Below, piece by piece: positions 1 to 64,000 of a stretch of 64,000 nt of DNA. The stretch covers positions 1 to 64,000 of the forward strand of contig NZ_JAUSSH010000006.1 in the NCBI RefSeq assembly GCF_030812255.1. The letters run 5' to 3'. The stretch is from Paeniglutamicibacter psychrophenolicus (GTDB lineage Bacteria; Actinomycetota; Actinomycetes; Actinomycetales; Micrococcaceae). Each line of letters starts with the position of its first letter. Position 1 is the stretch's first letter. Under the pieces are notes generated by a model, which did no database searches, was not told where the DNA came from, and was given only the letters and a program-made list of their open reading frames with translations. The position numbers were made by a program, and so were the translations under genes.

Positions 1-96
1 GGGCTCCCCCACGTCCTGTTGCCCCGGCACCTGGATCCCGAGCAGATCCCCCGCCGCAACGCCTACTGGCCGCAAAACCAAACCACCCTCTTCTAA
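1..96 (+). CDS. 3' end of an unidentified gene
   Basis: The first 96 bases read in frame +1 as 31 residues ending in a TAA stop; the start lies outside the window. The tail is rich in Pro, Arg, Asn and Gln and gives no recognisable motif, so no function is assigned. Its last codons lie in the first copy of a 21-bp tandem repeat. Confidence 0.5.
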   Translation, partial: GLPHVLLPRHLDPEQIPRRNAYWPQNQTTLF

Positions 97-115
97 AACC
101 AAACCAGCCTCTTCT
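74..115. repeat. two tandem 21-bp copies spanning a stop codon
   Basis: Positions 74-94 and 95-115 are head-to-tail copies of a 21-base unit (begins AAAACCAAACC, ends CTCTTCT) with one mismatch (C86 versus G107). Each copy runs into a stop codon in the upstream gene frame: TAA at 94-96 and TAG at 115-117. The duplication therefore leaves the protein end unchanged whichever copy came first. Confidence 0.85.
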
Positions 116-460
116 AGGAAAACGCGGTCCCACCCGCGGCGGGAAGTCCGTGATGCCGCAGTAGGCTGCTGCCCGCACTCGATGACGCAATGCAAGCCCC
201 CATCGCCTACCTGGGACGTGTTCTTGCGGTCGCGGGCGGCATCCTCGGAATCGGGGCCCTCGCGGCAGTTGCCGCCCCCACCACTCCAACGTGTAACCGC
301 TTCGGTGCGGGTCTCCAACCGACGTCGACATGCGCTGCATTGCTTTACGCCTCGGTGACCCGGGGTTCGGGCATATCTGCTTCCCCGGCAGCTGCCCGCG
401 GCCGGGTCGGCCCATGCCGTCCCTCGCATCCGGCCCGCTCCCCGATGGTCCACCAACGGC
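116..460. other. intergenic, no supported gene
   Basis: About 345 bases between the first gene end and the mtlD terminator. A rightward frame from 190 begins with a hydrophobic Ala/Gly/Val stretch resembling a signal peptide. It then reads straight through the 461-509 hairpin and antisense through mtlD with no domain, so it is not called. No RNA gene or repeat was seen. Confidence 0.4.
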
Positions 461-509
461 ATAGGGTGCCGGTTCCCTTCTCCGCTGGAGAAGGGAACCG
501 GCACCCTAT
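461..509. terminator. perfect 23-bp hairpin after mtlD
   Basis: Arms 461-483 and 487-509 are perfect inverted complements around a 3-nt loop (GCT). The hairpin lies 48 bases past the mtlD stop on the leftward strand. There is no clear U-run on either side, so termination is inferred from position and stem stability. Confidence 0.75.
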
Positions 510-557
510 GCGTGGCCGTTCAAGGGTCCTTGCCATGGCCCGGACCCGGATGTGGAA

Positions 558-1703
558 TCAGCCTGCTTGCGCGGCCTTGACCAGTTCGTTCACCGATCCG
601 AAGAGCGGGTGCCCATCAGCCAGCCCGGTGATCTTCTCGGTGGCTGCTTCACTCGTGTTTCCCGCCAGGATCACAGCCATTTCGGCGGCCTCGGCGTCTT
701 CCGGGTCGTTGAACCGCAATGCGGCGGCCATGGCCTCGAGCAGCGCCACCGGCTTGATGCCGTTCTCAGCCAGCTCGGCGGCCGGGCCGATGAACCGCTC
801 GTGCCGGCTGAGCTTGCGCAGCGGCGCCCGGCCCACGCGCACCACGGTGTCGGGCAGGTACTCGTTGGAGAACCGGGCCAGGATCTTTTGCACATAGGCC
901 TCCTGGTCGCCCTCGGCAAAGCCGTGCTTGGACACCAACAGTGACTTGGTTTCCGCCAGCACCGCGGCAACCTTCGTAAAGACCCGCGGGTCGGCCATCG
1001 CCTCGGAGATCTTCTCCAGGCCGGCGGCAAAGCCCAGGTATGCCGTTGCGGCGTGCCCGGTGTTCACGGTGAAGAGCTTGCGCTCGATGTACGGACCCAG
1101 GTCCTCCACGAACGTCGCGCCGCCGATCTGAGGCACGGCATCCCCGAACGGGGTCTTGTCGATGACCCACTCGAAGAAGGTTTCCACCGTGACGTCCAGG
1201 CCCTGGCCCGGCGCCTGGTTCGGCACGATGCGATCCACCGCGGTGTTGGCGAAGATCGCGTTGGCGTCGATGGCCTCCGCAGCGGCGGCGCCGTCGGCGC
1301 GCACCGCCGCTTCAAGGATGTCCGTGGCATTGATGGCGTTCTCGCACGCCATGACCTGCAGCGGCGCCAGCGCGGCATCGCGCTTGGCGATGCCGGCGGC
1401 AATTAGCGGGGCGACGAATTTCAGGATGTGCGGTCCCACGGCGGTGGTGACCATCTGGGCGGTGGCGATCTCGTCGATGACCGCATCGGCCTGGGTCGAG
1501 GAATTCAGCGCGCGGAAGTTCTCCACGGTGCGCACCTTCGGATCCTGCCCGACCTCGTGCACCTGGTAGCTGTCGGCCGCATCCAGCGCGCTGATCAGCG
1601 CGTCGGCCACGTCGGCAAACACGATCTCGTAGCCCGCGTCGTGCAGCAGCAGCCCGACGAATCCCCGGCCGATGTTCCCGGCCCCAAAATGTACTACCTT
1701 CAC
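558..1703 (-). CDS. mtlD: mannitol-1-phosphate 5-dehydrogenase MtlD
   Basis: Oxidises mannitol 1-phosphate, the product of the mannitol PTS, to fructose 6-phosphate with NAD. The 381-residue length is normal for the family. The N-terminal Rossmann loop GAGNIGRG is at residues 7-14, and the family segment containing Lys209 and NTGHA (214-218), which holds the catalytic lysine region, is intact. The start overlaps the mtlA stop by 4 nt, so the two are translationally coupled. A long hairpin follows the gene. Confident from sequence and context. Confidence 0.96.
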   Translation of the reverse strand: MKVVHFGAGNIGRGFVGLLLHDAGYEIVFADVADALISALDAADSYQVHEVGQDPKVRTVENFRALNSSTQADAVIDEIATAQMVTTAVGPHILKFVAPLIAAGIAKRDAALAPLQVMACENAINATDILEAAVRADGAAAAEAIDANAIFANTAVDRIVPNQAPGQGLDVTVETFFEWVIDKTPFGDAVPQIGGATFVEDLGPYIERKLFTVNTGHAATAYLGFAAGLEKISEAMADPRVFTKVAAVLAETKSLLVSKHGFAEGDQEAYVQKILARFSNEYLPDTVVRVGRAPLRKLSRHERFIGPAAELAENGIKPVALLEAMAAALRFNDPEDAEAAEMAVILAGNTSEAATEKITGLADGHPLFGSVNELVKAAQAG

Positions 1704-3730
1704 GATGCGTTGACCTTTCCGAAGATGTCCAGGATTTCCTCGCGGGTGGTGGCGGTTTCCAGCCGTGCCACCTGTGCCTTGTCAGTGAAGACCCGGGCGA
1801 TCGAGGACAGGATGGCCAGGTGCTCGTTGTTCAACCCGGCGATGCCGACCACAAACTTGACCTCCTTGCCGTTCCAGTCGATGCCCTCGGGGTAGCGGAT
1901 GATCGACACCGCGGAGCTGGCGATATCGCCCTTGGCCTCGTTGGTGCCGTGCGGGATGGCCAGGAAGTTGCCCATGTAGGTGGACACCGAGGCCTCGCGG
2001 GTGTGCATCGAGGCCACGTATTCCGCGTTGACCGCACCGCGTGCCAGCAGCAGGGCGCCGGCCTCCTCGATGGCGGCATCGCGCGAGGCGGCGGTGCCGG
2101 TGAGCACCACGCTGTCGGCGACCAGCACCTCGCGTGCCGGGGCCGCGGGTTCCTGCTCCGGGGAACCGGAAACGGCGGCCCCGGTTTCGGCAGGGGCGGC
2201 CGCATGCTTGGCCGCGTGGGCCGCGGCACCGGCGTGTTCGTCGGTTGCCGAGGCTCCGGCACCTGCTGCCGCGGCGCCCACGGAAACGGATTCCGCCGGT
2301 GCGGCGTTGCGGGTGCGCACCAGCTCGACGATTTCCTCGTAGCGCGGGCTGTTCATGAAGTTGTCCACCGATACGTGCACCGCGCTGGCCGTCACGGGCG
2401 TGGCACGGGCCGCGAGGTCCTGGTGTGTGACGACGATGTCGTAGGTGTCGGTCAAGTTCGCAATGGCCGAGTTGGTGACCTTCACGTCGACCAATCCGGC
2501 CTTCTTGAACATATTGCGCAGCACCGAGGCGCCCATGGCGCTCGATCCCATGCCCGCGTCGCACGCGAAGACCACGTTGTTCACCGGGCCGGAGGCGGCA
2601 TCTGCGGCGAAGGCGAAGCCCACCGAGCTCTTCTTGCCCTTCATCGCTTCCATCTTGGCCGCGGCTTCGCCGAGCTCGTCGCCCTCGGGGGCCTTGGAGA
2701 TCTTCAGCAGGAACGAACCGATCAGGAAGGAGACCACCGTTGCGGAAACCACCGAGAGCGCGACGCCCAGGTAGCTGTCCGAGGAGGTCATCGCGAACAC
2801 GGCGAAGATGCTGCCCGGTGCGGCCGGGGCGCGCAGGCCGGCGCCGGTGAGCACCAGCATGAAGATCCCGCTCATGCCGCCGCCGATGGCGGCCAGGATC
2901 ATGACCGGCTTCATCAGGATGAACGGGAAGTAGATCTCGTGGATGCCGCCGACGAACTGGATCAGCGCCGCGCCCGGTGCCGAGGCCTTGGCCAGGCCCT
3001 TGCCGAAGATCGCGTAGGCCAGCAGGATGCCGAAACCCGGGCCGGGGTTGGCCTCAAGCAGGAAGAGGATGGACTTGCCCTGCTCGAGGGCCTGTTCGGT
3101 GCCCAGCGGAGTGAGGATGCCGTGGTTGATGGCGTTGTTCAGGAACAGGACCTTGGCCGGTTCGATGAAGATGCTGGTCAGCGGCAGCAGTCCGTGGTTT
3201 ACCAGGAACTGCACCACCGCGCCGGCACCGTTGGAGAACGCGACCACCAGCGGGTTGACCAGCAGCATGCCGAAGATCGCCATGATCGCCCCGACGATGC
3301 CGGAGGAGAAATTGTCGATAAGCATCTCGAAGCCCGGCTTGACCCGGCCTTCCCAAGCGGCATCGAGCTTCTTCATGACCCATGCCGAGAGCGGGCCCAT
3401 GATCATCGCGCCGATGAACATCGGGATGTCGGCGCCCACCACCACGCCCATCGTTGCGATCGCACCGATCACGCCGCCGCGGACCCCGTGGATCATCTTG
3501 CCGCCGGTATAGCCGATCAGCAGCGGCAGCAGGTAGGTGATCATCGGGCCCACCAGCAAGGCAAGCTGTTCGTTGGGCAGGAACCCGTCGGGAATGAACA
3601 ATGCGGTGATCAACCCCCAGGCGATGAACGCCCCGATGTTGGGCATGATCATCCCCGAGAGGAAGGTGCCGAACTTCTGCACCCCGACCCGCAGGCCGCC
3701 GCGGGTGGCAGCCTCAGTTTGTGTTGCCAT
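1700..3730 (-). CDS. mtlA: mannitol PTS permease EIICBA
   Basis: Imports and phosphorylates mannitol. Residues 1-345 form the multi-pass IIC domain with the GGIHE substrate motif at 261-265. IIB follows with phosphocysteine Cys390 in CDAGMGSS. A long Ala/Glu/His-rich linker (about 480-535) joins a IIA domain with phosphohistidine His594 in IPHGT. At 676 residues it is a full CBA fusion, so only EI and HPr are needed in addition; both are encoded about 1 kb away on the other strand. The gene lies 60 nt downstream of the tetR gene on the same strand and overlaps mtlD by 4 nt, so tetR-mtlA-mtlD may be one transcript. Confidence 0.95.
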   Translation of the reverse strand: MATQTEAATRGGLRVGVQKFGTFLSGMIMPNIGAFIAWGLITALFIPDGFLPNEQLALLVGPMITYLLPLLIGYTGGKMIHGVRGGVIGAIATMGVVVGADIPMFIGAMIMGPLSAWVMKKLDAAWEGRVKPGFEMLIDNFSSGIVGAIMAIFGMLLVNPLVVAFSNGAGAVVQFLVNHGLLPLTSIFIEPAKVLFLNNAINHGILTPLGTEQALEQGKSILFLLEANPGPGFGILLAYAIFGKGLAKASAPGAALIQFVGGIHEIYFPFILMKPVMILAAIGGGMSGIFMLVLTGAGLRAPAAPGSIFAVFAMTSSDSYLGVALSVVSATVVSFLIGSFLLKISKAPEGDELGEAAAKMEAMKGKKSSVGFAFAADAASGPVNNVVFACDAGMGSSAMGASVLRNMFKKAGLVDVKVTNSAIANLTDTYDIVVTHQDLAARATPVTASAVHVSVDNFMNSPRYEEIVELVRTRNAAPAESVSVGAAAAGAGASATDEHAGAAAHAAKHAAAPAETGAAVSGSPEQEPAAPAREVLVADSVVLTGTAASRDAAIEEAGALLLARGAVNAEYVASMHTREASVSTYMGNFLAIPHGTNEAKGDIASSAVSIIRYPEGIDWNGKEVKFVVGIAGLNNEHLAILSSIARVFTDKAQVARLETATTREEILDIFGKVNAS

Positions 3731-3790
3731 GATTCTTCCTAATCGTTAGTCCTGCGCCGTCGCAGGGAAGGAACCGACGTGTGAAGACGG

Positions 3791-4513
3791 TTATGTCGTC
3801 TTGGAGATGCGATGCAGCCATTCGAGGAACATCTTCATTTCGGTGTTGGAAAGTTGCTGCGGGTTCGAGGACTCCAACGCGGCGTTCAGCGCGATGGCGG
3901 CCACGACGACCGAGGAGGCACCCACCGGGGTGGCGGAGTCGGCAATGCCGGCCTCCGAGGACACCGCGGTGATCACGGCATCGCGCGTCATGTCGGACAG
4001 CTCGAAGTTCCGCTCCTTCTCCGGCTCGGAGATGAGCATCAGGGTGACCCCGATGTTCGCCGCCATGATGCTGCGCACCGCGTCGGCCGGGGGCACGTTC
4101 AGGTGCCCGGCTTCTGCGGCCCGGTCGAGCTTCCCGCGCAGCAGCGCTTCCGCCTCCGAGACCCTGTTGGATCGGTTTCCGGGCCTGACCTTGCCGAACA
4201 TCACCAGGTAGAGGTGCGGTTTCTCGATGCCGAAGCGCACGTGTTGGTCCCACATGCGCCGCACGTCGTCCAGCGGCTTCCCGGTGGGCTCAAGGTCCAT
4301 TTCACTGGCCACGTACTGCTCGAAACCCACGGCAACGACCGCGTCGAACAGGCCTTCCTTGTCCCCGAAGTGGTGGTACAGCGTCGGCGCCGTGACCCCC
4401 GCCAGCTCGGTGATCTTCCGGGTGGAGACCGGAGCCCCGTCCGAATTGGCCAAGAGCTCGACGGCTGCCTGCAGCAGTCGCTCCCTCGGCGGAAGCTGGA
4501 TGTCTAGACTCAT
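3791..4513 (-). CDS. TetR-family regulator of the mannitol/PTS block
   Basis: A 240-residue protein with an N-terminal TetR helix-turn-helix at about residues 28-58 (motif TLYHHFGDKEGLF) and a variable ligand domain. It sits between mtlA-mtlD (same strand, downstream) and ptsI-ptsH (divergent). A 15-bp palindrome lies 19 nt before its start codon. Context suggests it controls itself and neighbouring PTS genes; the inducer is unknown. Actinobacterial and firmicute mannitol operons more often use other regulator families, so the TetR choice is of interest. The role is inferred. Confidence 0.85.
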   Translation of the reverse strand: MSLDIQLPPRERLLQAAVELLANSDGAPVSTRKITELAGVTAPTLYHHFGDKEGLFDAVVAVGFEQYVASEMDLEPTGKPLDDVRRMWDQHVRFGIEKPHLYLVMFGKVRPGNRSNRVSEAEALLRGKLDRAAEAGHLNVPPADAVRSIMAANIGVTLMLISEPEKERNFELSDMTRDAVITAVSSEAGIADSATPVGASSVVVAAIALNAALESSNPQQLSNTEMKMFLEWLHRISKTT

Positions 4514-4531
4514 GACTGCTACCCTAGCACC

Positions 4532-4546
4532 TATAGCATTGCTATA
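4532..4546. promoter_or_regulatory. palindromic operator candidate (TetR)
   Basis: TATAGCA-T-TGCTATA is a perfect 7-bp inverted repeat with a 1-nt centre. It sits in the tetR/ptsI intergenic region, 19 nt upstream of the tetR start and about 100 nt upstream of ptsI. Its A/T content is well above its surroundings. Position and symmetry fit a TetR autoregulatory site. Confidence 0.65.
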
Positions 4547-4649
4547 TGAAGGGGATCACAGCTTGAGTTTATGCTCGAGTCCTGCGTGATCATCGTCTGC
4601 ATCGCGCAACGGACAACCCAAGAGCAACCCACGGGAACGAGGAACTCAA

Positions 4650-6335
4650 GTGCAAAACTTCTCCGGAGTGGGCGTCATGCCCGGACGCGTCATCGGAACC
4701 ATCCGGCACATGCCCCCGGCGCTTTCCGAACCGCCGGCCGGCGAGAAGCTCGATGCATCGGTCACCGCGGAGCAGGCCATCGCCAGACTCAAGGAGGCCG
4801 CGGCGTCCGTGCAGGCGGACCTGCGCACCCGCGCCGCCACCGCCAGCCCCGAGGCCAAGGCCGTGCTGGAGGCCACCGCGCAGATGGCCACCGACTCGAT
4901 GCTGCTCAAGGGTGCCAACAAGCTGATCAACACCGGCCTTTCGGCCGAACGCGGGATCTGGGAGTCCGGCGAAACCGTCGCCCAGATGCTCATCACCCTC
5001 GGCGGCTACATGGCCGAACGCGCCACCGACGTGCTGGACGTGCGCGCCCGCATCGTGGCCGCGCTGCGCGGGGTCCCGGCCCCCGGCATCCCCGATTCGA
5101 CGGACCCGTTCATCCTGGTGGCCGAGGACCTGGCACCGGCGGACACCGCCACGCTGGACCCGGCCAAGGTCATCGCGCTGCTGACCACCGGCGGCGGGCC
5201 CCAGTCGCACACCGCCATCATCGCCCGCGCCATGGGCCTGACCGCCATCGTCGCCGCCAAGGGCCTGGAGGCACTGGAATCCGGCACCGAGATCTTCGTC
5301 GACGGAGCCGCCGGAACCATTTCCACTTCCCCCGGCGACACCGAGCGCACGGCCGTGGACGCCTGGCTGAAGAACGCCGCGCTGCTCTCGGTCTTCGACG
5401 GCAACGGCGTGATGGCCGATGGGCACCTGGTCCCGCTGCTTGCCAATGTCGGCGGCGGCAAGGACGCGGTGAAGGCCGCTGCGGCCGGAGCCCAGGGCGT
5501 GGGGCTGCTGCGCACCGAATTCTGTTTCCTGGGTCGCGACACCGAGCCGTCCATCGAGGAGCAGGTCGCCGAGTACAAGGCCGTCTTCGACGCCTTCGGG
5601 TCCAAGAAGGTCGTGGTGCGCACGCTGGATGCCGGCGCCGACAAGCCGTTGCCCTTCCTCACCGACGCCTCGGAGCCCAACCCGGCCCTGGGCGTGCGCG
5701 GCTACCGCACCGACACCACCTCCCCCGGGGTGCTGGCCCGCCAGCTCTCCGCCATCGCCACCGCATCGGCCGGCTCCGAGGCCGAGGTCTGGGTCATGGC
5801 CCCGATGATTTCCACTCCGTCCGAGGCCGCCGACTTCGCCGCGATGTGCGCCGACGCCGGACTGGCCACCCCCGGGGTGATGGTCGAGGTCCCCTCCGCG
5901 GCACTGGGCTCCGAGGCCATCCTGGGCCAGGTGTCCTTCGCGTCCCTGGGCACCAACGACCTGACGCAGTACACCATGGCCGCGGACCGGCAGCTCGGCC
6001 CGCTGGCCGCGTTGAACAACCCGTGGCAGCCTGCGGTGCTGCGCCTGATCGAATTGACGGTTGCCGGCTCCCGGGCCGAGGGCAACCACAAGCCCGTGGG
6101 CGTCTGCGGCGAGGCCGCGGCGGATCCGGCGCTGGCCGTGGTGCTGGTGGGTTTGGGCGTCTCGACCCTGTCGATGTCCGCCCGCTCGCTGGCCTCCGTG
6201 GCCGCGGTGCTCAAGACCGTCACGCTGGAACGCGCCGGCGAATTGGCGCAGCTGGCCCTGGCCGCACCGAGCGCCGAGACAGCACGCACCGCGGTGCGCG
6301 AGGCGCTGCCGGCACTGGCCGAACTGGGCCTGTAG
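4650..6335 (+). CDS. ptsI: PTS enzyme I (phosphoenolpyruvate-protein phosphotransferase)
   Basis: Transfers phosphate from phosphoenolpyruvate to HPr in the cytoplasm. The 561-residue length is typical. The phospho-acceptor His187 is in the GGPQSHTAI motif. The C-terminal PEP barrel shows LDAGADKPLP (326-335), GTNDLTQYTMAADR (434-447) and catalytic Cys486 in GVCGEA. GTG is the start, preceded by a purine-rich GAACGAGGA. ptsH follows 79 nt downstream in the same direction, then a rho-independent terminator. Confidence 0.96.
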   Translation: MQNFSGVGVMPGRVIGTIRHMPPALSEPPAGEKLDASVTAEQAIARLKEAAASVQADLRTRAATASPEAKAVLEATAQMATDSMLLKGANKLINTGLSAERGIWESGETVAQMLITLGGYMAERATDVLDVRARIVAALRGVPAPGIPDSTDPFILVAEDLAPADTATLDPAKVIALLTTGGGPQSHTAIIARAMGLTAIVAAKGLEALESGTEIFVDGAAGTISTSPGDTERTAVDAWLKNAALLSVFDGNGVMADGHLVPLLANVGGGKDAVKAAAAGAQGVGLLRTEFCFLGRDTEPSIEEQVAEYKAVFDAFGSKKVVVRTLDAGADKPLPFLTDASEPNPALGVRGYRTDTTSPGVLARQLSAIATASAGSEAEVWVMAPMISTPSEAADFAAMCADAGLATPGVMVEVPSAALGSEAILGQVSFASLGTNDLTQYTMAADRQLGPLAALNNPWQPAVLRLIELTVAGSRAEGNHKPVGVCGEAAADPALAVVLVGLGVSTLSMSARSLASVAAVLKTVTLERAGELAQLALAAPSAETARTAVREALPALAELGL

Positions 6336-6414
6336 CCAACACCCCGGCACCGTAGGATTGATCCTGCCTGCCCCCCATTGTTTCCCAAATACCTTCGTAC
6401 ACAGGAGAAAACAC

Positions 6415-6693
6415 ATGTCCGAACGTCTTGCCACCATCGCCAGCGCCTCCGGCCTGCATGCCCGTCCCGCCGCGCTCTTCGCCGAAGCAGCCGGCGCCCT
6501 GGACATCGAGGTCACCATCGCGCCCAAGGGAGCCCCGGAGGACGATGCCCTCGACGCCTCGAGCATCCTCTCGCTGATGACGCTGGGTGCGGCCAAGGGC
6601 GATGAAGTGGTGCTGCGCGCATCCGGGGATGGCGCCGAGGCCGCACTGGATTCCCTGGTGGCCCTGCTCGAAACGGACCTGGACGCCGTCTAG
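6415..6693 (+). CDS. ptsH: phosphocarrier protein HPr
   Basis: Small phosphocarrier (92 residues) between enzyme I and the sugar permease. Active His15 lies in GLHARPAA. The segment corresponding to the regulatory serine site reads DASSILSLM (Ser49/Ser50), but no HPr kinase gene is present here. ATG at 6415 is chosen because AGGAG lies 8 nt upstream and the family N-terminus begins there; the frame is open further upstream without homology. It is co-directional with ptsI and followed by a strong terminator. Confidence 0.95.
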   Translation: MSERLATIASASGLHARPAALFAEAAGALDIEVTIAPKGAPEDDALDASSILSLMTLGAAKGDEVVLRASGDGAEAALDSLVALLETDLDAV

Positions 6694-6710
6694 CCAACCG
6701 CGTCGACCAC

Positions 6711-6766
6711 CGCCGATGGCGTGGATCCCGAGCCGAATGGCCTGGGGCCCACGCCATCGGCGTTTT
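6711..6766 (+). terminator. rho-independent terminator of ptsI-ptsH
   Basis: A 14-bp perfect stem (6711-6724 with 6749-6762) around a 24-nt GC-rich loop is followed directly by TTTT (6763-6766). It starts 17 nt past the ptsH stop. Confidence 0.85.
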
Positions 6767-7018
6767 GCGTTTACGGGCCGCCGGTGCAACTGCGCGGACG
6801 GTCACGAAGGCAAGTCGAAGATATCGCAGTTCCGTTGAAAACATTTCGGCAGACCGGGGGATGCCGTTCATGAAACGGACCGCGGTTACCTATCAACCAC
6901 CAGCTCTCACAAGGTACGGTTGCGCATATCCTGCACGGCTGCGGCCAGCAGACCCGACAGGACGACAGCGTCCCGGTCCGGGCGTCCAATGCGGACCGAC
7001 CCAACGAATAGTCCAGGT
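6767..7018. other. intergenic, no supported gene
   Basis: About 250 bases between the ptsH terminator and the hydrolase ribosome-binding site. No conserved frame, repeat or RNA was seen. It presumably holds the hydrolase promoter, but no clear -35/-10 pair stands out. Confidence 0.4.
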
Positions 7019-7030
7019 GAGGAGCTCTAC

Positions 7031-7738
7031 ATGGAACTGATCTTTGTGCATGGCGCTTTGGTGCGTGACGGGCAGTGGTGGTGGCAGCGGACCGCAGAGC
7101 TGCTCCACGAACACACCGGGATCCGGAGCAGGGCCATTGCGTTGCCCTCCTGTGGCGAGGGAGCACCTGAAGAGGTTGCTGGCGGCCTCATTGCCGACGC
7201 GGCGGTGCTGCGCGGCGCATTGGCCGAGGTGGACTCCGCAATCGTTGTCGGCCACTCCTACGGCGGCACCGTCATCGCCGAAGCCGGCCAGCATCCGGCC
7301 ATTGCGCACCTGCTCTATGTGTCGTCGTACCTGCCCGAGGTCGGGCAGTCCCAGGGTGCGATCATGAGCGGCGAAGGCGACCCGGTATCCATCGGCGACA
7401 ACAGTGACGGCACGCTGAGCGTGTCCGGCTACGACGCAACGTCGTTTGGAGCCCGATTCCTTCAGGACGCAGACGACGAGACCCAGCACCAGGCGTGGGA
7501 GCGGGTGACGTCACAGGCTGCCGGGGCATTCATGACCCCGACGAGTGCTGCCGGCTGGGAGGGAATCGATTCAACGTACATCGTCTGCGGGCAGGACCGC
7601 AGCACGTCGGTCGAGTTGCAACGCTTCCACGCGAGCCGGGCGACGCACTCCGTCGAACTGCCGACCGGGCACCATCCGTTCATTTCCCGACCCGATCTGG
7701 TCGTCGAACAAGTGCTGGAGCTGTTGCAGCGAGGGTGA
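7031..7738 (+). CDS. alpha/beta hydrolase, small esterase type
   Basis: A 235-residue single-domain alpha/beta hydrolase. It shows the oxyanion segment VHGAL near residue 6, the nucleophile elbow GHSYGG with Ser76, and the terminal catalytic His in GHHPF at about 214-215. This resembles the AB hydrolase-6/salicylate-esterase-like group; the substrate is unknown. The ATG at 7031 is preceded by GAGGAG with 6-nt spacing. It stands alone, with no functional link to neighbours. Confidence 0.85.
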   Translation: MELIFVHGALVRDGQWWWQRTAELLHEHTGIRSRAIALPSCGEGAPEEVAGGLIADAAVLRGALAEVDSAIVVGHSYGGTVIAEAGQHPAIAHLLYVSSYLPEVGQSQGAIMSGEGDPVSIGDNSDGTLSVSGYDATSFGARFLQDADDETQHQAWERVTSQAAGAFMTPTSAAGWEGIDSTYIVCGQDRSTSVELQRFHASRATHSVELPTGHHPFISRPDLVVEQVLELLQRG

Positions 7739-8000
7739 GTCGTGCGGTGTCCTCTGCCGTGAACGGAGCCTTGGGCCCCTCAGGGCGTGGAACCTGTCGG
7801 ATGATACTCCTGACAGCCGACGCCACTGCTCGGTGATCCATCGGCACTCTTCGGATCCGGATCCCAGGGCCGCCCCCCACGGACGCATGGGGAGTCCCCG
7901 CTGGAGACGACGTTCCGGGCCGTTATACGTCGAGTCGTCCCGGCGGGCAACGTGCCGGTGAGGGCAGCGGTTCCTCCCCGTGGGAGGGAACGAGGGCTGC
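7739..8000. other. intergenic, hairpin only
   Basis: About 260 bases between the hydrolase and the methyltransferase promoter. An imperfect hairpin (about 7969-7990, arms GTTCCTCCC and GGGAGGGAAC) lies just before the -10 box. No coding frame with a domain was found on either strand. Confidence 0.4.
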
Positions 8001-8006
8001 TAGCCT
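8001..8006 (+). promoter_or_regulatory. -10 box for the methyltransferase
   Basis: TAGCCT matches the actinobacterial TANNNT -10 pattern and would start a transcript about 40 nt before the methyltransferase ATG. That leader carries a strong GGAGGA ribosome-binding site at 8038-8043, so this gene is leadered, unlike many others in the window. Confidence 0.5.
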
Positions 8007-8051
8007 CGGGTAAATGCGTGTTCCCATTCTGAAATCCGGAGGAATTGCCAG

Positions 8052-8753
8052 ATGCCGCAGGACACCAATTACGACACCTTTGCCGAGGCGTACGCTGCCG
8101 AAAACGAATCCAGTCTGCTCAATGGATTCTACGAACGACCGGCAATGCTCAACCTCGCCGGAGATGTCCGCAATCACCGGATTCTTGACGCCGGCTGCGG
8201 TTCCGGGCCGCTGGCTGCGGCGCTCGGTGAACGCGGCGCCACCGTGACGGGATTTGATTCCAGCGAAGCGATGGTCAAGCTGGCCCGAAAAAGACTGGGA
8301 GCAGGGGCGGAACTGCTCGTGGCCGACCTTGGCCGGCCCCTTCCGTTCGCCGACGACACGTTCGACGACGTGGTTGCCTCGTTGGTCTTCCACTACTTGG
8401 AAGACTGGGTGGGCCCGCTGACCGAGATGCGGCGCGTGCTGCGGCCGGAAGGCAGGCTCATCATGTCCGTCAACCATCCGATCCTGTATCCCTGGACAAA
8501 CCCCGGCACAGACTACTTCAAACCCGTGAAGTACTCGGATGAGCACACCTTCAACGGCCAACCGGCCACCCTGACGTATTGGCACCGGCCATTGCATGCC
8601 ATGACTGACGCGTTTGCCAGGGCCGGATTCCAGATCGAGGTGCTCAGCGAACCACCGTACTCGACCGATGCGCCCCCGGACATCGTCCCGCCGCAATTCA
8701 AGGACCGGGAGTCGTTCCTGAGCTTCATCTTCTTCGTGCTCCGCGCGAAGTGA
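8052..8753 (+). CDS. class I SAM-dependent methyltransferase
   Basis: A 233-residue Rossmann-fold methyltransferase. SAM-binding motif I ILDAGCGSG is at residues 44-52, followed by the acidic strand end GFDSS and motif II-like region FDDVVASLVFHYLEDW. It belongs to the Methyltransf_11/25 type of small-molecule enzymes; the substrate is not predictable. GGAGGA lies 8 nt upstream of the ATG. Confidence 0.9.
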   Translation: MPQDTNYDTFAEAYAAENESSLLNGFYERPAMLNLAGDVRNHRILDAGCGSGPLAAALGERGATVTGFDSSEAMVKLARKRLGAGAELLVADLGRPLPFADDTFDDVVASLVFHYLEDWVGPLTEMRRVLRPEGRLIMSVNHPILYPWTNPGTDYFKPVKYSDEHTFNGQPATLTYWHRPLHAMTDAFARAGFQIEVLSEPPYSTDAPPDIVPPQFKDRESFLSFIFFVLRAK

Positions 8754-8901
8754 CCGTGGCGCTCCCGGGCTTCGGCGCCTCAGGACCAGATCGCCTGCCT
8801 GGGGATCGGCCGATTTGAGCCCGGGTTTGCCACGGGACCCCCACCGCAGGCGGGGCCCCTTGGCCTGGATTTGCGTGCCGTCGGCTCTCGGGAATCGCCG
8901 T

Positions 8902-10812
8902 TCAGGGGACCAGTTCGGCGGCCCGTTCCTCGCCGGCCGCCACAAGTCTGGCGAAGGGGCCATCGGCCTCGCGCAGTTCGGCCGGCCTGCCGCGCTCGAC
9001 GATCGCTCCGGATTCGAGCACCGCCAACCGGTCGGCGTTTTCCACGGTGGACAGGCGGTGGGCGATCATCAAGGTGGTGCGCCCGACGGCCAGGCGGTCC
9101 AACGCGTCCTGCACCAGCGCCTCGGTGGTGTTGTCCAGTGCGCTGGTGGCCTCGTCGAGCACCAGCACCTTCGGGTTGCGCAGGATGGTGCGGGCGATGG
9201 CCAGGCGCTGCTGCTCTCCCCCGGAGAAACGGTGCCCGCGTGCACCGACCAGCGTGTCAAGCCCCTCGGGCAGACCGGCGACCAGGTCGGCGATCTGTGC
9301 GCTGGCCAGTGCCTTCCACAGCGTTGCATCGTCGGCCTCGGGATCGGCCAGCAGCAGGTTGTCTCGGATCGAGGCGTGGATCAGGTAGGTCTCCTGGGAC
9401 ACCACGCCCACGATCTTGTTCAGGGTTTCCGGGGCGAGTTCGCGGATGTCGATGCCGTCGATGGTGATGCGGCCGCGGCTTGGGTCATGCAGGCGCGGCA
9501 GCAGCGAACCCAGCGTGGACTTGCCCGATCCGGTGGGCCCGACGATGGCAGTCGCGGTGCCCGGGGCCAGCTCCAGGTCGATCCCCTGCAGCACCTTCGG
9601 CCCGTCGCGGTAGGCGAAGGAGACGCCTTCGAAGCGCACCCGCCCCGCAACGGTCTCCGGGTCAAGCGTCGTCGGGTTCGCCGGCGCCTTGATTTCCGGG
9701 TCCATGTCCAGGTACTCGAAGATGCGGCTGAACAGGGCCATCGCGGTGACCCATTGGACCCCGACGTTCAGCAGGCCCATGATGGGGCGGAAGATCGCGC
9801 CCTGCAGCGCAGTGAACGCCACCAGCGTGCCGATGGTCATCCCCCCGGAGGTGGCGGGGAAGCCGGCGGCCAGGTAGATGACCGCGGGAATCGCGGCGAA
9901 CACGATGCCCATGGTGGCCATGCGCCAGCGCCCGGCCAGCTGGCTGCGCATTTCCAGGTCCACGAGCCGGTGCGAGGACCCGGCGAAGCGTTCCACGTCC
10001 CGCCCGGTGGTGCCCAGGGTCTTGGCCAGGCGGATGCCGGAGACCGAGAGCCCCTCCTCGATCTGCGTGTACATCCCGGCAAGCTCGGCCTGCCGGGCAC
10101 TGGTCACGTCGCGGCGCATCAACGCCACCTTGCGCGAAAGCCAGATCGCCGGCGGCAGCACCACCAGCGAGAGCAGGCTCATCCGCCAAGAGAGTGCGGC
10201 CATCGCGATGGCGGTGGCCACCGCCGTGGTCAGGTTGGAGGCCACCGAGGTGGCGGTGGAGGTCACCACCGACTGCATCCCGGCGATGTCGTTGGTCAGC
10301 CGCGATTGCACCTCCCCGGAGCGGGTGCGGGTGAAGAAGCCCAGCGACTGGGCCTGCAGGTGGGCAAAGAGGCGGGTCCGCAGCGTGTGCATGACCTTCT
10401 GGCCCATCTTGGTGGCCATCCAGGTCTGGACCACGCCGATGGCCGCGGTCGCGGCGGCGACCGCCACCAGCCCGCCGGCAAGCCAGGCGAGCAGCGCGGT
10501 GTCCTGGTGCGGCAGCGCGTCGTCGATGATGGCGCGGATCAGGAACGGCTGGGCCAGTCCGATGACCGAGGCTGCGGAGATGAGCAGCACGACGACGGCG
10601 ATGGTGAACTTGTGCGGCTTGAAGAGCGCAGCGATCCGGGCCGGTTGCACCGGGTGGAGCTTGACCTGCTTGAGGTCCGCGGGGTTCAGGCGGGCGACGG
10701 GACCGCCGCGGCCTCCCCCGCCGCCGGGTGCCCGATCGGCACCGGCGGGAATCCCGGCCGATTGGCCCTGGCCCGAACGGGCCGTGCTGGAAGATGAAAT
10801 CGATTCCAACAT
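8902..10812 (-). CDS. ABC exporter, fused permease-ATPase
   Basis: A 636-residue half-transporter of the multidrug/lipid exporter (MsbA/LmrA-like) type. Six membrane helices span about residues 65-360. The nucleotide-binding domain has Walker [10 protein letters not shown] (425-433), signature FSGGEQQ (529-535) and Walker B VLVLDE (549-554). ATG 10812 is preferred over an upstream in-frame start at 10857 because AAGGTGGT lies just before it. It is divergent from a marR gene with a palindromic site between them, so export is probably de-repressed by a MarR ligand. Substrate unknown; it likely works as a homodimer. Confidence 0.92.
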
Positions 10813-10865
10813 ATGCACCACCTTTCGTGGTGGTCGTGGGTGCGGGACTCGCACCACGTCATTGA

Positions 10866-10878
10866 TGAGGTTACCTCA
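10866..10878. promoter_or_regulatory. MarR operator candidate
   Basis: TGAGGT-T-ACCTCA is a perfect 6-bp inverted repeat with a 1-nt centre. It is 53 nt from both the ABC exporter start (10812) and the marR start (10931). MarR dimers usually bind palindromes of this size in such shared promoters. Confidence 0.65.
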
Positions 10879-10917
10879 CTATGTGGCTGCCCGTCAAATC
10901 CCCCACCCGCCGGACGG

Positions 10918-10923
10918 TAGTCT
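10918..10923 (+). promoter_or_regulatory. -10 box, leaderless marR transcript
   Basis: TAGTCT ends 7 nt before the marR ATG with no Shine-Dalgarno between, so transcription should begin at or next to the start codon. Confidence 0.5.
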
Positions 10924-10930
10924 TGAGGGC

Positions 10931-11392
10931 ATGCCAGCCAGCAACAATCCGGCACTTCCCGGTGACCTTTCGGAGCTTTTCCACCGCGCTTTTCGTTCGC
11001 TGCGCCATTCCTGGTCGCAGCGCCTTGCCCCCTTCGAGCTGACCCCGCACCAGTTCCGCGCCCTGCACTCGCTCGCGCGCAATGCCGCGGATCCGGCGTC
11101 CGCCGAGGGGATGCGGCTCAAGGACGTTGCCGAACGCCTGCGCATTGCCCCGCGCTCGGCCACCGAGGTCATCGACCACCTCGAGGCCAAGGGGCTGGTG
11201 GCCCGCAGCGCCGACCCCGTCGATCGCCGCGCCACGCTGGTCACGCTGACTGCCGAGGGGCTCAGGCTGACCGAGGAAGTCCGTGCGGCACGCCGCGAAC
11301 ACACGGAGAGCTACTTCGGCCGGATCGATGCGCAGGAACGGGCCGAGCTGGCCCGCATCCTGGGAAAGCTCGGCGGCCACCCGGAGCGCTGA
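10931..11392 (+). CDS. MarR-family transcriptional regulator
   Basis: A 153-residue winged-helix repressor. The recognition helix region is at about residues 60-90 (RLKDVAERLRIAPRSATEVIDHL), followed by the wing with DRRATLVTLT, typical of MarR. It is divergent from the multidrug-type ABC exporter and probably represses it and itself through the TGAGGTTACCTCA palindrome. The ATG at 10931 follows a -10-like box by 7 nt and lacks a ribosome-binding site. Confidence 0.9.
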   Translation: MPASNNPALPGDLSELFHRAFRSLRHSWSQRLAPFELTPHQFRALHSLARNAADPASAEGMRLKDVAERLRIAPRSATEVIDHLEAKGLVARSADPVDRRATLVTLTAEGLRLTEEVRAARREHTESYFGRIDAQERAELARILGKLGGHPER

Positions 11393-11426
11393 ACGCGTTG
11401 CGCGGGAACTCCCCGGCGACCGGATC

Positions 11427-13466
11427 CTAGTTCTCGGACTTGCCCCGGCGCCAGTACCCCATGAACGCCACCTGCTTGCGGTCCATGCCGGCCTCGCGGA
11501 CCAGGTAGCGGCGCATGCCCTTGATCATTTCCGCCTCGCCGGCCAGCCAGGCGTAGAACGGCTGGGTGGAGGCGGTGGCCGTCTCCCAAAGGATCTGCGA
11601 GTCGACGTCGACGTCCTCCGGGTCGGCCCCGGGCATTACCGCGCCGGCGGCGGGAATCGCCACGACGTCGCACACCGCGGCCGCCAGCAGCTCGCCGTGC
11701 GGGTGGGAACCGCGCGGCAGCCACTGCACGGACACGCCCGAGCGGGTCGAGGAACCCTGGATGTCCCCGGTGTCGGGAACCTCGATGAGCGCATGCCCGG
11801 TGATCCCGGCCGGCAGCGATTCGAGGATCGAGCAGATCGCCGGGGCAGCGGTCTCGTCCCCGGCCAGCAGGATCCGCTTGGCCGAGCCGGGGCGGAACTC
11901 GATGCCGCCGTAGTCGGGCCCGCACAGGCCCGCGTTGGGACCCAGCAACAGCAATTCGTCCCCGGCCTTGGCCCGGGCCGCCCACACCGTGGCCGGGCCG
12001 CCGGCCAGCTTGCCGTTCTCTGTGCGCAGGTGCAGCACGAAGTCGATGTCGATCTCCGCCTCCGTGCCGCGGTTGTCCCGGTGGCCCGCCGGGCGCAGGG
12101 CACGGACGGTGTAGGTGCGCATGGCGCCGCGGGATTCGGCCGGCAGCGCGAGCCAGCGCCGGTACCAGCCCGTGGCCTCCGCCCGGGAAAGCCAGGCGCC
12201 CGGGCGCAGCGATGCGAATTCGGCCGGCAGCCCGGCAGCCGGGAGACCGGGTTCGGCGGCCGGCTGGATCATCAGCTTGATGCGCAAATCCAGCGGGGAA
12301 TCCCCGGCGCCGAAGTGCGCCAGGTCGGCCCCGGCCAGGGTGATGCGCTTGAAGTTCTCGCCGATGCCCTGCACCGCGACCACGTGCGTGGCGAAGGCCA
12401 GCATCTCGCTGATCTCCTCGGCGCGTTCGGGCACATCCGGTGCCGCGGGCGCCGGGGTGTCCGCTTCGGCGGTTGCGGGCACGGTGCCGGTGGTTGCCTC
12501 GGCCAAGGAATCCGTGGCGGCATCCGCAACGCCGCCGGCCTCGGGGCCTGCGGTTCCCGGTGCGGCCGCGGCGGCACCGGCCGCGGGCACCTCTGACGGC
12601 ACGGGACCGGCTTCGAGCCGGGCGTCGGGATTCGTGGTGCGGTGGATGCCCTTGGCCGCCAGCACCGACTCGGCGCGCAGCACCCGGTGCCGGCCGATCG
12701 GCAGCACCAGCGGGGTGCCTGCCACCGGGTCCGGGATGACCCGGCACGGCATGCCGAAGACGTTTTTCACCATCTCCTCGGTGACCACCGCCGCGGGGTG
12801 TCCGGCGGCAACGATCTTGCCGTGCTTCAGCGCGATCAGGTGGTCGGCGTAGCGGGCGGCGAGGTTGAGGTCGTGCAGCACGATCACCACGGTGGTGCCG
12901 CGGGTGCGGTTCAGCTCGGAGATCACGTCGAGCACCTCCAGCTGGTGGGCGACATCCAGGTAGGTGGTCGGCTCGTCGAGCAGCAGCAGCTCGGTTTCCT
13001 GCGCCAGCGCCATGGCGATCCAGACGCGTTGGCGCTGCCCGCCGGAGAGCTCGTCGATGGGCCGCTCGGCCAGGTCGGTGGTCCCGGTGACGGCCATGGC
13101 GCGGGCCACCGCGGCCTCGTCCTCGGAGGAGAATCGCTTGAACCAGCCCTGGTGCGGGTAGCGGCCGCGGCCGATCAGCTCGCGCACCGTGATCCCGTCG
13201 GGCGCGGTCGGGGTCTGCGGCAGCAGGCCCAGCATCTTGGCGACCTCGCGGGCCGGGCGGGTGTGGATGTCCTCGCCGTTGAGCAGGACCTTGCCCCCGG
13301 CGGGCTTCAGCAGCCTGGACAAGCCGCGCAGCAGCGTGGACTTGCCGCAGCCATTGGCTCCCACGATGATCGTCACCTCGCCGGTGGGCAGCTGCAACGA
13401 GAGCTCGTCGACGATGCTCACCGCGTCGTAGGCGAGTGTGAGGTCCTGTGCTTCGAGAAGTGCCAT
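11427..13466 (-). CDS. fused siderophore ABC ATPase and siderophore-interacting reductase
   Basis: One 679-residue frame joins two proteins that are normally separate. Residues 1-265 are a FepC/FecE-like ATPase with Walker [10 protein letters not shown] (36-44), signature LSGGQRQR (140-147), Walker B LLLLDEP (160-166) and the switch His in VLHDLN. Residues about 280-350 are an Ala/Pro/Glu-rich linker. Residues about 355-679 are a SIP/ViuB-type flavoreductase with the FAD motif RTYTVR at 450-455 and a C-terminal GYWRRGK. The known role of SIP proteins is to reduce the ferric siderophore after import. The fusion would place the reductase on the cytoplasmic face of the importer. ATG 13466 is 8 nt past the upstream permease stop. 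Confidence 0.9.
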
Positions 13467-13474
13467 GGAAACCC

Positions 13475-14629
13475 TCAGGTTCCTTCCTTGTTGGAGCGCA
13501 CCAAGACCCAAATCAGGAATGGTGCTCCCAGTGCGCCGGTGACGACGCCGACTGGTAATTGTATGTCGGGCAAGATGTTGGTGGCGATGAACGTCGCCGC
13601 GGTGACCAGCAGCGCGCCGATGCCGGCGGCGGAGCCCAGGTGGCTGCGGCCATTGCACAGGCGCAGCGCCAGCGGCCCGGCCAGGAATGCGACGAACGCC
13701 AGCGGGCCGGTCACCGCGGTGGCCACGGCACACAGCCCGACCCCCAGCAGGATCAGCCCCAGCCGGGTGGATCGCACGCGCAGCCCCAGCCCGGCGGCGG
13801 TGTCGTCGCCCAGTTCCAGGATCCGCAGCTTCGCCGCGGCGGGCAGAAGCAGCGGCAGCAGGATCGCCAGTGCCGCCCCAAGCATTCCGGCCCGCTCCCA
13901 GGTGCTGGCGGACAGCGACCCGGTGAGCCAGCGCAGTGCGTCGGAGGCCATGCGGATGTCGGTGCGGGTGAGCAGGTAGGAGATGATGCCCTGCAGCATC
14001 GCGGCGACCGCGATTCCGGCCAGGATCAGCCGGGCCCCGGTGTGCTTCCCGGCGTCGGCAATCGCGTAGATCAGCAGCGCCACGGCCAGGGCGCCGGCGC
14101 AGGCGATCAGCGAAAGCCCGATCCCCTGGGCGCCGAAGAACAGCATCCCTGCCACCGCGGCGGCGGACGCCCCGTAGCCGACGCCGATCACGTCGGGGCT
14201 GGCCAGCGGGTTGCGCAGCATGCGCTGGAAGATGGCCCCGGAGGCGCCGAACGCGGCCCCGGCCAGGATCCCGACGGCGGCCTGCGGCAGCCGGTCCTCC
14301 CAGAGCATGAAGGAGACCCCCGGAACGCGTTCGCCGGACAGGGCGGCGAGCAGCTCGTCGAGGGCGATGGGGTGGCGTCCGGCCACCAGGTTCAGGAGCA
14401 CCGCAACCAGGATGCCGGCGGTGGCCAGCAGGTTCACCCGGGCCACCGGGCCAATGCGGCGCTTGGTCCGGGGCGTGGATTGGCGCGGGGCCCGGGGCAT
14501 GCGCCGGGGCTTGGGCCGCGGCGCGCCCGGAGGCAGTCCGCCGGATGGCGCGCCGGAAGCCTCGGCCCGCTTCATTGCCGGCGCAGCCTCGGCGGTGTCG
14601 CCAACCCGGGAGAGCATCTGGCGGCTCAC
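13475..14629 (-). CDS. siderophore ABC permease (FecCD family), second subunit
   Basis: A 384-residue multi-pass permease of the BtuC/FecCD fold. It contains the family signature [16 protein letters not shown] and about ten hydrophobic segments after an unusually long basic, proline-rich cytoplasmic N-terminus (about 65 residues). The GTG start overlaps the stop of the upstream permease by 4 nt. It forms the membrane channel with the preceding permease and is powered by the ATPase domain encoded next. Siderophore identity is unknown. Confidence 0.92.
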
Positions 14630-15711
14630 AGCGTGACCTTCCTTCCGCGGCGCAGCAGCCAGAGGAACAGCGGCGCGCCAATCACCGCGGTCATGACCCC
14701 GACCTGGATTTCCGCCGGCGGGGCGATGACCCGGCCCAGCACGTCGGCACCCAACAGCAGCACCGGGCCGGCCAGCATGGACAGCGGCAGCAGCCAGCGG
14801 TAGTCCCCGCCGGCCAGCACGCGGATCGCGTGCGGCACGATCAGCCCGACGAAGCCGATGGGCCCGGCCAGCGCGGTGGCCGCGCCGCAGAGCAGCACCA
14901 CACCCGCCGCCGACATGGCACGCCCGCGGCCCACGCGGAAGCCGAGACCCACGGCCGTGTCGTCGCCCAGGGCCAGTGCATTGAACAACCTGGCACCGGC
15001 CAGCACCGCGATCGCGCCGAGCGCCAGGAACGGGGCGACGGAGAGCATCTCGGGCACCTCGCGGGCGCCGAGGGTGCCGACCTGCCAGAACCTGAAGCGG
15101 TCCAGGGCCTCCTGGCCGATCATCAGCACGGCGTTGGTCAGCGAGCCGAGGCCCGCGGCCATGGCCGCACCGGCCAGGGCGAGCTTCAGCCCCGTGGCGC
15201 CGTCGCGGCCCAGCGATGCCACCAGGTAGACCAGCAGCGAGGCGCCCGCGGCCCCCACGAAGGCGAAGAGGATGTAGCCGTGCAGCGTGGTCACGGCGAA
15301 GAAGTGGATGCCGGCCACCACGGCCAGCGCGGCCCCGGCGTTGACGCCCAGGATGCCCGGGTCCGCCAGCGGGTTGCGGGTGATGCCCTGCATCCCGGCT
15401 CCTGCGAGCCCCAGGGCGGCGCCGATGAGCAGCCCGGCAACGGTGCGCGGGATGCGCGAGGCGACGACCGCGTGGTCCCCGTTGGCCGGGTCCAGGTGCA
15501 CCAGCGCATCGAGGACCGTGGACGGGGCGATGGGCCGGGCACCGATGAGCAGGGACAGGAAGAGCCCCAGGGCCAGGGCCGCCGCCAGGAGCAGTCCGAG
15601 CACCGGCGCGGGCATGAGTCCGGGGCGCCGGGCGGGCGCGGGGGAATCGGTTTTCTGCGCGGACAGCGGCAGTGCCCCGGACGTTCGTGATCCGGATGGT
15701 GGAGCGCTCAT
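14626..15711 (-). CDS. siderophore ABC permease (FecCD family), first subunit
   Basis: A 361-residue FecCD permease with the signature [18 protein letters not shown] and about ten membrane helices. It is the first gene of the leftward three-gene operon (permease, permease, ATPase-SIP). Only 56 nt separate it from the divergent metallo-hydrolase gene, and no iron box is visible there. Its binding protein is probably the lipoprotein encoded at 16618-17664 on the same strand. Confidence 0.92.
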
Positions 15712-15754
15712 GGATTGTCCACCCGGTTCCGGGCGGAGGCGCGGGTCATGGCCC

Positions 15755-15760
15755 TAGACT
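15755..15760 (+). promoter_or_regulatory. -10 box, leaderless metallo-hydrolase transcript
   Basis: TAGACT ends 7 nt before the ATG at 15768. The intervening run of five G could act as a weak Shine-Dalgarno, but its distance from the -10 box leaves no room for a leader. Confidence 0.45.
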
Positions 15761-15767
15761 GGGGGCC

Positions 15768-16562
15768 ATGAGCAAGCAGCAAGCCACCGTCGTCTCCGAG
15801 CAGGCAGCCTTCCACCTGGCCCCGAACCCCGGACCGATGTCGCTGGAGGGAACCAATTCCTGGATCCTGCGCGCACCGGGTTCCGAGCATGCCATCGTCG
15901 TGGATCCGGGTCCCGACGACGCCGGGCACCTGGGTGCGCTGGCCGCCGAATCCGTCGAACTGATCCTGGTCACGCACCGCCACCACGACCACACCGAGGG
16001 CATCGACACGCTGCACCGGCTCACCGGGGCCCCGGTGCGTGCGGCGCTGCCGGAGCATTGCCGCGAGGCCGGGGTCTTGGTCGACGGGGAGGAGATCCAC
16101 GCGGCGGGCCTGCGGCTGCGCGTGTTGGCCACCCCCGGGCACACCTCCGACTCGCTCGGCTTCCTGCTGCCCGACGACGGGGCAAAGGGCTCGATGCTCA
16201 CCGGGGACACCATCCTGGGCCGCGGCACCACGATCCTGGATGCGCCCGACGGGACCCTGCGCGATTACCTGTCCTCGCTGGACAAGCTGGAGGCCGGCCC
16301 CGATGCGCTGGTGCTCCCGGCGCACGGTCCGGTGCTGGGGTCCCTGCACGGGATCGTGCGCGAATACCGGGCGCACCGGTTCGAACGGCTGGCCCAGATC
16401 CGCGCCGCCCTGGCGCAGATCCGGGCAGATTCCGCCGTTGAGCCCACCATCGCCCAGATCACCGACGTGGTCTACGCCGACGTGGATCCGCGGGTGCGAC
16501 GGGCAGCCGAGATCTCGGTGGCAGCGCAATTGCGCTACCTTGAGGAGTCCGAAGCTTCCTGA
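15768..16562 (+). CDS. MBL-fold metallo-hydrolase (LACTB2-like)
   Basis: A 264-residue metallo-beta-lactamase-fold hydrolase. The zinc motif HRHHDH at residues 70-75 is followed by ATPGHTSDS, the metal-bridging Asp in GDTILG and the terminal PAHGPV. The C-terminal winged-helix-like tail matches the LACTB2/beta-lactamase-like-2 group, whose bacterial members are uncharacterised hydrolases. It lies on the opposite strand between a siderophore-binding-protein gene and its probable permease operon; a role in siderophore hydrolysis is possible but not shown. Confidence 0.9.
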   Translation: MSKQQATVVSEQAAFHLAPNPGPMSLEGTNSWILRAPGSEHAIVVDPGPDDAGHLGALAAESVELILVTHRHHDHTEGIDTLHRLTGAPVRAALPEHCREAGVLVDGEEIHAAGLRLRVLATPGHTSDSLGFLLPDDGAKGSMLTGDTILGRGTTILDAPDGTLRDYLSSLDKLEAGPDALVLPAHGPVLGSLHGIVREYRAHRFERLAQIRAALAQIRADSAVEPTIAQITDVVYADVDPRVRRAAEISVAAQLRYLEESEAS

Positions 16563-16617
16563 CATTGCGTGTGGTTCCCGCCTGTATCGGTGCCGGTGCG
16601 TGGGTGGTGCGTGCCGG

Positions 16618-17664
16618 CTACTTGCCGGCGGCCGCCTGCGCGGCCGCAGCGAAGGCCGGGACGACTTTGTCGACGGCGTAGGGCACCGACAGCGGGGACG
16701 CCGCCGAGATGGCGAGCACCTCCATGTCGTTGGCCGCGGCCACCAGCCCGCCCTTGGAGACGGCGGGGAGCTGGGCAAAGAGCTTGTTCTTGGCGATCGC
16801 ATCGGTGCCGGTGCCCTCGGCGGCCCAGGTGAAGAAGATGTCGGAGTCCAGCTCGTTCGCGCGCTCCGCGGCCCATGGAAGGAAGAACTCGCCGTCCTTG
16901 GCGTTCGCATCGACGATTGCCGCCTGGGTCATGCCCAGTGCGGTGAGGAAGCGCGGGCGCGAATCCCCGGTGGCGTAGAGGCTGATGGAGTTGTCCGACG
17001 GTTCCAGGTTTCCGGCAATGAAAGTGGTGTCCTTGAAGACCGGGTTCGCCTCGGCGGCAGCGGCGATCTTGCCCTCGACCTCGGTGATGACGGCCTTGGC
17101 CTCGGCGTCCTTCCCCAGTGCCTGGCCTACAGCGGTGGTCACGTCCTGCCAGCCGGAGGTGTAGTTCGGTGCCATCGGGCCGATGACCGGGGCGATTTTC
17201 GAGAGCTTGTCGTACTCCTCCTGCGTCAGGCCCGAGTAGCCAGCCACGATGAGGTCCGGCTGGGCCTCGGCCAGCGCGGTGAAGTTCACGCCGTCCTTCT
17301 CGGAGTACTGCACCGGCGCCTTCTCGCTGCCGATCGGGGCGCCGAGCTCGGTGAGCTTGGCATCCTTCCAATCGGTGGAGCCCTGCTTGTTGTTTCCCCA
17401 GGTGTCCTCGGCCATGGCCACCGGAACGACGCCCAGTGCCAGCACCGCATCGGCGTTGACCCAGGAAACCGTGGCCACGCGCTCGGGCTTCTCGGTGATC
17501 TCGGTGGTCCCGTAGATGTGCTTGATGCTGACAGGGAAGGCGGCGCTTGCTGTTGCGGTGCTGCTGGCCGGGGCGCTGTCGGCGGTTCCGCCGCAGGCGC
17601 TGAGGGTCAAGGCAAGGGCGGTGGTTGCTGCGGCGATGAGGCCGGCGCGTCGAGTGAACTTCAT
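16618..17664 (-). CDS. siderophore-binding lipoprotein (FecB/FhuD type)
   Basis: A 348-residue extracellular binding protein. A basic n-region and hydrophobic core lead to the lipobox LSAC with Cys24. A class III Peripla_BP_2 fold follows, with the family phrase RVATVSWVNADAVLALGVVP after residue 60. ATG 17664 is preceded by AAAGGA at about 10 nt. A DtxR-type iron box lies about 105 nt upstream. The strand and family match the permease/ATPase-SIP operon, from which it is separated by the opposite-strand MBL gene. Confidence 0.92.
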   Translation of the reverse strand: MKFTRRAGLIAAATTALALTLSACGGTADSAPASSTATASAAFPVSIKHIYGTTEITEKPERVATVSWVNADAVLALGVVPVAMAEDTWGNNKQGSTDWKDAKLTELGAPIGSEKAPVQYSEKDGVNFTALAEAQPDLIVAGYSGLTQEEYDKLSKIAPVIGPMAPNYTSGWQDVTTAVGQALGKDAEAKAVITEVEGKIAAAAEANPVFKDTTFIAGNLEPSDNSISLYATGDSRPRFLTALGMTQAAIVDANAKDGEFFLPWAAERANELDSDIFFTWAAEGTGTDAIAKNKLFAQLPAVSKGGLVAAANDMEVLAISAASPLSVPYAVDKVVPAFAAAAQAAAGK

Positions 17665-17768
17665 GTGGGTGTGGAATCCTTTGCGATTCAGCGGTGGAAA
17701 GCGATGGAAACGGAGGAGGAGGTGCTCGGTCGACAGGAATTGTGGATTGGCCGTCACGCCAACACCTG

Positions 17769-17787
17769 ACGAGTAAGGCTAACCTCA
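17769..17787. promoter_or_regulatory. DtxR/IdeR-type iron box
   Basis: Read leftward this is TGAGGTTAGCCTTACTCGT. It matches 12 of 19 positions of the actinobacterial iron-box consensus TTAGGTTAGGCTAACCTAA, with the core half-site well kept. It lies upstream of the siderophore-binding lipoprotein gene, where iron-loaded DtxR/IdeR repressors usually bind. Confidence 0.65.
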
Positions 17788-17893
17788 CCAATTCGGATTA
17801 CGCAACACGGCGCGGCCCTAATTGTCCGCACGCCTCCGTGGCCGGGGATGACAAATGCCCGTCATTTCGCAGGCCATCCGGCCATTCGGTGAC

Positions 17894-17899
17894 TAGGCT
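17894..17899 (+). promoter_or_regulatory. -10 box, leaderless SDR transcript
   Basis: TAGGCT ends 6 nt before the ATG at 17906, with no ribosome-binding site between them. Confidence 0.5.
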
Positions 17900-17905
17900 C
17901 ACACC

Positions 17906-18706
17906 ATGGGAGATTTCTTGCCGCCGGAAACCAGAAACCCGCACCGCACTCCGGGCACGGCACTGGTCACGGGCGCCACCTCGGGGCTGGGCACCGAATT
18001 CTGCGCGCAACTGGCGGCCCGCGGACACGACCTGGTGGTCACGGCCCGCGACGGGCAGCGACTGGCGGAGCTCGCCGCGCGGCTGCACGCACAATTTGCC
18101 GTCAACGTCGAAGTGTTGGCCGCGGACCTGGTGACCGACGAGGGAACCGAACGGGTATCCGCCCGCCTGGCCCAAACCGCGCGACCCGTCAATCTGTTGG
18201 TCAACAACGCCGGGTACGGCCTGCGCGGCAATTTCGCCGACAATGACCTCGGCGAGGAGCTTGACCACCTGCGGATCCACACCCAGGCCCCGCTGGTACT
18301 GATGCATGCGGCACTGAACGCCATGGGCTCCGGCGACGGGGGAAGGATCATCAACGTCGCCTCGGTCGCCGCCTTCACCCCGCGCGGCAGCTACTCGGCA
18401 GCCAAGGCGCTGATCGTGAACTTCAGCCGATGGGCCAACGTTTTCTACGCCGGCCGGGGCATCTCCGTCACCGCCGTGTGCCCCGGCTTCGTGCGCACCG
18501 AGTTCCACGACCGAATGGGTGCGGACAAGACCAAGATCCCCGCCCGGGGGTGGCTGGATGCCCCGAACGTGGTGCGACAGGCGCTGGCCGACAGCGACGC
18601 GGGCAAATCCGTATCGATCCCCTCGGTGCGCTACAAGCTGGCTACCGCATTGGCCCGGATCGCGCCCGATGCGCTGGTGGAGCGCCTGGCCAGGCGCGGG
18701 CGTTAG
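17906..18706 (+). CDS. short-chain dehydrogenase/reductase
   Basis: A 266-residue classical SDR. The cofactor motif TGATSGLG is at about residues 23-30, NNAGYG at about 99-104, and catalytic Ser in NVASVAAF precedes YSAAK (Tyr/Lys). The N-terminus and the NADP-type loop with Arg after the second strand (TARDGQR) suggest NADPH use. It resembles DltE/YqjQ-like oxidoreductases; the substrate is unknown. It sits between the two siderophore systems without obvious co-transcription. Confidence 0.9.
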   Translation: MGDFLPPETRNPHRTPGTALVTGATSGLGTEFCAQLAARGHDLVVTARDGQRLAELAARLHAQFAVNVEVLAADLVTDEGTERVSARLAQTARPVNLLVNNAGYGLRGNFADNDLGEELDHLRIHTQAPLVLMHAALNAMGSGDGGRIINVASVAAFTPRGSYSAAKALIVNFSRWANVFYAGRGISVTAVCPGFVRTEFHDRMGADKTKIPARGWLDAPNVVRQALADSDAGKSVSIPSVRYKLATALARIAPDALVERLARRGR

Positions 18707-18897
18707 CCAAGCCGCCCGCCCCACCCCGAGCCGGCCGCGCAGCCGCTGCATTCCTTCCACCCCGCACGGGCCACCCACCCTTCGCCGGACGTCAAGAATC
18801 GTCACGACATGCCCTTTTACCGCGCCCAAAACCGTGAGTGACCGACATCACCCCCATGGGCCAGGGTGCCGCGGATTCCCCGTGTCGCAGGGGTTTC
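18707..18897. other. intergenic, no supported gene
   Basis: Pyrimidine-rich spacer after the SDR gene. No coding frame, hairpin with a U-run or repeat was found. The rest of the gap, 18898-19069, holds the iron boxes and leader of the next operon. Confidence 0.4.
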
Positions 18898-18916
18898 TTA
18901 GGCAGCCCTACCCTCG
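18898..18916. promoter_or_regulatory. DtxR/IdeR-type iron box 1 of second siderophore operon
   Basis: TTAGG-N5-CCTACCCT keeps both outer half-sites of the TTAGGTTAGGCTAACCTAA consensus (11 of 19 positions). It lies about 155 nt upstream of the binding-protein gene. Confidence 0.5.
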
Positions 18917-18961
18917 CAATCGGACGGCGCCGACAACCTATCAAGGTTGCTCGGTTTGCAC

Positions 18962-18976
18962 ATAGGCACGCCTTAT
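18962..18976. promoter_or_regulatory. DtxR/IdeR-type iron box 2 of second siderophore operon
   Basis: ATAGGCACGCCTTAT resembles the TAGGC-N-GCCTA core of iron boxes. It sits next to an A/T-rich stretch that includes TATCTATAG and probably holds the promoter. A 6-bp inverted repeat (TAGCGT 18980-18985, ACGCTA 19003-19008) follows in the leader. Confidence 0.5.
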
Positions 18977-19069
18977 CTATAGCGTTTCACTTAAGTTCAT
19001 TTACGCTACAAGGTCGTTCGCTAATTACAGCGGGCCTTGGGCAACGGCCCCACCATCGGAGAAATCATC

Positions 19070-20014
19070 GTGAAGACCCCCGTTCGCGTCGTCCTTGGCG
19101 CACTTGCCGCCGGCGCATCCCTGCTCGCCCTGACCGCTTGCGGCGGCTCCACCGAGGCAGGCGCCCAGGCCGATTCCGGCAAGACCGTGAGCATCGCCCA
19201 CGCGCAGGGAACCACCGAGGTTCCGGTGAACCCGGAGACCGTCTACACCTTCGACCTGGGTGTGCTCGACTCGATGACCGCCCTGGGCCTGGAAGCCGAC
19301 GGCGTTCCGGAAACCAAGTACCCCGAGTCGCTGGCAAGGTACAACGACGCCTCGGTCGCCAAGATCGGTTCCATGAAGGAACCCGACTTCGAAGCCATCT
19401 CCAACGGCAACCCGGACCTGATCATCATCACCGGCCGCACCGCCGCCTCCTACGAGGAGCTCTCCAAGATCGCCCCGACCGTCGACCTGTCCGTGGACAT
19501 CAAGAAGCCGCTGGACTCCTTCAAGGAGCAGGCCGGCAAGCTGGGCCAAATCTTCGACGTCGAATCCAAGGTCACCGAGAAGCTCGCGGCCATCGACACC
19601 AAGATCGCCGACACCAAGGCCAAGACCGCCGACGCCGGCAAGGGCCTGATCATCATGACCTCCGGCGGCGAACTGACCGCATACGGCGCCGGCTCGCGCT
19701 TCGGCCTGATCCACGACGTGCTCGGGGTGGCCACCGTGGCCGACATCAAGTCCGAAGGCTCCCACGGCGAGTCGATCTCCTTCGAGTTCCTCAAGACGAA
19801 CAACCCCGACACCCTCTACGTCATTGACCGCGATTCGGCCATGGGCACCTCGGGCGATGCTGCCAAGGCCGTCCTGGACAACGAGCTGGTCGCCTCGACC
19901 AACGCCGCCAAGAACAACAAGATCGTGAACCTGGATTCCAACGCCTGGTACATGGTCGGCTACGGCCTGAACAACACCGCAAAGATGATCGACGAGGTCG
20001 CTGCGGGTCTGTAG
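19070..20014 (+). CDS. siderophore-binding lipoprotein (YclQ/FatB type)
   Basis: A 314-residue binding protein with lipobox LTAC at Cys24 after a basic, hydrophobic signal. The fold is Peripla_BP_2, and the downstream permeases and ATPase match the YclNOP/FatCD group, known to import catecholate siderophores such as petrobactin or anguibactin-like ligands. The GTG at 19070 is taken as start because GGAGAAA lies about 6 nt upstream; an in-frame ATG at 19037 would give a poor signal peptide. It is the first gene of a four-gene operon with iron boxes upstream. Confidence 0.92.
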   Translation: MKTPVRVVLGALAAGASLLALTACGGSTEAGAQADSGKTVSIAHAQGTTEVPVNPETVYTFDLGVLDSMTALGLEADGVPETKYPESLARYNDASVAKIGSMKEPDFEAISNGNPDLIIITGRTAASYEELSKIAPTVDLSVDIKKPLDSFKEQAGKLGQIFDVESKVTEKLAAIDTKIADTKAKTADAGKGLIIMTSGGELTAYGAGSRFGLIHDVLGVATVADIKSEGSHGESISFEFLKTNNPDTLYVIDRDSAMGTSGDAAKAVLDNELVASTNAAKNNKIVNLDSNAWYMVGYGLNNTAKMIDEVAAGL

Positions 20015-20040
20015 GCACCGCCCACAGTCGCAAACTCATC

Positions 20041-21081
20041 ATGAGCGCACCAGTACTCAGCCGTTCGGCCGCCGCGGAGCAGGATCCCGCGGTGGCCGTA
20101 CGGCGTTCCAAGAAGCCCTCCGAAACCACGTGGCTGATCGCCGGCACCGTCCTGGTGGGCCTGCTCGCCGTCGTGAGCCTGTTCGTCGGGGTGTCCGACG
20201 TCGGCCTTCCCCAGCTGCTGGCCGGCGACCCGGAGGCCTGGGACCTGCTGTGGATCTCCCGCGTGCCACGCACCCTGGCCGTGATCCTGGCCGGAACCGC
20301 GGTGGCGGTGGCCGGGCTGATCATGCAGCTGATGGTGCGCAACCGCTTCGTCGAACCCTCCACCGTGGGCACCGTTGAGTCCGCGACCCTGGGCATCCTG
20401 GTCGTCACCGTGCTTCTCCCCGCCGCCCCGATCATGATGAAGATGGGGGTGGCCTCGGTGTTCGCGCTTGGCGGCACCGCCCTCTTCCTGGCGGTGCTGG
20501 GCAGGCTGCCGGCGCGCAACACGCTGCTGGTGCCGATCGTGGGCATCATGCTCGGCGGGGTCATCGGCTCGGTCACCACCTTCTTCGCCTACAAGTACGA
20601 CCTGCTCCAGACGCTGGGCAACTGGATGATCGGGGACTTCTCCGGGGTGCTGCGCGGGCGCTACGAACTGCTGTGGATCGTCGCCGCGCTCACGCTGGCC
20701 GGCTACCTGGCCGCGGACAGGTTCACCGTCGCGGGCCTGGGCGCCGACTTCACCACCAACCTCGGGATGAACCACAAGGCGATCATGCGCCTGGGCCTGG
20801 TGCTGGTCTCGCTGATCTCCGCCGTGGTCGTGACCACCGTGGGCGCCGTGCCGTTCCTCGGGCTGATCGTGCCGAACATCGTCTCGTTGCTCTTCGGCGA
20901 CAACCTGCGCCGCGCGGTGCCGTGGACCGCGCTCTTCGGAGCCGGCTTCGTACTGGTGTGCGACATCATCGGGCGCACCATCCGCTTCCCCTACGAGGTC
21001 CCCGTGGGCATGGTGATGAGCGTGCTCGGCGCCACCATCTTCCTGGCCCTGCTGCTGCGAACCAGGAAACGACATGCCTAA
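20041..21081 (+). CDS. siderophore ABC permease (YclN/FatD type)
   Basis: A 346-residue FecCD-superfamily permease with about nine hydrophobic segments after a 30-residue cytoplasmic start. The phrase RNRFVEPSTVGTVESATLG replaces the usual RNPLADP and is typical of the FatD/VctD/YclN branch. It starts 26 nt after the binding-protein gene, and its end overlaps the next permease by 8 nt. Confidence 0.92.
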   Translation: MSAPVLSRSAAAEQDPAVAVRRSKKPSETTWLIAGTVLVGLLAVVSLFVGVSDVGLPQLLAGDPEAWDLLWISRVPRTLAVILAGTAVAVAGLIMQLMVRNRFVEPSTVGTVESATLGILVVTVLLPAAPIMMKMGVASVFALGGTALFLAVLGRLPARNTLLVPIVGIMLGGVIGSVTTFFAYKYDLLQTLGNWMIGDFSGVLRGRYELLWIVAALTLAGYLAADRFTVAGLGADFTTNLGMNHKAIMRLGLVLVSLISAVVVTTVGAVPFLGLIVPNIVSLLFGDNLRRAVPWTALFGAGFVLVCDIIGRTIRFPYEVPVGMVMSVLGATIFLALLLRTRKRHA

Positions 21082-22111
21082 GACACCCTCGCCGGCCCTC
21101 GCCGGGACCCGCCGGCCCCTGCCCCGGCGCAGCTTCTCCCCCGCCATGCTCTCGCCCAAGCGGATCTCCCCGGCCGCGCTGATCACGGTGATGGCCGTGA
21201 TCACCCTGGGCTGCATCGCCGCCTTCATGACGATCGAGCTGCGCGGGAACATGTCCTACGCGCTGACCCGCCGCGGCATCCGCGTGGGCGCGATGCTGGT
21301 GGTCGCCGTTGCGGTGGGCCTGTCCACGCTGATGTTCCAGACCGTGACCGCCAACCGCATCCTGACCCCCTCGATCATGGGGTTCGATGCGCTGTACATC
21401 CTGATCCAGACCGCGCTGGTGTTCATGCTGGGTTCCTCCACGCTGCTCACCGCCTCCCCCGCGCTGAAGTTCGGGGTGGAGGTGGGGCTGATGATCGTGT
21501 TCTCCGCGCTGCTCTACCGCTGGCTGTTCACCGGCGGCACCGGGTCGCTGCACCTGATGCTGCTGGTGGGCATCGTCATCGGCACGCTTTTCCGCGGGTT
21601 CTCCTCGCTGCTGCAGCGATTGATGGAACCGAGCGAGTACATCGTGCTGCAGGATTTGTTCTTCGCCTCCTTCAACCAGGTCGAGCCGCTGCTGCTGGGG
21701 ATCTCCGCGGTCATCGTGGTGCTGGTCGCGGCCGTGGTGTGGAAGCTGCGCAAGAGCTTCGACGTGCTGGCCCTCGGCCGCGAGACGGCCATCAACCTGG
21801 GCGTGGACCACCGGCGCATCGTCACGCTGGTGCTGGTGCTCTGCTCGATCCTGGTCGCGATCTCCACCGCGCTGGTGGGTCCGGTGACCTTCTTCGGGCT
21901 GTTGGTGGTCTCGCTGGCGTACCAGATGGTCCGCAGGTTCTCCCACGCCGCCCTGATCCCCATTGTCTGCCTGCTCGGGGCCATCACGCTGATCGGCGGC
22001 CAGCTGCTGCTCGAGCGGGTCTTCGGCTTCGCCACCGCGCTGAGCGTGATCATCGAGTTCGCCGGCGGACTGTTGTTCCTCTACCTGCTCCTGAAGGGTT
22101 CCCTGAAGTGA
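21074..22111 (+). CDS. siderophore ABC permease (YclO/FatC type)
   Basis: A 345-residue partner permease. It shows the FatC/YclO phrase ANRILTPSIMGFDALYILIQT and about nine membrane helices. It overlaps the upstream permease by 8 nt, and its stop TGA is shared with the GTG start of the ATPase gene (4-nt overlap), so the three are translationally coupled. Confidence 0.92.
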   Translation: MPKTPSPALAGTRRPLPRRSFSPAMLSPKRISPAALITVMAVITLGCIAAFMTIELRGNMSYALTRRGIRVGAMLVVAVAVGLSTLMFQTVTANRILTPSIMGFDALYILIQTALVFMLGSSTLLTASPALKFGVEVGLMIVFSALLYRWLFTGGTGSLHLMLLVGIVIGTLFRGFSSLLQRLMEPSEYIVLQDLFFASFNQVEPLLLGISAVIVVLVAAVVWKLRKSFDVLALGRETAINLGVDHRRIVTLVLVLCSILVAISTALVGPVTFFGLLVVSLAYQMVRRFSHAALIPIVCLLGAITLIGGQLLLERVFGFATALSVIIEFAGGLLFLYLLLKGSLK

Positions 22112-22866
22112 TCCGCATTGATTCGGTGACCAAGTCCTACTCCGGCAAGACAGTGGTGGACGCGGTGAGCACCACCATCCCCGCCGGCGGTGTCACCTCC
22201 ATCATCGGGCCCAACGGTGCGGGCAAGTCCACGCTGCTGTCGCTGATCTCGCGGCTGATCCCGATGGATTCCGGTGCGGTGTCGATTGCCGGGCTGGACA
22301 TCGGGCGCACCCCCAGCAAGGACCTGGCCCGCTCGATGGCGATCCTGCGGCAGGAAAACCACATCACCATGCGCCTGCGCGTGCGCGACCTGGTGGGCTT
22401 CGGGCGTTTCCCGCACTCCGGCGGGCACCCGACCACCGAGGACCTGGCGCACATCGAGGCCGCCATGGACCAGCTGGATTTGGCCGAGATGGCCGACAGC
22501 TTCCTCGACGAGCTCTCCGGCGGGCAGCGCCAGCGCGCCTACATCGCGATGGTGCTGGCCCAGGACACCGACTACCTGCTGCTGGACGAGCCGCTGAACA
22601 ACCTGGACATGAAGCACTCGGTGGAAATGATGCGGATGATCCGCAGGCTTGCCGACGACCTGGGCAAGACCGTGGTGATCGTCATCCACGACATCAACTT
22701 CGCTTCCTGCTACTCGGACACCATCCTGGCCATGCGCCGCGGCGTGCTGGTGCACCAGGGAACGCCGTCGAAGATCATGACCCAAGAGGTGCTGCGCGAC
22801 ATCTACGACATCGACATCCGCATCGAGGAGATCGACGGCAACCGGATCGGCGTGTACTTCGCCTGA
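22108..22866 (+). CDS. siderophore ABC ATPase (YclP type)
   Basis: A 252-residue ATPase energising the second siderophore importer. Walker A is GPNGAGKST (34-42), signature LSGGQRQR (136-143), Walker B LLLDEP and the switch histidine VIHDIN. GTG start at 22108 overlaps the permease stop. It ends the operon; no strong terminator follows. Unlike the first system, this ATPase is not fused to a reductase. Confidence 0.94.
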   Translation: MIRIDSVTKSYSGKTVVDAVSTTIPAGGVTSIIGPNGAGKSTLLSLISRLIPMDSGAVSIAGLDIGRTPSKDLARSMAILRQENHITMRLRVRDLVGFGRFPHSGGHPTTEDLAHIEAAMDQLDLAEMADSFLDELSGGQRQRAYIAMVLAQDTDYLLLDEPLNNLDMKHSVEMMRMIRRLADDLGKTVVIVIHDINFASCYSDTILAMRRGVLVHQGTPSKIMTQEVLRDIYDIDIRIEEIDGNRIGVYFA

Positions 22867-23091
22867 GGTTCGTTGCGCTGCCCGGCGGCGGCCACGCTGA
22901 TGCAAAACAATTCATCGTCGTGCATGTTTCCGGGTGCTGATTCCGGGTTTCCGGGGTAAGTCTTGCCACAGTGCGCTCCGTGCCGGTGGTGCACAACTGT
23001 GCGTTTGACCTGTAGTTTCATGAGCATTTCGTGGGCTTGCCGCGGCTTCCGCAGCGCGCGGCCGACCGCCAAAAAATGCAAAGATTTATGC

Positions 23092-24555
23092 ATGACCACG
23101 CAAACCATTGCAACGGGCACATCCAAGCCCACGCTGCGCCAACAGCTGCTTGCACGCAAGCCCATCGAGGCATTCATGGCCGAGGCCGGCAACGGCACCG
23201 GCGGACCCAAGCTGCGCCGCACCCTCGGGCTGCTGCACCTGACCATGATCAGCGTCGGGGCCACGCTGGGCACCGGCATCTTCGTGGTGCTCTCCTCCTC
23301 GGTGCCGATGGCCGGGCCCGCGGTGTGGATCTCCTTCGCCATCGCCGGGCTTGCCGCCCTTTTTGCCGCGCTGTCCTACGCGGAAATGGCCGGCGCGGTC
23401 CCGGTTTCCGGGTCGAGCTACACCTACACCTACGCGACCATGGGCGAGGGCCTGGCCTGGATCTGCGGCTGGTGCCTGGTGCTCGAGTACGCGGTCTCCG
23501 TCGCGGCGATCGCGGTGGGAGCCGGCGAATACCTCAACGAGATGGCCCGCTCGCTGGGCATCGACCTGCCCGCGGCGCTGACCAATCCCCCGGGCACCGA
23601 CGGAGGGGTGTTCAACATCCCCGCCCTGCTGATCGTGCTGTTTGCCACGGTGCTGCTGGTGCGCGGCACCCGCGAATCGGCCGTGGTCAACACCGTGCTG
23701 GTGTTCATCAAGATCGCCGTGCTCATCTTCTTCATCGTGATAGCCTTCAGCGCGTTCACCTCCGGGAACTTCGACCCGCTGCTGCCCATGGGCACCGCCG
23801 GGGTCTCGGCCGCGGCCGCCCGCCTGTTCTTCTCCTACATCGGCTTCGATGCGGCCTCCACCGCCGGCGAGGAAGCAAGGAACCCGCAACGGGACCTGCC
23901 CCGTGCCATCGTGCTGTCGATGGCCATCATCACCTCGCTGTACATCCTGGTGGCGATCTCCGCGATCGGCGCCCGCCAGTGGACCTGGTTCGAGGGCAAG
24001 AGTGCCGCGCTGGTCCAGCTGCTCGAGGAGGTCACCGGGCAGGGCTGGGTGGCGCTTCTTTTCGCCGCCGGCGCGGTGCTGGCCATCGTCTCCATCGTGA
24101 TCACCGTGCTCTACGGGCAGACCCGGATCCTGGTGGCGATGAGCCGCGACGGCATGGTGCCGAAGGTGTTCGGGCGCATCTCCCCGCGCAACGGCGCACC
24201 GGTGGCCGGCACCTGGATCACCGGCGGAGCCGTGGCCCTGGTCGCGGGCCTGGTGCCGCTGGGCCAGCTGGCCGACGCGACGTCCATCGGCACGCTCTTC
24301 GCGTTCTCGCTGGTGTCCCTGGCCGTGATCATCCTGCGCCGCACGCAGCCGGAACTGCCGCGCACCTTCAAGGTGCCGCTCTACCCGCTGACCCCGATCC
24401 TGGCGATGCTCTTCTGCGGATACCTGATGGCCAACCTCGGGGTGACGACCTGGGTGGTCTTCGGGGTGTGGATGGTCGTTGGCGCCTTCATCTACCTGGG
24501 CTACGGGCGCAGGCACTCGAAGCTCGCCGCCGGCTGGGACGGCCTCCGGAAGTAG
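23092..24555 (+). CDS. APC-family amino-acid permease (cationic type)
   Basis: A 487-residue transporter with 12-13 hydrophobic segments, of the CAT/YfnA branch. The N-terminal substrate-binding helix has GATLGTGIF, and FFSYIGFDAASTAGEEARNP is the conserved helix 6 to loop motif of this branch. Likely substrates are basic or branched amino acids. ATG 23092 is favoured by family length; the frame is open upstream without homology. A long hairpin ends the gene. Confidence 0.93.
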   Translation: MTTQTIATGTSKPTLRQQLLARKPIEAFMAEAGNGTGGPKLRRTLGLLHLTMISVGATLGTGIFVVLSSSVPMAGPAVWISFAIAGLAALFAALSYAEMAGAVPVSGSSYTYTYATMGEGLAWICGWCLVLEYAVSVAAIAVGAGEYLNEMARSLGIDLPAALTNPPGTDGGVFNIPALLIVLFATVLLVRGTRESAVVNTVLVFIKIAVLIFFIVIAFSAFTSGNFDPLLPMGTAGVSAAAARLFFSYIGFDAASTAGEEARNPQRDLPRAIVLSMAIITSLYILVAISAIGARQWTWFEGKSAALVQLLEEVTGQGWVALLFAAGAVLAIVSIVITVLYGQTRILVAMSRDGMVPKVFGRISPRNGAPVAGTWITGGAVALVAGLVPLGQLADATSIGTLFAFSLVSLAVIILRRTQPELPRTFKVPLYPLTPILAMLFCGYLMANLGVTTWVVFGVWMVVGAFIYLGYGRRHSKLAAGWDGLRK

Positions 24556-24577
24556 GCACTGCGCCACGGCCGCTCAC

Positions 24578-24622
24578 ACGCCGCTGCCCGGGCACCAATG
24601 GCTGGTGCCCGGGCAGCGGCGT
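24578..24622. terminator. bidirectional 20-bp perfect hairpin
   Basis: Arms 24578-24597 and 24603-24622 are perfect complements around a 5-nt loop (ATGGC). It lies between converging genes (amino-acid permease and FtsX-type permease) and is followed rightward by TTCTTG. Probably terminates both. Confidence 0.85.
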
Positions 24623-24644
24623 TTCTTGTGGGGTCTTGCCGCGC

Positions 24645-25973
24645 CTAGCCGGACTTGCCCGGCTTCAGCACGCCGCCGGGGGACGTCAGGGCCACGGCCC
24701 CGCGCACCGCCAGCACCCCGGCCAGCAGCGTCAGCAGGATGATGCCCACCGAGACCGGGGCGACGATGACGGCGATCCCGGCCAGCGGGAAGACCAGCAC
24801 GCCGCTGACGAGCACCGCGCCGGCGCCGACCCCGATGACCGGGGCCATGACGGAGCCGACGCGCGCCTTTTCCATGGTGTCCCGCTCCATGCCCATCCGG
24901 TGAAGCCCGGAGTACAGGTCGGCCCGATCCAGGGTGGCAGCGGCCTGGGTGATGGCCGTGGAGCAGGCCACCGAAATGAACGAGGCGACCAGGGTGATCA
25001 GCACGCCGGTCATCACGTCGGCGGCCAGCAGCGCGTCCGGGCTGCCGGGGTCGGACTCGGCACCCGCCGAGTTCATCAGCGCGGCGCCGCTGCCGCCAAC
25101 CACCGCGACGAAGCTGGTCATCGCGATGCCGGAGACCTGCCGCCAGGCCTGCGCCGGGTTTTCCAGGATCATCCGGGCGGCCAGCAGCTGGGCCGGGGCT
25201 TCGGCCTTCTTGAGCTTGGCGTTGCCGATGACCCGCACCGCCCACGGGCCCACCAGGTTCAACGCGCCCAGGCCCAGCGCGAAGCCGCCGAGCAGCACGG
25301 CAAGGACGATGGCCATGGACGCGAAGGCCGAGAGCATCGAGAACGCCAGGGAAACCACCAGGATCAGGGCCGCAACGACCACCGCACGGATCCAGCGCGG
25401 CTTCGGGGTGGTGGTGCGGTTGCGCACGCCCAGCGGGGAGACGATGACCTTGCGCAGGCCCACGGCCGCCGAGATCGCGGCGATGAGCGCCACGGCCGCC
25501 ACCACCAGGGCGACAATGCCCGGGTCCAGCCACATCGCCGAACCGATGGCCGAGCCCTGGAAGTGCACCAGGCCGACCGCCGGAGCGGCAGCGGCGTAAA
25601 GCAGCACCCCGCCCACCGCACCGGCCAGCGCGGTGGCGCTGGATTCGATGATGGTGATGCCCACGACCTGCGACGGGATGCCTCCGAGCAGGCGGACGGT
25701 GGACAGCCGGGTGTCCTGGCTGCGGGCCGAGAGCCGGGCCGCGGCCGCGCCGAGCACCGCCAGCGGAACCAGCAGCAGCACCACCGCGAGCCCGGCCAGC
25801 ATCAGGTACATGCCGGTCAACTCGTCTTGCACGCGGGTGAAGGACAGGGCGCCGGCGGTGACGGTGAGCACCAGCGCGGAGACCAGGGCATAGGCCCCCA
25901 TGGTCAGCAGCAGCGGGGCGCGGCGCCCGTGGCCGGGCCGGCCCAGCATCCAGGCCAGGGTCAGCGCGTGCAT
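24645..25973 (-). CDS. FtsX-like ABC permease
   Basis: A 442-residue membrane protein with about ten hydrophobic segments and two FtsX-like domains. The first contains SARSQDTRLSTVRLLGGIPS, typical of actinobacterial FtsX/MacB-type permeases. The ATG at 25973 overlaps the last base of the ATPase stop codon. With the ATPase upstream it should form a MacB/LolCDE-like transporter or mechanotransmitter; such pairs export peptides or lipids or resist antibiotics. The substrate is unknown. Confidence 0.88.
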   Translation of the reverse strand: MHALTLAWMLGRPGHGRRAPLLLTMGAYALVSALVLTVTAGALSFTRVQDELTGMYLMLAGLAVVLLLVPLAVLGAAAARLSARSQDTRLSTVRLLGGIPSQVVGITIIESSATALAGAVGGVLLYAAAAPAVGLVHFQGSAIGSAMWLDPGIVALVVAAVALIAAISAAVGLRKVIVSPLGVRNRTTTPKPRWIRAVVVAALILVVSLAFSMLSAFASMAIVLAVLLGGFALGLGALNLVGPWAVRVIGNAKLKKAEAPAQLLAARMILENPAQAWRQVSGIAMTSFVAVVGGSGAALMNSAGAESDPGSPDALLAADVMTGVLITLVASFISVACSTAITQAAATLDRADLYSGLHRMGMERDTMEKARVGSVMAPVIGVGAGAVLVSGVLVFPLAGIAVIVAPVSVGIILLTLLAGVLAVRGAVALTSPGGVLKPGKSG

Positions 25974-26767
25974 CACTTCATCGTTCCCGGGGTTGCGGTC
26001 CGCGGGCTTCCGGCGGCAGGGGCCGCGGCCTGCTCGGCGAGGATGCGTCCGTCGCGCAGCCGGATGGTCCGGTCGCAGCGTGCCGCGACCTCGGCATCGT
26101 GGGTCACCATGACCAGGGTGTTCCCGCGTCCGACGGTGGAATCCATGAGGATCGCCAGGACCTCGGCCCCGGTGCCCGAATCCAGGGCGCCGGTCGGTTC
26201 GTCGGCAAAGGTCACCTGCGCGCCGGACACCTGGGCGCGGGCGATGGCCACGCGTTGGGCCTGGCCTCCGGAGAGCTGGCCGATGCGGCGCTCCTCCATC
26301 CCGCCCAGGCCCAGCGCGGCCAGCCATTCGGTGGCCCGGAGCAGCGCCGCGGCGCGCGGGGTCCCGTTGATCATCAGCGCCATCGCCACGTTCTCCACGG
26401 CGGTGAGTTCCGGGATCAGCAGCCCGGACTGGAAGACGAAGCCGAAGGACCCGCGGCGCAGCCCGGAGCGTTCGGACTCCCCCAGCGCGGTGATTTCCCG
26501 CGGTGCCCCCTGGAGCGGGGTAAAGAGCACCGAGCCGGAGTCCGGGCGTTCGATGCCGGCCAGGGTGTGCAGCAGCGTGGACTTGCCGGAGCCCGAGGGA
26601 CCCATAATGGCCACCGACTCGCCGGTGCGGATGTCCAGGTCCACGCCGTCCAGCGCCAAGGTCGATCCATAGGCGCGGCGCAAGGTCCGGGCGGAAAGCA
26701 CCGGGGTGTTGGAGGGGTGGTTGGCCAGGGCGGCGGCCGTCCCGGGTGCTGGATGTGAGTCGATCAT
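25973..26767 (-). CDS. ABC ATPase of MacB/LolD type
   Basis: A 264-residue ATPase. Walker A GPSGSGKST is at residues 56-64, the FQSGLLIPELTAVENV segment is typical of the MacB/LolD/FtsE branch, then signature LSGGQAQR and Walker B TFADEPTGALD. An AAGGG lies upstream of the ATG. It forms a two-gene operon with the FtsX-like permease (1-nt overlap). Confidence 0.93.
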   Translation of the reverse strand: MIDSHPAPGTAAALANHPSNTPVLSARTLRRAYGSTLALDGVDLDIRTGESVAIMGPSGSGKSTLLHTLAGIERPDSGSVLFTPLQGAPREITALGESERSGLRRGSFGFVFQSGLLIPELTAVENVAMALMINGTPRAAALLRATEWLAALGLGGMEERRIGQLSGGQAQRVAIARAQVSGAQVTFADEPTGALDSGTGAEVLAILMDSTVGRGNTLVMVTHDAEVAARCDRTIRLRDGRILAEQAAAPAAGSPRTATPGTMK

Positions 26768-26836
26768 GGAACCAGTTTTCCCTTTTCCGTTCCCGGGGGC
26801 ATCGGAGCAGGTGATGAACTGTTTGCGGCCCGACTC

Positions 26837-27442
26837 CTACCCAGGGTGGAGTTCGGCCTCCTGCGCCGGTACCACGGTGTGTTGCTCGGATGCCTGCCGG
26901 CGCAGCGGGACCGCGCACCCGGCGGCGAGCACGGCCAGCGCCGCGGCATAGATCACCGTGTTCAGCGCGAACCCGACGCGCTGGCGCGCCGTGGGGGGCT
27001 CAGGGAAGAAGAATTTTGGACCCAGGAACGCCATCAGCGGGACGTGCCCGATGACGACGGCGTTGGAGGCGAGTCGGGCCCAGCGCGGTCCCCGGCCGGC
27101 CAGTGCCATGCCGCCGGCCATGCCCAGCAGTGGCATCGCCACCGCGTTGGAGCCTTCCCCGGTCTCGATGAGCTTGCGCATCATGCCCGGCAGCGGCAGC
27201 GTGCACGCGGCGAAGAGCAGCGGGGCGGCCGCATAGGCGTCGAGGTTTCGATTCCGGTCCCGCACCCGCAGCTGTGCAGCCCGGGCCAGCAGCGCGCCGG
27301 TCAGCGCCCCGGGAAGCATGATGCCGACCCCGGTTTTCATCCGGTCCAGCTCCGCCTGGTTCCCGGCGAGGTTGTGCATATAGACGCGCATGGTCGCCGA
27401 CCAGGCCAGACCGGCGGACGCCCCGAGTAGTGGCTTGTTCAT
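26837..27442 (-). CDS. uncharacterised membrane protein
   Basis: A 201-residue protein with four to five hydrophobic segments (about 5-20, 40-55, 70-90, 105-120, 165-185) separated by short polar loops. No family motif was recognised. ATG 27442 follows a GGACGGAA purine stretch. It lies 69 nt downstream of the ABC pair on the same strand but is probably a separate unit. The coding frame is supported by codon bias; the function is unknown. Confidence 0.65.
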   Translation of the reverse strand: MNKPLLGASAGLAWSATMRVYMHNLAGNQAELDRMKTGVGIMLPGALTGALLARAAQLRVRDRNRNLDAYAAAPLLFAACTLPLPGMMRKLIETGEGSNAVAMPLLGMAGGMALAGRGPRWARLASNAVVIGHVPLMAFLGPKFFFPEPPTARQRVGFALNTVIYAAALAVLAAGCAVPLRRQASEQHTVVPAQEAELHPG

Positions 27443-27639
27443 GGGTGTTCCGTCCTGGGCAAGGCACCACGCTGTGCGGTGGTGGGAATGATGATCCTCC
27501 CCGTTTCGCGCCTGCGCAATGCCTGGTTGGTCCGGTGCCGTCGGGGGGGGGTGCCCGCGCGGGGCGATCGGAGCTTTCCGGAGCAGGGTGGCTTGGCGAA
27601 GGGGAATCGAATGCGCCGGGGCGCGGTTGTCTCCCGGTG

Positions 27640-27900
27640 ATGGAACTGACCCTTTACACCTCCGCCTTCTGCGCGCCGTGCGTGCGCGCCCGCTCCGTGC
27701 TCCGCGATGCGGGCAAGCTGCTGGCCCAGGCGAGCATCCGCGAGGTCGACGTGCTTTCGCACCTGGCCGAGTCCGAGGAGGCGGGGATCTCCTCCACGCC
27801 CACGCTGGTGGTGCGCCGGGACGGCGCCGAGGTGTTCCGCGCCTCGGGGGTGCCCAGCGTGGCCCAGGTCCTGGCCGCGGCGTCGCTCGCGCTGGAGTAG
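27640..27900 (+). CDS. small thioredoxin/glutaredoxin-like protein
   Basis: An 86-residue thioredoxin-fold protein with the redox motif CAPC (Cys11, Cys14) in the first strand-helix turn. The cis-Pro segment STPTLVV follows, and the protein ends after one more helix. Likely a disulfide reductase or mycoredoxin-like protein of the cytoplasm; the partner is unknown. ATG 27640 places the first strand at the N-terminus as in the family; no clear ribosome-binding site is seen. Confidence 0.78.
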   Translation: MELTLYTSAFCAPCVRARSVLRDAGKLLAQASIREVDVLSHLAESEEAGISSTPTLVVRRDGAEVFRASGVPSVAQVLAAASLALE

Positions 27901-28132
27901 CGGCCGCCGGGTCCGGGGCCGGTCGGCACGTGGGCCCGGGGAGGCTGGAAGCCCGCCCACCAGGCCGGCGCGGGCACCCGTTCCCCTTCCTGCTGCTTCG
28001 GGCTATGCTGTGCTGACCAGTGCGTTTTGGGGATTTTACGTGTGGCGCACTGCGTGAACATCTGTTCTGCTCCGGTTCCGCGGGTGGTTGTCCGCTCCCG
28101 GCCGGGGCATGGCCAAGGGGGAATGGTTGGAG

Positions 28133-28705
28133 ATGGAAAAAACAACGTCGTGGACGCGGTTCCTGGGGGTTTCGCTGCGCCCGTTTTCGGGGCATGCACC
28201 CCTTTCACTGGTCCTGCGCGGCTCGCTCCAGGCGGCGATCTGCATCGTGCTGCTGGTGGTGGGCTTCCGGATGCGCACCGAGATGCGGCAGCTCGCGGCG
28301 GCGGATGCCGGGGCCGCCCAACTGGGCGGATTCCTGGTGCTGGCCGGGGTCGTGCTGGTGGTGCTGGCACTGGCCGCGCTGCTGAAGGTCGCCGTGGGCA
28401 TCCTCGATTTGGTGCCGCGGACCTCGGTTCCCGGGACCGTCGTGAGCATCTCCGAGCGCAAGTTCCTGGACTTCCTGCCCGATGCGCTGAACAACGCGCT
28501 GTGGGACCGGAAGAACAACGTTGGGCAGTCCTGGGCCGAGCGGCGCAGGGTCCGCCACGAGCTGGTCATCGACACCGGAGACGGGACCCGTGCCTGGACC
28601 CTGCGGAACCGGCAGAAGGCCCGCGGGCTGCGGCCCGGGCAGGCCGTCACCGTCGTGGCCAGCCCGCTGGTGGGCTACGTCGACAGGCTGGAATCCGGGA
28701 CCTGA
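28133..28705 (+). CDS. uncharacterised membrane protein with C-terminal cytoplasmic domain
   Basis: A 190-residue protein with two hydrophobic helices (about residues 30-48 and 65-88), then a soluble beta-rich domain of about 95 residues rich in Val, Arg and Asp. No known domain was recognised. An alternative in-frame ATG at 28109 would add 8 residues; the later start is favoured by GGGGGA about 10 nt upstream. It stands alone, divergent from no clear partner. Confidence 0.6.
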   Translation: MEKTTSWTRFLGVSLRPFSGHAPLSLVLRGSLQAAICIVLLVVGFRMRTEMRQLAAADAGAAQLGGFLVLAGVVLVVLALAALLKVAVGILDLVPRTSVPGTVVSISERKFLDFLPDALNNALWDRKNNVGQSWAERRRVRHELVIDTGDGTRAWTLRNRQKARGLRPGQAVTVVASPLVGYVDRLESGT

Positions 28706-28769
28706 GCACCGGGTGCGGGCGCCGTGGGGGAATTGCCGTCCCGGGCCGGGCCGTTGCTCCGTCCCGGAC

Positions 28770-29792
28770 TCAACCCTGGTTGCTGAAGGCCGCGTCGAAG
28801 CCGGCTGCCGGGGTTTCCCAGAGCAGCGAGCGCACGAAGTCGTGCGCCTCCTTCGCCCCGTGCAACCGGTCCATGCCCGCGTCCTCCCATTCCACGGAGA
28901 TCGGGCCGGCGTAGCCGATGGAGCGCAGCGCCCGGAACGCGTCCTCCCAGGGCACGTCCCCGCGCCCGGTGGAGACGAAGTCCCAGCCACGGCGCGGATC
29001 CCCCCAGGGCAGGTGGGAGCCGAGCACCCCGGCCCGGCCGTTGGGGGTGCGCATCCGGGTGTCCTTGCAGTCCACGTGGTAGATCCGGTCCCTGAAGTCC
29101 CAGATGAAGCCGACCGGGTCGATGTCCTGCCACATCATGTGGCTGGGGTCCCAGTTGAAGCCGAACGCCTCCCGGTGCCCGATGGCTTCCAGGGTGCGGA
29201 TGGAGGAGTGGTAGTCGTAGGCGATCTCGCTCGGGTGGACCTCGTGGGCGAAGCGCACGCCCTGGTCGTCGAACATGTCCAGGATCGGGTTCCAGCGCGC
29301 GGCGAAGTCCTCGTACCCGGCCTCGATGACCGCCGCGGGAACGGGCGGGAACATCGCGATGTACTGCCAGATCTTCGAGCCGGTGAACCCCACGACGGTG
29401 TCGACCCCGAGCTTGCGGGCCACCCGGGCCGCGCGCTTCATGTCCTCGGCCGCGCGCTTCCGCACACCCTCGGGGTCCCCGTCGCCCCAGGTGTAGTCGC
29501 GCACGATGTTTTGGTGGCGGAAGTCGATCGGGTCGTCGCACACCGCCTGGCCGGTGAGGTGGTTGGAGATCGCGTGCACGCTTAGCCCGTGCCTATCCAG
29601 GATCTCGAGGCGGGAGCGCAGGTAGGCGTCGTCCGTATCGGCCCGCAACAGGTCCAGGTGGTCCCCGGAGGCCGCGATTTCCAGCCCGTCGTAGCCCCAG
29701 GAGGCGGCGAGCCGTGCGACCTCCTCGAGGGGCAAATCCGCCCATTGGCCGGTGAACAGGGTGACCGGGTGGGTGGCTGGTTGGGTGGCCAT
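28770..29792 (-). CDS. TIM-barrel sugar isomerase/epimerase or keto-sugar lyase, last operon gene
   Basis: A 340-residue protein of the AP endonuclease 2/xylose isomerase-like TIM barrel superfamily (IolE-like length). Metal ligands are visible in order: HEVHPSE, NWDPSHMMW, HVDCKD and the terminal SVEWED. Members of this superfamily act as epimerases or dehydratases, and some act on 3-keto-sugars made by Gfo/Idh/MocA dehydrogenases, which this operon also encodes. Its ATG shares one base with the stop of the preceding barrel gene. Exact reaction inferred only. Confidence 0.85.
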   Translation of the reverse strand: MATQPATHPVTLFTGQWADLPLEEVARLAASWGYDGLEIAASGDHLDLLRADTDDAYLRSRLEILDRHGLSVHAISNHLTGQAVCDDPIDFRHQNIVRDYTWGDGDPEGVRKRAAEDMKRAARVARKLGVDTVVGFTGSKIWQYIAMFPPVPAAVIEAGYEDFAARWNPILDMFDDQGVRFAHEVHPSEIAYDYHSSIRTLEAIGHREAFGFNWDPSHMMWQDIDPVGFIWDFRDRIYHVDCKDTRMRTPNGRAGVLGSHLPWGDPRRGWDFVSTGRGDVPWEDAFRALRSIGYAGPISVEWEDAGMDRLHGAKEAHDFVRSLLWETPAAGFDAAFSNQG

Positions 29793-30658
29793 TAGCGCAG
29801 TCCTCCGATTTGCAGGTTCTTCAGGTAGCCCAGCGAGTCGGCGGCCAGCGCGTCCTGGGTGCTGGCCAGCGGCCGCCAGATGGAGGCGGCCACGGCGATC
29901 GAGGCGTTGTCCGGGGTGAAGGATTCCACGCAGAGCGGGCCTCCGTAGCCGGCCAGGTCAAGAGCGCGGATGAACCCGTGCCAGTCAAAGTGGTCGGCCC
30001 CGACGGTGCCGCGGTCGTTCCCGCAGACCTGGACGTGGGCGATGTGCCCGGTGGCGCGGGCGACGGCCGCGGCGATGTCTTGTTCCTCGATGTTCAGGTG
30101 GTAGCTGTCCAGGGCGATGCCGAGCCCGGGCCCGAGCAGCGGCTCGAGCGCGTCCAGGGCCTGGTCCACGGTGTTGATCAGCGAGGTCTCGTAGCGGTTG
30201 AGCGGTTCGATGGCCAGTGCCACGCCCTGCTCCGCGGCGTGGGCGGCCAGCGGGGCGAGGTTCTCGCGCAGCTGGGAGTAGGTGGCCCGGCGGTGGACCT
30301 CGTTCATGGACCAGGTCCGTCCGGTGGCCGCATAGAACGGGCCGGCGACGGTGGTGGCCCCGAGTGTTGCGGCGGCGTCGATGAGCCCGCGCAGGTAGTT
30401 TTGGGTGGCTGCGATCTCGGCGTCGGGCGCGGAGACCAGGTTGCGTCCCGGGGACATCGCGCCGATGAGGACCGGGGCCAGGGAGTGCTTGGCGAGCACG
30501 TCACGGGTGCGTTTCGGGTCCCAGTCGCCGAGGTTTTCCAGCGGGAGTTCAATGGCGGTGAAGCCCAGCGACGAGATGCGGGCGGCGAGTTCGGGCAGCG
30601 CGTCATCGGTCAGCGGGGAGGTCCATACCCAGGTGTTCACGCCCAGCTTGCGTTCCAT
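29792..30658 (-). CDS. TIM-barrel sugar 3-epimerase-like enzyme
   Basis: A 288-residue xylose isomerase-like TIM barrel closest in layout to D-tagatose/D-psicose 3-epimerases. Conserved pieces are IELPLEN, catalytic Glu in AIEPLNR, metal-binding LDSYHLNIEE and CVESFTPDN near the end. It precedes a second barrel gene with a 1-nt overlap and follows the binding-protein gene after a 187-nt gap with a long hairpin. Substrate inferred to be a sugar delivered by the operon transporter. Confidence 0.88.
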   Translation of the reverse strand: MERKLGVNTWVWTSPLTDDALPELAARISSLGFTAIELPLENLGDWDPKRTRDVLAKHSLAPVLIGAMSPGRNLVSAPDAEIAATQNYLRGLIDAAATLGATTVAGPFYAATGRTWSMNEVHRRATYSQLRENLAPLAAHAAEQGVALAIEPLNRYETSLINTVDQALDALEPLLGPGLGIALDSYHLNIEEQDIAAAVARATGHIAHVQVCGNDRGTVGADHFDWHGFIRALDLAGYGGPLCVESFTPDNASIAVAASIWRPLASTQDALAADSLGYLKNLQIGGLR

Positions 30659-30743
30659 TACGATGCGTTGCTCCTTGTGTTGTGTGGTGTTCGACGATAC
30701 CCCGGGCTGTGCGCGGGTGCGCGGCCCAGGGCTGGGGGCCGTG

Positions 30744-30794
30744 CACCCGCGGTGCCGCGCATGAAGGGTGGTTCCATGCGTGGCACCGCGGGTG
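30744..30794. terminator. long imperfect hairpin inside the sugar operon
   Basis: Arms 30744-30765 and 30772-30794 pair over about 21 bp with one mismatch and one bulge around a GGGTGG loop. It lies between the binding-protein gene and the two barrel genes on the same leftward strand. It may end most transcripts after the transporter genes or protect the transporter mRNA 3' end. Confidence 0.65.
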
Positions 30795-30845
30795 TGGCGT
30801 CCCGTGGATTGGTGCTGCGGGTTGGCGGTGCGGATGGGTGGTTGG

Positions 30846-32087
30846 TTACGGGATCACGCGCTTCTGCCAGATCTGCGGGTAGCCCGGCAGGTCCTCGCCG
30901 CCGAACTTGGCGTAGTGCCCGTCGGGCATGCCGTCGTTTGCGGTGAGGTAGGAGTCGAGGTCGGCCGAGGTGATCGGGGACTGCGGCAGCACCCATTCCT
31001 TCGGGACGTCCTTGCCGGCGAAGATGTCGGCTGCCGCCAGCAGCGGGGTGCGCCACTGGAAGTTGGAGTAGACCGGGCCCAGCGCGGTGATGCCGGTGTC
31101 CTTCCACTTGCGCAGGAAGGAAAGCTCGTCCTCGCCGGTCATCACCGGCAGGGCCTTGCCGGCGTCCTCGAACGCCTCGATGGCCGCCACGGCGCCGTCG
31201 CCGGCGTCCATCCAGATGCCCTTGACCTCGCCCTTGGCCAGCTCGTCGGAGATGATCTTCTTGATCTCCACCGGGTCGGCGCCGGTGAAGTAGTCAACGG
31301 CCTCGACGCCGGATTCCTTGAAGAGCTTCTCCGCCGCGGCCCAGCGCTGTTCGAGCACGTCCACCCCCGGCAGGATGCGCAGGGCGACGACCTTGTCGCC
31401 GGACTGGAGGTTGTCGTTGAGGAACTCCGCGGTGTCGATGCCCCAGGCGAAGCCGCCAATGGGGTGGATGAAGGTGACGGGGCAGTCGGTCTGCACGCCG
31501 CGGTCAAAGACGATGACCGGTTTGTCGGTCTTGCAGGCGCGTTCAACCGCCGGGGTCATCGCCGCGGTGGAGTTCGGGGAGATGATGAAGACATCGCACT
31601 CGCCCTCGTTGATGAAGTAGTCGATGTCGGCGATCTGGGTGTCGTCGGAGTCCTTGGCGTCGCGGGTTTCCATCTCGGAGATGGCACCGGATTTCTGCAG
31701 TTCCTTGAGCTGCTCGTTCATGGTGATCCAGCCGGTCTGCCGCCACGGGTTGGAGATCGAGGCGTTGGCGAAGCAGGCCTTCTTGGCGCCGGTGGACTTG
31801 TACTTGGCGGTCGAGACCATCTCCGCGTTGATGTGCTGCAGGTAGGGCTTGTCGGCGGGCCCTTCGGGGGTGACCGAGCGTTGGGCGAACTGTTCGTCGT
31901 AGACCGCCTGGTCGAACCACTCGGTCGACGGGGTGCTGGGCGCGGTGGATGACTCGGCCGCGGCGCCGGTGGTCGCCGGGGTGGTACTGGCTCCGGGCCC
32001 GGTGACGGTCGGATCCGTGGTGCACCCGACCAGGGCAAGAGCTGCCACGGCACCGACCGCAAGGGTCATTACTGCTTTGCGTCGCAT
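30846..32087 (-). CDS. sugar-binding lipoprotein (Peripla_BP_4, CUT2 system)
   Basis: A 413-residue secreted binding protein. Lipobox LVGC has Cys22, followed by a Thr/Ser/Ala/Pro-rich tether to about residue 55 and a two-lobe RbsB-like fold (phrases DVFIISPNSTAAMTPAVERAC and VIVFDRGV). ATG 32087 is chosen because AGGAGG lies 6 nt upstream; a GTG immediately before it is too close. It belongs to the CUT2 transporter whose two permeases and ATPase lie just upstream. Its ligand pocket cannot be predicted. Confidence 0.92.
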   Translation of the reverse strand: MRRKAVMTLAVGAVAALALVGCTTDPTVTGPGASTTPATTGAAAESSTAPSTPSTEWFDQAVYDEQFAQRSVTPEGPADKPYLQHINAEMVSTAKYKSTGAKKACFANASISNPWRQTGWITMNEQLKELQKSGAISEMETRDAKDSDDTQIADIDYFINEGECDVFIISPNSTAAMTPAVERACKTDKPVIVFDRGVQTDCPVTFIHPIGGFAWGIDTAEFLNDNLQSGDKVVALRILPGVDVLEQRWAAAEKLFKESGVEAVDYFTGADPVEIKKIISDELAKGEVKGIWMDAGDGAVAAIEAFEDAGKALPVMTGEDELSFLRKWKDTGITALGPVYSNFQWRTPLLAAADIFAGKDVPKEWVLPQSPITSADLDSYLTANDGMPDGHYAKFGGEDLPGYPQIWQKRVIP

Positions 32088-32147
32088 CACTAACCTCCTA
32101 AAGGTTGATTGGTCCCGGTGCGTGGTGCCGGCCGGGTTGCGAGTGTT

Positions 32148-33185
32148 TCATGAGCCAAGGTGCGCGGGTGCGACCGGCTCCTTCCCGTCTGGCGGGGAAG
32201 TCTGTGGCGGGGCCGGCGGGGCGGCCTTGCGCTTGGCGCCGCCGAGTGGGGAGGCGGAGTAGGCGACGGCGGCAATGATGATGACGCCCTGGATGCCGTC
32301 GCGCAGCGTGGAGGGGACCTCGGCGAAGTTCAGCAGCGTGAACAGGGCCTCAAGCGCGAACGCCCCGGCCATCGCGGCAACCACCCAGCCGCGTCCGCCG
32401 CCGAGCACCACTCCGCCGAGGACCACCGCGGTGATCGCGATGAACTCGTAGCCCTGCCCGACCTTGGGATGGACCCCGGCGTAGCCGACCAGCAGGATCC
32501 CGGAGATCGTGGCGGTCAGTGCGGAGATCACGAAGGTGGAGGTGGTGACCCACCAGGACCTTGCCCCGGCATAGCGGACGGCCCGCGGGTTGTCACCCAG
32601 GGCGATGACGGTGCGGCCGAAGGAGGTGCGGGTGAGCCAGATCGCCGCGGCCAACACGGCGGCCATGACCAGCACCGAGTAGGGCAGGATCTCGATGACC
32701 GGCACGCCGCGGATTCCGCCGCGACCCAGCTGCCGGAAGGAATCCACCGGGTTGCCGGTGGCCGCTCCCCCGGTCCAGTACATGACCCCGCCCAGCAGCG
32801 CGAGCATCATCCCCAGGGTGACGATGAAGGAAGGGACCTTCAGCAAGGTGACCAGCAGCCCGTTGACCAATCCCACCAGCACCCCGAGCACCAGCATCAG
32901 GGCCAGCACCGGGAAGATGCGGCCGGCGTCCTGTCCGATCAGGTTGCCGGCGATCACGACCTGGGCGGTGATCAGCGAGCCCATGGACAGGTCGAATTCG
33001 CCTCCGACGATCACGAAGTACTGCCCGATGGCCACGATCGCGATGGGGGCCACGCGCTGGATGAAGCGGATCAGTTGGCCAGGTTCGGCGAAGGACGGGC
33101 TGATCACGGTGACGGCGATGAGCAGGCCCGCCAGCAGCAGGAAGACGGCGCCGCGCGGGCTGAGCAGGGTGCGGATGACGTTCAT
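32148..33185 (-). CDS. sugar ABC permease (RbsC family), second subunit
   Basis: A 345-residue CUT2 permease with about nine helices. Family phrases are IVGGEFDLSMGSL, the ALGDNPRAVRYAG loop and AITAVVLGGVVLGGGRG. It overlaps the preceding permease by 4 nt. The C-terminus is a short Pro/Lys-rich cytoplasmic tail. Confidence 0.92.
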   Translation of the reverse strand: MNVIRTLLSPRGAVFLLLAGLLIAVTVISPSFAEPGQLIRFIQRVAPIAIVAIGQYFVIVGGEFDLSMGSLITAQVVIAGNLIGQDAGRIFPVLALMLVLGVLVGLVNGLLVTLLKVPSFIVTLGMMLALLGGVMYWTGGAATGNPVDSFRQLGRGGIRGVPVIEILPYSVLVMAAVLAAAIWLTRTSFGRTVIALGDNPRAVRYAGARSWWVTTSTFVISALTATISGILLVGYAGVHPKVGQGYEFIAITAVVLGGVVLGGGRGWVVAAMAGAFALEALFTLLNFAEVPSTLRDGIQGVIIIAAVAYSASPLGGAKRKAAPPAPPQTSPPDGKEPVAPAHLGS

Positions 33186-34270
33186 CGCCGGGCCTCCCGT
33201 GCATCGTGGCCCGGGCTTGGGGCGCTCGCGGAAGCGGGGCCCCGTGCGGAATCCCGCGGGCCGGGCGCGGGCGGCGGGGCGTCGGGCCCGAACCTGGCGC
33301 GCCGGCGGGCGATGCTTCGCCCGGTGTAGATGGCCACGGCCAGCACGATGACCACCCCGCGGACCACTTCCTTCAGGAACGGGTTCAGCTGCATCACGCT
33401 CATGACGTTGTCGAGCACCGCGAAGATCGCCACCCCGCCGATGGTGCCCCAGACCGAGCCGCGCCCGCCCATCAGCAGCGTGCCGCCGAGCACCACCGCT
33501 GCGATGGACAGCAGGTCGTAGCCGCCCTGGGTGCCCACGGTCGGGGAGCCGACGCCGAGCCGGCTGGCCAGCAGCAGCCCGGCCAGACCCGCAAAGACGG
33601 AGCAGAGCATGTGTGCGGCGATCACCGGGCGGGCGGTGCGGATGCCCGAGAGCCGGGAGACCTCCACGTTGTCGCCGACGGCGAAGAGGTGGTTTCCGGT
33701 GCGCGTCCGGGCCAGGTACAGCGCGACCAGCGCGGCAAAGCCGAGCATCAGCAGCGTGGAGATCGGCACCGGTCCGATGCCGGTGGCGCCGATGAGCTGG
33801 AAGTTCCAGGGCACGTTTCCGCTGGTGCCCTTGTATTGGGTGTCGAGGTAGCCCTTGACGACCAGGCCCATGCCCAGGGTGGCCATGAATCCGTGGACCT
33901 TGAGCTTGGTGACGATCAGCCCGTTGGCCAGCCCGATCAGCGCGCACGCCCCCAGGGCGGCGAGCACCGCCGGCAGGATCCTGGCGTTGGATCCGGCCAT
34001 CGTGTCGGCGGCGATCAGCGACGAGAGCGAGACGACGTAGGGCACCGAGAGGTCCAGGGAGGCACCGAGGATGACCAGGGTCTGGCCGATGGCGACGAAT
34101 CCGAGCACGCTCATGGAGGTGAGGATGTCGCGGATGTTGCCCGGGGACAGGAAGTTCCGTCCCACGGTTCCCACCAGGATCGCGCCGATGGCCATGACCG
34201 CGGCCAGGGCGATGAAGACGATGGCGGTGGTGTCCAGTTGCCGGCGCCCGCGGCCGGTTGCGGTGCTCAT
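33182..34270 (-). CDS. sugar ABC permease (RbsC family), first subunit
   Basis: A 362-residue CUT2 permease partner with ILGASLDLSVPYVVS, AVGDNVEVSRLSG and AAVVLGGTLLMGGRGS motifs. It overlaps the ATPase stop by 4 nt and the next permease by 4 nt. Having two different permease genes implies a heterodimeric channel. The last 45 residues are a Pro/Ala/Arg-rich tail. Confidence 0.92.
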   Translation of the reverse strand: MSTATGRGRRQLDTTAIVFIALAAVMAIGAILVGTVGRNFLSPGNIRDILTSMSVLGFVAIGQTLVILGASLDLSVPYVVSLSSLIAADTMAGSNARILPAVLAALGACALIGLANGLIVTKLKVHGFMATLGMGLVVKGYLDTQYKGTSGNVPWNFQLIGATGIGPVPISTLLMLGFAALVALYLARTRTGNHLFAVGDNVEVSRLSGIRTARPVIAAHMLCSVFAGLAGLLLASRLGVGSPTVGTQGGYDLLSIAAVVLGGTLLMGGRGSVWGTIGGVAIFAVLDNVMSVMQLNPFLKEVVRGVVIVLAVAIYTGRSIARRRARFGPDAPPPAPGPRDSARGPASASAPSPGHDAREARR

Positions 34271-35805
34271 GGCGTTCCCCCGATCGGTGCAGCCACGGCG
34301 GCGGCCAGCACGTCTTGTTCGCTGGAGCCGGCCGGGAGCTGCGCGACGATGCGTCCATCGTGCATGGCCAGGATGGTGTCGGCCATGCCGATGACCTCGG
34401 GCAGTTCGGAGGAGATCAGCAGGATCGCGACCCCGTCGCGGGCGAGCTCGCGGATCAGCTGGTAGACGGCGACCTTCGCGCCGACGTCGATGCCGCGCGT
34501 TGGTTCGTCGAGCACCACGATCCGGGGCTTGGTGAGCAGCCACTTGGCCAGCACGACCTTCTGCTGGTTGCCGCCGGAGAGGAATTGCACCTCCTGGTCG
34601 GTGCCGCGGGAGGAGAGTTCAAGGGTGTTCAGCACCCCGGGCAGCGCGGCGGCAGCGGCGGCGAAGCGCCGGGAGAAGACCGAGCGGACCGCCAGCAGCG
34701 CGTTGTTGAGCACCGACTGGCCCAGGGCAAGGCCCTGGGCCTTGCGGTCCTCGGTGATCAGCGCGATGCCGGAGCGGACCGCCGCGCGGATGGAGGTGAT
34801 GCGCGCTTCGCGCCCGTCGATGGCCAGGGTCCCGCGGGTGAAGGGGGCAGCGCCGAAGATCGCCTCGGCCAGTTCGGTGCGCCCGGCGCCCTGGAGCCCG
34901 GCGAGACCGGTGATGTGCCCGGCACGCAGCTGAAGGTCGATCCCGTCGATCCAGTCGTTGCCGCCGCCGCGGATCTGCAGGCGGGTGTCCCCCGGCACGG
35001 TGCCCTCGAGCGCGGAGGGAAAGTAGGTGCTGATGGAGCGGCCCACCATCAGGCGGACCAGTTCGGCGGTGTCCAGCTCGGCGGCGGGGGTGTGGGAGAC
35101 GAACGCGCCGTCCTTGAGCACGGTGATCTCGTCGCACAGATCGAAGATTTCGCGCAGCCGGTGCGAGACGTAGAGGATGGCGACCCCGCGTGCGGCAAGC
35201 CTTCGGATGATGGCGTAGAGCAGCTCGACCTCGTGCCCGGCCAGTGCGGCGGTGGGCTCGTCCATGGAGATGACCTTGGCGTCGTGGGACAGGGCCTTGG
35301 TGATTTCCACGATCTGCTGCTCGGCCACCGAGAGCCGCGAGACCCGCGCGGCGGGGTCGATGAAGTCGATACCCAGGTCCTTGAGCAATGCGGCGGTGCG
35401 GGTGACCATGCCCTTTTGGTCGACGAGTCCGCCGCGGCGGGGTTCGCGTCCGATGAACACGTTTTGTGCCACGGTGCGTTCGGGCAGCAGGTTGAATTCC
35501 TGGAAGACTGTGGCCAGCCCGGCGTCCATGGCCTGGACGGGGTGGCTGAAGGAGACCGGTTCCCCGTTGAATTCCACGGTGCCGCCGTCGCGCTGGTAGA
35601 CCCCGGCGAGGATCTTCATGAGCGTGGACTTCCCGGCGCCGTTCTCCCCCACCAGGCCGTGGACCCGCCCGGGATAGAGCTCGATGGAGACCCCGTGCAG
35701 CACGCGCACACCGAAGAATTCCTTGGACAGGTCCGTGGCCCGCAGCACCGGCGCGGTGCTCGATGAGGTGTCGGGGACCGGGGCATCGAAGATGTTGGTG
35801 GTCAT
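34267..35805 (-). CDS. sugar ABC ATPase, tandem-domain (RbsA type)
   Basis: A 512-residue protein with two nucleotide-binding domains. The first has Walker A GENGAGKST (53-61) and a degenerate signature LSVAEQQ. The second lacks a standard Walker A, as usual in RbsA-type proteins, but has the signature LSGGNQQK and Walker B VLDEPTRGID. ATG 35805 overlaps the dehydrogenase stop by 4 nt. It drives the CUT2 sugar importer. Confidence 0.94.
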   Translation of the reverse strand: MTTNIFDAPVPDTSSSTAPVLRATDLSKEFFGVRVLHGVSIELYPGRVHGLVGENGAGKSTLMKILAGVYQRDGGTVEFNGEPVSFSHPVQAMDAGLATVFQEFNLLPERTVAQNVFIGREPRRGGLVDQKGMVTRTAALLKDLGIDFIDPAARVSRLSVAEQQIVEITKALSHDAKVISMDEPTAALAGHEVELLYAIIRRLAARGVAILYVSHRLREIFDLCDEITVLKDGAFVSHTPAAELDTAELVRLMVGRSISTYFPSALEGTVPGDTRLQIRGGGNDWIDGIDLQLRAGHITGLAGLQGAGRTELAEAIFGAAPFTRGTLAIDGREARITSIRAAVRSGIALITEDRKAQGLALGQSVLNNALLAVRSVFSRRFAAAAAALPGVLNTLELSSRGTDQEVQFLSGGNQQKVVLAKWLLTKPRIVVLDEPTRGIDVGAKVAVYQLIRELARDGVAILLISSELPEVIGMADTILAMHDGRIVAQLPAGSSEQDVLAAAVAAPIGGTP

Positions 35806-36908
35806 CCCGGCACCTCGACCCAGTGCCCCGTGGCCGCGGATTCCAGGACCGCCTCGGTCAGGCGCACCGCACGCAGCCCATCGGCGAAGGTGGGCAGGCC
35901 GTCGGGGGTTTCCCCGGCGATTGCCGCGTAGGAATCTGCGACGAAGGCGTTGAATGCGTCCTGGTATCCCATCGGGTGTCCTGCCGGGACCAGGGAAAGC
36001 CGGGCGGCGTCGGGGGTGAGCAGTGCCGCGTCGCGGGGCAGGATCCGGTTTCCGGCCTTGGTGCCGATCCACAGGTCTTCCGGTGTTTCCTGGGCGAAGC
36101 GCACCGACTCGGCGGTGCCGGCGACCTCGAAGACCAGGGCGTTCTTGTGGCCGGGGGCGACCTGGGAGACCAGCAGCGTGCCCAGCAGCCCGCCGTCGAA
36201 TTCGGCCACGAGCGCCACCACGTCCTCGGTGGCGATGTTGCTGTGCGTGGCGCGTTGGGCATGGACAGTGCGCTTGGTGGCGTTGAGCCGGGTGATGCGC
36301 TGGCCGGTGCTGAATTCGATGAGGTCGCAGAGGTGGGAGCCGATGTCGGCGAAGGCCCGCGAGGGCCCGCCGCGCTTGGGGTCCACGCGCCAGTCGTCGT
36401 CGGAAACGCCCAGCAGCCAGTCCTGCAGGTAGCTGGCCTGCAGGGTCAGCAGCCGGCCTGTGGTTCCTGCGGCAATCCGGGCGCGGGCCTCGCGCACCAT
36501 GGGGTGGAAGCGGTAGATGAACGGGACCGAGCCGTGCAGGCCACGTTCGGCGGCAAGCCTGTCCAGTTCCAGGGCATCGGCCAAGGTGGTGGTCAGCGGC
36601 TTTTCGCAGATGACGTGTTTTCCGGCGCGCAGGGCGGCCGCGGCCAGCGCGTGGTGGGTGGTGTTCGGCGTGCAGATGTGCACGACATCGACGGATTCAT
36701 CGGCCAGCAGGTCTTCGAGCGTGTCGTAGGCGGTGGCGATGCCGAGCCGTGCCGCGGCGTCGCGGGCACCTGCGGGGGTGGACGATGTTCCTGCCGCCAG
36801 CGATCCGCCGGCGTTGCGGATGGCACGGGAATGGACCGCTGCCATGAAACCGGCGCCAACCACTGCTGCCTGCAACATCCTCGGAGGTGCCATCGCTGAC
36901 TGACTCAT
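35802..36908 (-). CDS. Gfo/Idh/MocA-family sugar dehydrogenase
   Basis: A 368-residue NAD(P)-dependent oxidoreductase, the first operon gene. The Rossmann motif VVGAGFM is at 16-22 and the catalytic Lys103 in EKPL. The substrate domain shows YLQDW (160-164) and DIGSHLCDL (188-196). The YLQDW phrase also occurs in levoglucosan dehydrogenases of Arthrobacter relatives (recalled, not searched). Such enzymes oxidise the C3 hydroxyl of anhydrosugars or glycosides, which fits the two barrel enzymes at the operon end. Substrate not proven. Confidence 0.88.
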   Translation of the reverse strand: MSQSAMAPPRMLQAAVVGAGFMAAVHSRAIRNAGGSLAAGTSSTPAGARDAAARLGIATAYDTLEDLLADESVDVVHICTPNTTHHALAAAALRAGKHVICEKPLTTTLADALELDRLAAERGLHGSVPFIYRFHPMVREARARIAAGTTGRLLTLQASYLQDWLLGVSDDDWRVDPKRGGPSRAFADIGSHLCDLIEFSTGQRITRLNATKRTVHAQRATHSNIATEDVVALVAEFDGGLLGTLLVSQVAPGHKNALVFEVAGTAESVRFAQETPEDLWIGTKAGNRILPRDAALLTPDAARLSLVPAGHPMGYQDAFNAFVADSYAAIAGETPDGLPTFADGLRAVRLTEAVLESAATGHWVEVPG

Positions 36909-37023
36909 GCCCCCATGGTGGCATGGGTCACACCACTTCTGTCAATAGACGAACAAAAGTATATTGCTGAAAATCACCTTCTGTTGTTTTGCTCCACTAA
37001 GTGGCTGTGGTTTACTGACAGCC
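36909..37023. promoter_or_regulatory. divergent promoter region of the sugar operon and ROK gene
   Basis: A 115-nt A/T-rich region (unlike its surroundings) between divergent starts. It holds the palindrome CCACT-A-AGTGG at 36994-37004 and related motifs CGAACAAAAG and, on the other strand, AGCAAAACAA, which could be ROK half-sites. TTTACT (37011-37016) is a weak -10 for the ROK gene, 7 nt before its ATG. Confidence 0.5.
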
Positions 37024-38211
37024 ATGAGCGAGTACACCCGCGGGTCGGCCCTTGGAGCTTCCGGAGCCTCGGAGCTTTTCCAGCTGCTGCGCGACGGAAA
37101 TCCGCGCACGCGTGCCCAGCTGGCGCTCGAGACCGGCCTGGCCCGCTCCACCATCACCGCCCGAGTGGAGGAACTCATGGGCCTTGGCCTGGTGCTTCCG
37201 GTCTCCGAGGCGCTGTCCACCGGAGGGCGGCCGCCGTCCCAGTTCGCCCTGAACCCGCAGGCCCGCGTGGTGCTCGCCGCGGATCTGGGCGCCTCCCACG
37301 CCACCGTGGCCATCACCGACCTGGCCGGCACGGTGCTGGCCGAGCACAACGAGCCGCTGGACATCGCCGCAGGTCCGGTGCCGATCCTTTCGTGGCTGGT
37401 GGACACCGCCCGTGAGTTGTTGAACCGGCTCTCGCTGAGCGAGCGGGACCTGGTGGCCATCGGCATCGGGGTGCCCGGACCCGTGCACTTCGACACCGGC
37501 CAGCCGGTGAATCCGCCGATCATGCCCGGCTGGGACCGATTCGACGTGCCAGGCTGGGTGCGCCAGCACCTGTCGGTTCCCGTGTTGGTGGACAACGACG
37601 TGAACATCATGGCGCTGGGCGAACGCGCCACGCACTTCCCGACCGTCGAGCACTTCATGCTGGTCAAGGTCGCCACGGGAATCGGTGCCGGGCTCATTTC
37701 CGGCGGGCGGCTGCAACGCGGCGCCCAGGGCATCGCCGGGGACATCGGGCACATCCGGGTGGGACGCGGCGGGGACACGCTGTGCCACTGCGGGAACCGC
37801 GGCTGCCTCGAGGCGCTGGCATCCGGTCCGGCCATTGCCGCGTCCCTGCGCACCCAAGGCATCGACGCCGCCTCCAGCACGGAGGTCATCGAGCTGGTCA
37901 AGGCCGGCAACACGCTCGCGATCCAGGCCGTGCGGCAGGCGGGCCGCGACATCGGCGAGGTGCTCAGCGCCTGCGTCTCGCTGGTGAACCCCTCGGTCAT
38001 CGCCATTGGAGGTTCCATGGCCAGGGCAGGCGAACACCTGATTGCCGGGGTGCGCGAGGTCGTTTATTCCAGGTCCATGCCGCTGGCCACCGAACACCTG
38101 CACATTGTTCCCTCCACCTCGGCGGCCCGCGCCGGGGTGCTCGGTGCCAGCGCCCTGGCGGTGCACCACGCCTTGTCCCCCGAGGGCATCGACGCGCTGG
38201 TCGGGCGCTAA
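37024..38211 (+). CDS. ROK-family transcriptional regulator
   Basis: A 395-residue regulator. A winged helix-turn-helix occupies about residues 15-75 (RAQLALETGLARSTITARVEEL). The sugar-kinase-like ROK domain has AADLGASHATVAI, IGIGVPGPV, and the zinc site His243 with CHCGNRGC (Cys254, Cys256, Cys261). The divergent sugar operon is its likely target, with the transported sugar or a metabolite as inducer. ATG 37024 is used; an upstream in-frame ATG at 36964 would add a Cys-rich stretch without homology. Confidence 0.93.
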   Translation: MSEYTRGSALGASGASELFQLLRDGNPRTRAQLALETGLARSTITARVEELMGLGLVLPVSEALSTGGRPPSQFALNPQARVVLAADLGASHATVAITDLAGTVLAEHNEPLDIAAGPVPILSWLVDTARELLNRLSLSERDLVAIGIGVPGPVHFDTGQPVNPPIMPGWDRFDVPGWVRQHLSVPVLVDNDVNIMALGERATHFPTVEHFMLVKVATGIGAGLISGGRLQRGAQGIAGDIGHIRVGRGGDTLCHCGNRGCLEALASGPAIAASLRTQGIDAASSTEVIELVKAGNTLAIQAVRQAGRDIGEVLSACVSLVNPSVIAIGGSMARAGEHLIAGVREVVYSRSMPLATEHLHIVPSTSAARAGVLGASALAVHHALSPEGIDALVGR

Positions 38212-38331
38212 GGCGTAGGCCAACATCCAACGCCTGTGTCCAACCCGGTCGCATCAACCGGTAGGTGCCCCGGGGATCCACATCAGCTGTCGAGGCACAT
38301 TATGCGGGGATGGCGAAGATGCGGTGCCCCG

Positions 38332-39501
38332 TCAGGTCCGCGGGGCCTGGGCCCGGCCGCGGACGGCATCCTTCAGCCAGGGCGGCAGCACCGCGATCGA
38401 GGGAAGGTCCCGGGTGCGGAACTCCTCGGGCTTGTACCTGCGCAAGAGCGCTTCGCCGTCCCGCTCCCAGGAGAAGCCCGGCCGGGAGAACGCCACCTCG
38501 TAGGCCGCGTCGACCGTTCCGGGGAAGCGTGCGGCCAGTTCCTCCAGGATGTCCGGGATGCTGCCGGGCTCCTGGACGCAGGCCCGAATGGCCTCGGCCT
38601 TCGGGTCGCCGGGATCCGTCGCGGGGTTCTTGTGCGCGTCTTCGAGCACCGAGTATCCCTGCAGGAAGGACGCTGATTTCAACCGGTGGTGCAGCATCGC
38701 GACGTCGTCGTTCCCGAACATCTCCGCCGCGAACATGGCGTCCGGCGCCAGCTGCTCGCCGGTTCGCTCCCCGCCCGCATCCGAGGGGTTCTTGGACGAG
38801 GCCTCGGCGGCGTAGGTGGTGAGGAAGAGCCTGTAGGCGGCAATGACCTGCGCACCGGTGCCCCGCACGATGTGGGACCCGAAAAGTTTCACGAACACCC
38901 GGTGCTGGTCGGCCACCAGTGCGCGGCTTTCGGCGGCGATGTCCGGGTTGGCCAGCACGAGCAGCGGGTTGCCCGTGGCCAGGGAGGCCGCCATGGAAAA
39001 GATCTCGGCACGGTGCTTGGCGGGGAACTTCGTGACGTTTCCGCTGATGGTCCAGGCCTGCCCCATGGGCACCAGCCGGGCCACGGCAAAATCGCCGTGG
39101 TGCAGCGGTTCGAGTTCCGCTGGGCCAACGGTGGGGTACACCTCGTAGTCCATGTCGTCGATGAGGTTGTGCAACAGCATCCGCGTGCCGTCGTACCCCC
39201 GGATGCTGAACACCTCGAGGAAGGAACGCCCGAGCCATTGCCCATACATCTCGCGGTCCGCCGGGGCCAGGTTATTGTTGGCGCGCAGGAACCTTTCGAG
39301 CAGCGGTTCGCGTCCCTGGCGATCGCGTTCGTAGATCACCGATTCGACGGCCATGATGGCATCGCCCTCGGTGGCCGGGCCTTCGGCACGCTTGGCTGCC
39401 AGCAGTGCCTTGGTCCGCTGGGCGAACCCCGGCGAGGTGGCGTAGGCGACCAGGTCCTTCTTGAGTCGTTCCACCTGGGACAAGAGTTCTTCGACGTTCA
39501 T
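38332..39501 (-). CDS. uncharacterised cytoplasmic protein, about 389 residues
   Basis: A soluble protein with no signal peptide or membrane helix and no recognised domain. It begins with a heptad-like helix (ELLSQVERLKKDLVAY) and contains a central region with GYDGTRMLLHNLIDDMDYEV and a basic/Pro-rich end. ATG 39501 is 7 nt after a GAGAAT -10-like box; ATG 39510 is an alternative. It is divergent from the YqaJ-type nuclease gene, 92 nt between starts. Codon bias supports real coding. Function unknown. Confidence 0.7.
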   Translation of the reverse strand: MNVEELLSQVERLKKDLVAYATSPGFAQRTKALLAAKRAEGPATEGDAIMAVESVIYERDRQGREPLLERFLRANNNLAPADREMYGQWLGRSFLEVFSIRGYDGTRMLLHNLIDDMDYEVYPTVGPAELEPLHHGDFAVARLVPMGQAWTISGNVTKFPAKHRAEIFSMAASLATGNPLLVLANPDIAAESRALVADQHRVFVKLFGSHIVRGTGAQVIAAYRLFLTTYAAEASSKNPSDAGGERTGEQLAPDAMFAAEMFGNDDVAMLHHRLKSASFLQGYSVLEDAHKNPATDPGDPKAEAIRACVQEPGSIPDILEELAARFPGTVDAAYEVAFSRPGFSWERDGEALLRRYKPEEFRTRDLPSIAVLPPWLKDAVRGRAQAPRT

Positions 39502-39593
39502 GGCATCCATTCTCGTCCGGCCGGGCCGCGGGGACCGGCTCCCGACGCGCCGCCGGTTCGCGGTGCCCGGTTTTTTTGTGAACAATGGGTCAG

Positions 39594-40244
39594 GTGATCC
39601 CCTCGCCGCTAGACCCCGCCCCAGCCGCCTGCCTGCAGCGCATCGTCGCCGATTCCTCGGACCGAATCGCCTGGCTGCGGGCCCGCTCGCAGGGCATCAC
39701 GGCCACCGACGCGGCCAGGCTCTCCACCCCGAAGTCCATCGCGTCCGCGGCCTGGGACAAGCTGAACGGCTCGGGCTTCGGCGGGAATCCGTACACCGAC
39801 CACGGGCGGGCCCGCGAACCGGTGATCGCCGCGTGGGTGCAGGAGAACTACGGGATCGTGCCCTCCACCCAGCTCTTCCACGCCGCGGAGAACCACATCC
39901 ACCTGGCCACCCCCGACGGGTTGGGCATCCGGGAGCACGGGCGGGTGGAGCTGGCGGAAATCAAGACCACCAACAAGCCGTTCAAGACCATCCCGCGCAA
40001 CTACCTGCGCCAGGTGTTCTGGCAGCAGTATGTGCTCGGCGCCGAGCGCACGCTCTTTGTGTGGGAACCGCACAAGGACTTCGTCCCGGTCCACGGGGAG
40101 CCGCTGACCCGCTGGGTGGACCGTGACGATGCCGAGATCGCCGACCTGATCTCCAAGGCCGATGCGATGGTGGCAATCCTGCGCGAACGCACCGCCCGGG
40201 CCCGGGCCTACGAGGACTACGGGCCGGCGGCACTGCGCCTTTAG
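39594..40244 (+). CDS. stand-alone YqaJ-type exonuclease
   Basis: A 216-residue (219 if ATG 39585 is used) protein of the YqaJ/lambda-exonuclease PD-(D/E)xK superfamily. In order it shows TATDAARL, HGRAREPVIAAW, the metal-binding Asp in ATPDGLG, catalytic ELAEIKTT (E-x-K) and the helix RQVFWQQYVLGAE. Phage members resect DNA ends with a RecT/Bet annealase, but no annealase or phage gene is nearby. The GTG start lies 7 nt after AACAAT, a -10-like box. Its stop overlaps the converging mscS gene by 4 nt. Confidence 0.85.
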   Translation: MIPSPLDPAPAACLQRIVADSSDRIAWLRARSQGITATDAARLSTPKSIASAAWDKLNGSGFGGNPYTDHGRAREPVIAAWVQENYGIVPSTQLFHAAENHIHLATPDGLGIREHGRVELAEIKTTNKPFKTIPRNYLRQVFWQQYVLGAERTLFVWEPHKDFVPVHGEPLTRWVDRDDAEIADLISKADAMVAILRERTARARAYEDYGPAALRL

Positions 40245-41335
40245 GCCGGGGCGGCGCCCGGCATCATCGGCTTGGGCAGTGCGTCGGGGTAGTCCCTGCC
40301 CAATTCGGCAATCAGGTGCTCGCGCACGTAGTTGCGCAGGTCGTAGAGGTCCCCGGGGTTCCTGGCGCTGAGCGCAATCGTGACCTTGAGGATGCCGCCG
40401 ATGGCATCTGTCACGTTCAGGGACCCGGTGCGGCCGTCCCACAAATCCGTGGAGGCGAGCAATTGCTCGGTGCGCGTGCGCAGGTGCTCGATGGGCGCGT
40501 TCCAGTTCAGGTCCAGCAGCACGAAGCCGCTGATCTCGGTGCTGCGGCGCGACCAGTTCTCGAACGGGACCGTGGTGAAGTGCGTCGAGGGGATGATCAT
40601 CCGGCGCCCGTCAAGCAACAGCACCACCACGTAGGTGAGGGTGATTTCCTCGATGGTGCCGCGTTGGGTCTCCACCACCACGGTGTCGTTGACCCGGATC
40701 GCGTCGGTGAAGGCGATCTGCAGCCCGGCGAACACGTTGGCCAGCGAGGACTGCACGGCGAGCGCCGCGACCACCGAGATCAGGCCGGCCGAGGCCAGCA
40801 GCCCCGCGCCCAGCGCCCTGACCTCGGGAATCGTGAGCAGTGCACCTGCAACCGCCAGGGTGATGACCAGCGCGGTGGCCACCCGGCGCAGCAATCCGAC
40901 CTGCGTCTGGATCTTCGCCAGCCGCCGCGGGTTCCCGTCGTCCTCGCGGTATTTGGCCAGGAGGATGTCCTCGAGGATTCCCATGGCGACGATCAGCAGC
41001 CAGGCAATGGAGCTGATCAGTCCCAGCAGCAGCAGGAACTGCCAGACCGTGACCCATTGGTTCGAGGCAAACGAGACCCCCACGGTGATCTTGGTGAACG
41101 CGAAGGCCAGGGTCAGCAGCAGCGGCATGCGGCGCAGGGCGCGATCGGGTGCGTGCCCCTGGATCCGGCGGAGCATGCGGGTGAAGATGAAGGAGAGGAC
41201 CACGGTGATGAGCACCGCGGCCAGTAACCCGATCGCAACCACAACCCATGGTCGGATGGGATCCGGTAATGCGTTCGTGTTCTCCACTACCTCGTTCAGG
41301 GCGTCGTCCAGTGTTCCGGTGGCAAAGATCTGCAT
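40241..41335 (-). CDS. MscS-family mechanosensitive channel
   Basis: A 364-residue channel. Four to five membrane helices cover about residues 25-190. The last contains the Gly/Ala-rich pore helix (GAGLLASAGLISVVAALAVQ), followed by the beta domain (NDTVVVETQRGTIEEITLTYV) and the C-terminal alpha/beta domain. It releases solutes on hypo-osmotic shock. ATG 41335 is chosen by family N-terminus; the open frame further upstream is unlike the family. Convergent with the YqaJ gene. Confidence 0.92.
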   Translation of the reverse strand: MQIFATGTLDDALNEVVENTNALPDPIRPWVVVAIGLLAAVLITVVLSFIFTRMLRRIQGHAPDRALRRMPLLLTLAFAFTKITVGVSFASNQWVTVWQFLLLLGLISSIAWLLIVAMGILEDILLAKYREDDGNPRRLAKIQTQVGLLRRVATALVITLAVAGALLTIPEVRALGAGLLASAGLISVVAALAVQSSLANVFAGLQIAFTDAIRVNDTVVVETQRGTIEEITLTYVVVLLLDGRRMIIPSTHFTTVPFENWSRRSTEISGFVLLDLNWNAPIEHLRTRTEQLLASTDLWDGRTGSLNVTDAIGGILKVTIALSARNPGDLYDLRNYVREHLIAELGRDYPDALPKPMMPGAAPA

Positions 41336-41520
41336 ATCAACAAGGTTGTCACACCCCCGTGGGCGCACGCTGGATATGACCGGTCGACGTAAGGCATATC
41401 TCCTGCGCATTGCAATGGAATGGATTGTGGATATACCCCCTTGCGGCCCGATTTCCCGGCGCGCATGCTGATTCCACCATCCACCCACACCCGGATTTAC
41501 CGCACCAATCGAGGATCACC

Positions 41521-42084
41521 ATGAAAACCAGGATCGCCGCCGGCCTGGCCGGCGCACTGCTCATTGCGGGGCTCGGCATCGCACCGGCCGCCCCCGCCGC
41601 AACCCCCACCGCGGTGGCCGCACCCTACTGCGGCATCACCTGGGGCTCGCTGGCCGACTCGGTCGCCGGCTACTCCTCGGCCACCGTCACCAACGTCCGC
41701 ACCGGCCGCCACGACTGCTTCGACCGGATGGTCATCGACCTGAAGGGCAAGGTGAAGGGCTACGACGTCCGCTACGTCTCGGCCGTCTACACCGAGGGCC
41801 AGGGCAAGCTCGTTCCGCTTGCCGGGGCCGCCGACCTGCGCATCATCGTCAAGGCACCGGCCTACACGACCTCCGGGACCCCGACGTACTACCCGGCCAA
41901 CCGGCTGAACGTGCGCAACGTCTCGGGCTACACCACCTTCAGGCAGGTGGCTTTCCTGGGCAGCTTCGAGGGCCAGAGCTCCTTCGGCCTGGGGGTCCGC
42001 GCCCGGCTGCCGTTCCGGACCTTCGTGCTGGTGGGCCCGGACAACACCAGCCGCCTGGTGATCGATGTGGCCCACCGCTGGTAG
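41521..42084 (+). CDS. secreted AMIN-like domain protein
   Basis: A 187-residue exported protein. A Sec signal peptide with the AAPAAPA region ends near residue 28-36, then a beta-rich AMIN-like domain has HDCFDRMVIDLKG, typical of the actinobacterial AMIN-like family, and ends FVLVGPDNTSRLVIDVAHRW. Two Cys (CGITW and HDCFD) may pair. GAGGA lies 7 nt upstream of the ATG. Role unknown; family members are cell-surface proteins. Followed by a strong hairpin. Confidence 0.85.
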   Translation: MKTRIAAGLAGALLIAGLGIAPAAPAATPTAVAAPYCGITWGSLADSVAGYSSATVTNVRTGRHDCFDRMVIDLKGKVKGYDVRYVSAVYTEGQGKLVPLAGAADLRIIVKAPAYTTSGTPTYYPANRLNVRNVSGYTTFRQVAFLGSFEGQSSFGLGVRARLPFRTFVLVGPDNTSRLVIDVAHRW

Positions 42085-42102
42085 GCCGCCTCGTTCCCGG
42101 CA

Positions 42103-42156
42103 GCAGGGGCGCCGGCGGCACCTCACGAAACCGTGGGGTGCGGCCGGCGCCCCTGC
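42103..42156. terminator. hairpin after the AMIN-like gene
   Basis: Arms 42103-42116 and 42143-42156 are perfect 14-bp complements. Inner bases add several more pairs with two mismatches around an AAAC loop. It starts 18 nt past the stop codon. Confidence 0.75.
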
Positions 42157-42256
42157 CTTGGTGCCCGCTGTTCCCCCACCGGGGTTTATTGCGTCGTTGG
42201 ATGACAAAACGGCGTCATCCGGCGCGCCAGGCGGGCGGATGTGTCACGATTCATTC

Positions 42257-43252
42257 ATGAGTATTGCCCGCCCGTACAAGCAAGTCGATGTCTTCTCCTC
42301 CTCCCCCTACACCGGCAACGGCCTGGCCGTGGTGCTCGACGGCGAGGGGCTGTCCGATGCGCAGATGCTGAACTTCGCCAATTGGACCAACCTGGCCGAA
42401 ACCGCGTTCCTGCTGCCGGCCACGCACCCCGAGGCCGACTACCGCGTGCGCATCTTCACCACCACCACCGAGCTGCCCTTCGCCGGCCATCCCACCCTGG
42501 GTGCGGCCCATGCGTGGCTCGAGGCCGGAGGGGTGCCCAAGAACCCCGACGCGCTGATCCAGCAATGCGACGCCGGGCTCATCGAGGTCCGCCGCGTCCC
42601 GGGCGAGGACCCGTCCGATCCCGAGTCGCTGGCGTTCAAGGCACCACCCATGGTGCGCACCGGCGGGCTCGAGGACGATGTGCTGGACTGGGCCCTTACC
42701 GGGCTGGGCATCACGCGAGAGGACGTCGTGGGGCACCAGTGGCTGGCCAACGGGCCGCAATTCGCCGGGCTGCTGCTGCGCGACGCGGAAATGGTGCTCT
42801 CCCTGGAACCGGACTACTCGATCCTGGCCGGGCTGGAGGTCGGGGTCATCGGCCCGCACACCGTCCCGGGCATCCCTGCACGCTCCTACGACCCCAACGT
42901 GCCCACCGACCGGCCCTCCGGGGCGCGCGAGGAGTTGCGCCCGGTCTCCGAGGCCGACGAGCGCCGCGGCTCCCAGCGCTTCCGCAACGTGGTCACCGGC
43001 GTCCCGGCCGACTACGAGGTCCGCGCCTTCTGCCCCGGCGAGGGGCTTCCCGAGGACCCGGCCACCGGGTCGCTGAATGCCGGGTTCGGGGTCTGGCTGA
43101 CCGGTTCCGGGCTGGCCCCGGAGTCCTACACGGTGCGCCAGGGCACCCGGCTGGGCCGCTCCGCGATCCTGCACGTGAACCGCGACCCGGCCGGCGTGTG
43201 GATCGCCGGGCAGTCGGTCACCTGCATCGAGGGCTTCGTCAATCTGCCCTAG
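42257..43252 (+). CDS. PhzF-family isomerase
   Basis: A 331-residue PhzF/diaminopimelate-epimerase-fold protein. Key parts are YTGNGLAVV, catalytic Glu48 in NLAETAF, FTTTTELPFAGHPTLGAAH and the second-half DPATGSLNAGFG. Known members isomerise phenazine precursors, but most genomic homologues have unknown substrates. No phenazine gene is nearby. The ATG at 42257 lacks a Shine-Dalgarno and follows CACGAT by 6 nt, possibly leaderless. Confidence 0.9.
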   Translation: MSIARPYKQVDVFSSSPYTGNGLAVVLDGEGLSDAQMLNFANWTNLAETAFLLPATHPEADYRVRIFTTTTELPFAGHPTLGAAHAWLEAGGVPKNPDALIQQCDAGLIEVRRVPGEDPSDPESLAFKAPPMVRTGGLEDDVLDWALTGLGITREDVVGHQWLANGPQFAGLLLRDAEMVLSLEPDYSILAGLEVGVIGPHTVPGIPARSYDPNVPTDRPSGAREELRPVSEADERRGSQRFRNVVTGVPADYEVRAFCPGEGLPEDPATGSLNAGFGVWLTGSGLAPESYTVRQGTRLGRSAILHVNRDPAGVWIAGQSVTCIEGFVNLP

Positions 43253-43294
43253 GACCCAAAAACGGTTCACTGTGAGGTGCGGCTCAAATCCCTG

Positions 43295-43321
43295 TTGCAC
43301 CCCGGCGCCCCGGCGTACACT
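43295..43321 (+). promoter_or_regulatory. promoter for leaderless MFS transcript
   Basis: TTGCAC (43295-43300) and TACACT (43316-43321) are 15 nt apart and resemble -35 and -10 boxes. The GTG start lies 6 nt after the -10 box, leaving no room for a leader. Confidence 0.5.
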
Positions 43322-43327
43322 CGGGCG

Positions 43328-44842
43328 GTGGATGCGAACCAGGACATAGCGGCAAAGACCGAGGACAAGCGCGCATGGGGTGCCCTCTGGGCGCTGGTCA
43401 TCGGCTTCTTCATGATCCTGGTGGACTCCACCATCGTCTCCACGGCCATGCCGGCGATCATGAACGGCCTGGACACCGACATCAACGGCGTCATCTGGGT
43501 CAACAGCGCCTACCTGCTGGCCTTCGCGGTGCCGCTGCTGATCACCGGGCGGCTGGGCGACCGGTTCGGCCCGCGCACCATCTACCTCGTCGGCCTGGTG
43601 GTCTTCACGCTCTCCTCGCTGTGGTGCGGGCTGGCCGGCGACATCAACACGCTGATCGTTGCGCGCGTGGTCCAGGGCCTGGGCGCCTCCCTGATGAGCC
43701 CGCAGACCATGACCTTCATTACCCGCATGTTCCCCTACGCCCGCCGCGGCGCGGCCATGGGCGTGTGGGGCGCGGTCGCGGGCATCGCCACGCTGGTGGG
43801 CCCGATCGCCGGCGGCATCTTCGTCGACACCCTGGGCTGGGAATGGATCTTCTTCGTCAACGTGCCGGTCGGCATCCTGGCCATCTGGCGGGTGCTGGTG
43901 AAGGTCCCCGAACTCGAACGCCACTCGCACTCCTTCGACTGGCTCGGCGTGGGCCTGAGCGCTACTGCGATGTTTGCGCTGGTCTTCGGCATCCAGGAAG
44001 GCAACGGACACGACTGGGGACTGTTCATCGGCCCCATCGGCTCCTGGCACCTGATCATCGGCGGCGTGGTGCTGCTGGGGCTGTTCATCTGGTGGCAGGC
44101 AGCCACCCGGGCAGAGCCGCTGGTGCCGCTGGGGTTGTTCAAGGACAAGAACTTCTCGCTGGCCAACATCGCGATCGCCTTCATGGGCCTGTCGATCACC
44201 GCCATGAGCTTCCCGATGATCCTGTACCTGCAGTCGGTGCGCGGGCTGACCCCCACGGCCTCGGCCCTGATGCTCGCCCCGATGGCGGTGGTCGCCGGGG
44301 TGCTGGCCCCGGTCATCGGCAAGAACGTCGGGAAGATCGAGGCCAAGTACTTCGCGGTCCCCGGATTCTTCCTCTTCGGCGCCTCGATCACCGCCTACGG
44401 GCTGATCCTGCGTGCCGACACCCCGTTCTGGGTGCTGCTGCTTCCGCCGGTGTTCATGGGGCTGGGCTCGGCCATGATCTGGCCCTCGGTCTCGCTGACC
44501 GCCACCCGCGACCTGGGCCAGGCCAATGCCGGCGCCGGGTCGGGCGTTTACAACACCACCCGGCAGGTCGGTGCGGTGCTGGGTTCGGCCTTGATCGCGC
44601 TGATGATGGAATCGCGCATTGCCGTGGAATCCGAGAAGGTCGTGGCGTCCATGGCCGCCGGGGCCGCCGGGGCGCCGGCCGGGATCGGCGCGGAGCCGGG
44701 ATCCGGGGCACAGGTGCCCGAATTCCTGCACCAGGCGTTCTCTCTGGCCCTGGGCCAGGCGCTGCTGCTGCCGGGCATCGTGGCAATGGCCGCGGCCCTG
44801 GTGGCCCTGATGTTCCGCAAGGGTGCGCACCGGACCCCGTAG
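43328..44842 (+). CDS. MFS drug exporter, DHA2 (EmrB/QacA) family
   Basis: A 504-residue proton-antiport exporter with 14 hydrophobic segments. The helix 1 phrase is MILVDSTIVSTAMPAI, motif A is GRLGDRFGPR, and motif C-like GIATLVGPIAGGIF marks antiporters. GTG 43328 is preferred over an in-frame GTG at 43277 because it matches the usual N-terminus and follows a promoter-like -10 box; both are possible. No adjacent regulator controls it obviously. A long hairpin separates it from the converging doxX gene. Confidence 0.92.
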   Translation: MDANQDIAAKTEDKRAWGALWALVIGFFMILVDSTIVSTAMPAIMNGLDTDINGVIWVNSAYLLAFAVPLLITGRLGDRFGPRTIYLVGLVVFTLSSLWCGLAGDINTLIVARVVQGLGASLMSPQTMTFITRMFPYARRGAAMGVWGAVAGIATLVGPIAGGIFVDTLGWEWIFFVNVPVGILAIWRVLVKVPELERHSHSFDWLGVGLSATAMFALVFGIQEGNGHDWGLFIGPIGSWHLIIGGVVLLGLFIWWQAATRAEPLVPLGLFKDKNFSLANIAIAFMGLSITAMSFPMILYLQSVRGLTPTASALMLAPMAVVAGVLAPVIGKNVGKIEAKYFAVPGFFLFGASITAYGLILRADTPFWVLLLPPVFMGLGSAMIWPSVSLTATRDLGQANAGAGSGVYNTTRQVGAVLGSALIALMMESRIAVESEKVVASMAAGAAGAPAGIGAEPGSGAQVPEFLHQAFSLALGQALLLPGIVAMAAALVALMFRKGAHRTP

Positions 44843-44862
44843 GACAGCCTCCAGGGCGAAAC

Positions 44863-44906
44863 ACGGCGGGCCGGGCGCACGATGGTTCGTGCGCCCGGCC
44901 CGCCGT
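44863..44906. terminator. bidirectional 20-bp perfect hairpin
   Basis: Arms 44863-44882 and 44887-44906 are perfect complements with a TGGT loop. It sits between converging MFS and DoxX genes and likely terminates both. Confidence 0.85.
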
Positions 44907-44917
44907 TGCTGCACCCG

Positions 44918-45361
44918 CTACTTCTTGGCGGCGACTTCCTTGATCTTGGTCTTGGCCTTGCCGCGGCCGAAGACCAGTGCGGCGGCGATGCCGGCAAGCC
45001 AGAAGTCCTTGGCCATCGCTCCTCCGTTGGTGGTGGGGCGGATGCCGTCGGACTCGGTCATCCCCGGGGTCTTCAGGTAGACCGCCACCAGTCCCGCGGC
45101 GAAGGCTCCCAGTCCCAGGCCCACCAGGCGCGAGGGCAGGAACGGGGTCAGCAGGGCGGCGCCCAGGCCGATCTCGCCGACGGCAACGGCTTTGCCGAAG
45201 ACGGCAGGTTCCAGCTTTTCGACCTGCGGGATGGCGTTGGCTGTCATGGAGTGCAGGCCCTGGGCGGATTCTGCCGGCAGCCGCAGCTTCCCGATGCCGC
45301 TGTTGAGGATGTAGGCACCCGAGACAAGTCGTAGTGCGGCGTTGGCGATGTTGAAGCCCAT
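44918..45361 (-). CDS. DoxX-like membrane protein
   Basis: A 147-residue protein with four hydrophobic segments in the DoxX/SURF4-like layout. It starts NAALRLVSGAYILNSGIGKL, with a conserved GLGAALLTPFLPSRLVGLGL region. DoxX proteins are integral membrane proteins of poorly known role, some linked to redox defence. The C-terminus is lysine-rich and cytoplasmic. Its start is about 200 nt from the divergent tetR gene. Confidence 0.82.
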   Translation of the reverse strand: MGFNIANAALRLVSGAYILNSGIGKLRLPAESAQGLHSMTANAIPQVEKLEPAVFGKAVAVGEIGLGAALLTPFLPSRLVGLGLGAFAAGLVAVYLKTPGMTESDGIRPTTNGGAMAKDFWLAGIAAALVFGRGKAKTKIKEVAAKK

Positions 45362-45549
45362 GTGTTTTCTCCTGGTCGTGGGTCGCGGTCTTGCTACTTC
45401 TCACCCCACCCTATGGTTTGGCCCTCCGCTACGGCTATAGCTCCCCCGGTGTGGCGCGGGGCGGCTGCAGGCGCACGCGCGGGCTGTGGCTTGTCGCACA
45501 TTCGCGAAATCACGCGTCACCAAGGGGGCACCGAAATCGGGCGGCGTGC

Positions 45550-45555
45550 TAGATT
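45550..45555 (+). promoter_or_regulatory. -10 box, leaderless tetR transcript
   Basis: TAGATT ends 7 nt before the ATG at 45563 without an intervening ribosome-binding site. Confidence 0.55.
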
Positions 45556-45562
45556 CTCGTGC

Positions 45563-46246
45563 ATGATCACCTCCTCTGCGGTTCCCGATGCCGCACTGCG
45601 CCTGCTCGTCGAAAAGGGCTTCGACGCCACCAGCGTCGATGCGCTGGCCCAGGCCGCGGGCATCTCGCGCTCCACCTTCTTCCGGCGCTTCGGCTCCAAG
45701 GAAGAAATGGTCTTCGCGGACATGGAAACGATCATCCACCACCTCGAAACAGTGCTGGCCACCTCCTCGGCCGGACCGGTCGCTTCGCTGGTCCACGCGG
45801 GGCTGACGGTCTTCGACCAGCACACCGCCCGGCCCGAGGCCGCGGGCCTGCGCCACCGCCTGCTGCTGGATGTGCCCTCGCTGCGCGACCGCGAACTGGT
45901 CTCCATCCACCGCTACGAGCGGGTCTTCCGCAACCACCTGCGCGACCGCGGGCTGTACTCGCTGCCCAACGGGCGGGCGATGTGCATCGCCTTCGCCTCC
46001 GGGATCGTCTCGGTGCACAACGACCACCTGCGGCGCTGGCTGCGCCATCCGGAGGACACCCGCCGCCCGGAGCTGGAGCGCGAGCTGACCGCGCTGGGCA
46101 CGCTGTTCGCCCCGGTGCTCGAGCCGCAGGAATCGGCCCCTGAACCCCAGCCGACGACGGTGGTCATCACCATTTCCGGCGGCACCCCGGACACCGAGGC
46201 CGTGCTCTCCCAGGTGCGCGAGGCCCTGGACCGCAACCACAGGTGA
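45563..46246 (+). CDS. TetR-family regulator upstream of acyl-CoA dehydrogenase
   Basis: A 227-residue TetR regulator. The helix-turn-helix is at about residues 22-50 (SVDALAQAAGISRSTFFRRF), followed by a mostly helical ligand domain rich in His/Arg. It lies 86 nt upstream of the acyl-CoA dehydrogenase gene in the same direction. That gap carries a promoter overlapped by the inverted repeat ATACT-N7-AGTAT. It probably responds to an acyl-CoA. Confidence 0.85.
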   Translation: MITSSAVPDAALRLLVEKGFDATSVDALAQAAGISRSTFFRRFGSKEEMVFADMETIIHHLETVLATSSAGPVASLVHAGLTVFDQHTARPEAAGLRHRLLLDVPSLRDRELVSIHRYERVFRNHLRDRGLYSLPNGRAMCIAFASGIVSVHNDHLRRWLRHPEDTRRPELERELTALGTLFAPVLEPQESAPEPQPTTVVITISGGTPDTEAVLSQVREALDRNHR

Positions 46247-46257
46247 ACCTCAGTCTC

Positions 46258-46285
46258 TTGACGTGATACTCAGTTCCAGTATGCT
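46258..46285 (+). promoter_or_regulatory. promoter and operator candidate of acyl-CoA dehydrogenase
   Basis: TTGACG (46258-46263) and TATGCT (46280-46285) form -35/-10 boxes with 16-nt spacing. The inverted repeat ATACT-N7-AGTAT (46266-46282) covers the spacer and first bases of the -10 box, where a repressor such as the adjacent TetR could block transcription. Confidence 0.6.
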
Positions 46286-46332
46286 GGTGCCCTAGCGACA
46301 TTCCCGCCGCCGACGAAAGGGCACCACCTTCC

Positions 46333-47565
46333 ATGAGCATCGAAGCCAGCCTCAGCACCGATTTCCCCGCCGGGGTCGTTGAACCCGAGTACGAACTCTG
46401 GGGCGAGGTGGACGTCGATCCGGCAGGGCTCTTCGAGGACATCGACGCGGCGGACCGCGAATACTGGGACCGCGCCCGGAAGTTCGGGCTCGACGAGGTG
46501 CGCCCGGTCATCGACGAATACTGGGACAACTCCGACTATCCGCTGGACCTGGCCACGCGCCTGGGCGAGCTGGACCTGCTGCGCGACGGACTCGCCCTCG
46601 AGGGCTACCCGGAGATGAGCGTGCTGGCCGCGGGGCTGGTGAACATGGAACTGTCCCGCGCCGACGGATCGGTGGGCACCATCGCCGCCGTGCAGGCCGG
46701 GCTGGCGCTGCGATCCATCGTCTACTGCGGCTCCCCCGAACAGATTGCCCACTGGGCGCCGAAGCTTGCCACCGCCGAGGTGCTCGGCGCCTTCGCGCTG
46801 ACCGAACCGACGCACGGCTCGGACTCGGTCTCGCTGGAAACCCGCGCCGTGCGGGTTGAGGGCGGCTACCGGATCAACGGCGAGAAGAAGTGGATCGGCA
46901 ACGGCTCCACCGGCGGGATCACCATCGTGTGGGCCCGCGACGAGGACGACAAGGTCCGTGGCTTCATCGTGCAGCAGGAGTGGGAGGGCTACACCGGCAC
47001 CACCATCGAGGGCAAGCTGTCGCTGCGCGCCATCTGGCAGGCGCACATCCGCATGGAAAACGTTTTTGTTCCCGACTCCCACGTGCTGCCCGGGGCCAAC
47101 AGCTTCAAGGACACCGCCAAGGTCCTCTTCGCCACCCGGCTGGGCGTCGCCTGGTCAGCCGTCGGCCACGCGACCGCCTGCTACGAGACCGCGGTGCAGT
47201 ACGCTGCCCAGCGCATCCAGTTCGGCCGCCCGCTGGCCGCCAGCCAGATCGTCCAGGAACGCCTGGCCCGGATGCACTCGGAGCTGGCGACCATGCAGCT
47301 GACGGTCATGCAGGCCACCAAGCGCGAGGAAGCCGGCACGCTGAGTCCGGTGCAGGCCTCGCTGGCCAAGTTCACCTGCACGCGCATCGCCCGGACCATC
47401 GCGTCCAACGCCCGCGACCTGCTCGGCGGCAACGGCATCCTGCTTCAGAACCGCGTGGCCCGGCACATCGCCGACATCGAGGCGATCCACACCTACGAGG
47501 GCACCGAAACGGTGCAGGCGCTGATCATCGGGCGCTCCATCACCGGGATCTCCGCCTTCGCCTAG
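46333..47565 (+). CDS. acyl-CoA dehydrogenase, glutaryl-CoA dehydrogenase-like
   Basis: A 410-residue flavoenzyme. The three-domain acyl-CoA dehydrogenase layout is complete, with FALTEPTHGSDS, GEKKWIGNGS, RIQFGRPLAASQ and the catalytic base Glu389 in IHTYEGTE near the C-terminus. The YEGTE context and length resemble glutaryl-CoA dehydrogenase, the decarboxylating enzyme of lysine and tryptophan breakdown, but an Arg needed for decarboxylation was not checked. GAAAGGG lies upstream of the ATG. A GC-rich hairpin follows. Confidence 0.88.
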   Translation: MSIEASLSTDFPAGVVEPEYELWGEVDVDPAGLFEDIDAADREYWDRARKFGLDEVRPVIDEYWDNSDYPLDLATRLGELDLLRDGLALEGYPEMSVLAAGLVNMELSRADGSVGTIAAVQAGLALRSIVYCGSPEQIAHWAPKLATAEVLGAFALTEPTHGSDSVSLETRAVRVEGGYRINGEKKWIGNGSTGGITIVWARDEDDKVRGFIVQQEWEGYTGTTIEGKLSLRAIWQAHIRMENVFVPDSHVLPGANSFKDTAKVLFATRLGVAWSAVGHATACYETAVQYAAQRIQFGRPLAASQIVQERLARMHSELATMQLTVMQATKREEAGTLSPVQASLAKFTCTRIARTIASNARDLLGGNGILLQNRVARHIADIEAIHTYEGTETVQALIIGRSITGISAFA

Positions 47566-47576
47566 GGACGGGCGAA

Positions 47577-47607
47577 CGGCCGGGGCACCACGACGGCGCC
47601 CCGGCCG
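47577..47607 (+). terminator. hairpin after acyl-CoA dehydrogenase
   Basis: CGGCCGGGGC (47577-47586) pairs perfectly with GCCCCGGCCG (47598-47607) around an 11-nt loop, 12 nt past the stop. No U-run follows. Confidence 0.6.
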
Positions 47608-47651
47608 CCAGCACCGCCCGCCCCGGCCCGCTGCCGATCGACGATCTTTCG

Positions 47652-47657
47652 TATGAT
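47652..47657 (+). promoter_or_regulatory. -10 box, leaderless PAP2-like transcript
   Basis: TATGAT, close to the ideal -10 hexamer, ends 6 nt before the ATG at 47664 with no ribosome-binding site. Confidence 0.6.
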
Positions 47658-47663
47658 CGTTGG

Positions 47664-48245
47664 ATGAGTGAAACCCCCACGCTGCGCCCAGCCCGGTACG
47701 TGACCGAAACCCTGTCACCGGCGATCCTGGTGAGCGTGCTGTTGCTGCTGCAGCCGTTTCTCACCCCGGGCACCACCTGGCCCCAGGCCGTGGTGGCCTT
47801 CTTCTTCGTGACGGGGCTGCCCTTTGCGGTGCTGCTGTGGATGAAGCACCGGGGCAAGGTCACCGACCACCACGTCGGCGACCGCCGCCAACGGGCACCG
47901 GTGATGATGATGGCCGGAACGTCCCTGCTGGTTGGCGCCGTCCTGCTCTTCGTGCTTGATGCTCCCGCCGGGCTTTTCAGCGCCGTGGGAACCATCTTCC
48001 TGGGTCTGCTCGTGTGCCTGCTGGCCAACCTGGCCTGGAAGCTTTCGGTCCACAGCGCGGTGGCGGCCTTTGTGGGTTTGGAACTCCTGACGCCCGTGGG
48101 GCAGGTTGGAGCCGCGTTGGCGCTGGTCCTGGCGGCAACCGTGGGCTGGTCGCGCATCGAACTGAAGGACCACACCTCCACACAGGTATTGGCCGGTCTG
48201 GTGGTCGGCTGCGCCGTGTATGCTGCAGCCCTAACCCTTCCCTGA
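47664..48245 (+). CDS. PAP2-like membrane protein
   Basis: A 193-residue membrane protein with six hydrophobic segments. The phrases KLSVHSAVAAFV and SRIELKDHTSTQVLAG match the positions of the lipid phosphatase motifs SGH and SRxxxxxHxxxD, but the final Asp is replaced (Thr-Gln at the usual place). Activity as a phosphatase is therefore uncertain. It could be a prenyl- or lipid-phosphate phosphatase of cell-envelope synthesis. Confidence 0.75.
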   Translation: MSETPTLRPARYVTETLSPAILVSVLLLLQPFLTPGTTWPQAVVAFFFVTGLPFAVLLWMKHRGKVTDHHVGDRRQRAPVMMMAGTSLLVGAVLLFVLDAPAGLFSAVGTIFLGLLVCLLANLAWKLSVHSAVAAFVGLELLTPVGQVGAALALVLAATVGWSRIELKDHTSTQVLAGLVVGCAVYAAALTLP

Positions 48246-48263
48246 GCCCGGGGACCCGACCGG

Positions 48264-49244
48264 CTAGCTGCCGGAACCCCCGGGTGCACCGCTCGGACGG
48301 GTTCCGCCGGGTCCACCGGGTGGGGTTCCACCCGGGCCGCCACCCGGGGCACCGCCGCCTGCGGCGGGCGTGGTCCGGGTGTCCACCCCGACGTCCAGCA
48401 CCACTTTGTACCCGTTCGAGATATCCCCGGTGACGGTGGCGAGCTGGCTGGCACCCGAATCGTCGCCGAACACGTTGTCGGTCGCCAGGGAGAGCTGGGC
48501 CATGTTCTTGACCGAGGACTCGTACCCGGTGCCCGCGTAGACCTTCGCCGAAACGTCGGCGGGCAGCGCCATCTGGGAGGTGGCAATGGCATTGGACGAA
48601 TCGATGATCGAGGCCGCGTCGGGATAAACCTCGAAGTGGATGTGCGGCCAGCGTCCGGTGTAGCAGGCCGGGAAGATGCTGGTGAAGCGCACCGTGCCCC
48701 TGGCATCGGCGATCTGCACCCCGCGCAGGTAGTTCTCGTTCTCCACGGCGGCGGAGTACATGGAGTAGTTGCCTTCCCGGTCGCAGTGCCATACGTAGAC
48801 CGCAACCCCGGCGAAGGGCGCCGAGGCGTTGGCCAGGTCCTTGATGTTCAGCTCAAGTGTCATCGGGATGCCTGCGGCCGTGGTGGTCGAGTCCCCGAAG
48901 CTGGAGCGAATGTCGGAGCGCACGATGCCGCTTTGCTCCAGCACGTCCGGGCCGTTGGACCCGTCGCCCGGGTAGGGGCCGGCGGTTTCATCGGGGATCT
49001 CCCCGGCGGAGGTTCCGCCCGATCCGGCGGGTGCTTCCGCGTCCGCGGTGGCGCTGCAGGCGGCCAGGCCCAGCGCCAGGGCGCCGACGCCGAAGGCCTT
49101 CAGCGCACTGCGGCGCCCCAGGAGCGTCTGGACGTCGAACCCGAGCCCCTGGTCCTCGAGGTCCTCGGCCGGCCGCGGCAGGGTCCTGCCCCGGTAAGTG
49201 GGATGACCGGAACTCGGCGTGCGGTGGGGGGTCTGGTTCTCCAT
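48264..49244 (-). CDS. Tat-exported lipoprotein, intradiol ring-cleavage dioxygenase family
   Basis: A 326-residue exported protein. A 40-residue cytoplasmic start precedes a twin-arginine motif (RRSALKAFG, Arg44-Arg45) and a lipobox ending at Cys63. A dioxygenase domain spans about 80-285 with the four non-haem iron ligands in place: Tyr160 (WHCDREGNYS), Tyr195 and His201/His203 (CYTGRWPHIHF). The last 30 residues are a Gly/Pro repeat. Catechol dioxygenases are normally cytoplasmic, so a surface-anchored form is unusual. Substrate unknown. Confidence 0.87.
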   Translation of the reverse strand: MENQTPHRTPSSGHPTYRGRTLPRPAEDLEDQGLGFDVQTLLGRRSALKAFGVGALALGLAACSATADAEAPAGSGGTSAGEIPDETAGPYPGDGSNGPDVLEQSGIVRSDIRSSFGDSTTTAAGIPMTLELNIKDLANASAPFAGVAVYVWHCDREGNYSMYSAAVENENYLRGVQIADARGTVRFTSIFPACYTGRWPHIHFEVYPDAASIIDSSNAIATSQMALPADVSAKVYAGTGYESSVKNMAQLSLATDNVFGDDSGASQLATVTGDISNGYKVVLDVGVDTRTTPAAGGGAPGGGPGGTPPGGPGGTRPSGAPGGSGS

Positions 49245-49450
49245 GGTCGGGTGCTCCTTGGGGCGGGTCGTGCGCCGGATGCCGGCGTGTGGTGGGTTGG
49301 TTTCCCACGCTAGGCCCGACGCATTTGACCCCGCTGTGGCCCGGCCAAGAGCGGACCATGTGGTCGGAGGATTCGACCCGCGGATAGTCCCGGACCCAGG
49401 CTTCGGCCAAGCCTGCCGTCTACCTGGGCCTCACCGTCCGCCCGCACCAG
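49245..49450. other. intergenic before gene remnant
   Basis: Holds the promoter of the leftward dioxygenase. From 49388 rightward it also holds an open frame that joins the remnant below without any start codon. No RNA or repeat was seen. Confidence 0.4.
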
Positions 49451-49828
49451 GTGGCCGCATGTTTCCTGCGCCCCGCGGCCCGGCCCGTTGTCCTTGTTGA
49501 TGGCATCGAGCATCCCGGGGCATGGGGCAAACCCTGCACGGTTCGGCTGCCTGCGGGCACCCACGAGGTGGCGGCCGGCTTGCGCTATCGCGGCACCCGA
49601 GCCGTGCTCGGCGCCACCTCGATCCGGGTGGCCCTCGCCGAGGGCGAAACCAGGGAAATGGCCGCGGTCAACGGGATCGCAAACCCACACCCCGTTCACC
49701 ATCACCGCACCATGGCACTTCGCTCCGAACGCCTTGCTGCCCGGGGCCTTGAGGGCTGTTGCGCATTGATTCGGTGGCACCGCCACCCGGTCTGCCCTCC
49801 GGCGAACGCCGTCAGTCGGGCACCTTGA
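49388..49828 (+). pseudogene. probable remnant of a surface-protein domain
   Basis: After an in-frame stop at 49385-49387 the frame is open to 49828, with GTG 49451 the only plausible start and no ribosome-binding site. The middle part reads like a beta-rich actinobacterial domain with VVLVDGIEHPGAWG, VRLPAGTHEV and YRGTRAVLG, followed after NGIANPHPV by low-quality sequence. This pattern suggests a truncated N-terminus and a frame-shifted tail. The family is recalled only by pattern. It could also be a chance frame. Confidence 0.35.
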
Positions 49829-50789
49829 TTTCGGCATCCCGTCCACGGGCCCGGGCAGTGCCGGGTCCCCGTCCGAGCGTCGCAATGGCGGCGATGATCA
49901 TCAAGAACCCCATGGTCGAGGCCACCGTTGGCTCATCGCCCAGGAAGAGCACCGCGATCAGCACTGCCGTGGCAGGTTCGAGCAGCGTGGCCACCACGGC
50001 GTTGGCGCTCGAGGTGGTGCGCAGCCCGGCATAGAACAGGCCGTAGGCCAGCGCCATGGTCACCACACCCAGATAGATGACCAGCCACCACGATCCGGCA
50101 TCGGTGGTACCCAGCGGCTCGGCATTCACCCAGGCCAGCACGAGGCCGGCGGGGACCAGGCAGGCGGCGGCCAGCACCATGGTGATGACGGTCAACGCGA
50201 AGGGGTCCAGCACCCGGGCCATCGGCACGGCCGCATCGGCAGCCAGCGCAAACCCCGTCCCCGAGACCAGCGCGGCCAGGATTCCCGGCACCGGGTGCGG
50301 TGCGGCGGAAACCTCGGCACCGGCGAGACTCACCAGGCACAACCCCGCCAGCGCCACGGCCACCGTGGCCAGCGCCCCGGGCCGCGGCAAGGCCCTGGAG
50401 CGGACGGACTTGAGCACCAGCAACAACACCGGGGCCAAACCCAGGGCCACCACCGTTCCGACGCTGACCCCCGCCCACACCACGGCCAGGAAAAAGAAGA
50501 ACTGGAAGACCGCCGTCAAGGACCCCACGGCCACCGCGCGCCCGGGGTTCGCCCGGCCCAGCACCCAGCACTCGCGCAGCCGACCGGCAACCAAGGCCGC
50601 CACCAGCAATGCGAGGGCTGCCGCGGCGGCCCGGTAGGAGCCGAGCAGCGAGGGTGAGAGCCCTGAGGGCCGGTGCGCGAGCTGGACGGCCGGGCCGATG
50701 GTCCCCCACGCGATTCCGGCCAGGCAGATCAGCAGCAGCCCGGACGGGCGGCGCCTGGTGGCGAGGGGAATGGGTCTGCGCGGGCTCAT
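49812..50789 (-). CDS. DMT-superfamily (EamA) transporter
   Basis: A 325-residue transporter with ten hydrophobic segments arranged as two EamA repeats. The first begins GIAWGTIGPAVQL; the second ends in the conserved EPATAVLIAVLFLGDEPT. Such proteins export amino acids or small metabolites. ATG 50789 has no good Shine-Dalgarno and follows CACACT by 7 nt, so it may be leaderless. It starts 26 nt past the end of the helicase gene on the same strand. Confidence 0.88.
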   Translation of the reverse strand: MSPRRPIPLATRRRPSGLLLICLAGIAWGTIGPAVQLAHRPSGLSPSLLGSYRAAAAALALLVAALVAGRLRECWVLGRANPGRAVAVGSLTAVFQFFFFLAVVWAGVSVGTVVALGLAPVLLLVLKSVRSRALPRPGALATVAVALAGLCLVSLAGAEVSAAPHPVPGILAALVSGTGFALAADAAVPMARVLDPFALTVITMVLAAACLVPAGLVLAWVNAEPLGTTDAGSWWLVIYLGVVTMALAYGLFYAGLRTTSSANAVVATLLEPATAVLIAVLFLGDEPTVASTMGFLMIIAAIATLGRGPGTARARGRDAEIKVPD

Positions 50790-50814
50790 GCCCACCAGTG
50801 TGCCATGGAGGTGC

Positions 50815-53457
50815 CTAGGGCTGGCCCATGCGCTTTTTCACGTGGCGGGTGGCGGGAGCGGTCCATGGGTCCTCGGGCCACGGGTGCTTGGGATAGCGGC
50901 CGCGGTTCTCCGCCCGCACCTGGGTGTAGGGCCCGGACCAGAAGGAGGCCAGGTCGTCGGTGACGGCCAGCGGGCGTCCGGCCGGGGAGAGCAGGTGGAA
51001 CAGGACCGGCACCCTCCCGCGCACCAGTGCCGGGGAGGTCGCGAGCCCGAAGCATTCCTGCAGCTTCACCGCGACCACCGGCGGCGCGTCCGGGGCATCG
51101 ACGCCCGGATAGTCGATGCGGATCTTCGAGCCGCTGGGCACCGCGAGGCGTTCGGGCACCAGCGCGTCCAGCTCCGTGGCCTCGGGCCAGGGCAGCAGCC
51201 GGCGCAGCGCATCGGCCAGGTGCAGCGAGCCGGCGGACTTGCCCCCGGCGAGCGCCTCGAGTTCCGGGGCCAGCCAGGTCTCGGCCGCTTCCAGCAGCGC
51301 GGCGTCGTCCATGGGCGGCCACGGGTCCCCGAGCTCGCGGTGGACAATGGCCAGCCGGTTGCGCAATGCCGTGGCGGAGGCGGAGAACCTGAGCATGCCC
51401 AGGCCGTTGGCCCGCAACGCAACAAGCACCGCGGCGCGTCCCTGGGCACGGGTGGGTGCCACCGGGGTGCTGGCCAGCTCGATGGCACCGAGCCGGTGCA
51501 CGTCCCTGGCAGTGAGCTTCCCGTGGGCAAAGACGGTGGTCGTGTCCTCGGTTTCCAGGTGGGCTGCGGCAAGCAGCGCGGTGGCTTCATCCAGCGGGGC
51601 CGCGGCGCGGATCAGCGCGCCGGTGCCGGCCGCGTCGCGGCCGGCGGCCCGGGCCACCTCGGCCACCGCGATCCAGGCGTGGTGTGCCACGGGGCTTGAC
51701 GCCGGCAGCCCGGCCCGGGTGCCGGAGGCCAGCAGGTAGGTGGTTCCCGCGGCGCCTTCCACCCGCCGGGCCACCTGGCCCGGGAAGGCCAACGCGGTGA
51801 TCAGGCCCAGCGGGTCGCCGGTGAATGGGCCGGCGGACCGGTCCGCTTGGCCGGCAGCCTGCGTGGCGATGCGTTCGAGGCGGGCGGCTTCGCGTTTCCA
51901 GGCACCGGAGCCGGGATGCCGGCCGTTGCGCAGGGAGGCCAGCAGCGCCCCGAGGTCCGCGCCTTGGGCCCGGTAGTCACCGGCCAGCAGCGCGACGATG
52001 CGTGCGGTGGCGGCGGCCCCGGCCATCGGGGCTCCGTCGAGCAGTGCGCGCCCAAGCCGCGGGTCCGCCGGGATCGAGGCCAGGCGCCGGCCCAGCGTTG
52101 TGGCCTGTCCGTTGCCCTCGATCGCGCCGAGGTGTTCGAGCACCGTGGTGGCGGCCTGCAGGCTGGAGGCCGGTGGCGCCTCGGGCAGCGCCAGCCCCTG
52201 CCCGCCGGGGGCACCCCAGCAGGCCAGGATGAGGGCTGCGGAGGCCAGGTCCGCCACGGTGATCTCGGCGCGCGGGTGTGCCGGGGCGGCGGCGAAGCTC
52301 TTTTCCTCGAAGCAGCGCACCACTGTGCCCGGGCCCAAGCGGGCGGCACGTCCGGCACGCTGGATGCACGAGGCCCTCGAGGCGGAGACCGTGACCAGTC
52401 CGCTCATGGAGCGGGCCGCATCCCGGCGCGGTTCGCGGGCCAGCCCGGAGTCGATGACCAGCCGCACCCCGGGGACGGTGAGCGAGGATTCGGCCAGCGA
52501 GGTGGAAACGATGATCCGCGGCTTCCCTCCGGGTTCGCGCCCGGAAACCGCGCGGTCCTGCTCATTGGCGGGCACCTGGCCGTGCAGTTCGAGCACCTCG
52601 GTGCCGGCGGCCCTGGAGCGCAATTGGGCCGCGACGTCGGCGACCTCCCAGGCCCCGGGCAGGAACACCAGCGCATCGATGCCCGGATCCTGGGTCAGTG
52701 CCCGGGAGTGGGCCTCGGCGGCAACGGCCGCCACGTGGGTGAGGAAGGTGCGTGAGACCCCGCGGTCGGTCAGCCGCGGGGCTGCTGCCGGTTCCCAGCG
52801 CACCTCCAGCCCGTGCAGCGCCGCCGGGCAGTCAACCAGCGGTGCTTCCCCGGTGCCCGTGGCATCCCCCAGCAGCTGGGCGAAGCGCGGGGCATCGAGC
52901 GTGGCGGACATGGCCACCAGGGTGAGGTCCCCGCGCAGTTCGTGGACCTCTCGCAGCATGCCCAGCAGCAGGTCGGTTTCCAGCCCGCGTTCGTGCACCT
53001 CGTCGATGATCACCGCGTCCACGGACTCCAGTCCCGGATCGGCCAGCAGTCGGCGCAGCAGGATCCCGGGGGTCACGAACTCCACCAGCGTGTGGGCACC
53101 GGCGCTGTGTTCCCCGCGCACCGTGAAACCCACCCGGGTGCCCAGGCCGCTGCCGTCCAGGAAGGACAGGCGGCGGGCGGCGGAGCGTGCGGCGACGCGG
53201 CGCGGCTGGGTGACCACGATGCGGGCGGGCCTGCCGGTGCGTGCCGCCACGGCGTTGGCGACCAGCGGCGGGACCAGGGTGGTCTTGCCGGTGCCCGGCG
53301 GGGCCTGGATGACGGCCGTCGCGCTGGCGCCTCCCGCTTCCAGCACCTCGGCGAGTTCGGGCAGGGATTGGGCAAAGACCAGCCCGTGCCCGATGGCTGC
53401 CAGGTCGAAGTCGTGGGTGGGTAGGGGTTTTTCCTGCCGGATCTGCTGCGTGCTCAC
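50815..53457 (-). CDS. hrpB: ATP-dependent helicase HrpB
   Basis: An 880-residue DEAH/RHA-type helicase of the HrpB family. Motif I APPGTGKTT is at 52-60 and motif II is DEVH (152-155). Helicase C and HA2 domains follow, and the HrpB-specific C-terminal domain ends in KLQECFGLA and SFWSGPYTQVRAENRGRYPKHPWPEDP phrases typical of HrpB. Its cellular role is not well defined; E. coli hrpB mutants are viable. GTG 53457 is preferred over ATG 53466 because GATAAT lies 7 nt upstream and overlaps the ATG. Confidence 0.93.
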   Translation of the reverse strand: MSTQQIRQEKPLPTHDFDLAAIGHGLVFAQSLPELAEVLEAGGASATAVIQAPPGTGKTTLVPPLVANAVAARTGRPARIVVTQPRRVAARSAARRLSFLDGSGLGTRVGFTVRGEHSAGAHTLVEFVTPGILLRRLLADPGLESVDAVIIDEVHERGLETDLLLGMLREVHELRGDLTLVAMSATLDAPRFAQLLGDATGTGEAPLVDCPAALHGLEVRWEPAAAPRLTDRGVSRTFLTHVAAVAAEAHSRALTQDPGIDALVFLPGAWEVADVAAQLRSRAAGTEVLELHGQVPANEQDRAVSGREPGGKPRIIVSTSLAESSLTVPGVRLVIDSGLAREPRRDAARSMSGLVTVSASRASCIQRAGRAARLGPGTVVRCFEEKSFAAAPAHPRAEITVADLASAALILACWGAPGGQGLALPEAPPASSLQAATTVLEHLGAIEGNGQATTLGRRLASIPADPRLGRALLDGAPMAGAAATARIVALLAGDYRAQGADLGALLASLRNGRHPGSGAWKREAARLERIATQAAGQADRSAGPFTGDPLGLITALAFPGQVARRVEGAAGTTYLLASGTRAGLPASSPVAHHAWIAVAEVARAAGRDAAGTGALIRAAAPLDEATALLAAAHLETEDTTTVFAHGKLTARDVHRLGAIELASTPVAPTRAQGRAAVLVALRANGLGMLRFSASATALRNRLAIVHRELGDPWPPMDDAALLEAAETWLAPELEALAGGKSAGSLHLADALRRLLPWPEATELDALVPERLAVPSGSKIRIDYPGVDAPDAPPVVAVKLQECFGLATSPALVRGRVPVLFHLLSPAGRPLAVTDDLASFWSGPYTQVRAENRGRYPKHPWPEDPWTAPATRHVKKRMGQP

Positions 53458-53464
53458 CCGCCCC

Positions 53465-53470
53465 ATTATC
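53465..53470 (-). promoter_or_regulatory. -10 box, leaderless hrpB transcript
   Basis: GATAAT on the leftward strand ends 7 nt before the GTG at 53457. It covers the first two bases of an upstream ATG, which makes that ATG unlikely as the start. Confidence 0.5.
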
Positions 53471-53494
53471 CAGTGTTGCCGCCGGTTGACGGGA

Positions 53495-54229
53495 TCAGGG
53501 CGTGCGGCGGCGCAGCGTCATCGAGCCCACGACGATTGCGGCCAGGATCCAGGCGGCAATGAAGCCGATGCGCAGCCAGATGTAGCCGGCGTCCTGGTCG
53601 TCGCGGGCCACGGCGTTCAGCGCATCGATGGCGTGGCTCAACGGCAGCCAGTCGCCGATCTTCTCCAGGGCCTCGGGAAGCTGGTCCCGGGGCAGGAAGA
53701 TCCCGCCGAGCAGCACCTGCGGGAAGACGAAGGCCGGCATGAACTGCACGACCTGGAACTCGCTGCGCGCAAAGGCGCTGGCCAAAAGCCCCAGCGAGGT
53801 GCCGAGCAACGCGTCGACGATCGCCACCGCGAACAGCAGCCCCAGGTTCCCGCCCACGTCCAGCCCGCACACCCACACGGCGAAGCCCACCGCGATCGCG
53901 GTCTGCACGATCGCCAGCAACCCGAAGGCCAGCGCGTAGCCCAGGATGAAGTCGGCCTTGCCCAGCGGCAGGGAGAGCAGCCGTTCCAGGGTGCCGCTGC
54001 GCCGTTCGCGCAACGTGGCGATCGAGGTGACCAGGAACATCACGATGAAGGGGAACAGCGCGATCATGGCCGGGCCGATCTGCCCGAACACCGGGGTGTC
54101 GGTGAAGATCCAGGCGACCAGGCCCACCAACAGTGCGGGGACCAACAGCAGCAGGCCCAGGGTGCGGTGGTCGTGCCGCACCTGGTTCAGCACCCGGGCG
54201 GTGGTGGCAAGGGTGCGGGCAAGGCTCAT
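53495..54229 (-). CDS. ABC-2 type permease
   Basis: A 244-residue membrane protein with six hydrophobic segments. It has the ABC-2/DrrB-type core phrase ERRSGTLERLLSLPLGKADFILGYALAFG and the FMPAFVFPQVLLGGIFLPRDQLP loop. It exports a drug or lipid with the ATPase encoded upstream (4-nt overlap). Substrate unknown; DrrAB-like systems often give resistance to an exogenous compound. Confidence 0.9.
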   Translation of the reverse strand: MSLARTLATTARVLNQVRHDHRTLGLLLLVPALLVGLVAWIFTDTPVFGQIGPAMIALFPFIVMFLVTSIATLRERRSGTLERLLSLPLGKADFILGYALAFGLLAIVQTAIAVGFAVWVCGLDVGGNLGLLFAVAIVDALLGTSLGLLASAFARSEFQVVQFMPAFVFPQVLLGGIFLPRDQLPEALEKIGDWLPLSHAIDALNAVARDDQDAGYIWLRIGFIAAWILAAIVVGSMTLRRRTP

Positions 54230-55002
54230 GGTTCCTCCGACCCGGCGCGGTGCTTGGGGACGTGCGGCGTGTCGTTCCCCGGCTCCTGTGCCCCGCGGAT
54301 CAGCGCCAGGAAGGCATCCTCGGCGTTGTCGGTTCCGGTGCGCTCCAGCAGCGATCCGGGGGTTTCCTGGGCGATGATCTGCCCCTCGCGCATCAAGATC
54401 AGCCGGTCGCAGCGCGTGGCCTCGTCCATGACGTGGCTGGAAACCAGCAGCGTCACGCCCTCGGCGGCGAGCTCGGCGAACAGCTCCCAGAGGGCCACGC
54501 GCAGCACCGGATCCAGCCCGACGGTCGGCTCGTCCAGCACCAGCAGCTCGGGGGAACCCAGCAGCGCGATGGCCAGCGAGAGCCGGCTGCGCTGGCCCCC
54601 GGAGAGCTCCGCGGCCATGGACCTGGCCACCGACCCCAGGTCGGTGCGCTCGATGGTTTCGGCGACCTGGTTGGGCGGGGCGCCGAGGATCTTGGCGAAG
54701 TAGTTCAGGTTCGCGATCACCGGCAGGTCGTCGTAGATGCCCGCTTCCTGGGTCATGTAGCCCACGCGGTGGCGCAGGGACGCGGAGCCTGCGGAGTCTC
54801 CCAGCACCGTCACATCTCCGCCGGTGACGATCTGGGTGCCCACGATCGCACGCATCAGGGTCGACTTGCCGCAGCCGCTGGGACCTAGCAGCCCCACGAC
54901 CTCGCCGTGCGGAACCAGCAGGTCAAGGCCGGGCAGCACCAGGTTCTTCCCGCGCGACACCTTCAGCCCGGTGATCGAGATTGCCGCCGTGTCAGCCTCC
55001 AT
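54226..55002 (-). CDS. ABC-2 exporter ATPase (DrrA type)
   Basis: A 258-residue ATPase with Walker A GPSGCGKST (40-48), YMTQEAGIYDDLPVIANL, signature LSGGQRSR and Walker B LLVLDEPTVGLDP. ATG 55002 starts the domain directly; a longer in-frame start at 55098 would add a very basic stretch and is rejected. No strong ribosome-binding site is visible. It precedes and overlaps the permease gene. Confidence 0.92.
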   Translation of the reverse strand: MEADTAAISITGLKVSRGKNLVLPGLDLLVPHGEVVGLLGPSGCGKSTLMRAIVGTQIVTGGDVTVLGDSAGSASLRHRVGYMTQEAGIYDDLPVIANLNYFAKILGAPPNQVAETIERTDLGSVARSMAAELSGGQRSRLSLAIALLGSPELLVLDEPTVGLDPVLRVALWELFAELAAEGVTLLVSSHVMDEATRCDRLILMREGQIIAQETPGSLLERTGTDNAEDAFLALIRGAQEPGNDTPHVPKHRAGSEEP

Positions 55003-55154
55003 TTCTTGAGTCTTGCCCCTGCGGCGGCCCCGGTCAAGGGGGCGGTTGGGCACCCGGACACGGCGCCGCCCTATCGTTGACCGGCGCGGTCCGGGCATAC
55101 TGGGTGAAAGGCTGCTGCCCGCCCACTGTCACCATCCACCTCCAGGAGCGCGCC

Positions 55155-55688
55155 ATGAACGAGCCGCGCGGAAAAGGAACCATTCCCACCCCGCATCCCG
55201 TGCTCGTGGGAGTGTGCCGGAACCAGCATCCGGAGGTGGTCGCCACCGCGGCACGCCTGGCCGTGGCCCTGAAACTGGATCTGGTGTGTGCCTACGCCGT
55301 CACGGGGTTGGAATCTTCCGAGTGGAAGGCGAAGGCAATCATCGATTTCGAGACGCTGGGTCGGGACGCGCAGGAGGAAATCGGCGTCACGGTTGTCCGC
55401 GAGCTCCAGGCCGGCCTCGGGGCGGCGTTGCAGGATTCACCCGTGCGCTGGATCCTGCGCATACTGGTGGGCGCTCCCGCGGGTGCGCTTGAGGAGTGTG
55501 CATCGGCTTTGGGGGCCTCGCTTTTGGTCCTCGGATCCCCCATCCGGCGGCCCTTCGGCAGCACTTCCGCCCGGCTGCGTGCCTCCACGCTGGCCCGCTT
55601 GCTTTCCCACCGCACGGTGCCGGTGCTGGTGGTTCCGCCGCAGCCCTCGCCCGGGAAAACGGACACACCTTATCTGCCCATGCCCTGA
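55155..55688 (+). CDS. universal stress protein family
   Basis: A 177-residue UspA-fold protein. The N-terminal strand PVLVGVCRNQHPEVV is followed by AARLAVALKLDLVCAYAV. The C-terminal nucleotide loop GSPIRRPFGSTSARLRASTLARLLSHRTVPVLVVP resembles the ATP-binding G-2x-G-9x-G(S/T) motif only loosely. Its role is likely stress tolerance. AGGAG lies 6 nt upstream of the ATG. It is divergent from the DrrA-type gene. Confidence 0.85.
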   Translation: MNEPRGKGTIPTPHPVLVGVCRNQHPEVVATAARLAVALKLDLVCAYAVTGLESSEWKAKAIIDFETLGRDAQEEIGVTVVRELQAGLGAALQDSPVRWILRILVGAPAGALEECASALGASLLVLGSPIRRPFGSTSARLRASTLARLLSHRTVPVLVVPPQPSPGKTDTPYLPMP

Positions 55689-55700
55689 CGCCCGGGAAGC

Positions 55701-56492
55701 CTAGGTGTTGGTCCGCAGGAACGGCAGCAACTGCTCCAGGATGGGTTGTGGCGGGAAGAGCGTGCCTCCGTGGGTGCGGCCCTCCAGCTCAACCAGCCGG
55801 GCGTTGGGCATCACCGAGGCCATGGTGCGCGAGTGCTCGATGCGCGGCCTGTCCCGGGTTCCGGTCATCAGCAGCGTCGGGGTGTCCAGCTGCGCCAGCA
55901 ACAGCTCGCTCACCGCGCTTCCGGCCTCGGTCGATTCGAAGTACGCCGCCAGCGCCAGCGCGTCGTTGGACGCGAAGGCCAGGCGTGTCGCCGGGTCGAG
56001 CCTCCCGCCGTCGGCTTCCATGCCGGCGATGAAGGCGTCCATGTCGCCCGTCTTGAGCGCCTCGAGGTAGCCGTCAAAGAAGAGCGTGCTGATGTGCTGG
56101 GCCTCGATGGCGTGGGTTCCGCCGAGCATCGTCAGCGAGCGCACCATCGACGGGTGCTTGATGGCCAGCGAGAGGCCCACGCGCGAGCCGAAGGAATATC
56201 CCACGATGTGGATCGACTCGTGGCCGGTCGCCGCCAGCACCGCCTTGACGTCCGCCAGGACCAGATCCATGTTGTAGGCGGCCGGATCGTGCGGCTTGCC
56301 CGACCGTCCATGCCCGCGCAGGTCCATGCGGATCGTGTCGAACTCCGGCTCCAGGGCCTTCACATAGCCCAGGCCGCGCCAGATGGAACGGGAGAGAGCC
56401 GAGCCGTGCAGCAGCAGGACCGGTGGGGCCCCTGTGTCGCTGGCGTCGAAGTAGATAGTCTGGGCATCAATCGGGTTCACTGCATGGGGCAT
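55701..56492 (-). CDS. alpha/beta hydrolase
   Basis: A 263-residue alpha/beta hydrolase. Oxyanion segment LLLHGSALS, the DLRGHGRS motif, nucleophile elbow GYSFGS, and the catalytic His in EGRTHGGTLFPP near the end are present. It resembles esterases or 3-oxoadipate enol-lactonase-like hydrolases; substrate not known. The ATG at 56492 has no Shine-Dalgarno and follows TAGGCT by 7 nt. It is divergent from the thiolase gene, with 55 nt between starts. Confidence 0.88.
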   Translation of the reverse strand: MPHAVNPIDAQTIYFDASDTGAPPVLLLHGSALSRSIWRGLGYVKALEPEFDTIRMDLRGHGRSGKPHDPAAYNMDLVLADVKAVLAATGHESIHIVGYSFGSRVGLSLAIKHPSMVRSLTMLGGTHAIEAQHISTLFFDGYLEALKTGDMDAFIAGMEADGGRLDPATRLAFASNDALALAAYFESTEAGSAVSELLLAQLDTPTLLMTGTRDRPRIEHSRTMASVMPNARLVELEGRTHGGTLFPPQPILEQLLPFLRTNT

Positions 56493-56499
56493 GTGAATG

Positions 56500-56505
56500 A
56501 GCCTA
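56500..56505 (-). promoter_or_regulatory. -10 box, leaderless hydrolase transcript
   Basis: Leftward TAGGCT ends 7 nt before the ATG at 56492, leaving no space for a ribosome-binding site. Confidence 0.5.
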
Positions 56506-56547
56506 GGGCACCGAACCGGCATTTTCCCAAGCGCTAAGGATGCAGCA

Positions 56548-57735
56548 ATGAATGACGATCTGACTCCCGTGGTCATTGGCGGGGCGCGCACGCCCTTTGG
56601 CAGGTTCCGCGGGGCCATCTCCTCGGTGCCGGCCACAGACCTCGGCGCCCACGCCATCAAGGCGGCCCTGGAACGCAGCGGGGTGAAGGCCAGCGACATC
56701 AACCACGTCATCATGGGCCAGGTGATCCTGGCCGGCACCGGGCAGGGTCCGGCCCGACAGGCCTCCCTGAAGGCCGGGATCGGCTGGGACGTGCCCACGG
56801 TTACCATCAACAAGCTCTGCCTCTCCGGGCTGACCGCGGTCATCGACGCCGCCCGGATGATCCGGGCCGGGGAAGCAGAGTTCATCGTCGCCGCCGGCCA
56901 GGAGTCCATGTCCAACGCACCCCACTTGGTCCGCGGCATGCGCGCGGGACTGGCGATCGGGGACCGCGGCCTGGAGGACTCGCTGAACCACGATGCCCTG
57001 GCCGACCCGCTCACCGGTGAGCTCATGGGATCGACCACCGAACGCGGCAACGCCAAGCTGGGGATCGGCAGGGCGGAGCAGGACGCGTACGCCGCGGCCT
57101 CGCACCAGCGCGCGGCCGCTGCCCGGGCACACCTTGATGCGGAGATCGCACCCATCTCCATCCCCCAGCGCCGCGGGGAGGATCTGGTTGTCTCCACCGA
57201 TGAGGGCATCCGCCCCGGGACCACGGTGGAGAAACTGGCCGCGCTGGGACCGGCATTCTCCAAGGAGCCGGGGGCAACCATCACCGCGGGTTCTTCCTCG
57301 CCGCTTTCCGACGGCGCCGCCGCGTTGGTCGTGGCCTCCAAGGGCGCGGCCCGCAAGGCGGGGCTGTCGTGGCTGTGCGAGATCGGGGCGCACGGACAAA
57401 CCGCGGGTCCGGACGGGCAGCTGCATTCCCAGCCCAGCACCTCGATCCTCGCGGCCTTGGAGAAGGAGGGGCTGAATGCCGGGGACCTTGACGCGATCGA
57501 GATCAACGAGGCCTTCGCCTCGGTGGTGCTGCAATCGGCCAAGGACCTCGGCGTGGATCCGGCCAGGGTCAACACCGAGGGCGGGGCCATCGCCCTGGGC
57601 CACCCGGTGGGTGCCTCCGGGGCGCGACTGGTGTTGCACATGGCGATGGAGCTGTCGCGGCGCGGCGGCGGCACCGGGGTCGTCTCGCTGTGCGGCGGTG
57701 GCGGCCAGGGCGATGCGCTGGTCCTCCGGACCTGA
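56548..57735 (+). CDS. acetyl-CoA acetyltransferase (thiolase)
   Basis: A 395-residue thiolase. Nucleophilic Cys91 lies in NKLCLSG, with the EINEAFAS motif, His in GGAIALGHPVGASG and the second catalytic Cys382 in CGGGGQGDA. It joins or splits acetoacetyl-CoA, in beta-oxidation, ketone metabolism or mevalonate supply. AAGGA lies 7 nt upstream of the ATG. It stands alone on this strand before the non-coding RNA element 1. Confidence 0.94.
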   Translation: MNDDLTPVVIGGARTPFGRFRGAISSVPATDLGAHAIKAALERSGVKASDINHVIMGQVILAGTGQGPARQASLKAGIGWDVPTVTINKLCLSGLTAVIDAARMIRAGEAEFIVAAGQESMSNAPHLVRGMRAGLAIGDRGLEDSLNHDALADPLTGELMGSTTERGNAKLGIGRAEQDAYAAASHQRAAAARAHLDAEIAPISIPQRRGEDLVVSTDEGIRPGTTVEKLAALGPAFSKEPGATITAGSSSPLSDGAAALVVASKGAARKAGLSWLCEIGAHGQTAGPDGQLHSQPSTSILAALEKEGLNAGDLDAIEINEAFASVVLQSAKDLGVDPARVNTEGGAIALGHPVGASGARLVLHMAMELSRRGGGTGVVSLCGGGGQGDALVLRT

Positions 57736-57786
57736 ATTCACACGTGGTTTCCGGGCCCTGTACAGCCAGTGCATAGATTGGGTTCC

Positions 57787-57792
57787 TAGAGT
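57787..57792 (+). promoter_or_regulatory. -10 box of RNA element 1
   Basis: TAGAGT lies 8 nt upstream of the conserved CCTCATG start of the element, the same relation as TAGGCT to element 2. A shared AGCCA / AGCCCA block lies 17-18 nt upstream in both. Confidence 0.45.
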
Positions 57793-57797
57793 AGTAA

Positions 57798-57886
57798 CTA
57801 CCTCATGAAGGTGCGAGTGATGAGAGCACCGGTCGGATACAAGGCAGATTCCCCCCAGCCTGCCGACCGGTGCTCAACCATTTAAG
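57798..57886 (+). ncRNA. structured RNA element 1 (pair with 58239-58325)
   Basis: A non-coding segment homologous to element 2. A near-identical 5' part (CTACCT-N5-AAGGTGCGAGTGAT) leads to a perfect 13-bp stem, 57824-57836 with 57863-57875 (GAGCACCGGTCGG / CCGACCGGTGCTC), then TTTAAG. Between the copies the lower stem changes on both sides (GAGCACC/GGTGCTC versus GAAGAACC/GGTTCTTC), so pairing is kept: covariation that supports an RNA structure. Could be a small RNA about 85 nt long or an attenuator; no known family was recognised. Confidence 0.65.
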
Positions 57887-58024
57887 CCCGGCCGTGCCCT
57901 GCGCGGGCGACGGGACGAGGCATGGGGCATCCGCTCGACAACGTCGGAACTTCGGACCAAACTGAAGATACCGGTCGCGCCGGTGAATCGGGCGACATGA
58001 TCTACGGACCAAGGAGCACGCGTG

Positions 58025-58177
58025 ATGAGTGAAAAACCAATCGGCGACGAAGAAGACGTCACGGCAGAAGAAGCTGCCGCAGAGCCGGAACATGTTGCCA
58101 GCGCCCACGACGAGGCGCTGGTCGAGGAATGGGAAGACGAGTCCTTCCCCGCCTCCGATCCCCCATCGAATTACTGA
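58025..58177 (+). CDS. acidic 50-residue protein with SFPASDPPS motif
   Basis: A small gene between the two RNA elements. AAGGAG lies 8 nt before the ATG, and GTG three bases upstream is an alternative start. The protein is strongly acidic (about 16 Asp/Glu in 50) and ends with EEWEDESFPASDPPSNY. The ESFPASDPPS tail is a conserved motif of many short uncharacterised bacterial proteins (recalled from family patterns). No membrane segment or Cys. Function unknown. Confidence 0.8.
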   Translation: MSEKPIGDEEDVTAEEAAAEPEHVASAHDEALVEEWEDESFPASDPPSNY

Positions 58178-58228
58178 CTCTCGGCTGACTGACAACCAAT
58201 CCTCAGCCCACACTCAGCTTCGACTCTT

Positions 58229-58234
58229 AGGCTG
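58229..58234 (+). promoter_or_regulatory. -10 box of RNA element 2
   Basis: TAGGCT, 7 nt before the conserved CCTTCTC start of the second element, matches the spacing seen for element 1. Confidence 0.45.
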
Positions 58235-58238
58235 AAGC

Positions 58239-58325
58239 TACCTTCTCAAGGTGCGAGTGATCAGAAGAACCGGTCGCGGCGGAGTTTCACCTCCTTAGCC
58301 GTCACGACCGGTTCTTCACTTTAAG
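58239..58325 (+). ncRNA. structured RNA element 2 (pair with 57798-57886)
   Basis: The second copy of the element. The 5' part shares CTACCT and AAGGTGCGAGTGAT with element 1, and ACCTT/AAGGT can form a small 5' hairpin. The main stem 58265-58277 with 58306-58318 (GAAGAACCGGTCG / CGACCGGTTCTTC) encloses an inner hairpin of CGG and CTCC bases, followed by ACTTTAAG. It ends about 180 nt before the aldo/keto reductase gene, so it could be a separate small RNA or part of that gene's leader. Confidence 0.65.
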
Positions 58326-58506
58326 AACGCAGGTACCGAAGTGGGGCCTCCCCGGGTCACAAAGCAGCGGATTTCGTTTCTCCCCAGCGTGCCGCGCCCG
58401 CCGTCATGGACTATCGGCGCCTCGGGGGACAAGAATGGATGCGAATGAAGCCCAGAAAGCTTCATGAGATTTTCCGTCCCACCAACTTCAGGAGAACACC
58501 ACCACC

Positions 58507-59571
58507 ATGGCCGAAGAACTCCGCTATGCCCCCGTCCCCGAAACCCACGCACCCTATGTGGCCGCCGCGGATCGCTACGAGGCCACCGGCTACCGGCGCG
58601 TCGGCAACTCCGGCCTGGTCCTTCCCCCGATTTCCCTGGGCCTGTGGTGGAACTTTGGCGACAACCGCCCATTCGACACCCAGCGCGAAGTGTTGCGCCA
58701 TGCCTTCGACCACGGCATCACGCACTTCGACCTGGCCAACAACTACGGCCCGCCCTACGGTTCCGCCGAGGAAAACTTCGGCCGCATGCTGCGCGGCGAT
58801 TTCAAGGCCTACCGCAACGAGCTGATCATCTCGTCGAAGGCCGGCTGGGACATGTGGCCGGGCCCCTACGGCAACCTGGGTTCGCGCAAGTACATCATGG
58901 CCTCGGCCGACGAGTCCCTGTCCCGCATGGGCCTTGACTACGTGGATATCTTCTACTCGCACCGCCCGGACCCGGACACCCCGATCGAGGAGACCATCGG
59001 TGCGCTGGACACCCTGGTCCGCCAGGGCAAGGCCCTCTACGTGGGCATTTCCTCCTACTCCCCCGAACGCACCGCACAGGCCGCGCAGGTCGCCAAGGAC
59101 ATGGGCACCCCGCTGGTCATCCACCAGCCCTCCTACTCGATGCTCAACCGCTGGGTGGAAGACGGGCTGTTGGACACCCTCAAGGAACACGGCATGGGCT
59201 CGATCGCCTTCACCCCGTTGGCCCAGGGTCTGCTGACCGGCAAGTACCTCAAGGACGAGTCGGCCATCCCGTCCGGCGGACGGAACTCGCTGGCCGGGCA
59301 CCTGACCGAGGAGAACCTGTCCAAGGCCCGCGACCTGTCCAAGGTCGCCGAGGCGCGCGGCCAGTCGCTGGCCCAGCTGGCCATTGCCTGGCTGCTGCGC
59401 GAGGGCGGGGTGACCTCGGTGCTGCTCGGGGCATCCTCGACGGCGCAGCTGGATGAGAACCTCGGAGCCCTGGGCAACACCGCATTCAGCCCCGCGGAGC
59501 TGGAACTGATCGACAGGATCGCCGCCGGCGATGCCGGAATCGACCACTGGCGCGCGGCGGCCACGAGCTAA
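58507..59571 (+). CDS. aldo/keto reductase (YghZ/MgrA type)
   Basis: A 354-residue NADPH-dependent reductase. The AKR catalytic tetrad is visible: Asp75 and Tyr80 (FDLANNY), Lys111 (SSKAGW) and His152 (YSHRPD). The length and the WWNFGD and HQPSYSMLNRW phrases match the YghZ group, known to reduce methylglyoxal and L-glyceraldehyde 3-phosphate. CAGGAG lies about 12 nt before the ATG. Hairpin 59593-59625 follows. RNA element 2 lies upstream. Confidence 0.93.
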   Translation: MAEELRYAPVPETHAPYVAAADRYEATGYRRVGNSGLVLPPISLGLWWNFGDNRPFDTQREVLRHAFDHGITHFDLANNYGPPYGSAEENFGRMLRGDFKAYRNELIISSKAGWDMWPGPYGNLGSRKYIMASADESLSRMGLDYVDIFYSHRPDPDTPIEETIGALDTLVRQGKALYVGISSYSPERTAQAAQVAKDMGTPLVIHQPSYSMLNRWVEDGLLDTLKEHGMGSIAFTPLAQGLLTGKYLKDESAIPSGGRNSLAGHLTEENLSKARDLSKVAEARGQSLAQLAIAWLLREGGVTSVLLGASSTAQLDENLGALGNTAFSPAELELIDRIAAGDAGIDHWRAAATS

Positions 59572-59592
59572 GAAGCCGAAGCGCCCCGACCC

Positions 59593-59625
59593 GAAACCCT
59601 GCGGACACGAATTCCGCAGGGTTTC
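59593..59625 (+). terminator. terminator of aldo/keto reductase
   Basis: A perfect 13-bp stem (59593-59605 with 59613-59625) around a 7-nt loop, with TTTC at the 3' arm, 22 nt past the stop. Confidence 0.75.
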
Positions 59626-59793
59626 TCGTCGTTAACAACTAATACCGCAGATGAACAATTCGCTGACGGCGGATATCACCACCGATCCCGCGTGACCGGC
59701 TTCACAAATCGCAGTTTTCGCGACATGATGTAACCGTACGTGGCGCGCAACGCAGATTTTCGCCGCCCAGTGACTACCAGAAGGAGCATGGCC

Positions 59794-61200
59794 GTGACCG
59801 CCAACGCCCAGACGACGCCAACCGCCACCGGATATCGAGTCCTGAACCCCGCCACCGGCGCCGTTCTCGAGGAATTCGCCACCGCCACAGACGCAGAGGT
59901 CCAGGAAGCCATTGCCGCGGCCGAAGCCGGCTACCAGGTGTGGAAGGACGTCGACATCAACGAACGCGCCAAGATCGTCTCCCGCGTCGGCGAGCTCTTC
60001 GCCGAACGCGCCGACGAGCTTGCCGCGATCATCACCCGGGAAATGGGCAAGCCCCTGTCCGAGTCCAAGGGCGAGGCCGAGTTCTGCAAGGACATCTTCG
60101 AGTACTTCGCCACCGAGGGCCCGACACTGGCCGCGGACACCGAGATCAAGGCCATCGGCGGCGGCAAGGCCATCATCCAGCGCCTGCCCGTCGGCCCGCT
60201 GCTGGGCATCATGCCATGGAACTACCCGTACTACCAGGTCGCCCGCTTCGTGGCGCCCAACCTGATGCTCGGCAACACCATCGTGCTCAAGCACGCCGAG
60301 ACCTGCCCGCGTTCGGCCCTGGCCATCGCGCAGATCATGGATGACGCAGGCGTACCCGCCGGCGTCTACAACAACGTCTTCGCCTCGCACGAGCAGATCT
60401 CCACCATCATCGAGGATCCCCGCATCCAGGGTGTCTCGCTGACCGGCTCCGAGCGCGCCGGCGCCATCATCGGCGAGCAGGCCGGACGCAACCTGAAGAA
60501 GGCAGTGCTGGAACTGGGCGGTTCCGACCCGTACGTCATCCTCGACTCGGCGGACATCGCCGGGGACGCGGCCACCGCGTGGGCCACCCGCATGGAGAAC
60601 ACCGGCCAGGCCTGCAACTCCAACAAGCGCATGATCGTCATGGAGGACATCTTCGATGACTTCGTCGGCGAACTGACCAAGCTTGCCGTCGACCTGGTTC
60701 CCGGCGACCCGGCCAAGGAGGAGGAAGGCACCTTCGGTCCGCTCTCCACCCGTGGCGCCGCCGAGGGCGTGGCCGCACAGGTCCAGGACGCCATCGACAA
60801 GGGTGCAACGCTGCACGCCGGCGGCCTGCTGCACGAGGGCCCGGGTGCCTACCTGTCCCCGACGATCCTCTCAGGGATCACCAAGGGCATGCGTGCCTAC
60901 TATGAAGAGCTCTTCGGCCCGGTGGCGATTGTCTACAAGGTGTCCTCCGACGAGGAAGCCCTGGAATTGGCCAACGACACCCAGTACGGTTTGGGCGGCG
61001 CGGTGTTCTCCACCGATCCGGCCCGCGCCGCAAAGGTTGCCGCTGGCCTTCAGGTCGGCATGGCCAACGTGAATGCGCCGAGCGCCGAAGGTGCGGAAAT
61101 GCCCTTTGGCGGCGTGAAGCGCTCGGGCTTCGGCCGCGAGCTGGGCCCGCTGGGCATGGAGGAGTTCGTCAACAAGCGCCTCTTCTACGTGGCCGACTAA
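59794..61200 (+). CDS. aldehyde dehydrogenase (succinate-semialdehyde type)
   Basis: A 468-residue NAD(P)-dependent aldehyde dehydrogenase. It has the PWNYP motif at 141-145, catalytic Glu240 in LELGGSDP, catalytic Cys274 in TGQACNSNKR and the terminal FGGVKRSGFGRELG. The short form and NPATG start fit the succinate-semialdehyde dehydrogenase GabD/YneI branch. GTG 59794 is chosen because AAGGAG lies 7 nt upstream; ATG 59788 is in frame but only 1-2 nt from that site. A long hairpin follows. Confidence 0.92.
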   Translation: MTANAQTTPTATGYRVLNPATGAVLEEFATATDAEVQEAIAAAEAGYQVWKDVDINERAKIVSRVGELFAERADELAAIITREMGKPLSESKGEAEFCKDIFEYFATEGPTLAADTEIKAIGGGKAIIQRLPVGPLLGIMPWNYPYYQVARFVAPNLMLGNTIVLKHAETCPRSALAIAQIMDDAGVPAGVYNNVFASHEQISTIIEDPRIQGVSLTGSERAGAIIGEQAGRNLKKAVLELGGSDPYVILDSADIAGDAATAWATRMENTGQACNSNKRMIVMEDIFDDFVGELTKLAVDLVPGDPAKEEEGTFGPLSTRGAAEGVAAQVQDAIDKGATLHAGGLLHEGPGAYLSPTILSGITKGMRAYYEELFGPVAIVYKVSSDEEALELANDTQYGLGGAVFSTDPARAAKVAAGLQVGMANVNAPSAEGAEMPFGGVKRSGFGRELGPLGMEEFVNKRLFYVAD

Positions 61201-61222
61201 CCACACGCAGCACCGTGACATG

Positions 61223-61273
61223 AAGCGAGGCTTCGTGCGAACCCCCGTCCGGGGATCGCACGAAGCCTCGCTT
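61223..61273. terminator. bidirectional 18-bp perfect hairpin
   Basis: Arms 61223-61240 and 61256-61273 are perfect complements around a GC-rich 15-nt loop that can pair within itself. It sits between the converging aldehyde dehydrogenase and META lipoprotein genes. Confidence 0.8.
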
Positions 61274-61289
61274 GTTTGCGGCGCGCCTG

Positions 61290-61655
61290 TTAAGGCATGC
61301 GTTCCAGCGTGCCGATCCGCTGGCCCTGCGCATCCATGATCTCAAGTGTGTCGGCCCCGAGCGTGGCACCGGCGGCATGCGAAAGCCAGGTGTCGACGCC
61401 CTCGCAGAACATCCTGGTTCCACCCAAGGGGCCGAAGGTGATGTCCGTGCCGGATGCCTCGTAGCTGCCCAGCAGACGGTTGCAGCCGTCGGTGCCGTGC
61501 AGTTTCCCGTCGGCTTCGAGCACCAGGCTCGGCTGCCCGGTCCCATCGGATCCCCAGCTGCCCACCGGATCGGGCGGCACGGGCGTCGAGGAAGCGCAGG
61601 AGGACAGCAGCAGGGCGGCTCCCAGGAAGGCGAGTGCGGAAAGCTTCCTCGTCAT
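61290..61655 (-). CDS. META-domain lipoprotein
   Basis: A 121-residue lipoprotein with lipobox LLSSC at Cys20 and an HslJ/META domain (GSWGSDGTGQPSLVLEADGKL, GTDGCNRLLGSYEASGTDITF, LGGTRMFCEG). Two Cys in the domain (GCN and FCEG) may form a disulfide. META proteins are surface proteins of unknown function, linked to heat or antibiotic stress in E. coli. It follows the M15 peptidase gene by 3 nt on the same strand. Confidence 0.9.
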   Translation of the reverse strand: MTRKLSALAFLGAALLLSSCASSTPVPPDPVGSWGSDGTGQPSLVLEADGKLHGTDGCNRLLGSYEASGTDITFGPLGGTRMFCEGVDTWLSHAAGATLGADTLEIMDAQGQRIGTLERMP

Positions 61656-61658
61656 CGC

Positions 61659-62981
61659 TCACTTCCCCACGTAGTCGAAGTGCCAGGCCTCGGCATAGGG
61701 CGAGCCCTCTTCAAGGATCTTGCGGTGCACCCAGTTGAACTTCTTGGAGTTGGCCTTCAACCACTTGTGGTATTTGCCGCGGAAGGAATAGTTGTGGGTC
61801 TCGGGCACGTCGATGGCGGTGCCCCAACCGTGGTTGGAGGTCCCGGGGCGCGCCGCGACATAGGGTCCGAGTTCGACCCAGTAGGCATCTTGGGTCGCGC
61901 GGGTCCGGTAGGCCAGGTCGATGTCGAGATTGTGGCCGAACTTCTTCTTGAAGGCGGCGTTGAGCCGGTTCAGGTCCTTCAGCGCGGGAGCGGCGATGAG
62001 GGTCTTTTCCTTGTCCCATCCGATGGCCACCAGCATCCGTTCCGGGACATTGCCGTTTTCCTGCCCCAGCACCGTCTTGGCCGAATATTTTCCGGGCTTG
62101 GTGGTCGCCGCGGATTTGCGGGCCAGCTGGCTGGTCTTCATCCAGCCACTCATCCCCTGTGTTCGGACGAAGATCCACCCCTTGACCGAGCCTGCGGTTT
62201 TTTCCATCTTCTTGTCGCGGTACACCACCGAGTTGCGTGGGATGTCACCGATGCGGATCTTGCCCTTCACGCTCTCATGGAGGTCGCTGCCGGGGACCTT
62301 GGTCCAGTACCGGTCGGTCAGCCCAGCACGGTTGGAGGTGTATTTCTTGTCGATGTAGATCTCGCGACCGGGCTTCTTCGCAACAACCTTCAGGTATTTG
62401 CCTTGCACCCATCCGGTTTTTCCCCGGCTGGTGATCTGGCTGAATCCCGCCGAGACCTTTTTGACCGTGTAGATGCCGGCCTTGGGCACCGTGGCCAAGG
62501 CCTTGGAGGTGGTGTTCGCTTGCCGGCGCAGTTTCAGCGCGACGGTGCTCTTGCCAAGGTCCCCGCGCTTGATGGCCTTGGAGGTTTTCTTGGGCACCGC
62601 ACGCAAATAGGCACTCGAGACCCAACCCGTTTTCCCGGCGTAACGGATCTGGCTCCACCCCGGCTTCGTCGAACCCACGGTCAGCTTGGTGCCCTTGGGA
62701 ATGAGCGCCAGCTTCCTGCCCGAGGTGGAGGGCTTCGAACGCAGGTTCAGGTTTGCCGTCGCTTGGACGGTCTTCACGGCCGCCGCGCCGATCTTGCCCG
62801 GATGCTGCGAAACAAGGTGTGCCGCGGCAGCCTGCGCGACCGACCCCTGGACGGATGCCGACGGAACCTGCTGTGCCTGGGCCGGGCTCAGGGTGGCCAG
62901 CACAAGCGCGGCTCCCATGAACAATGCCGTGGAAACCCTATTGGGAGGCCATCGGCCATCCCGTGTGTCTTTGCCCTGCAT
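61659..62981 (-). CDS. secreted SH3b-domain D-Ala-D-Ala carboxypeptidase (M15B)
   Basis: A 440-residue exported protein. A Sec signal ends near Ala-Gln-Ala about residue 37. Three bacterial SH3 repeats follow (phrases ATANLNLRSKPST, STVALKLRRQANT and further copies of the GWVSSAYL type). A C-terminal M15 peptidase domain has the zinc motifs SNHGWGTAIDV and EAWHFDYV. It trims cell-wall peptide stems; the SH3b repeats should bind peptidoglycan. ATG 62981 has GGGGGAG 5 nt upstream; a longer in-frame ATG at 63005 is less likely. Operon with the META gene. Confidence 0.92.
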   Translation of the reverse strand: MQGKDTRDGRWPPNRVSTALFMGAALVLATLSPAQAQQVPSASVQGSVAQAAAAHLVSQHPGKIGAAAVKTVQATANLNLRSKPSTSGRKLALIPKGTKLTVGSTKPGWSQIRYAGKTGWVSSAYLRAVPKKTSKAIKRGDLGKSTVALKLRRQANTTSKALATVPKAGIYTVKKVSAGFSQITSRGKTGWVQGKYLKVVAKKPGREIYIDKKYTSNRAGLTDRYWTKVPGSDLHESVKGKIRIGDIPRNSVVYRDKKMEKTAGSVKGWIFVRTQGMSGWMKTSQLARKSAATTKPGKYSAKTVLGQENGNVPERMLVAIGWDKEKTLIAAPALKDLNRLNAAFKKKFGHNLDIDLAYRTRATQDAYWVELGPYVAARPGTSNHGWGTAIDVPETHNYSFRGKYHKWLKANSKKFNWVHRKILEEGSPYAEAWHFDYVGK

Positions 62982-63044
62982 AGCTCCCCCACCATCCACT
63001 TTCACGCGACATACCTGACAAGGGGCGATCGAAGCCCCCTAGTG

Positions 63045-63063
63045 CATTATTAGACTAACCTTT
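63045..63063. promoter_or_regulatory. weak iron-box-like sequence
   Basis: Rightward it reads CATTATTAGACTAACCTTT, matching 11 of 19 positions of the DtxR/IdeR consensus, all in the right half (AGACTAACCT). It lies between the divergent M15 and AI-2E-family genes, which are not typical iron genes, so it may be chance. Confidence 0.3.
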
Positions 63064-63144
63064 TTGCTAAGAGGTTTTTCCGGCGCTTGCTCCGCACGTT
63101 CCGTGTCTGGAGTAAGGCCGTTGCCAATTGCGAGGAGTCACTGG

Positions 63145-64000
63145 ATGTCAGCGAAACTACGTTTCAAGAGAAAGCCGCGCCCGATCCCGCCCGAGGAAGC
63201 CCCCGTTGCGGCGGCCGTCGTGGCTCCACCCGCCCACAGCGTGTCCGGGATGTGGATCGATCCCCTGGGGCGCGTGGCCACGCGGTCGGTCCAGCTGCTG
63301 GTGGTACTGGTGCTGGCCTCGGCCGTGGTCTTCAGCCTCCTGCGCCTGAGCGTGATCGCGCTGCCGATCCTGATCGCCTTGATCCTTTCCTGCGCGTTGT
63401 GGCCTCTGGTGCGCCTGCTGCGCAAGGTCATGTCGGCCATGCTGGCGGCATGGTCGGTGTTCCTGGGTTCGTTGCTGGTGCTCGGCGGCATCGGGACCGC
63501 GCTGGTCTATTCGGTGCTTGCCGAATGGTCCACGCTGGTGGACAAGGGCGTGGAGGGCTTCAACAAGCTCCAGGGAATGCTGAACCGGCTGCCCTGGAAC
63601 ATATCCAGCGAGCAAATCGACCAGGCCGTCAGCCAGGTCACCGGTTTCCTGACCAGCTCCCAATTTGGTGCCGGGGCCCTGAACGGGCTTTCCGCCGCGG
63701 GCAACTTCTTCACCGGTTTGGCCTTGCTGCTGGTGATCCTGTTTTTCTTCCTGAAGGACGGCGACAAGATCTGGGCTTTCTTCCTCTCCTGGATGCCGGA
63801 CCACCAGATGCACCGCTGGCTTTCCACCGGTGGACGCACCGTTGAAACCCTCGGCGGTTACATGCGCGGCACCGCCACCGTGGCGGCGGTGGATGCGATT
63901 GGCATCACCGTGGTCTTGCTCGTGTTGCGGGTCCCGCTGGCCATCCCACTGGGCGTCGTGGTGTTCATGAGCTCCTTCATCCCGTTGGTGGGTGCCACCT
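63145..64000 (+). CDS. AI-2E family transporter (5' part)
   Basis: The gene runs off the window; the first 285 codons are visible. A cytoplasmic Arg/Pro-rich start leads into at least five hydrophobic segments, including a pair near residues 50-85, FFTGLALLLVILFFFLKDGDKIW and GYMRGTATVAAVDAIGITVVLLVLRVPLAIPLG, which carry the AI-2E/PerM family signature. These permeases are proposed exporters of signal or other small molecules. GAGGA lies 8 nt before the ATG. Confidence 0.9.
   Translation, partial: MSAKLRFKRKPRPIPPEEAPVAAAVVAPPAHSVSGMWIDPLGRVATRSVQLLVVLVLASAVVFSLLRLSVIALPILIALILSCALWPLVRLLRKVMSAMLAAWSVFLGSLLVLGGIGTALVYSVLAEWSTLVDKGVEGFNKLQGMLNRLPWNISSEQIDQAVSQVTGFLTSSQFGAGALNGLSAAGNFFTGLALLLVILFFFLKDGDKIWAFFLSWMPDHQMHRWLSTGGRTVETLGGYMRGTATVAAVDAIGITVVLLVLRVPLAIPLGVVVFMSSFIPLVGAT

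Follow-up and report, generated by a model that had tools for sequence, protein, structure and literature searches.

Two homologous elements flanking a microprotein gene

The window, i.e., the whole stretch of 64,000 nucleotides of Paeniglutamicibacter psychrophenolicus DNA that was analysed, carries two homologous structured elements on its forward strand, and the original prediction of such a pair was confirmed, with CTACCT, AAGGTGCGAGTGAT, a main stem of 13 bp and a terminal TTTAAG common to both. Copy 1 (subtype A) occupies 57798–57886 (+), precisely as predicted, and was delineated by its fold, model matches and covariation. It comprises a 5' hairpin (57799–57803/57809–57813, from the fold), a linker, GCGAGUGAU (57813–57823), and a main stem supported by fold and covariation (57824–57836/57863–57875), with the C-rich loop TCCCCCC at 57850–57856. 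Copy 2 (subtype B), delineated on the same grounds, spans 58238–58325 (+) and starts one base before the predicted 58239; its 5' hairpin lies at 58239–58243/58249–58253 (fold), its main stem at 58264–58276/58305–58317 (fold and covariation), and its apical-loop segment TCACCTCCTT (58287–58296, +) equals the 3' tail of 16S rRNA.

Both elements fold far better than expected from their composition, with −36.8 kcal/mol for copy 1 (z −5.1) and −38.5 kcal/mol for copy 2 (z −5.4), and none of 200 dinucleotide shuffles was as good in either case. Allowing up to two mismatches, the 14-mer AAGGTGCGAGTGAT has two sites in the window, both within the elements, where 0.26 were expected, and 2 of 100 shuffles likewise gave two matches. 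A tRNA search of the window found none. The genome as a whole holds four copies: the two in the window and two more on another contig, approximately 1.45 kb apart.

Between the two copies we confirmed the predicted microprotein gene, an ORF of 50 aa at 58025–58177 (+) ending in DESFPASDPPSNY. The encoded protein is acidic, gave no Pfam (E ≤ 0.1) or NCBIfam match, and was found as a single match in every one of the 15 genus genomes searched, this one included. The gene order thiolase, subtype A, microprotein, subtype B, aldo/keto reductase, aldehyde dehydrogenase is kept at 13 of the 15 genus loci; the exceptions are G013, where a gap of about 5.5 kb separates subtype A from the microprotein gene, and G012, where the microprotein escaped the tblastn search and the fetched stretch showed no dehydrogenase gene. 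Over all copies pooled, a CCUCC[UG]U loop occurs at 30 loci, of which 28 (all but L058 and L143) sit 3' of a microprotein ending FP[AG]SDPP[SA]NY, the stop codon of which lies 63–222 nt upstream (63–75 nt in 25 of the 28). The microprotein also occurs where no subtype B neighbour is known, with matches in 24 of 79 genomes, one of them of another family; thus the link is one-sided. Three microprotein matches lie on contigs C11 and C19 of G095, a genome of another family of the order, and the protein is therefore older than the RNA family or more widely distributed.

A second acidic small ORF, of 57 aa and starting METSDDANKEP, was observed in L005 (3782–3955, +), convergent with a copy of the element and beside a trypsin-like gene. 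Similar ORFs occupy the same place in L042, L048, L049, L053, and L061, and no Pfam or NCBIfam match was obtained for this type of ORF.

Architecture and distribution of the putative RNA family

The copies share the 5' module ACCU-N5-AGGUGYGAGUGAU, and from 5' to 3' each consists of a short hairpin (UACCU...AGGUG), a single-stranded GYGAGUGAU linker, a long covarying hairpin and often UUUAA, which ends 110 of 229 pooled copies; there is no clear U-tract at the end of the element. Element length in the genus is mostly 84–96 nt. Near-identical strains are represented in the pool of 229 copies, a few entries of which, at CCCT starts, are duplicated, and since the pattern used to collect the pool required the module core, core conservation is not measurable on it; the model-based searches offer a partial check, the model having itself been built from core-bearing copies. 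With that caveat, all 86 copies found by the model have an identical GYGAGUGAU. The 3' hairpin drifts among copies, and its apical loop is usually C-rich.

The original prediction had argued from two copies that the stem arms changed together. The double change, C-G to A-U, is real, and the argument was right but thin, as significance was reached only with 86 copies: with the four copies of this genome alone, 117 of 500 shuffles did as well. In the 86-copy alignment (82 distinct sequences), which was fitted to the model built from those four copies, all 13 pairs of the main stem show double changes and 97.6% of cells are paired. None of 500 shuffles reached this, and versions slid by 1–3 columns paired in 28–48%. 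RNAalifold on the same alignment gave 15 pairs, 10 of them with double changes. A covariance-model search of the kind originally proposed yielded homologues with compensatory changes. The five pairs of the 5' hairpin are kept in nearly all of the 229 pooled copies, and no double changes were seen there, either in the 86-copy alignment or in the pool. Pairing of the module with rRNA was considered and rejected, because a 7-kb stretch of an rRNA operon is paired equally well or better by 81 of 100 shuffled modules.

Among the genomes searched, the family is restricted to Micrococcaceae, where its carriers are soil bacteria related to Arthrobacter. Model R1 (E ≤ 0.1) matched 61 of 119 genomes, the window's own included, among them all 14 same-genus relatives with 4–7 matches each, counts that include weak matches and antisense hits on the palindromic hairpin. 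At E ≤ 1e-5, model R2 matched 85 of 197 family genomes in 20 of 32 genera, with four matches in the genome of the window, an underestimate because the 3' hairpins are divergent. In samples drawn evenly from larger groups, the exact module pattern occurred in 8 of 297 genomes from the order and 2 of 394 from the class, all of them Micrococcaceae (8 of 24 and 2 of 6 family genomes), and in none of the 273 and 388 non-family genomes of these two partly overlapping sets. A scan of named genomes returned at least 117 stretches with the element, and the titles among the matches listed (80 loci) include Paeniglutamicibacter, Arthrobacter, Glutamicibacter, Nesterenkonia, Zhihengliuella, Micrococcus, Kocuria, Citricoccus, and Auritidibacter. 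The sole title from outside Micrococcaceae among those listed is an Acidobacteria metagenome-assembled genome (MAG) contig (L105, element at 4931–5056, +), which was probably mis-binned. A pattern for the complement of the module retains two downstream Gs and mostly recovers the genes of the family themselves, so that it is usable as a copy count only. The twins of the original prediction are indeed two homologous putative sRNAs, but are better described as two subtypes of a multicopy set found across the family.

Some arrangements depart from this plan. In an Arthrobacter-type variant (L113, L126, L137, L164, L170, and similar loci) an extra hairpin stands between the module and the hairpin with the C-rich loop; these copies have at times a second C-rich stretch and are badly covered by the models used. 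An 8-kb Micrococcaceae MAG stretch (L153) carries several module copies within about 4 kb, and a terminator-like hairpin comes after every one of them.

Promoter-like region, apical loops and proposed mode of action

Upstream of copy 1, at 57762–57778 (+), lie ACAGCC (57762–57767) and ATAGAT (57773–57778), 11 bp apart and a candidate response-regulator site, followed by the −10-like box TAGAGT (57787–57792, +). Upstream of copy 2, at 58202–58218 (+), CTCAGC is directly repeated exactly 11 bp apart (58202–58207 and 58213–58218) and is followed by TAGGCT (58228–58233, +); both −10-like boxes were assigned from the conservation of TANNNT. These two boxes had been predicted and are present, but the accompanying distance of 7–8 nt does not hold, as they end 5 and 4 nt before CTACCT; the −10 distance fits if transcription starts 2–3 nt further in. 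Likewise, the AGCCA block reported further upstream exists, but as part of the direct repeats spaced 11 bp.

The same layout recurs throughout the family. In 150 non-redundant upstream regions the composition profile recurs with shifts of 11 bp (z 7.7) and of 22 bp (z 5.6), which none of 2000 column permutations matched at either distance, and a box resembling TTC[A/C]CAGG recurs at about −63, −52, −41, and −29 from the conserved CCT. TANNNT lies at its expected place, give or take 1 nt, in 223 of 229 copies (165 exactly), compared to 16 of 229 after shuffling. With the boxes in fixed register, CA was present at none of the four positions in 51 of 229 copies vs. 3402 of 4580 shuffled sequences; the box array is common, not universal. 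An 11-bp spacing with no separate −35 box suits an activator of the OmpR/PhoB type, and 11-bp direct repeats ending shortly before the −10 box are what we found. Since PhoP-type boxes look like MtrA sites, we leave the regulator unnamed. In the accessible parts of published work, MtrA sites of other actinobacteria are direct repeats of similar GTCACAgcg-like half-sites, with which TTC[A/C]CAGG boxes at 11-bp intervals are compatible. From the layout of these sites, the family is probably controlled by a two-component sensor system.

The subtypes differ in their apical loops. Subtype A, as in copy 1, has a C-run, usually of 4–6, and in subtype B, as in copy 2, the loop contains UCACCUCCUU, equal to the anti-Shine-Dalgarno tail of 16S rRNA. 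The end of 16S rRNA was found in four of the five genus genomes searched and read in G014, and the identity is for the window's strain only inferred because its own draft assembly gave no match to the 16S end. CCUCCUU or CCUCCGU occurs in 30 pooled copies, some of them from near-identical strains, and the stem closing the B loop varies (CGGC/GCCG, GCGG/CCGC, AGGC/GCCU) while the loop is kept. In the minimum-energy fold of the subtype B copies of the genus, CUCC pairs with GGAG inside the loop. The 155 non-redundant tails comprise 94 with a C-run in the loop, 9 with CCUCC and 52 with neither; in the control, 89 of 465 mononucleotide-shuffled tails, which preserve base composition only, passed the same test. 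By eye, the 52 include at least four B-type tails with the loop hidden by the fold and three with shorter C-runs, and the rest, approximately 45, are plain terminator-like hairpins, hence loop pairing is not universal.

Comparison supports the claim that the elements are sRNAs of about 85–90 nt with their own promoters: there are homologues, stem covariation, a −10-like box, a box array and no kept reading frame. Our preferred reading, to which we give a probability of roughly 0.58, is that copies 1 and 2 are paralogous genes of trans-acting sRNAs under two-component control that would block translation initiation. An OmpR/PhoB-type response regulator, MtrA- or PhoP-like, would bind the 11-bp repeats and activate transcription, and the 3' hairpin would also terminate the transcript. 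The apical loop, i.e., the C-run in subtype A and UCACCUCCUU in subtype B, is predicted to pair with G-rich or AAGGAGG Shine-Dalgarno sequences and so to block ribosome entry, and the 5' module may act as a shared handle that confers stability or is recognised by an RNA-binding protein. We favor loop pairing because C-rich loops recur in most tails, the B loop is identical to 16S rRNA and B11 and LhrC offer precedents, and a handle because the module survives beside plain terminator-like 3' hairpins and Hfq was not found (0 of 29 genomes; 5 of 14 controls positive). The original prediction had the CCU-rich 5' end and AAGGUG pairing either with a ribosome-binding site or with each other. The self-pairing holds, as CUACCU and AAGGUG form the 5' hairpin, but the likely element against ribosome-binding sites is the apical loop of the long hairpin instead.

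A search of five genomes for sites complementary to the B loop (up to one mismatch) gave 15, five of them in genes of the family itself, vs. 17 for the reversed pattern, i.e., no excess. In L225 and L227, near position 1500, the Shine-Dalgarno sequence TAAGGAGGTGGAATG of a 142-aa ORF, presumably Fur-like, complements the B loop with one G-U pair. This was seen in two of the five genomes and is no more than the target search gives by chance, and the ORF is not claimed as a target.

The strongest alternative places the functional heart in the 5' module, which would serve as a sponge or for loading onto one RNA-binding protein, with the 3' hairpin mainly a terminator. The identity of GYGAGUGAU in the 86 copies (found by a model built from such copies), the persistence of the module where only a plain terminator-like hairpin follows, and the several copies per genome all agree with it, and the accessible part of PMC3091779 suggests protein binding by the conserved nonamer of the csRNAs. 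However, most tails and genera have C-rich loops, and the B loop is conserved although its stem drifts, neither of which a pure sponge needs, and we regard this alternative as possible but doubtful.

The remaining explanations appear far less probable. In the window, each copy is followed on its own strand by a gene, the microprotein gene after copy 1 and an aldo/keto reductase gene after copy 2, with a hairpin near the start of a possible leader, so each might be a cis-acting leader or attenuator. This is unlikely, as the gene downstream varies among the copies of the family and at some of them the neighbouring gene is convergent instead, e.g., in L005 (copy at 3961–4050, −, against the ORF at 3782–3955, +) and again in L042, L048, L049, L053, and L061. 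A REP- or MITE-like DNA repeat that folds owing to its palindromy would account for elements that are palindromic, multi-copy and intergenic, and for model matches to the antisense hairpin, but is slightly less probable still given the fixed promoter-like region, the conserved asymmetric 5' module, the few copies per genome and the retention of subtype B at the same locus across the genus and in other genera. Least credible of all is a small protein-coding gene that would start at an ATG within the 5' loop. Copy 1 is indeed spanned by an ORF of 26 aa with an ATG start, but copy 2 lacks the ATG, other copies have different letters in its place (CTTG, TCTC, CATC, and others), and hairpin lengths place the TAA of TTTAA in all three frames (42, 41, and 27 of 110 copies); therefore no reading frame is kept and the element is not coding.

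Significance and relation to known systems

Regulation by sRNAs without Hfq is poorly understood in actinobacteria. Each genome with this family provides several compact, homologous putative RNAs that share a nearly invariant module and have a promoter region that can be recognised, and the binding protein, the sensor and the mRNA targets are therefore directly testable. As a tentative wider picture, Micrococcaceae might possess a riboregulatory regulon in which a response regulator drives sRNAs sharing a 22-nt handle for a putative RNA chaperone, with no detectable Hfq, and in which subtype B displays an anti-Shine-Dalgarno tail on a stem and acts with the upstream microprotein, as an actinobacterial counterpart of the CIN1 locus. 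Subtype B, whose loop is identical to the anti-Shine-Dalgarno tail of 16S rRNA and which neighbours the same microprotein gene in several genera, would provide a clear example of an RNA that mimics the site by which the ribosome recognises mRNA.

The multicopy family has apparently not been described before: no earlier description was found in the literature searched, which covered few subscription papers. As originally proposed, it also belongs to no described RNA family in Rfam, as none matched in the window at gathering score, and on 17 further loci SAM-IV, SRP, and TPP RNAs were found, none of them at the elements. At E ≤ 10, the element region (57600–58500) gave five matches, none of which came near its cut-off. 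The best sub-threshold actinobacterial match, the Scr3202 RNA of Streptomyces (RF02833), shares a long hairpin and a C-rich loop with the family but was rejected (20.7 bits against a cut-off of 52, E 2.2).

In the accessible part of PMC3091779, the streptococcal csRNAs of the CiaRH regulon resemble the family in their multiple similar genes per genome, an 11-bp direct repeat, an architecture of two stem-loops with a conserved short sequence just after the first and a very diverse remainder, and anti-Shine-Dalgarno sequences, in bacteria without Hfq; their genes are under the response regulator CiaR. They differ in carrying the anti-Shine-Dalgarno sequence between the stem-loops, as far as that source describes them, whereas the Micrococcaceae family, which is actinobacterial, has it in the apical loop. 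Neither the CiaR repeat TTTAAG-N5-TTTAAG upstream nor the csRNA nonamer [A/C]UCCUAAA[A/C] was found in any of the 229 pooled copies. The Rfam library holds LhrC, and there was no LhrC match at the elements, in the window or at the 17 further loci. Listeria LhrC1–5 are, in the part of PMC4132741 available, likewise multicopy with C-rich UCCC motifs that bind ribosome-binding sites, and depend on the two-component system LisRK, but they have another sequence and architecture and bind Hfq.

The C-rich apical loops of the 6C type are also present here (94 of 155 tails with a C-run, 9 of 155 with CCUCC), usually as one loop, not two. RF01066 gave no match in the window at gathering score or in 57600–58500 at E ≤ 10, and matched none of 19 family genomes and 2 of 29 overall, a weakly controlled result as 1 of 14 control genomes matched and none over the cut-off. 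6C is single-copy, whereas this family is multicopy, and it is conjecture that the family takes the place of 6C in Micrococcaceae. According to the accessible part of PMC10470900, 6C/B11 RNAs (RF01066) are, like the family, actinobacterial with C-rich loops acting on 5' UTRs, and repression by B11 of a target whose 5' UTR contains a G-tract depends on these loops.

At the CIN1 locus of alphaproteobacteria, as far as covered by the part of PMC10253847 available, CcsR/cuckoo RNAs with an anti-Shine-Dalgarno-like motif lie directly downstream of a small-protein gene, as subtype B does, and that locus has a DUF1127 RNA-binding protein, co-transcription and RNase E processing. Unlike CIN1, subtype B has its own promoter-like region, and the microprotein directly upstream of it is acidic and gave no Pfam match at E ≤ 0.1, DUF1127 included. 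The CcsR/cuckoo motif is CCUCCUCCC. In conclusion, the family is by membership tests a member of none of the csRNAs, LhrC or B11/6C, and its mode of action, judged by analogy, would be like that of all three.
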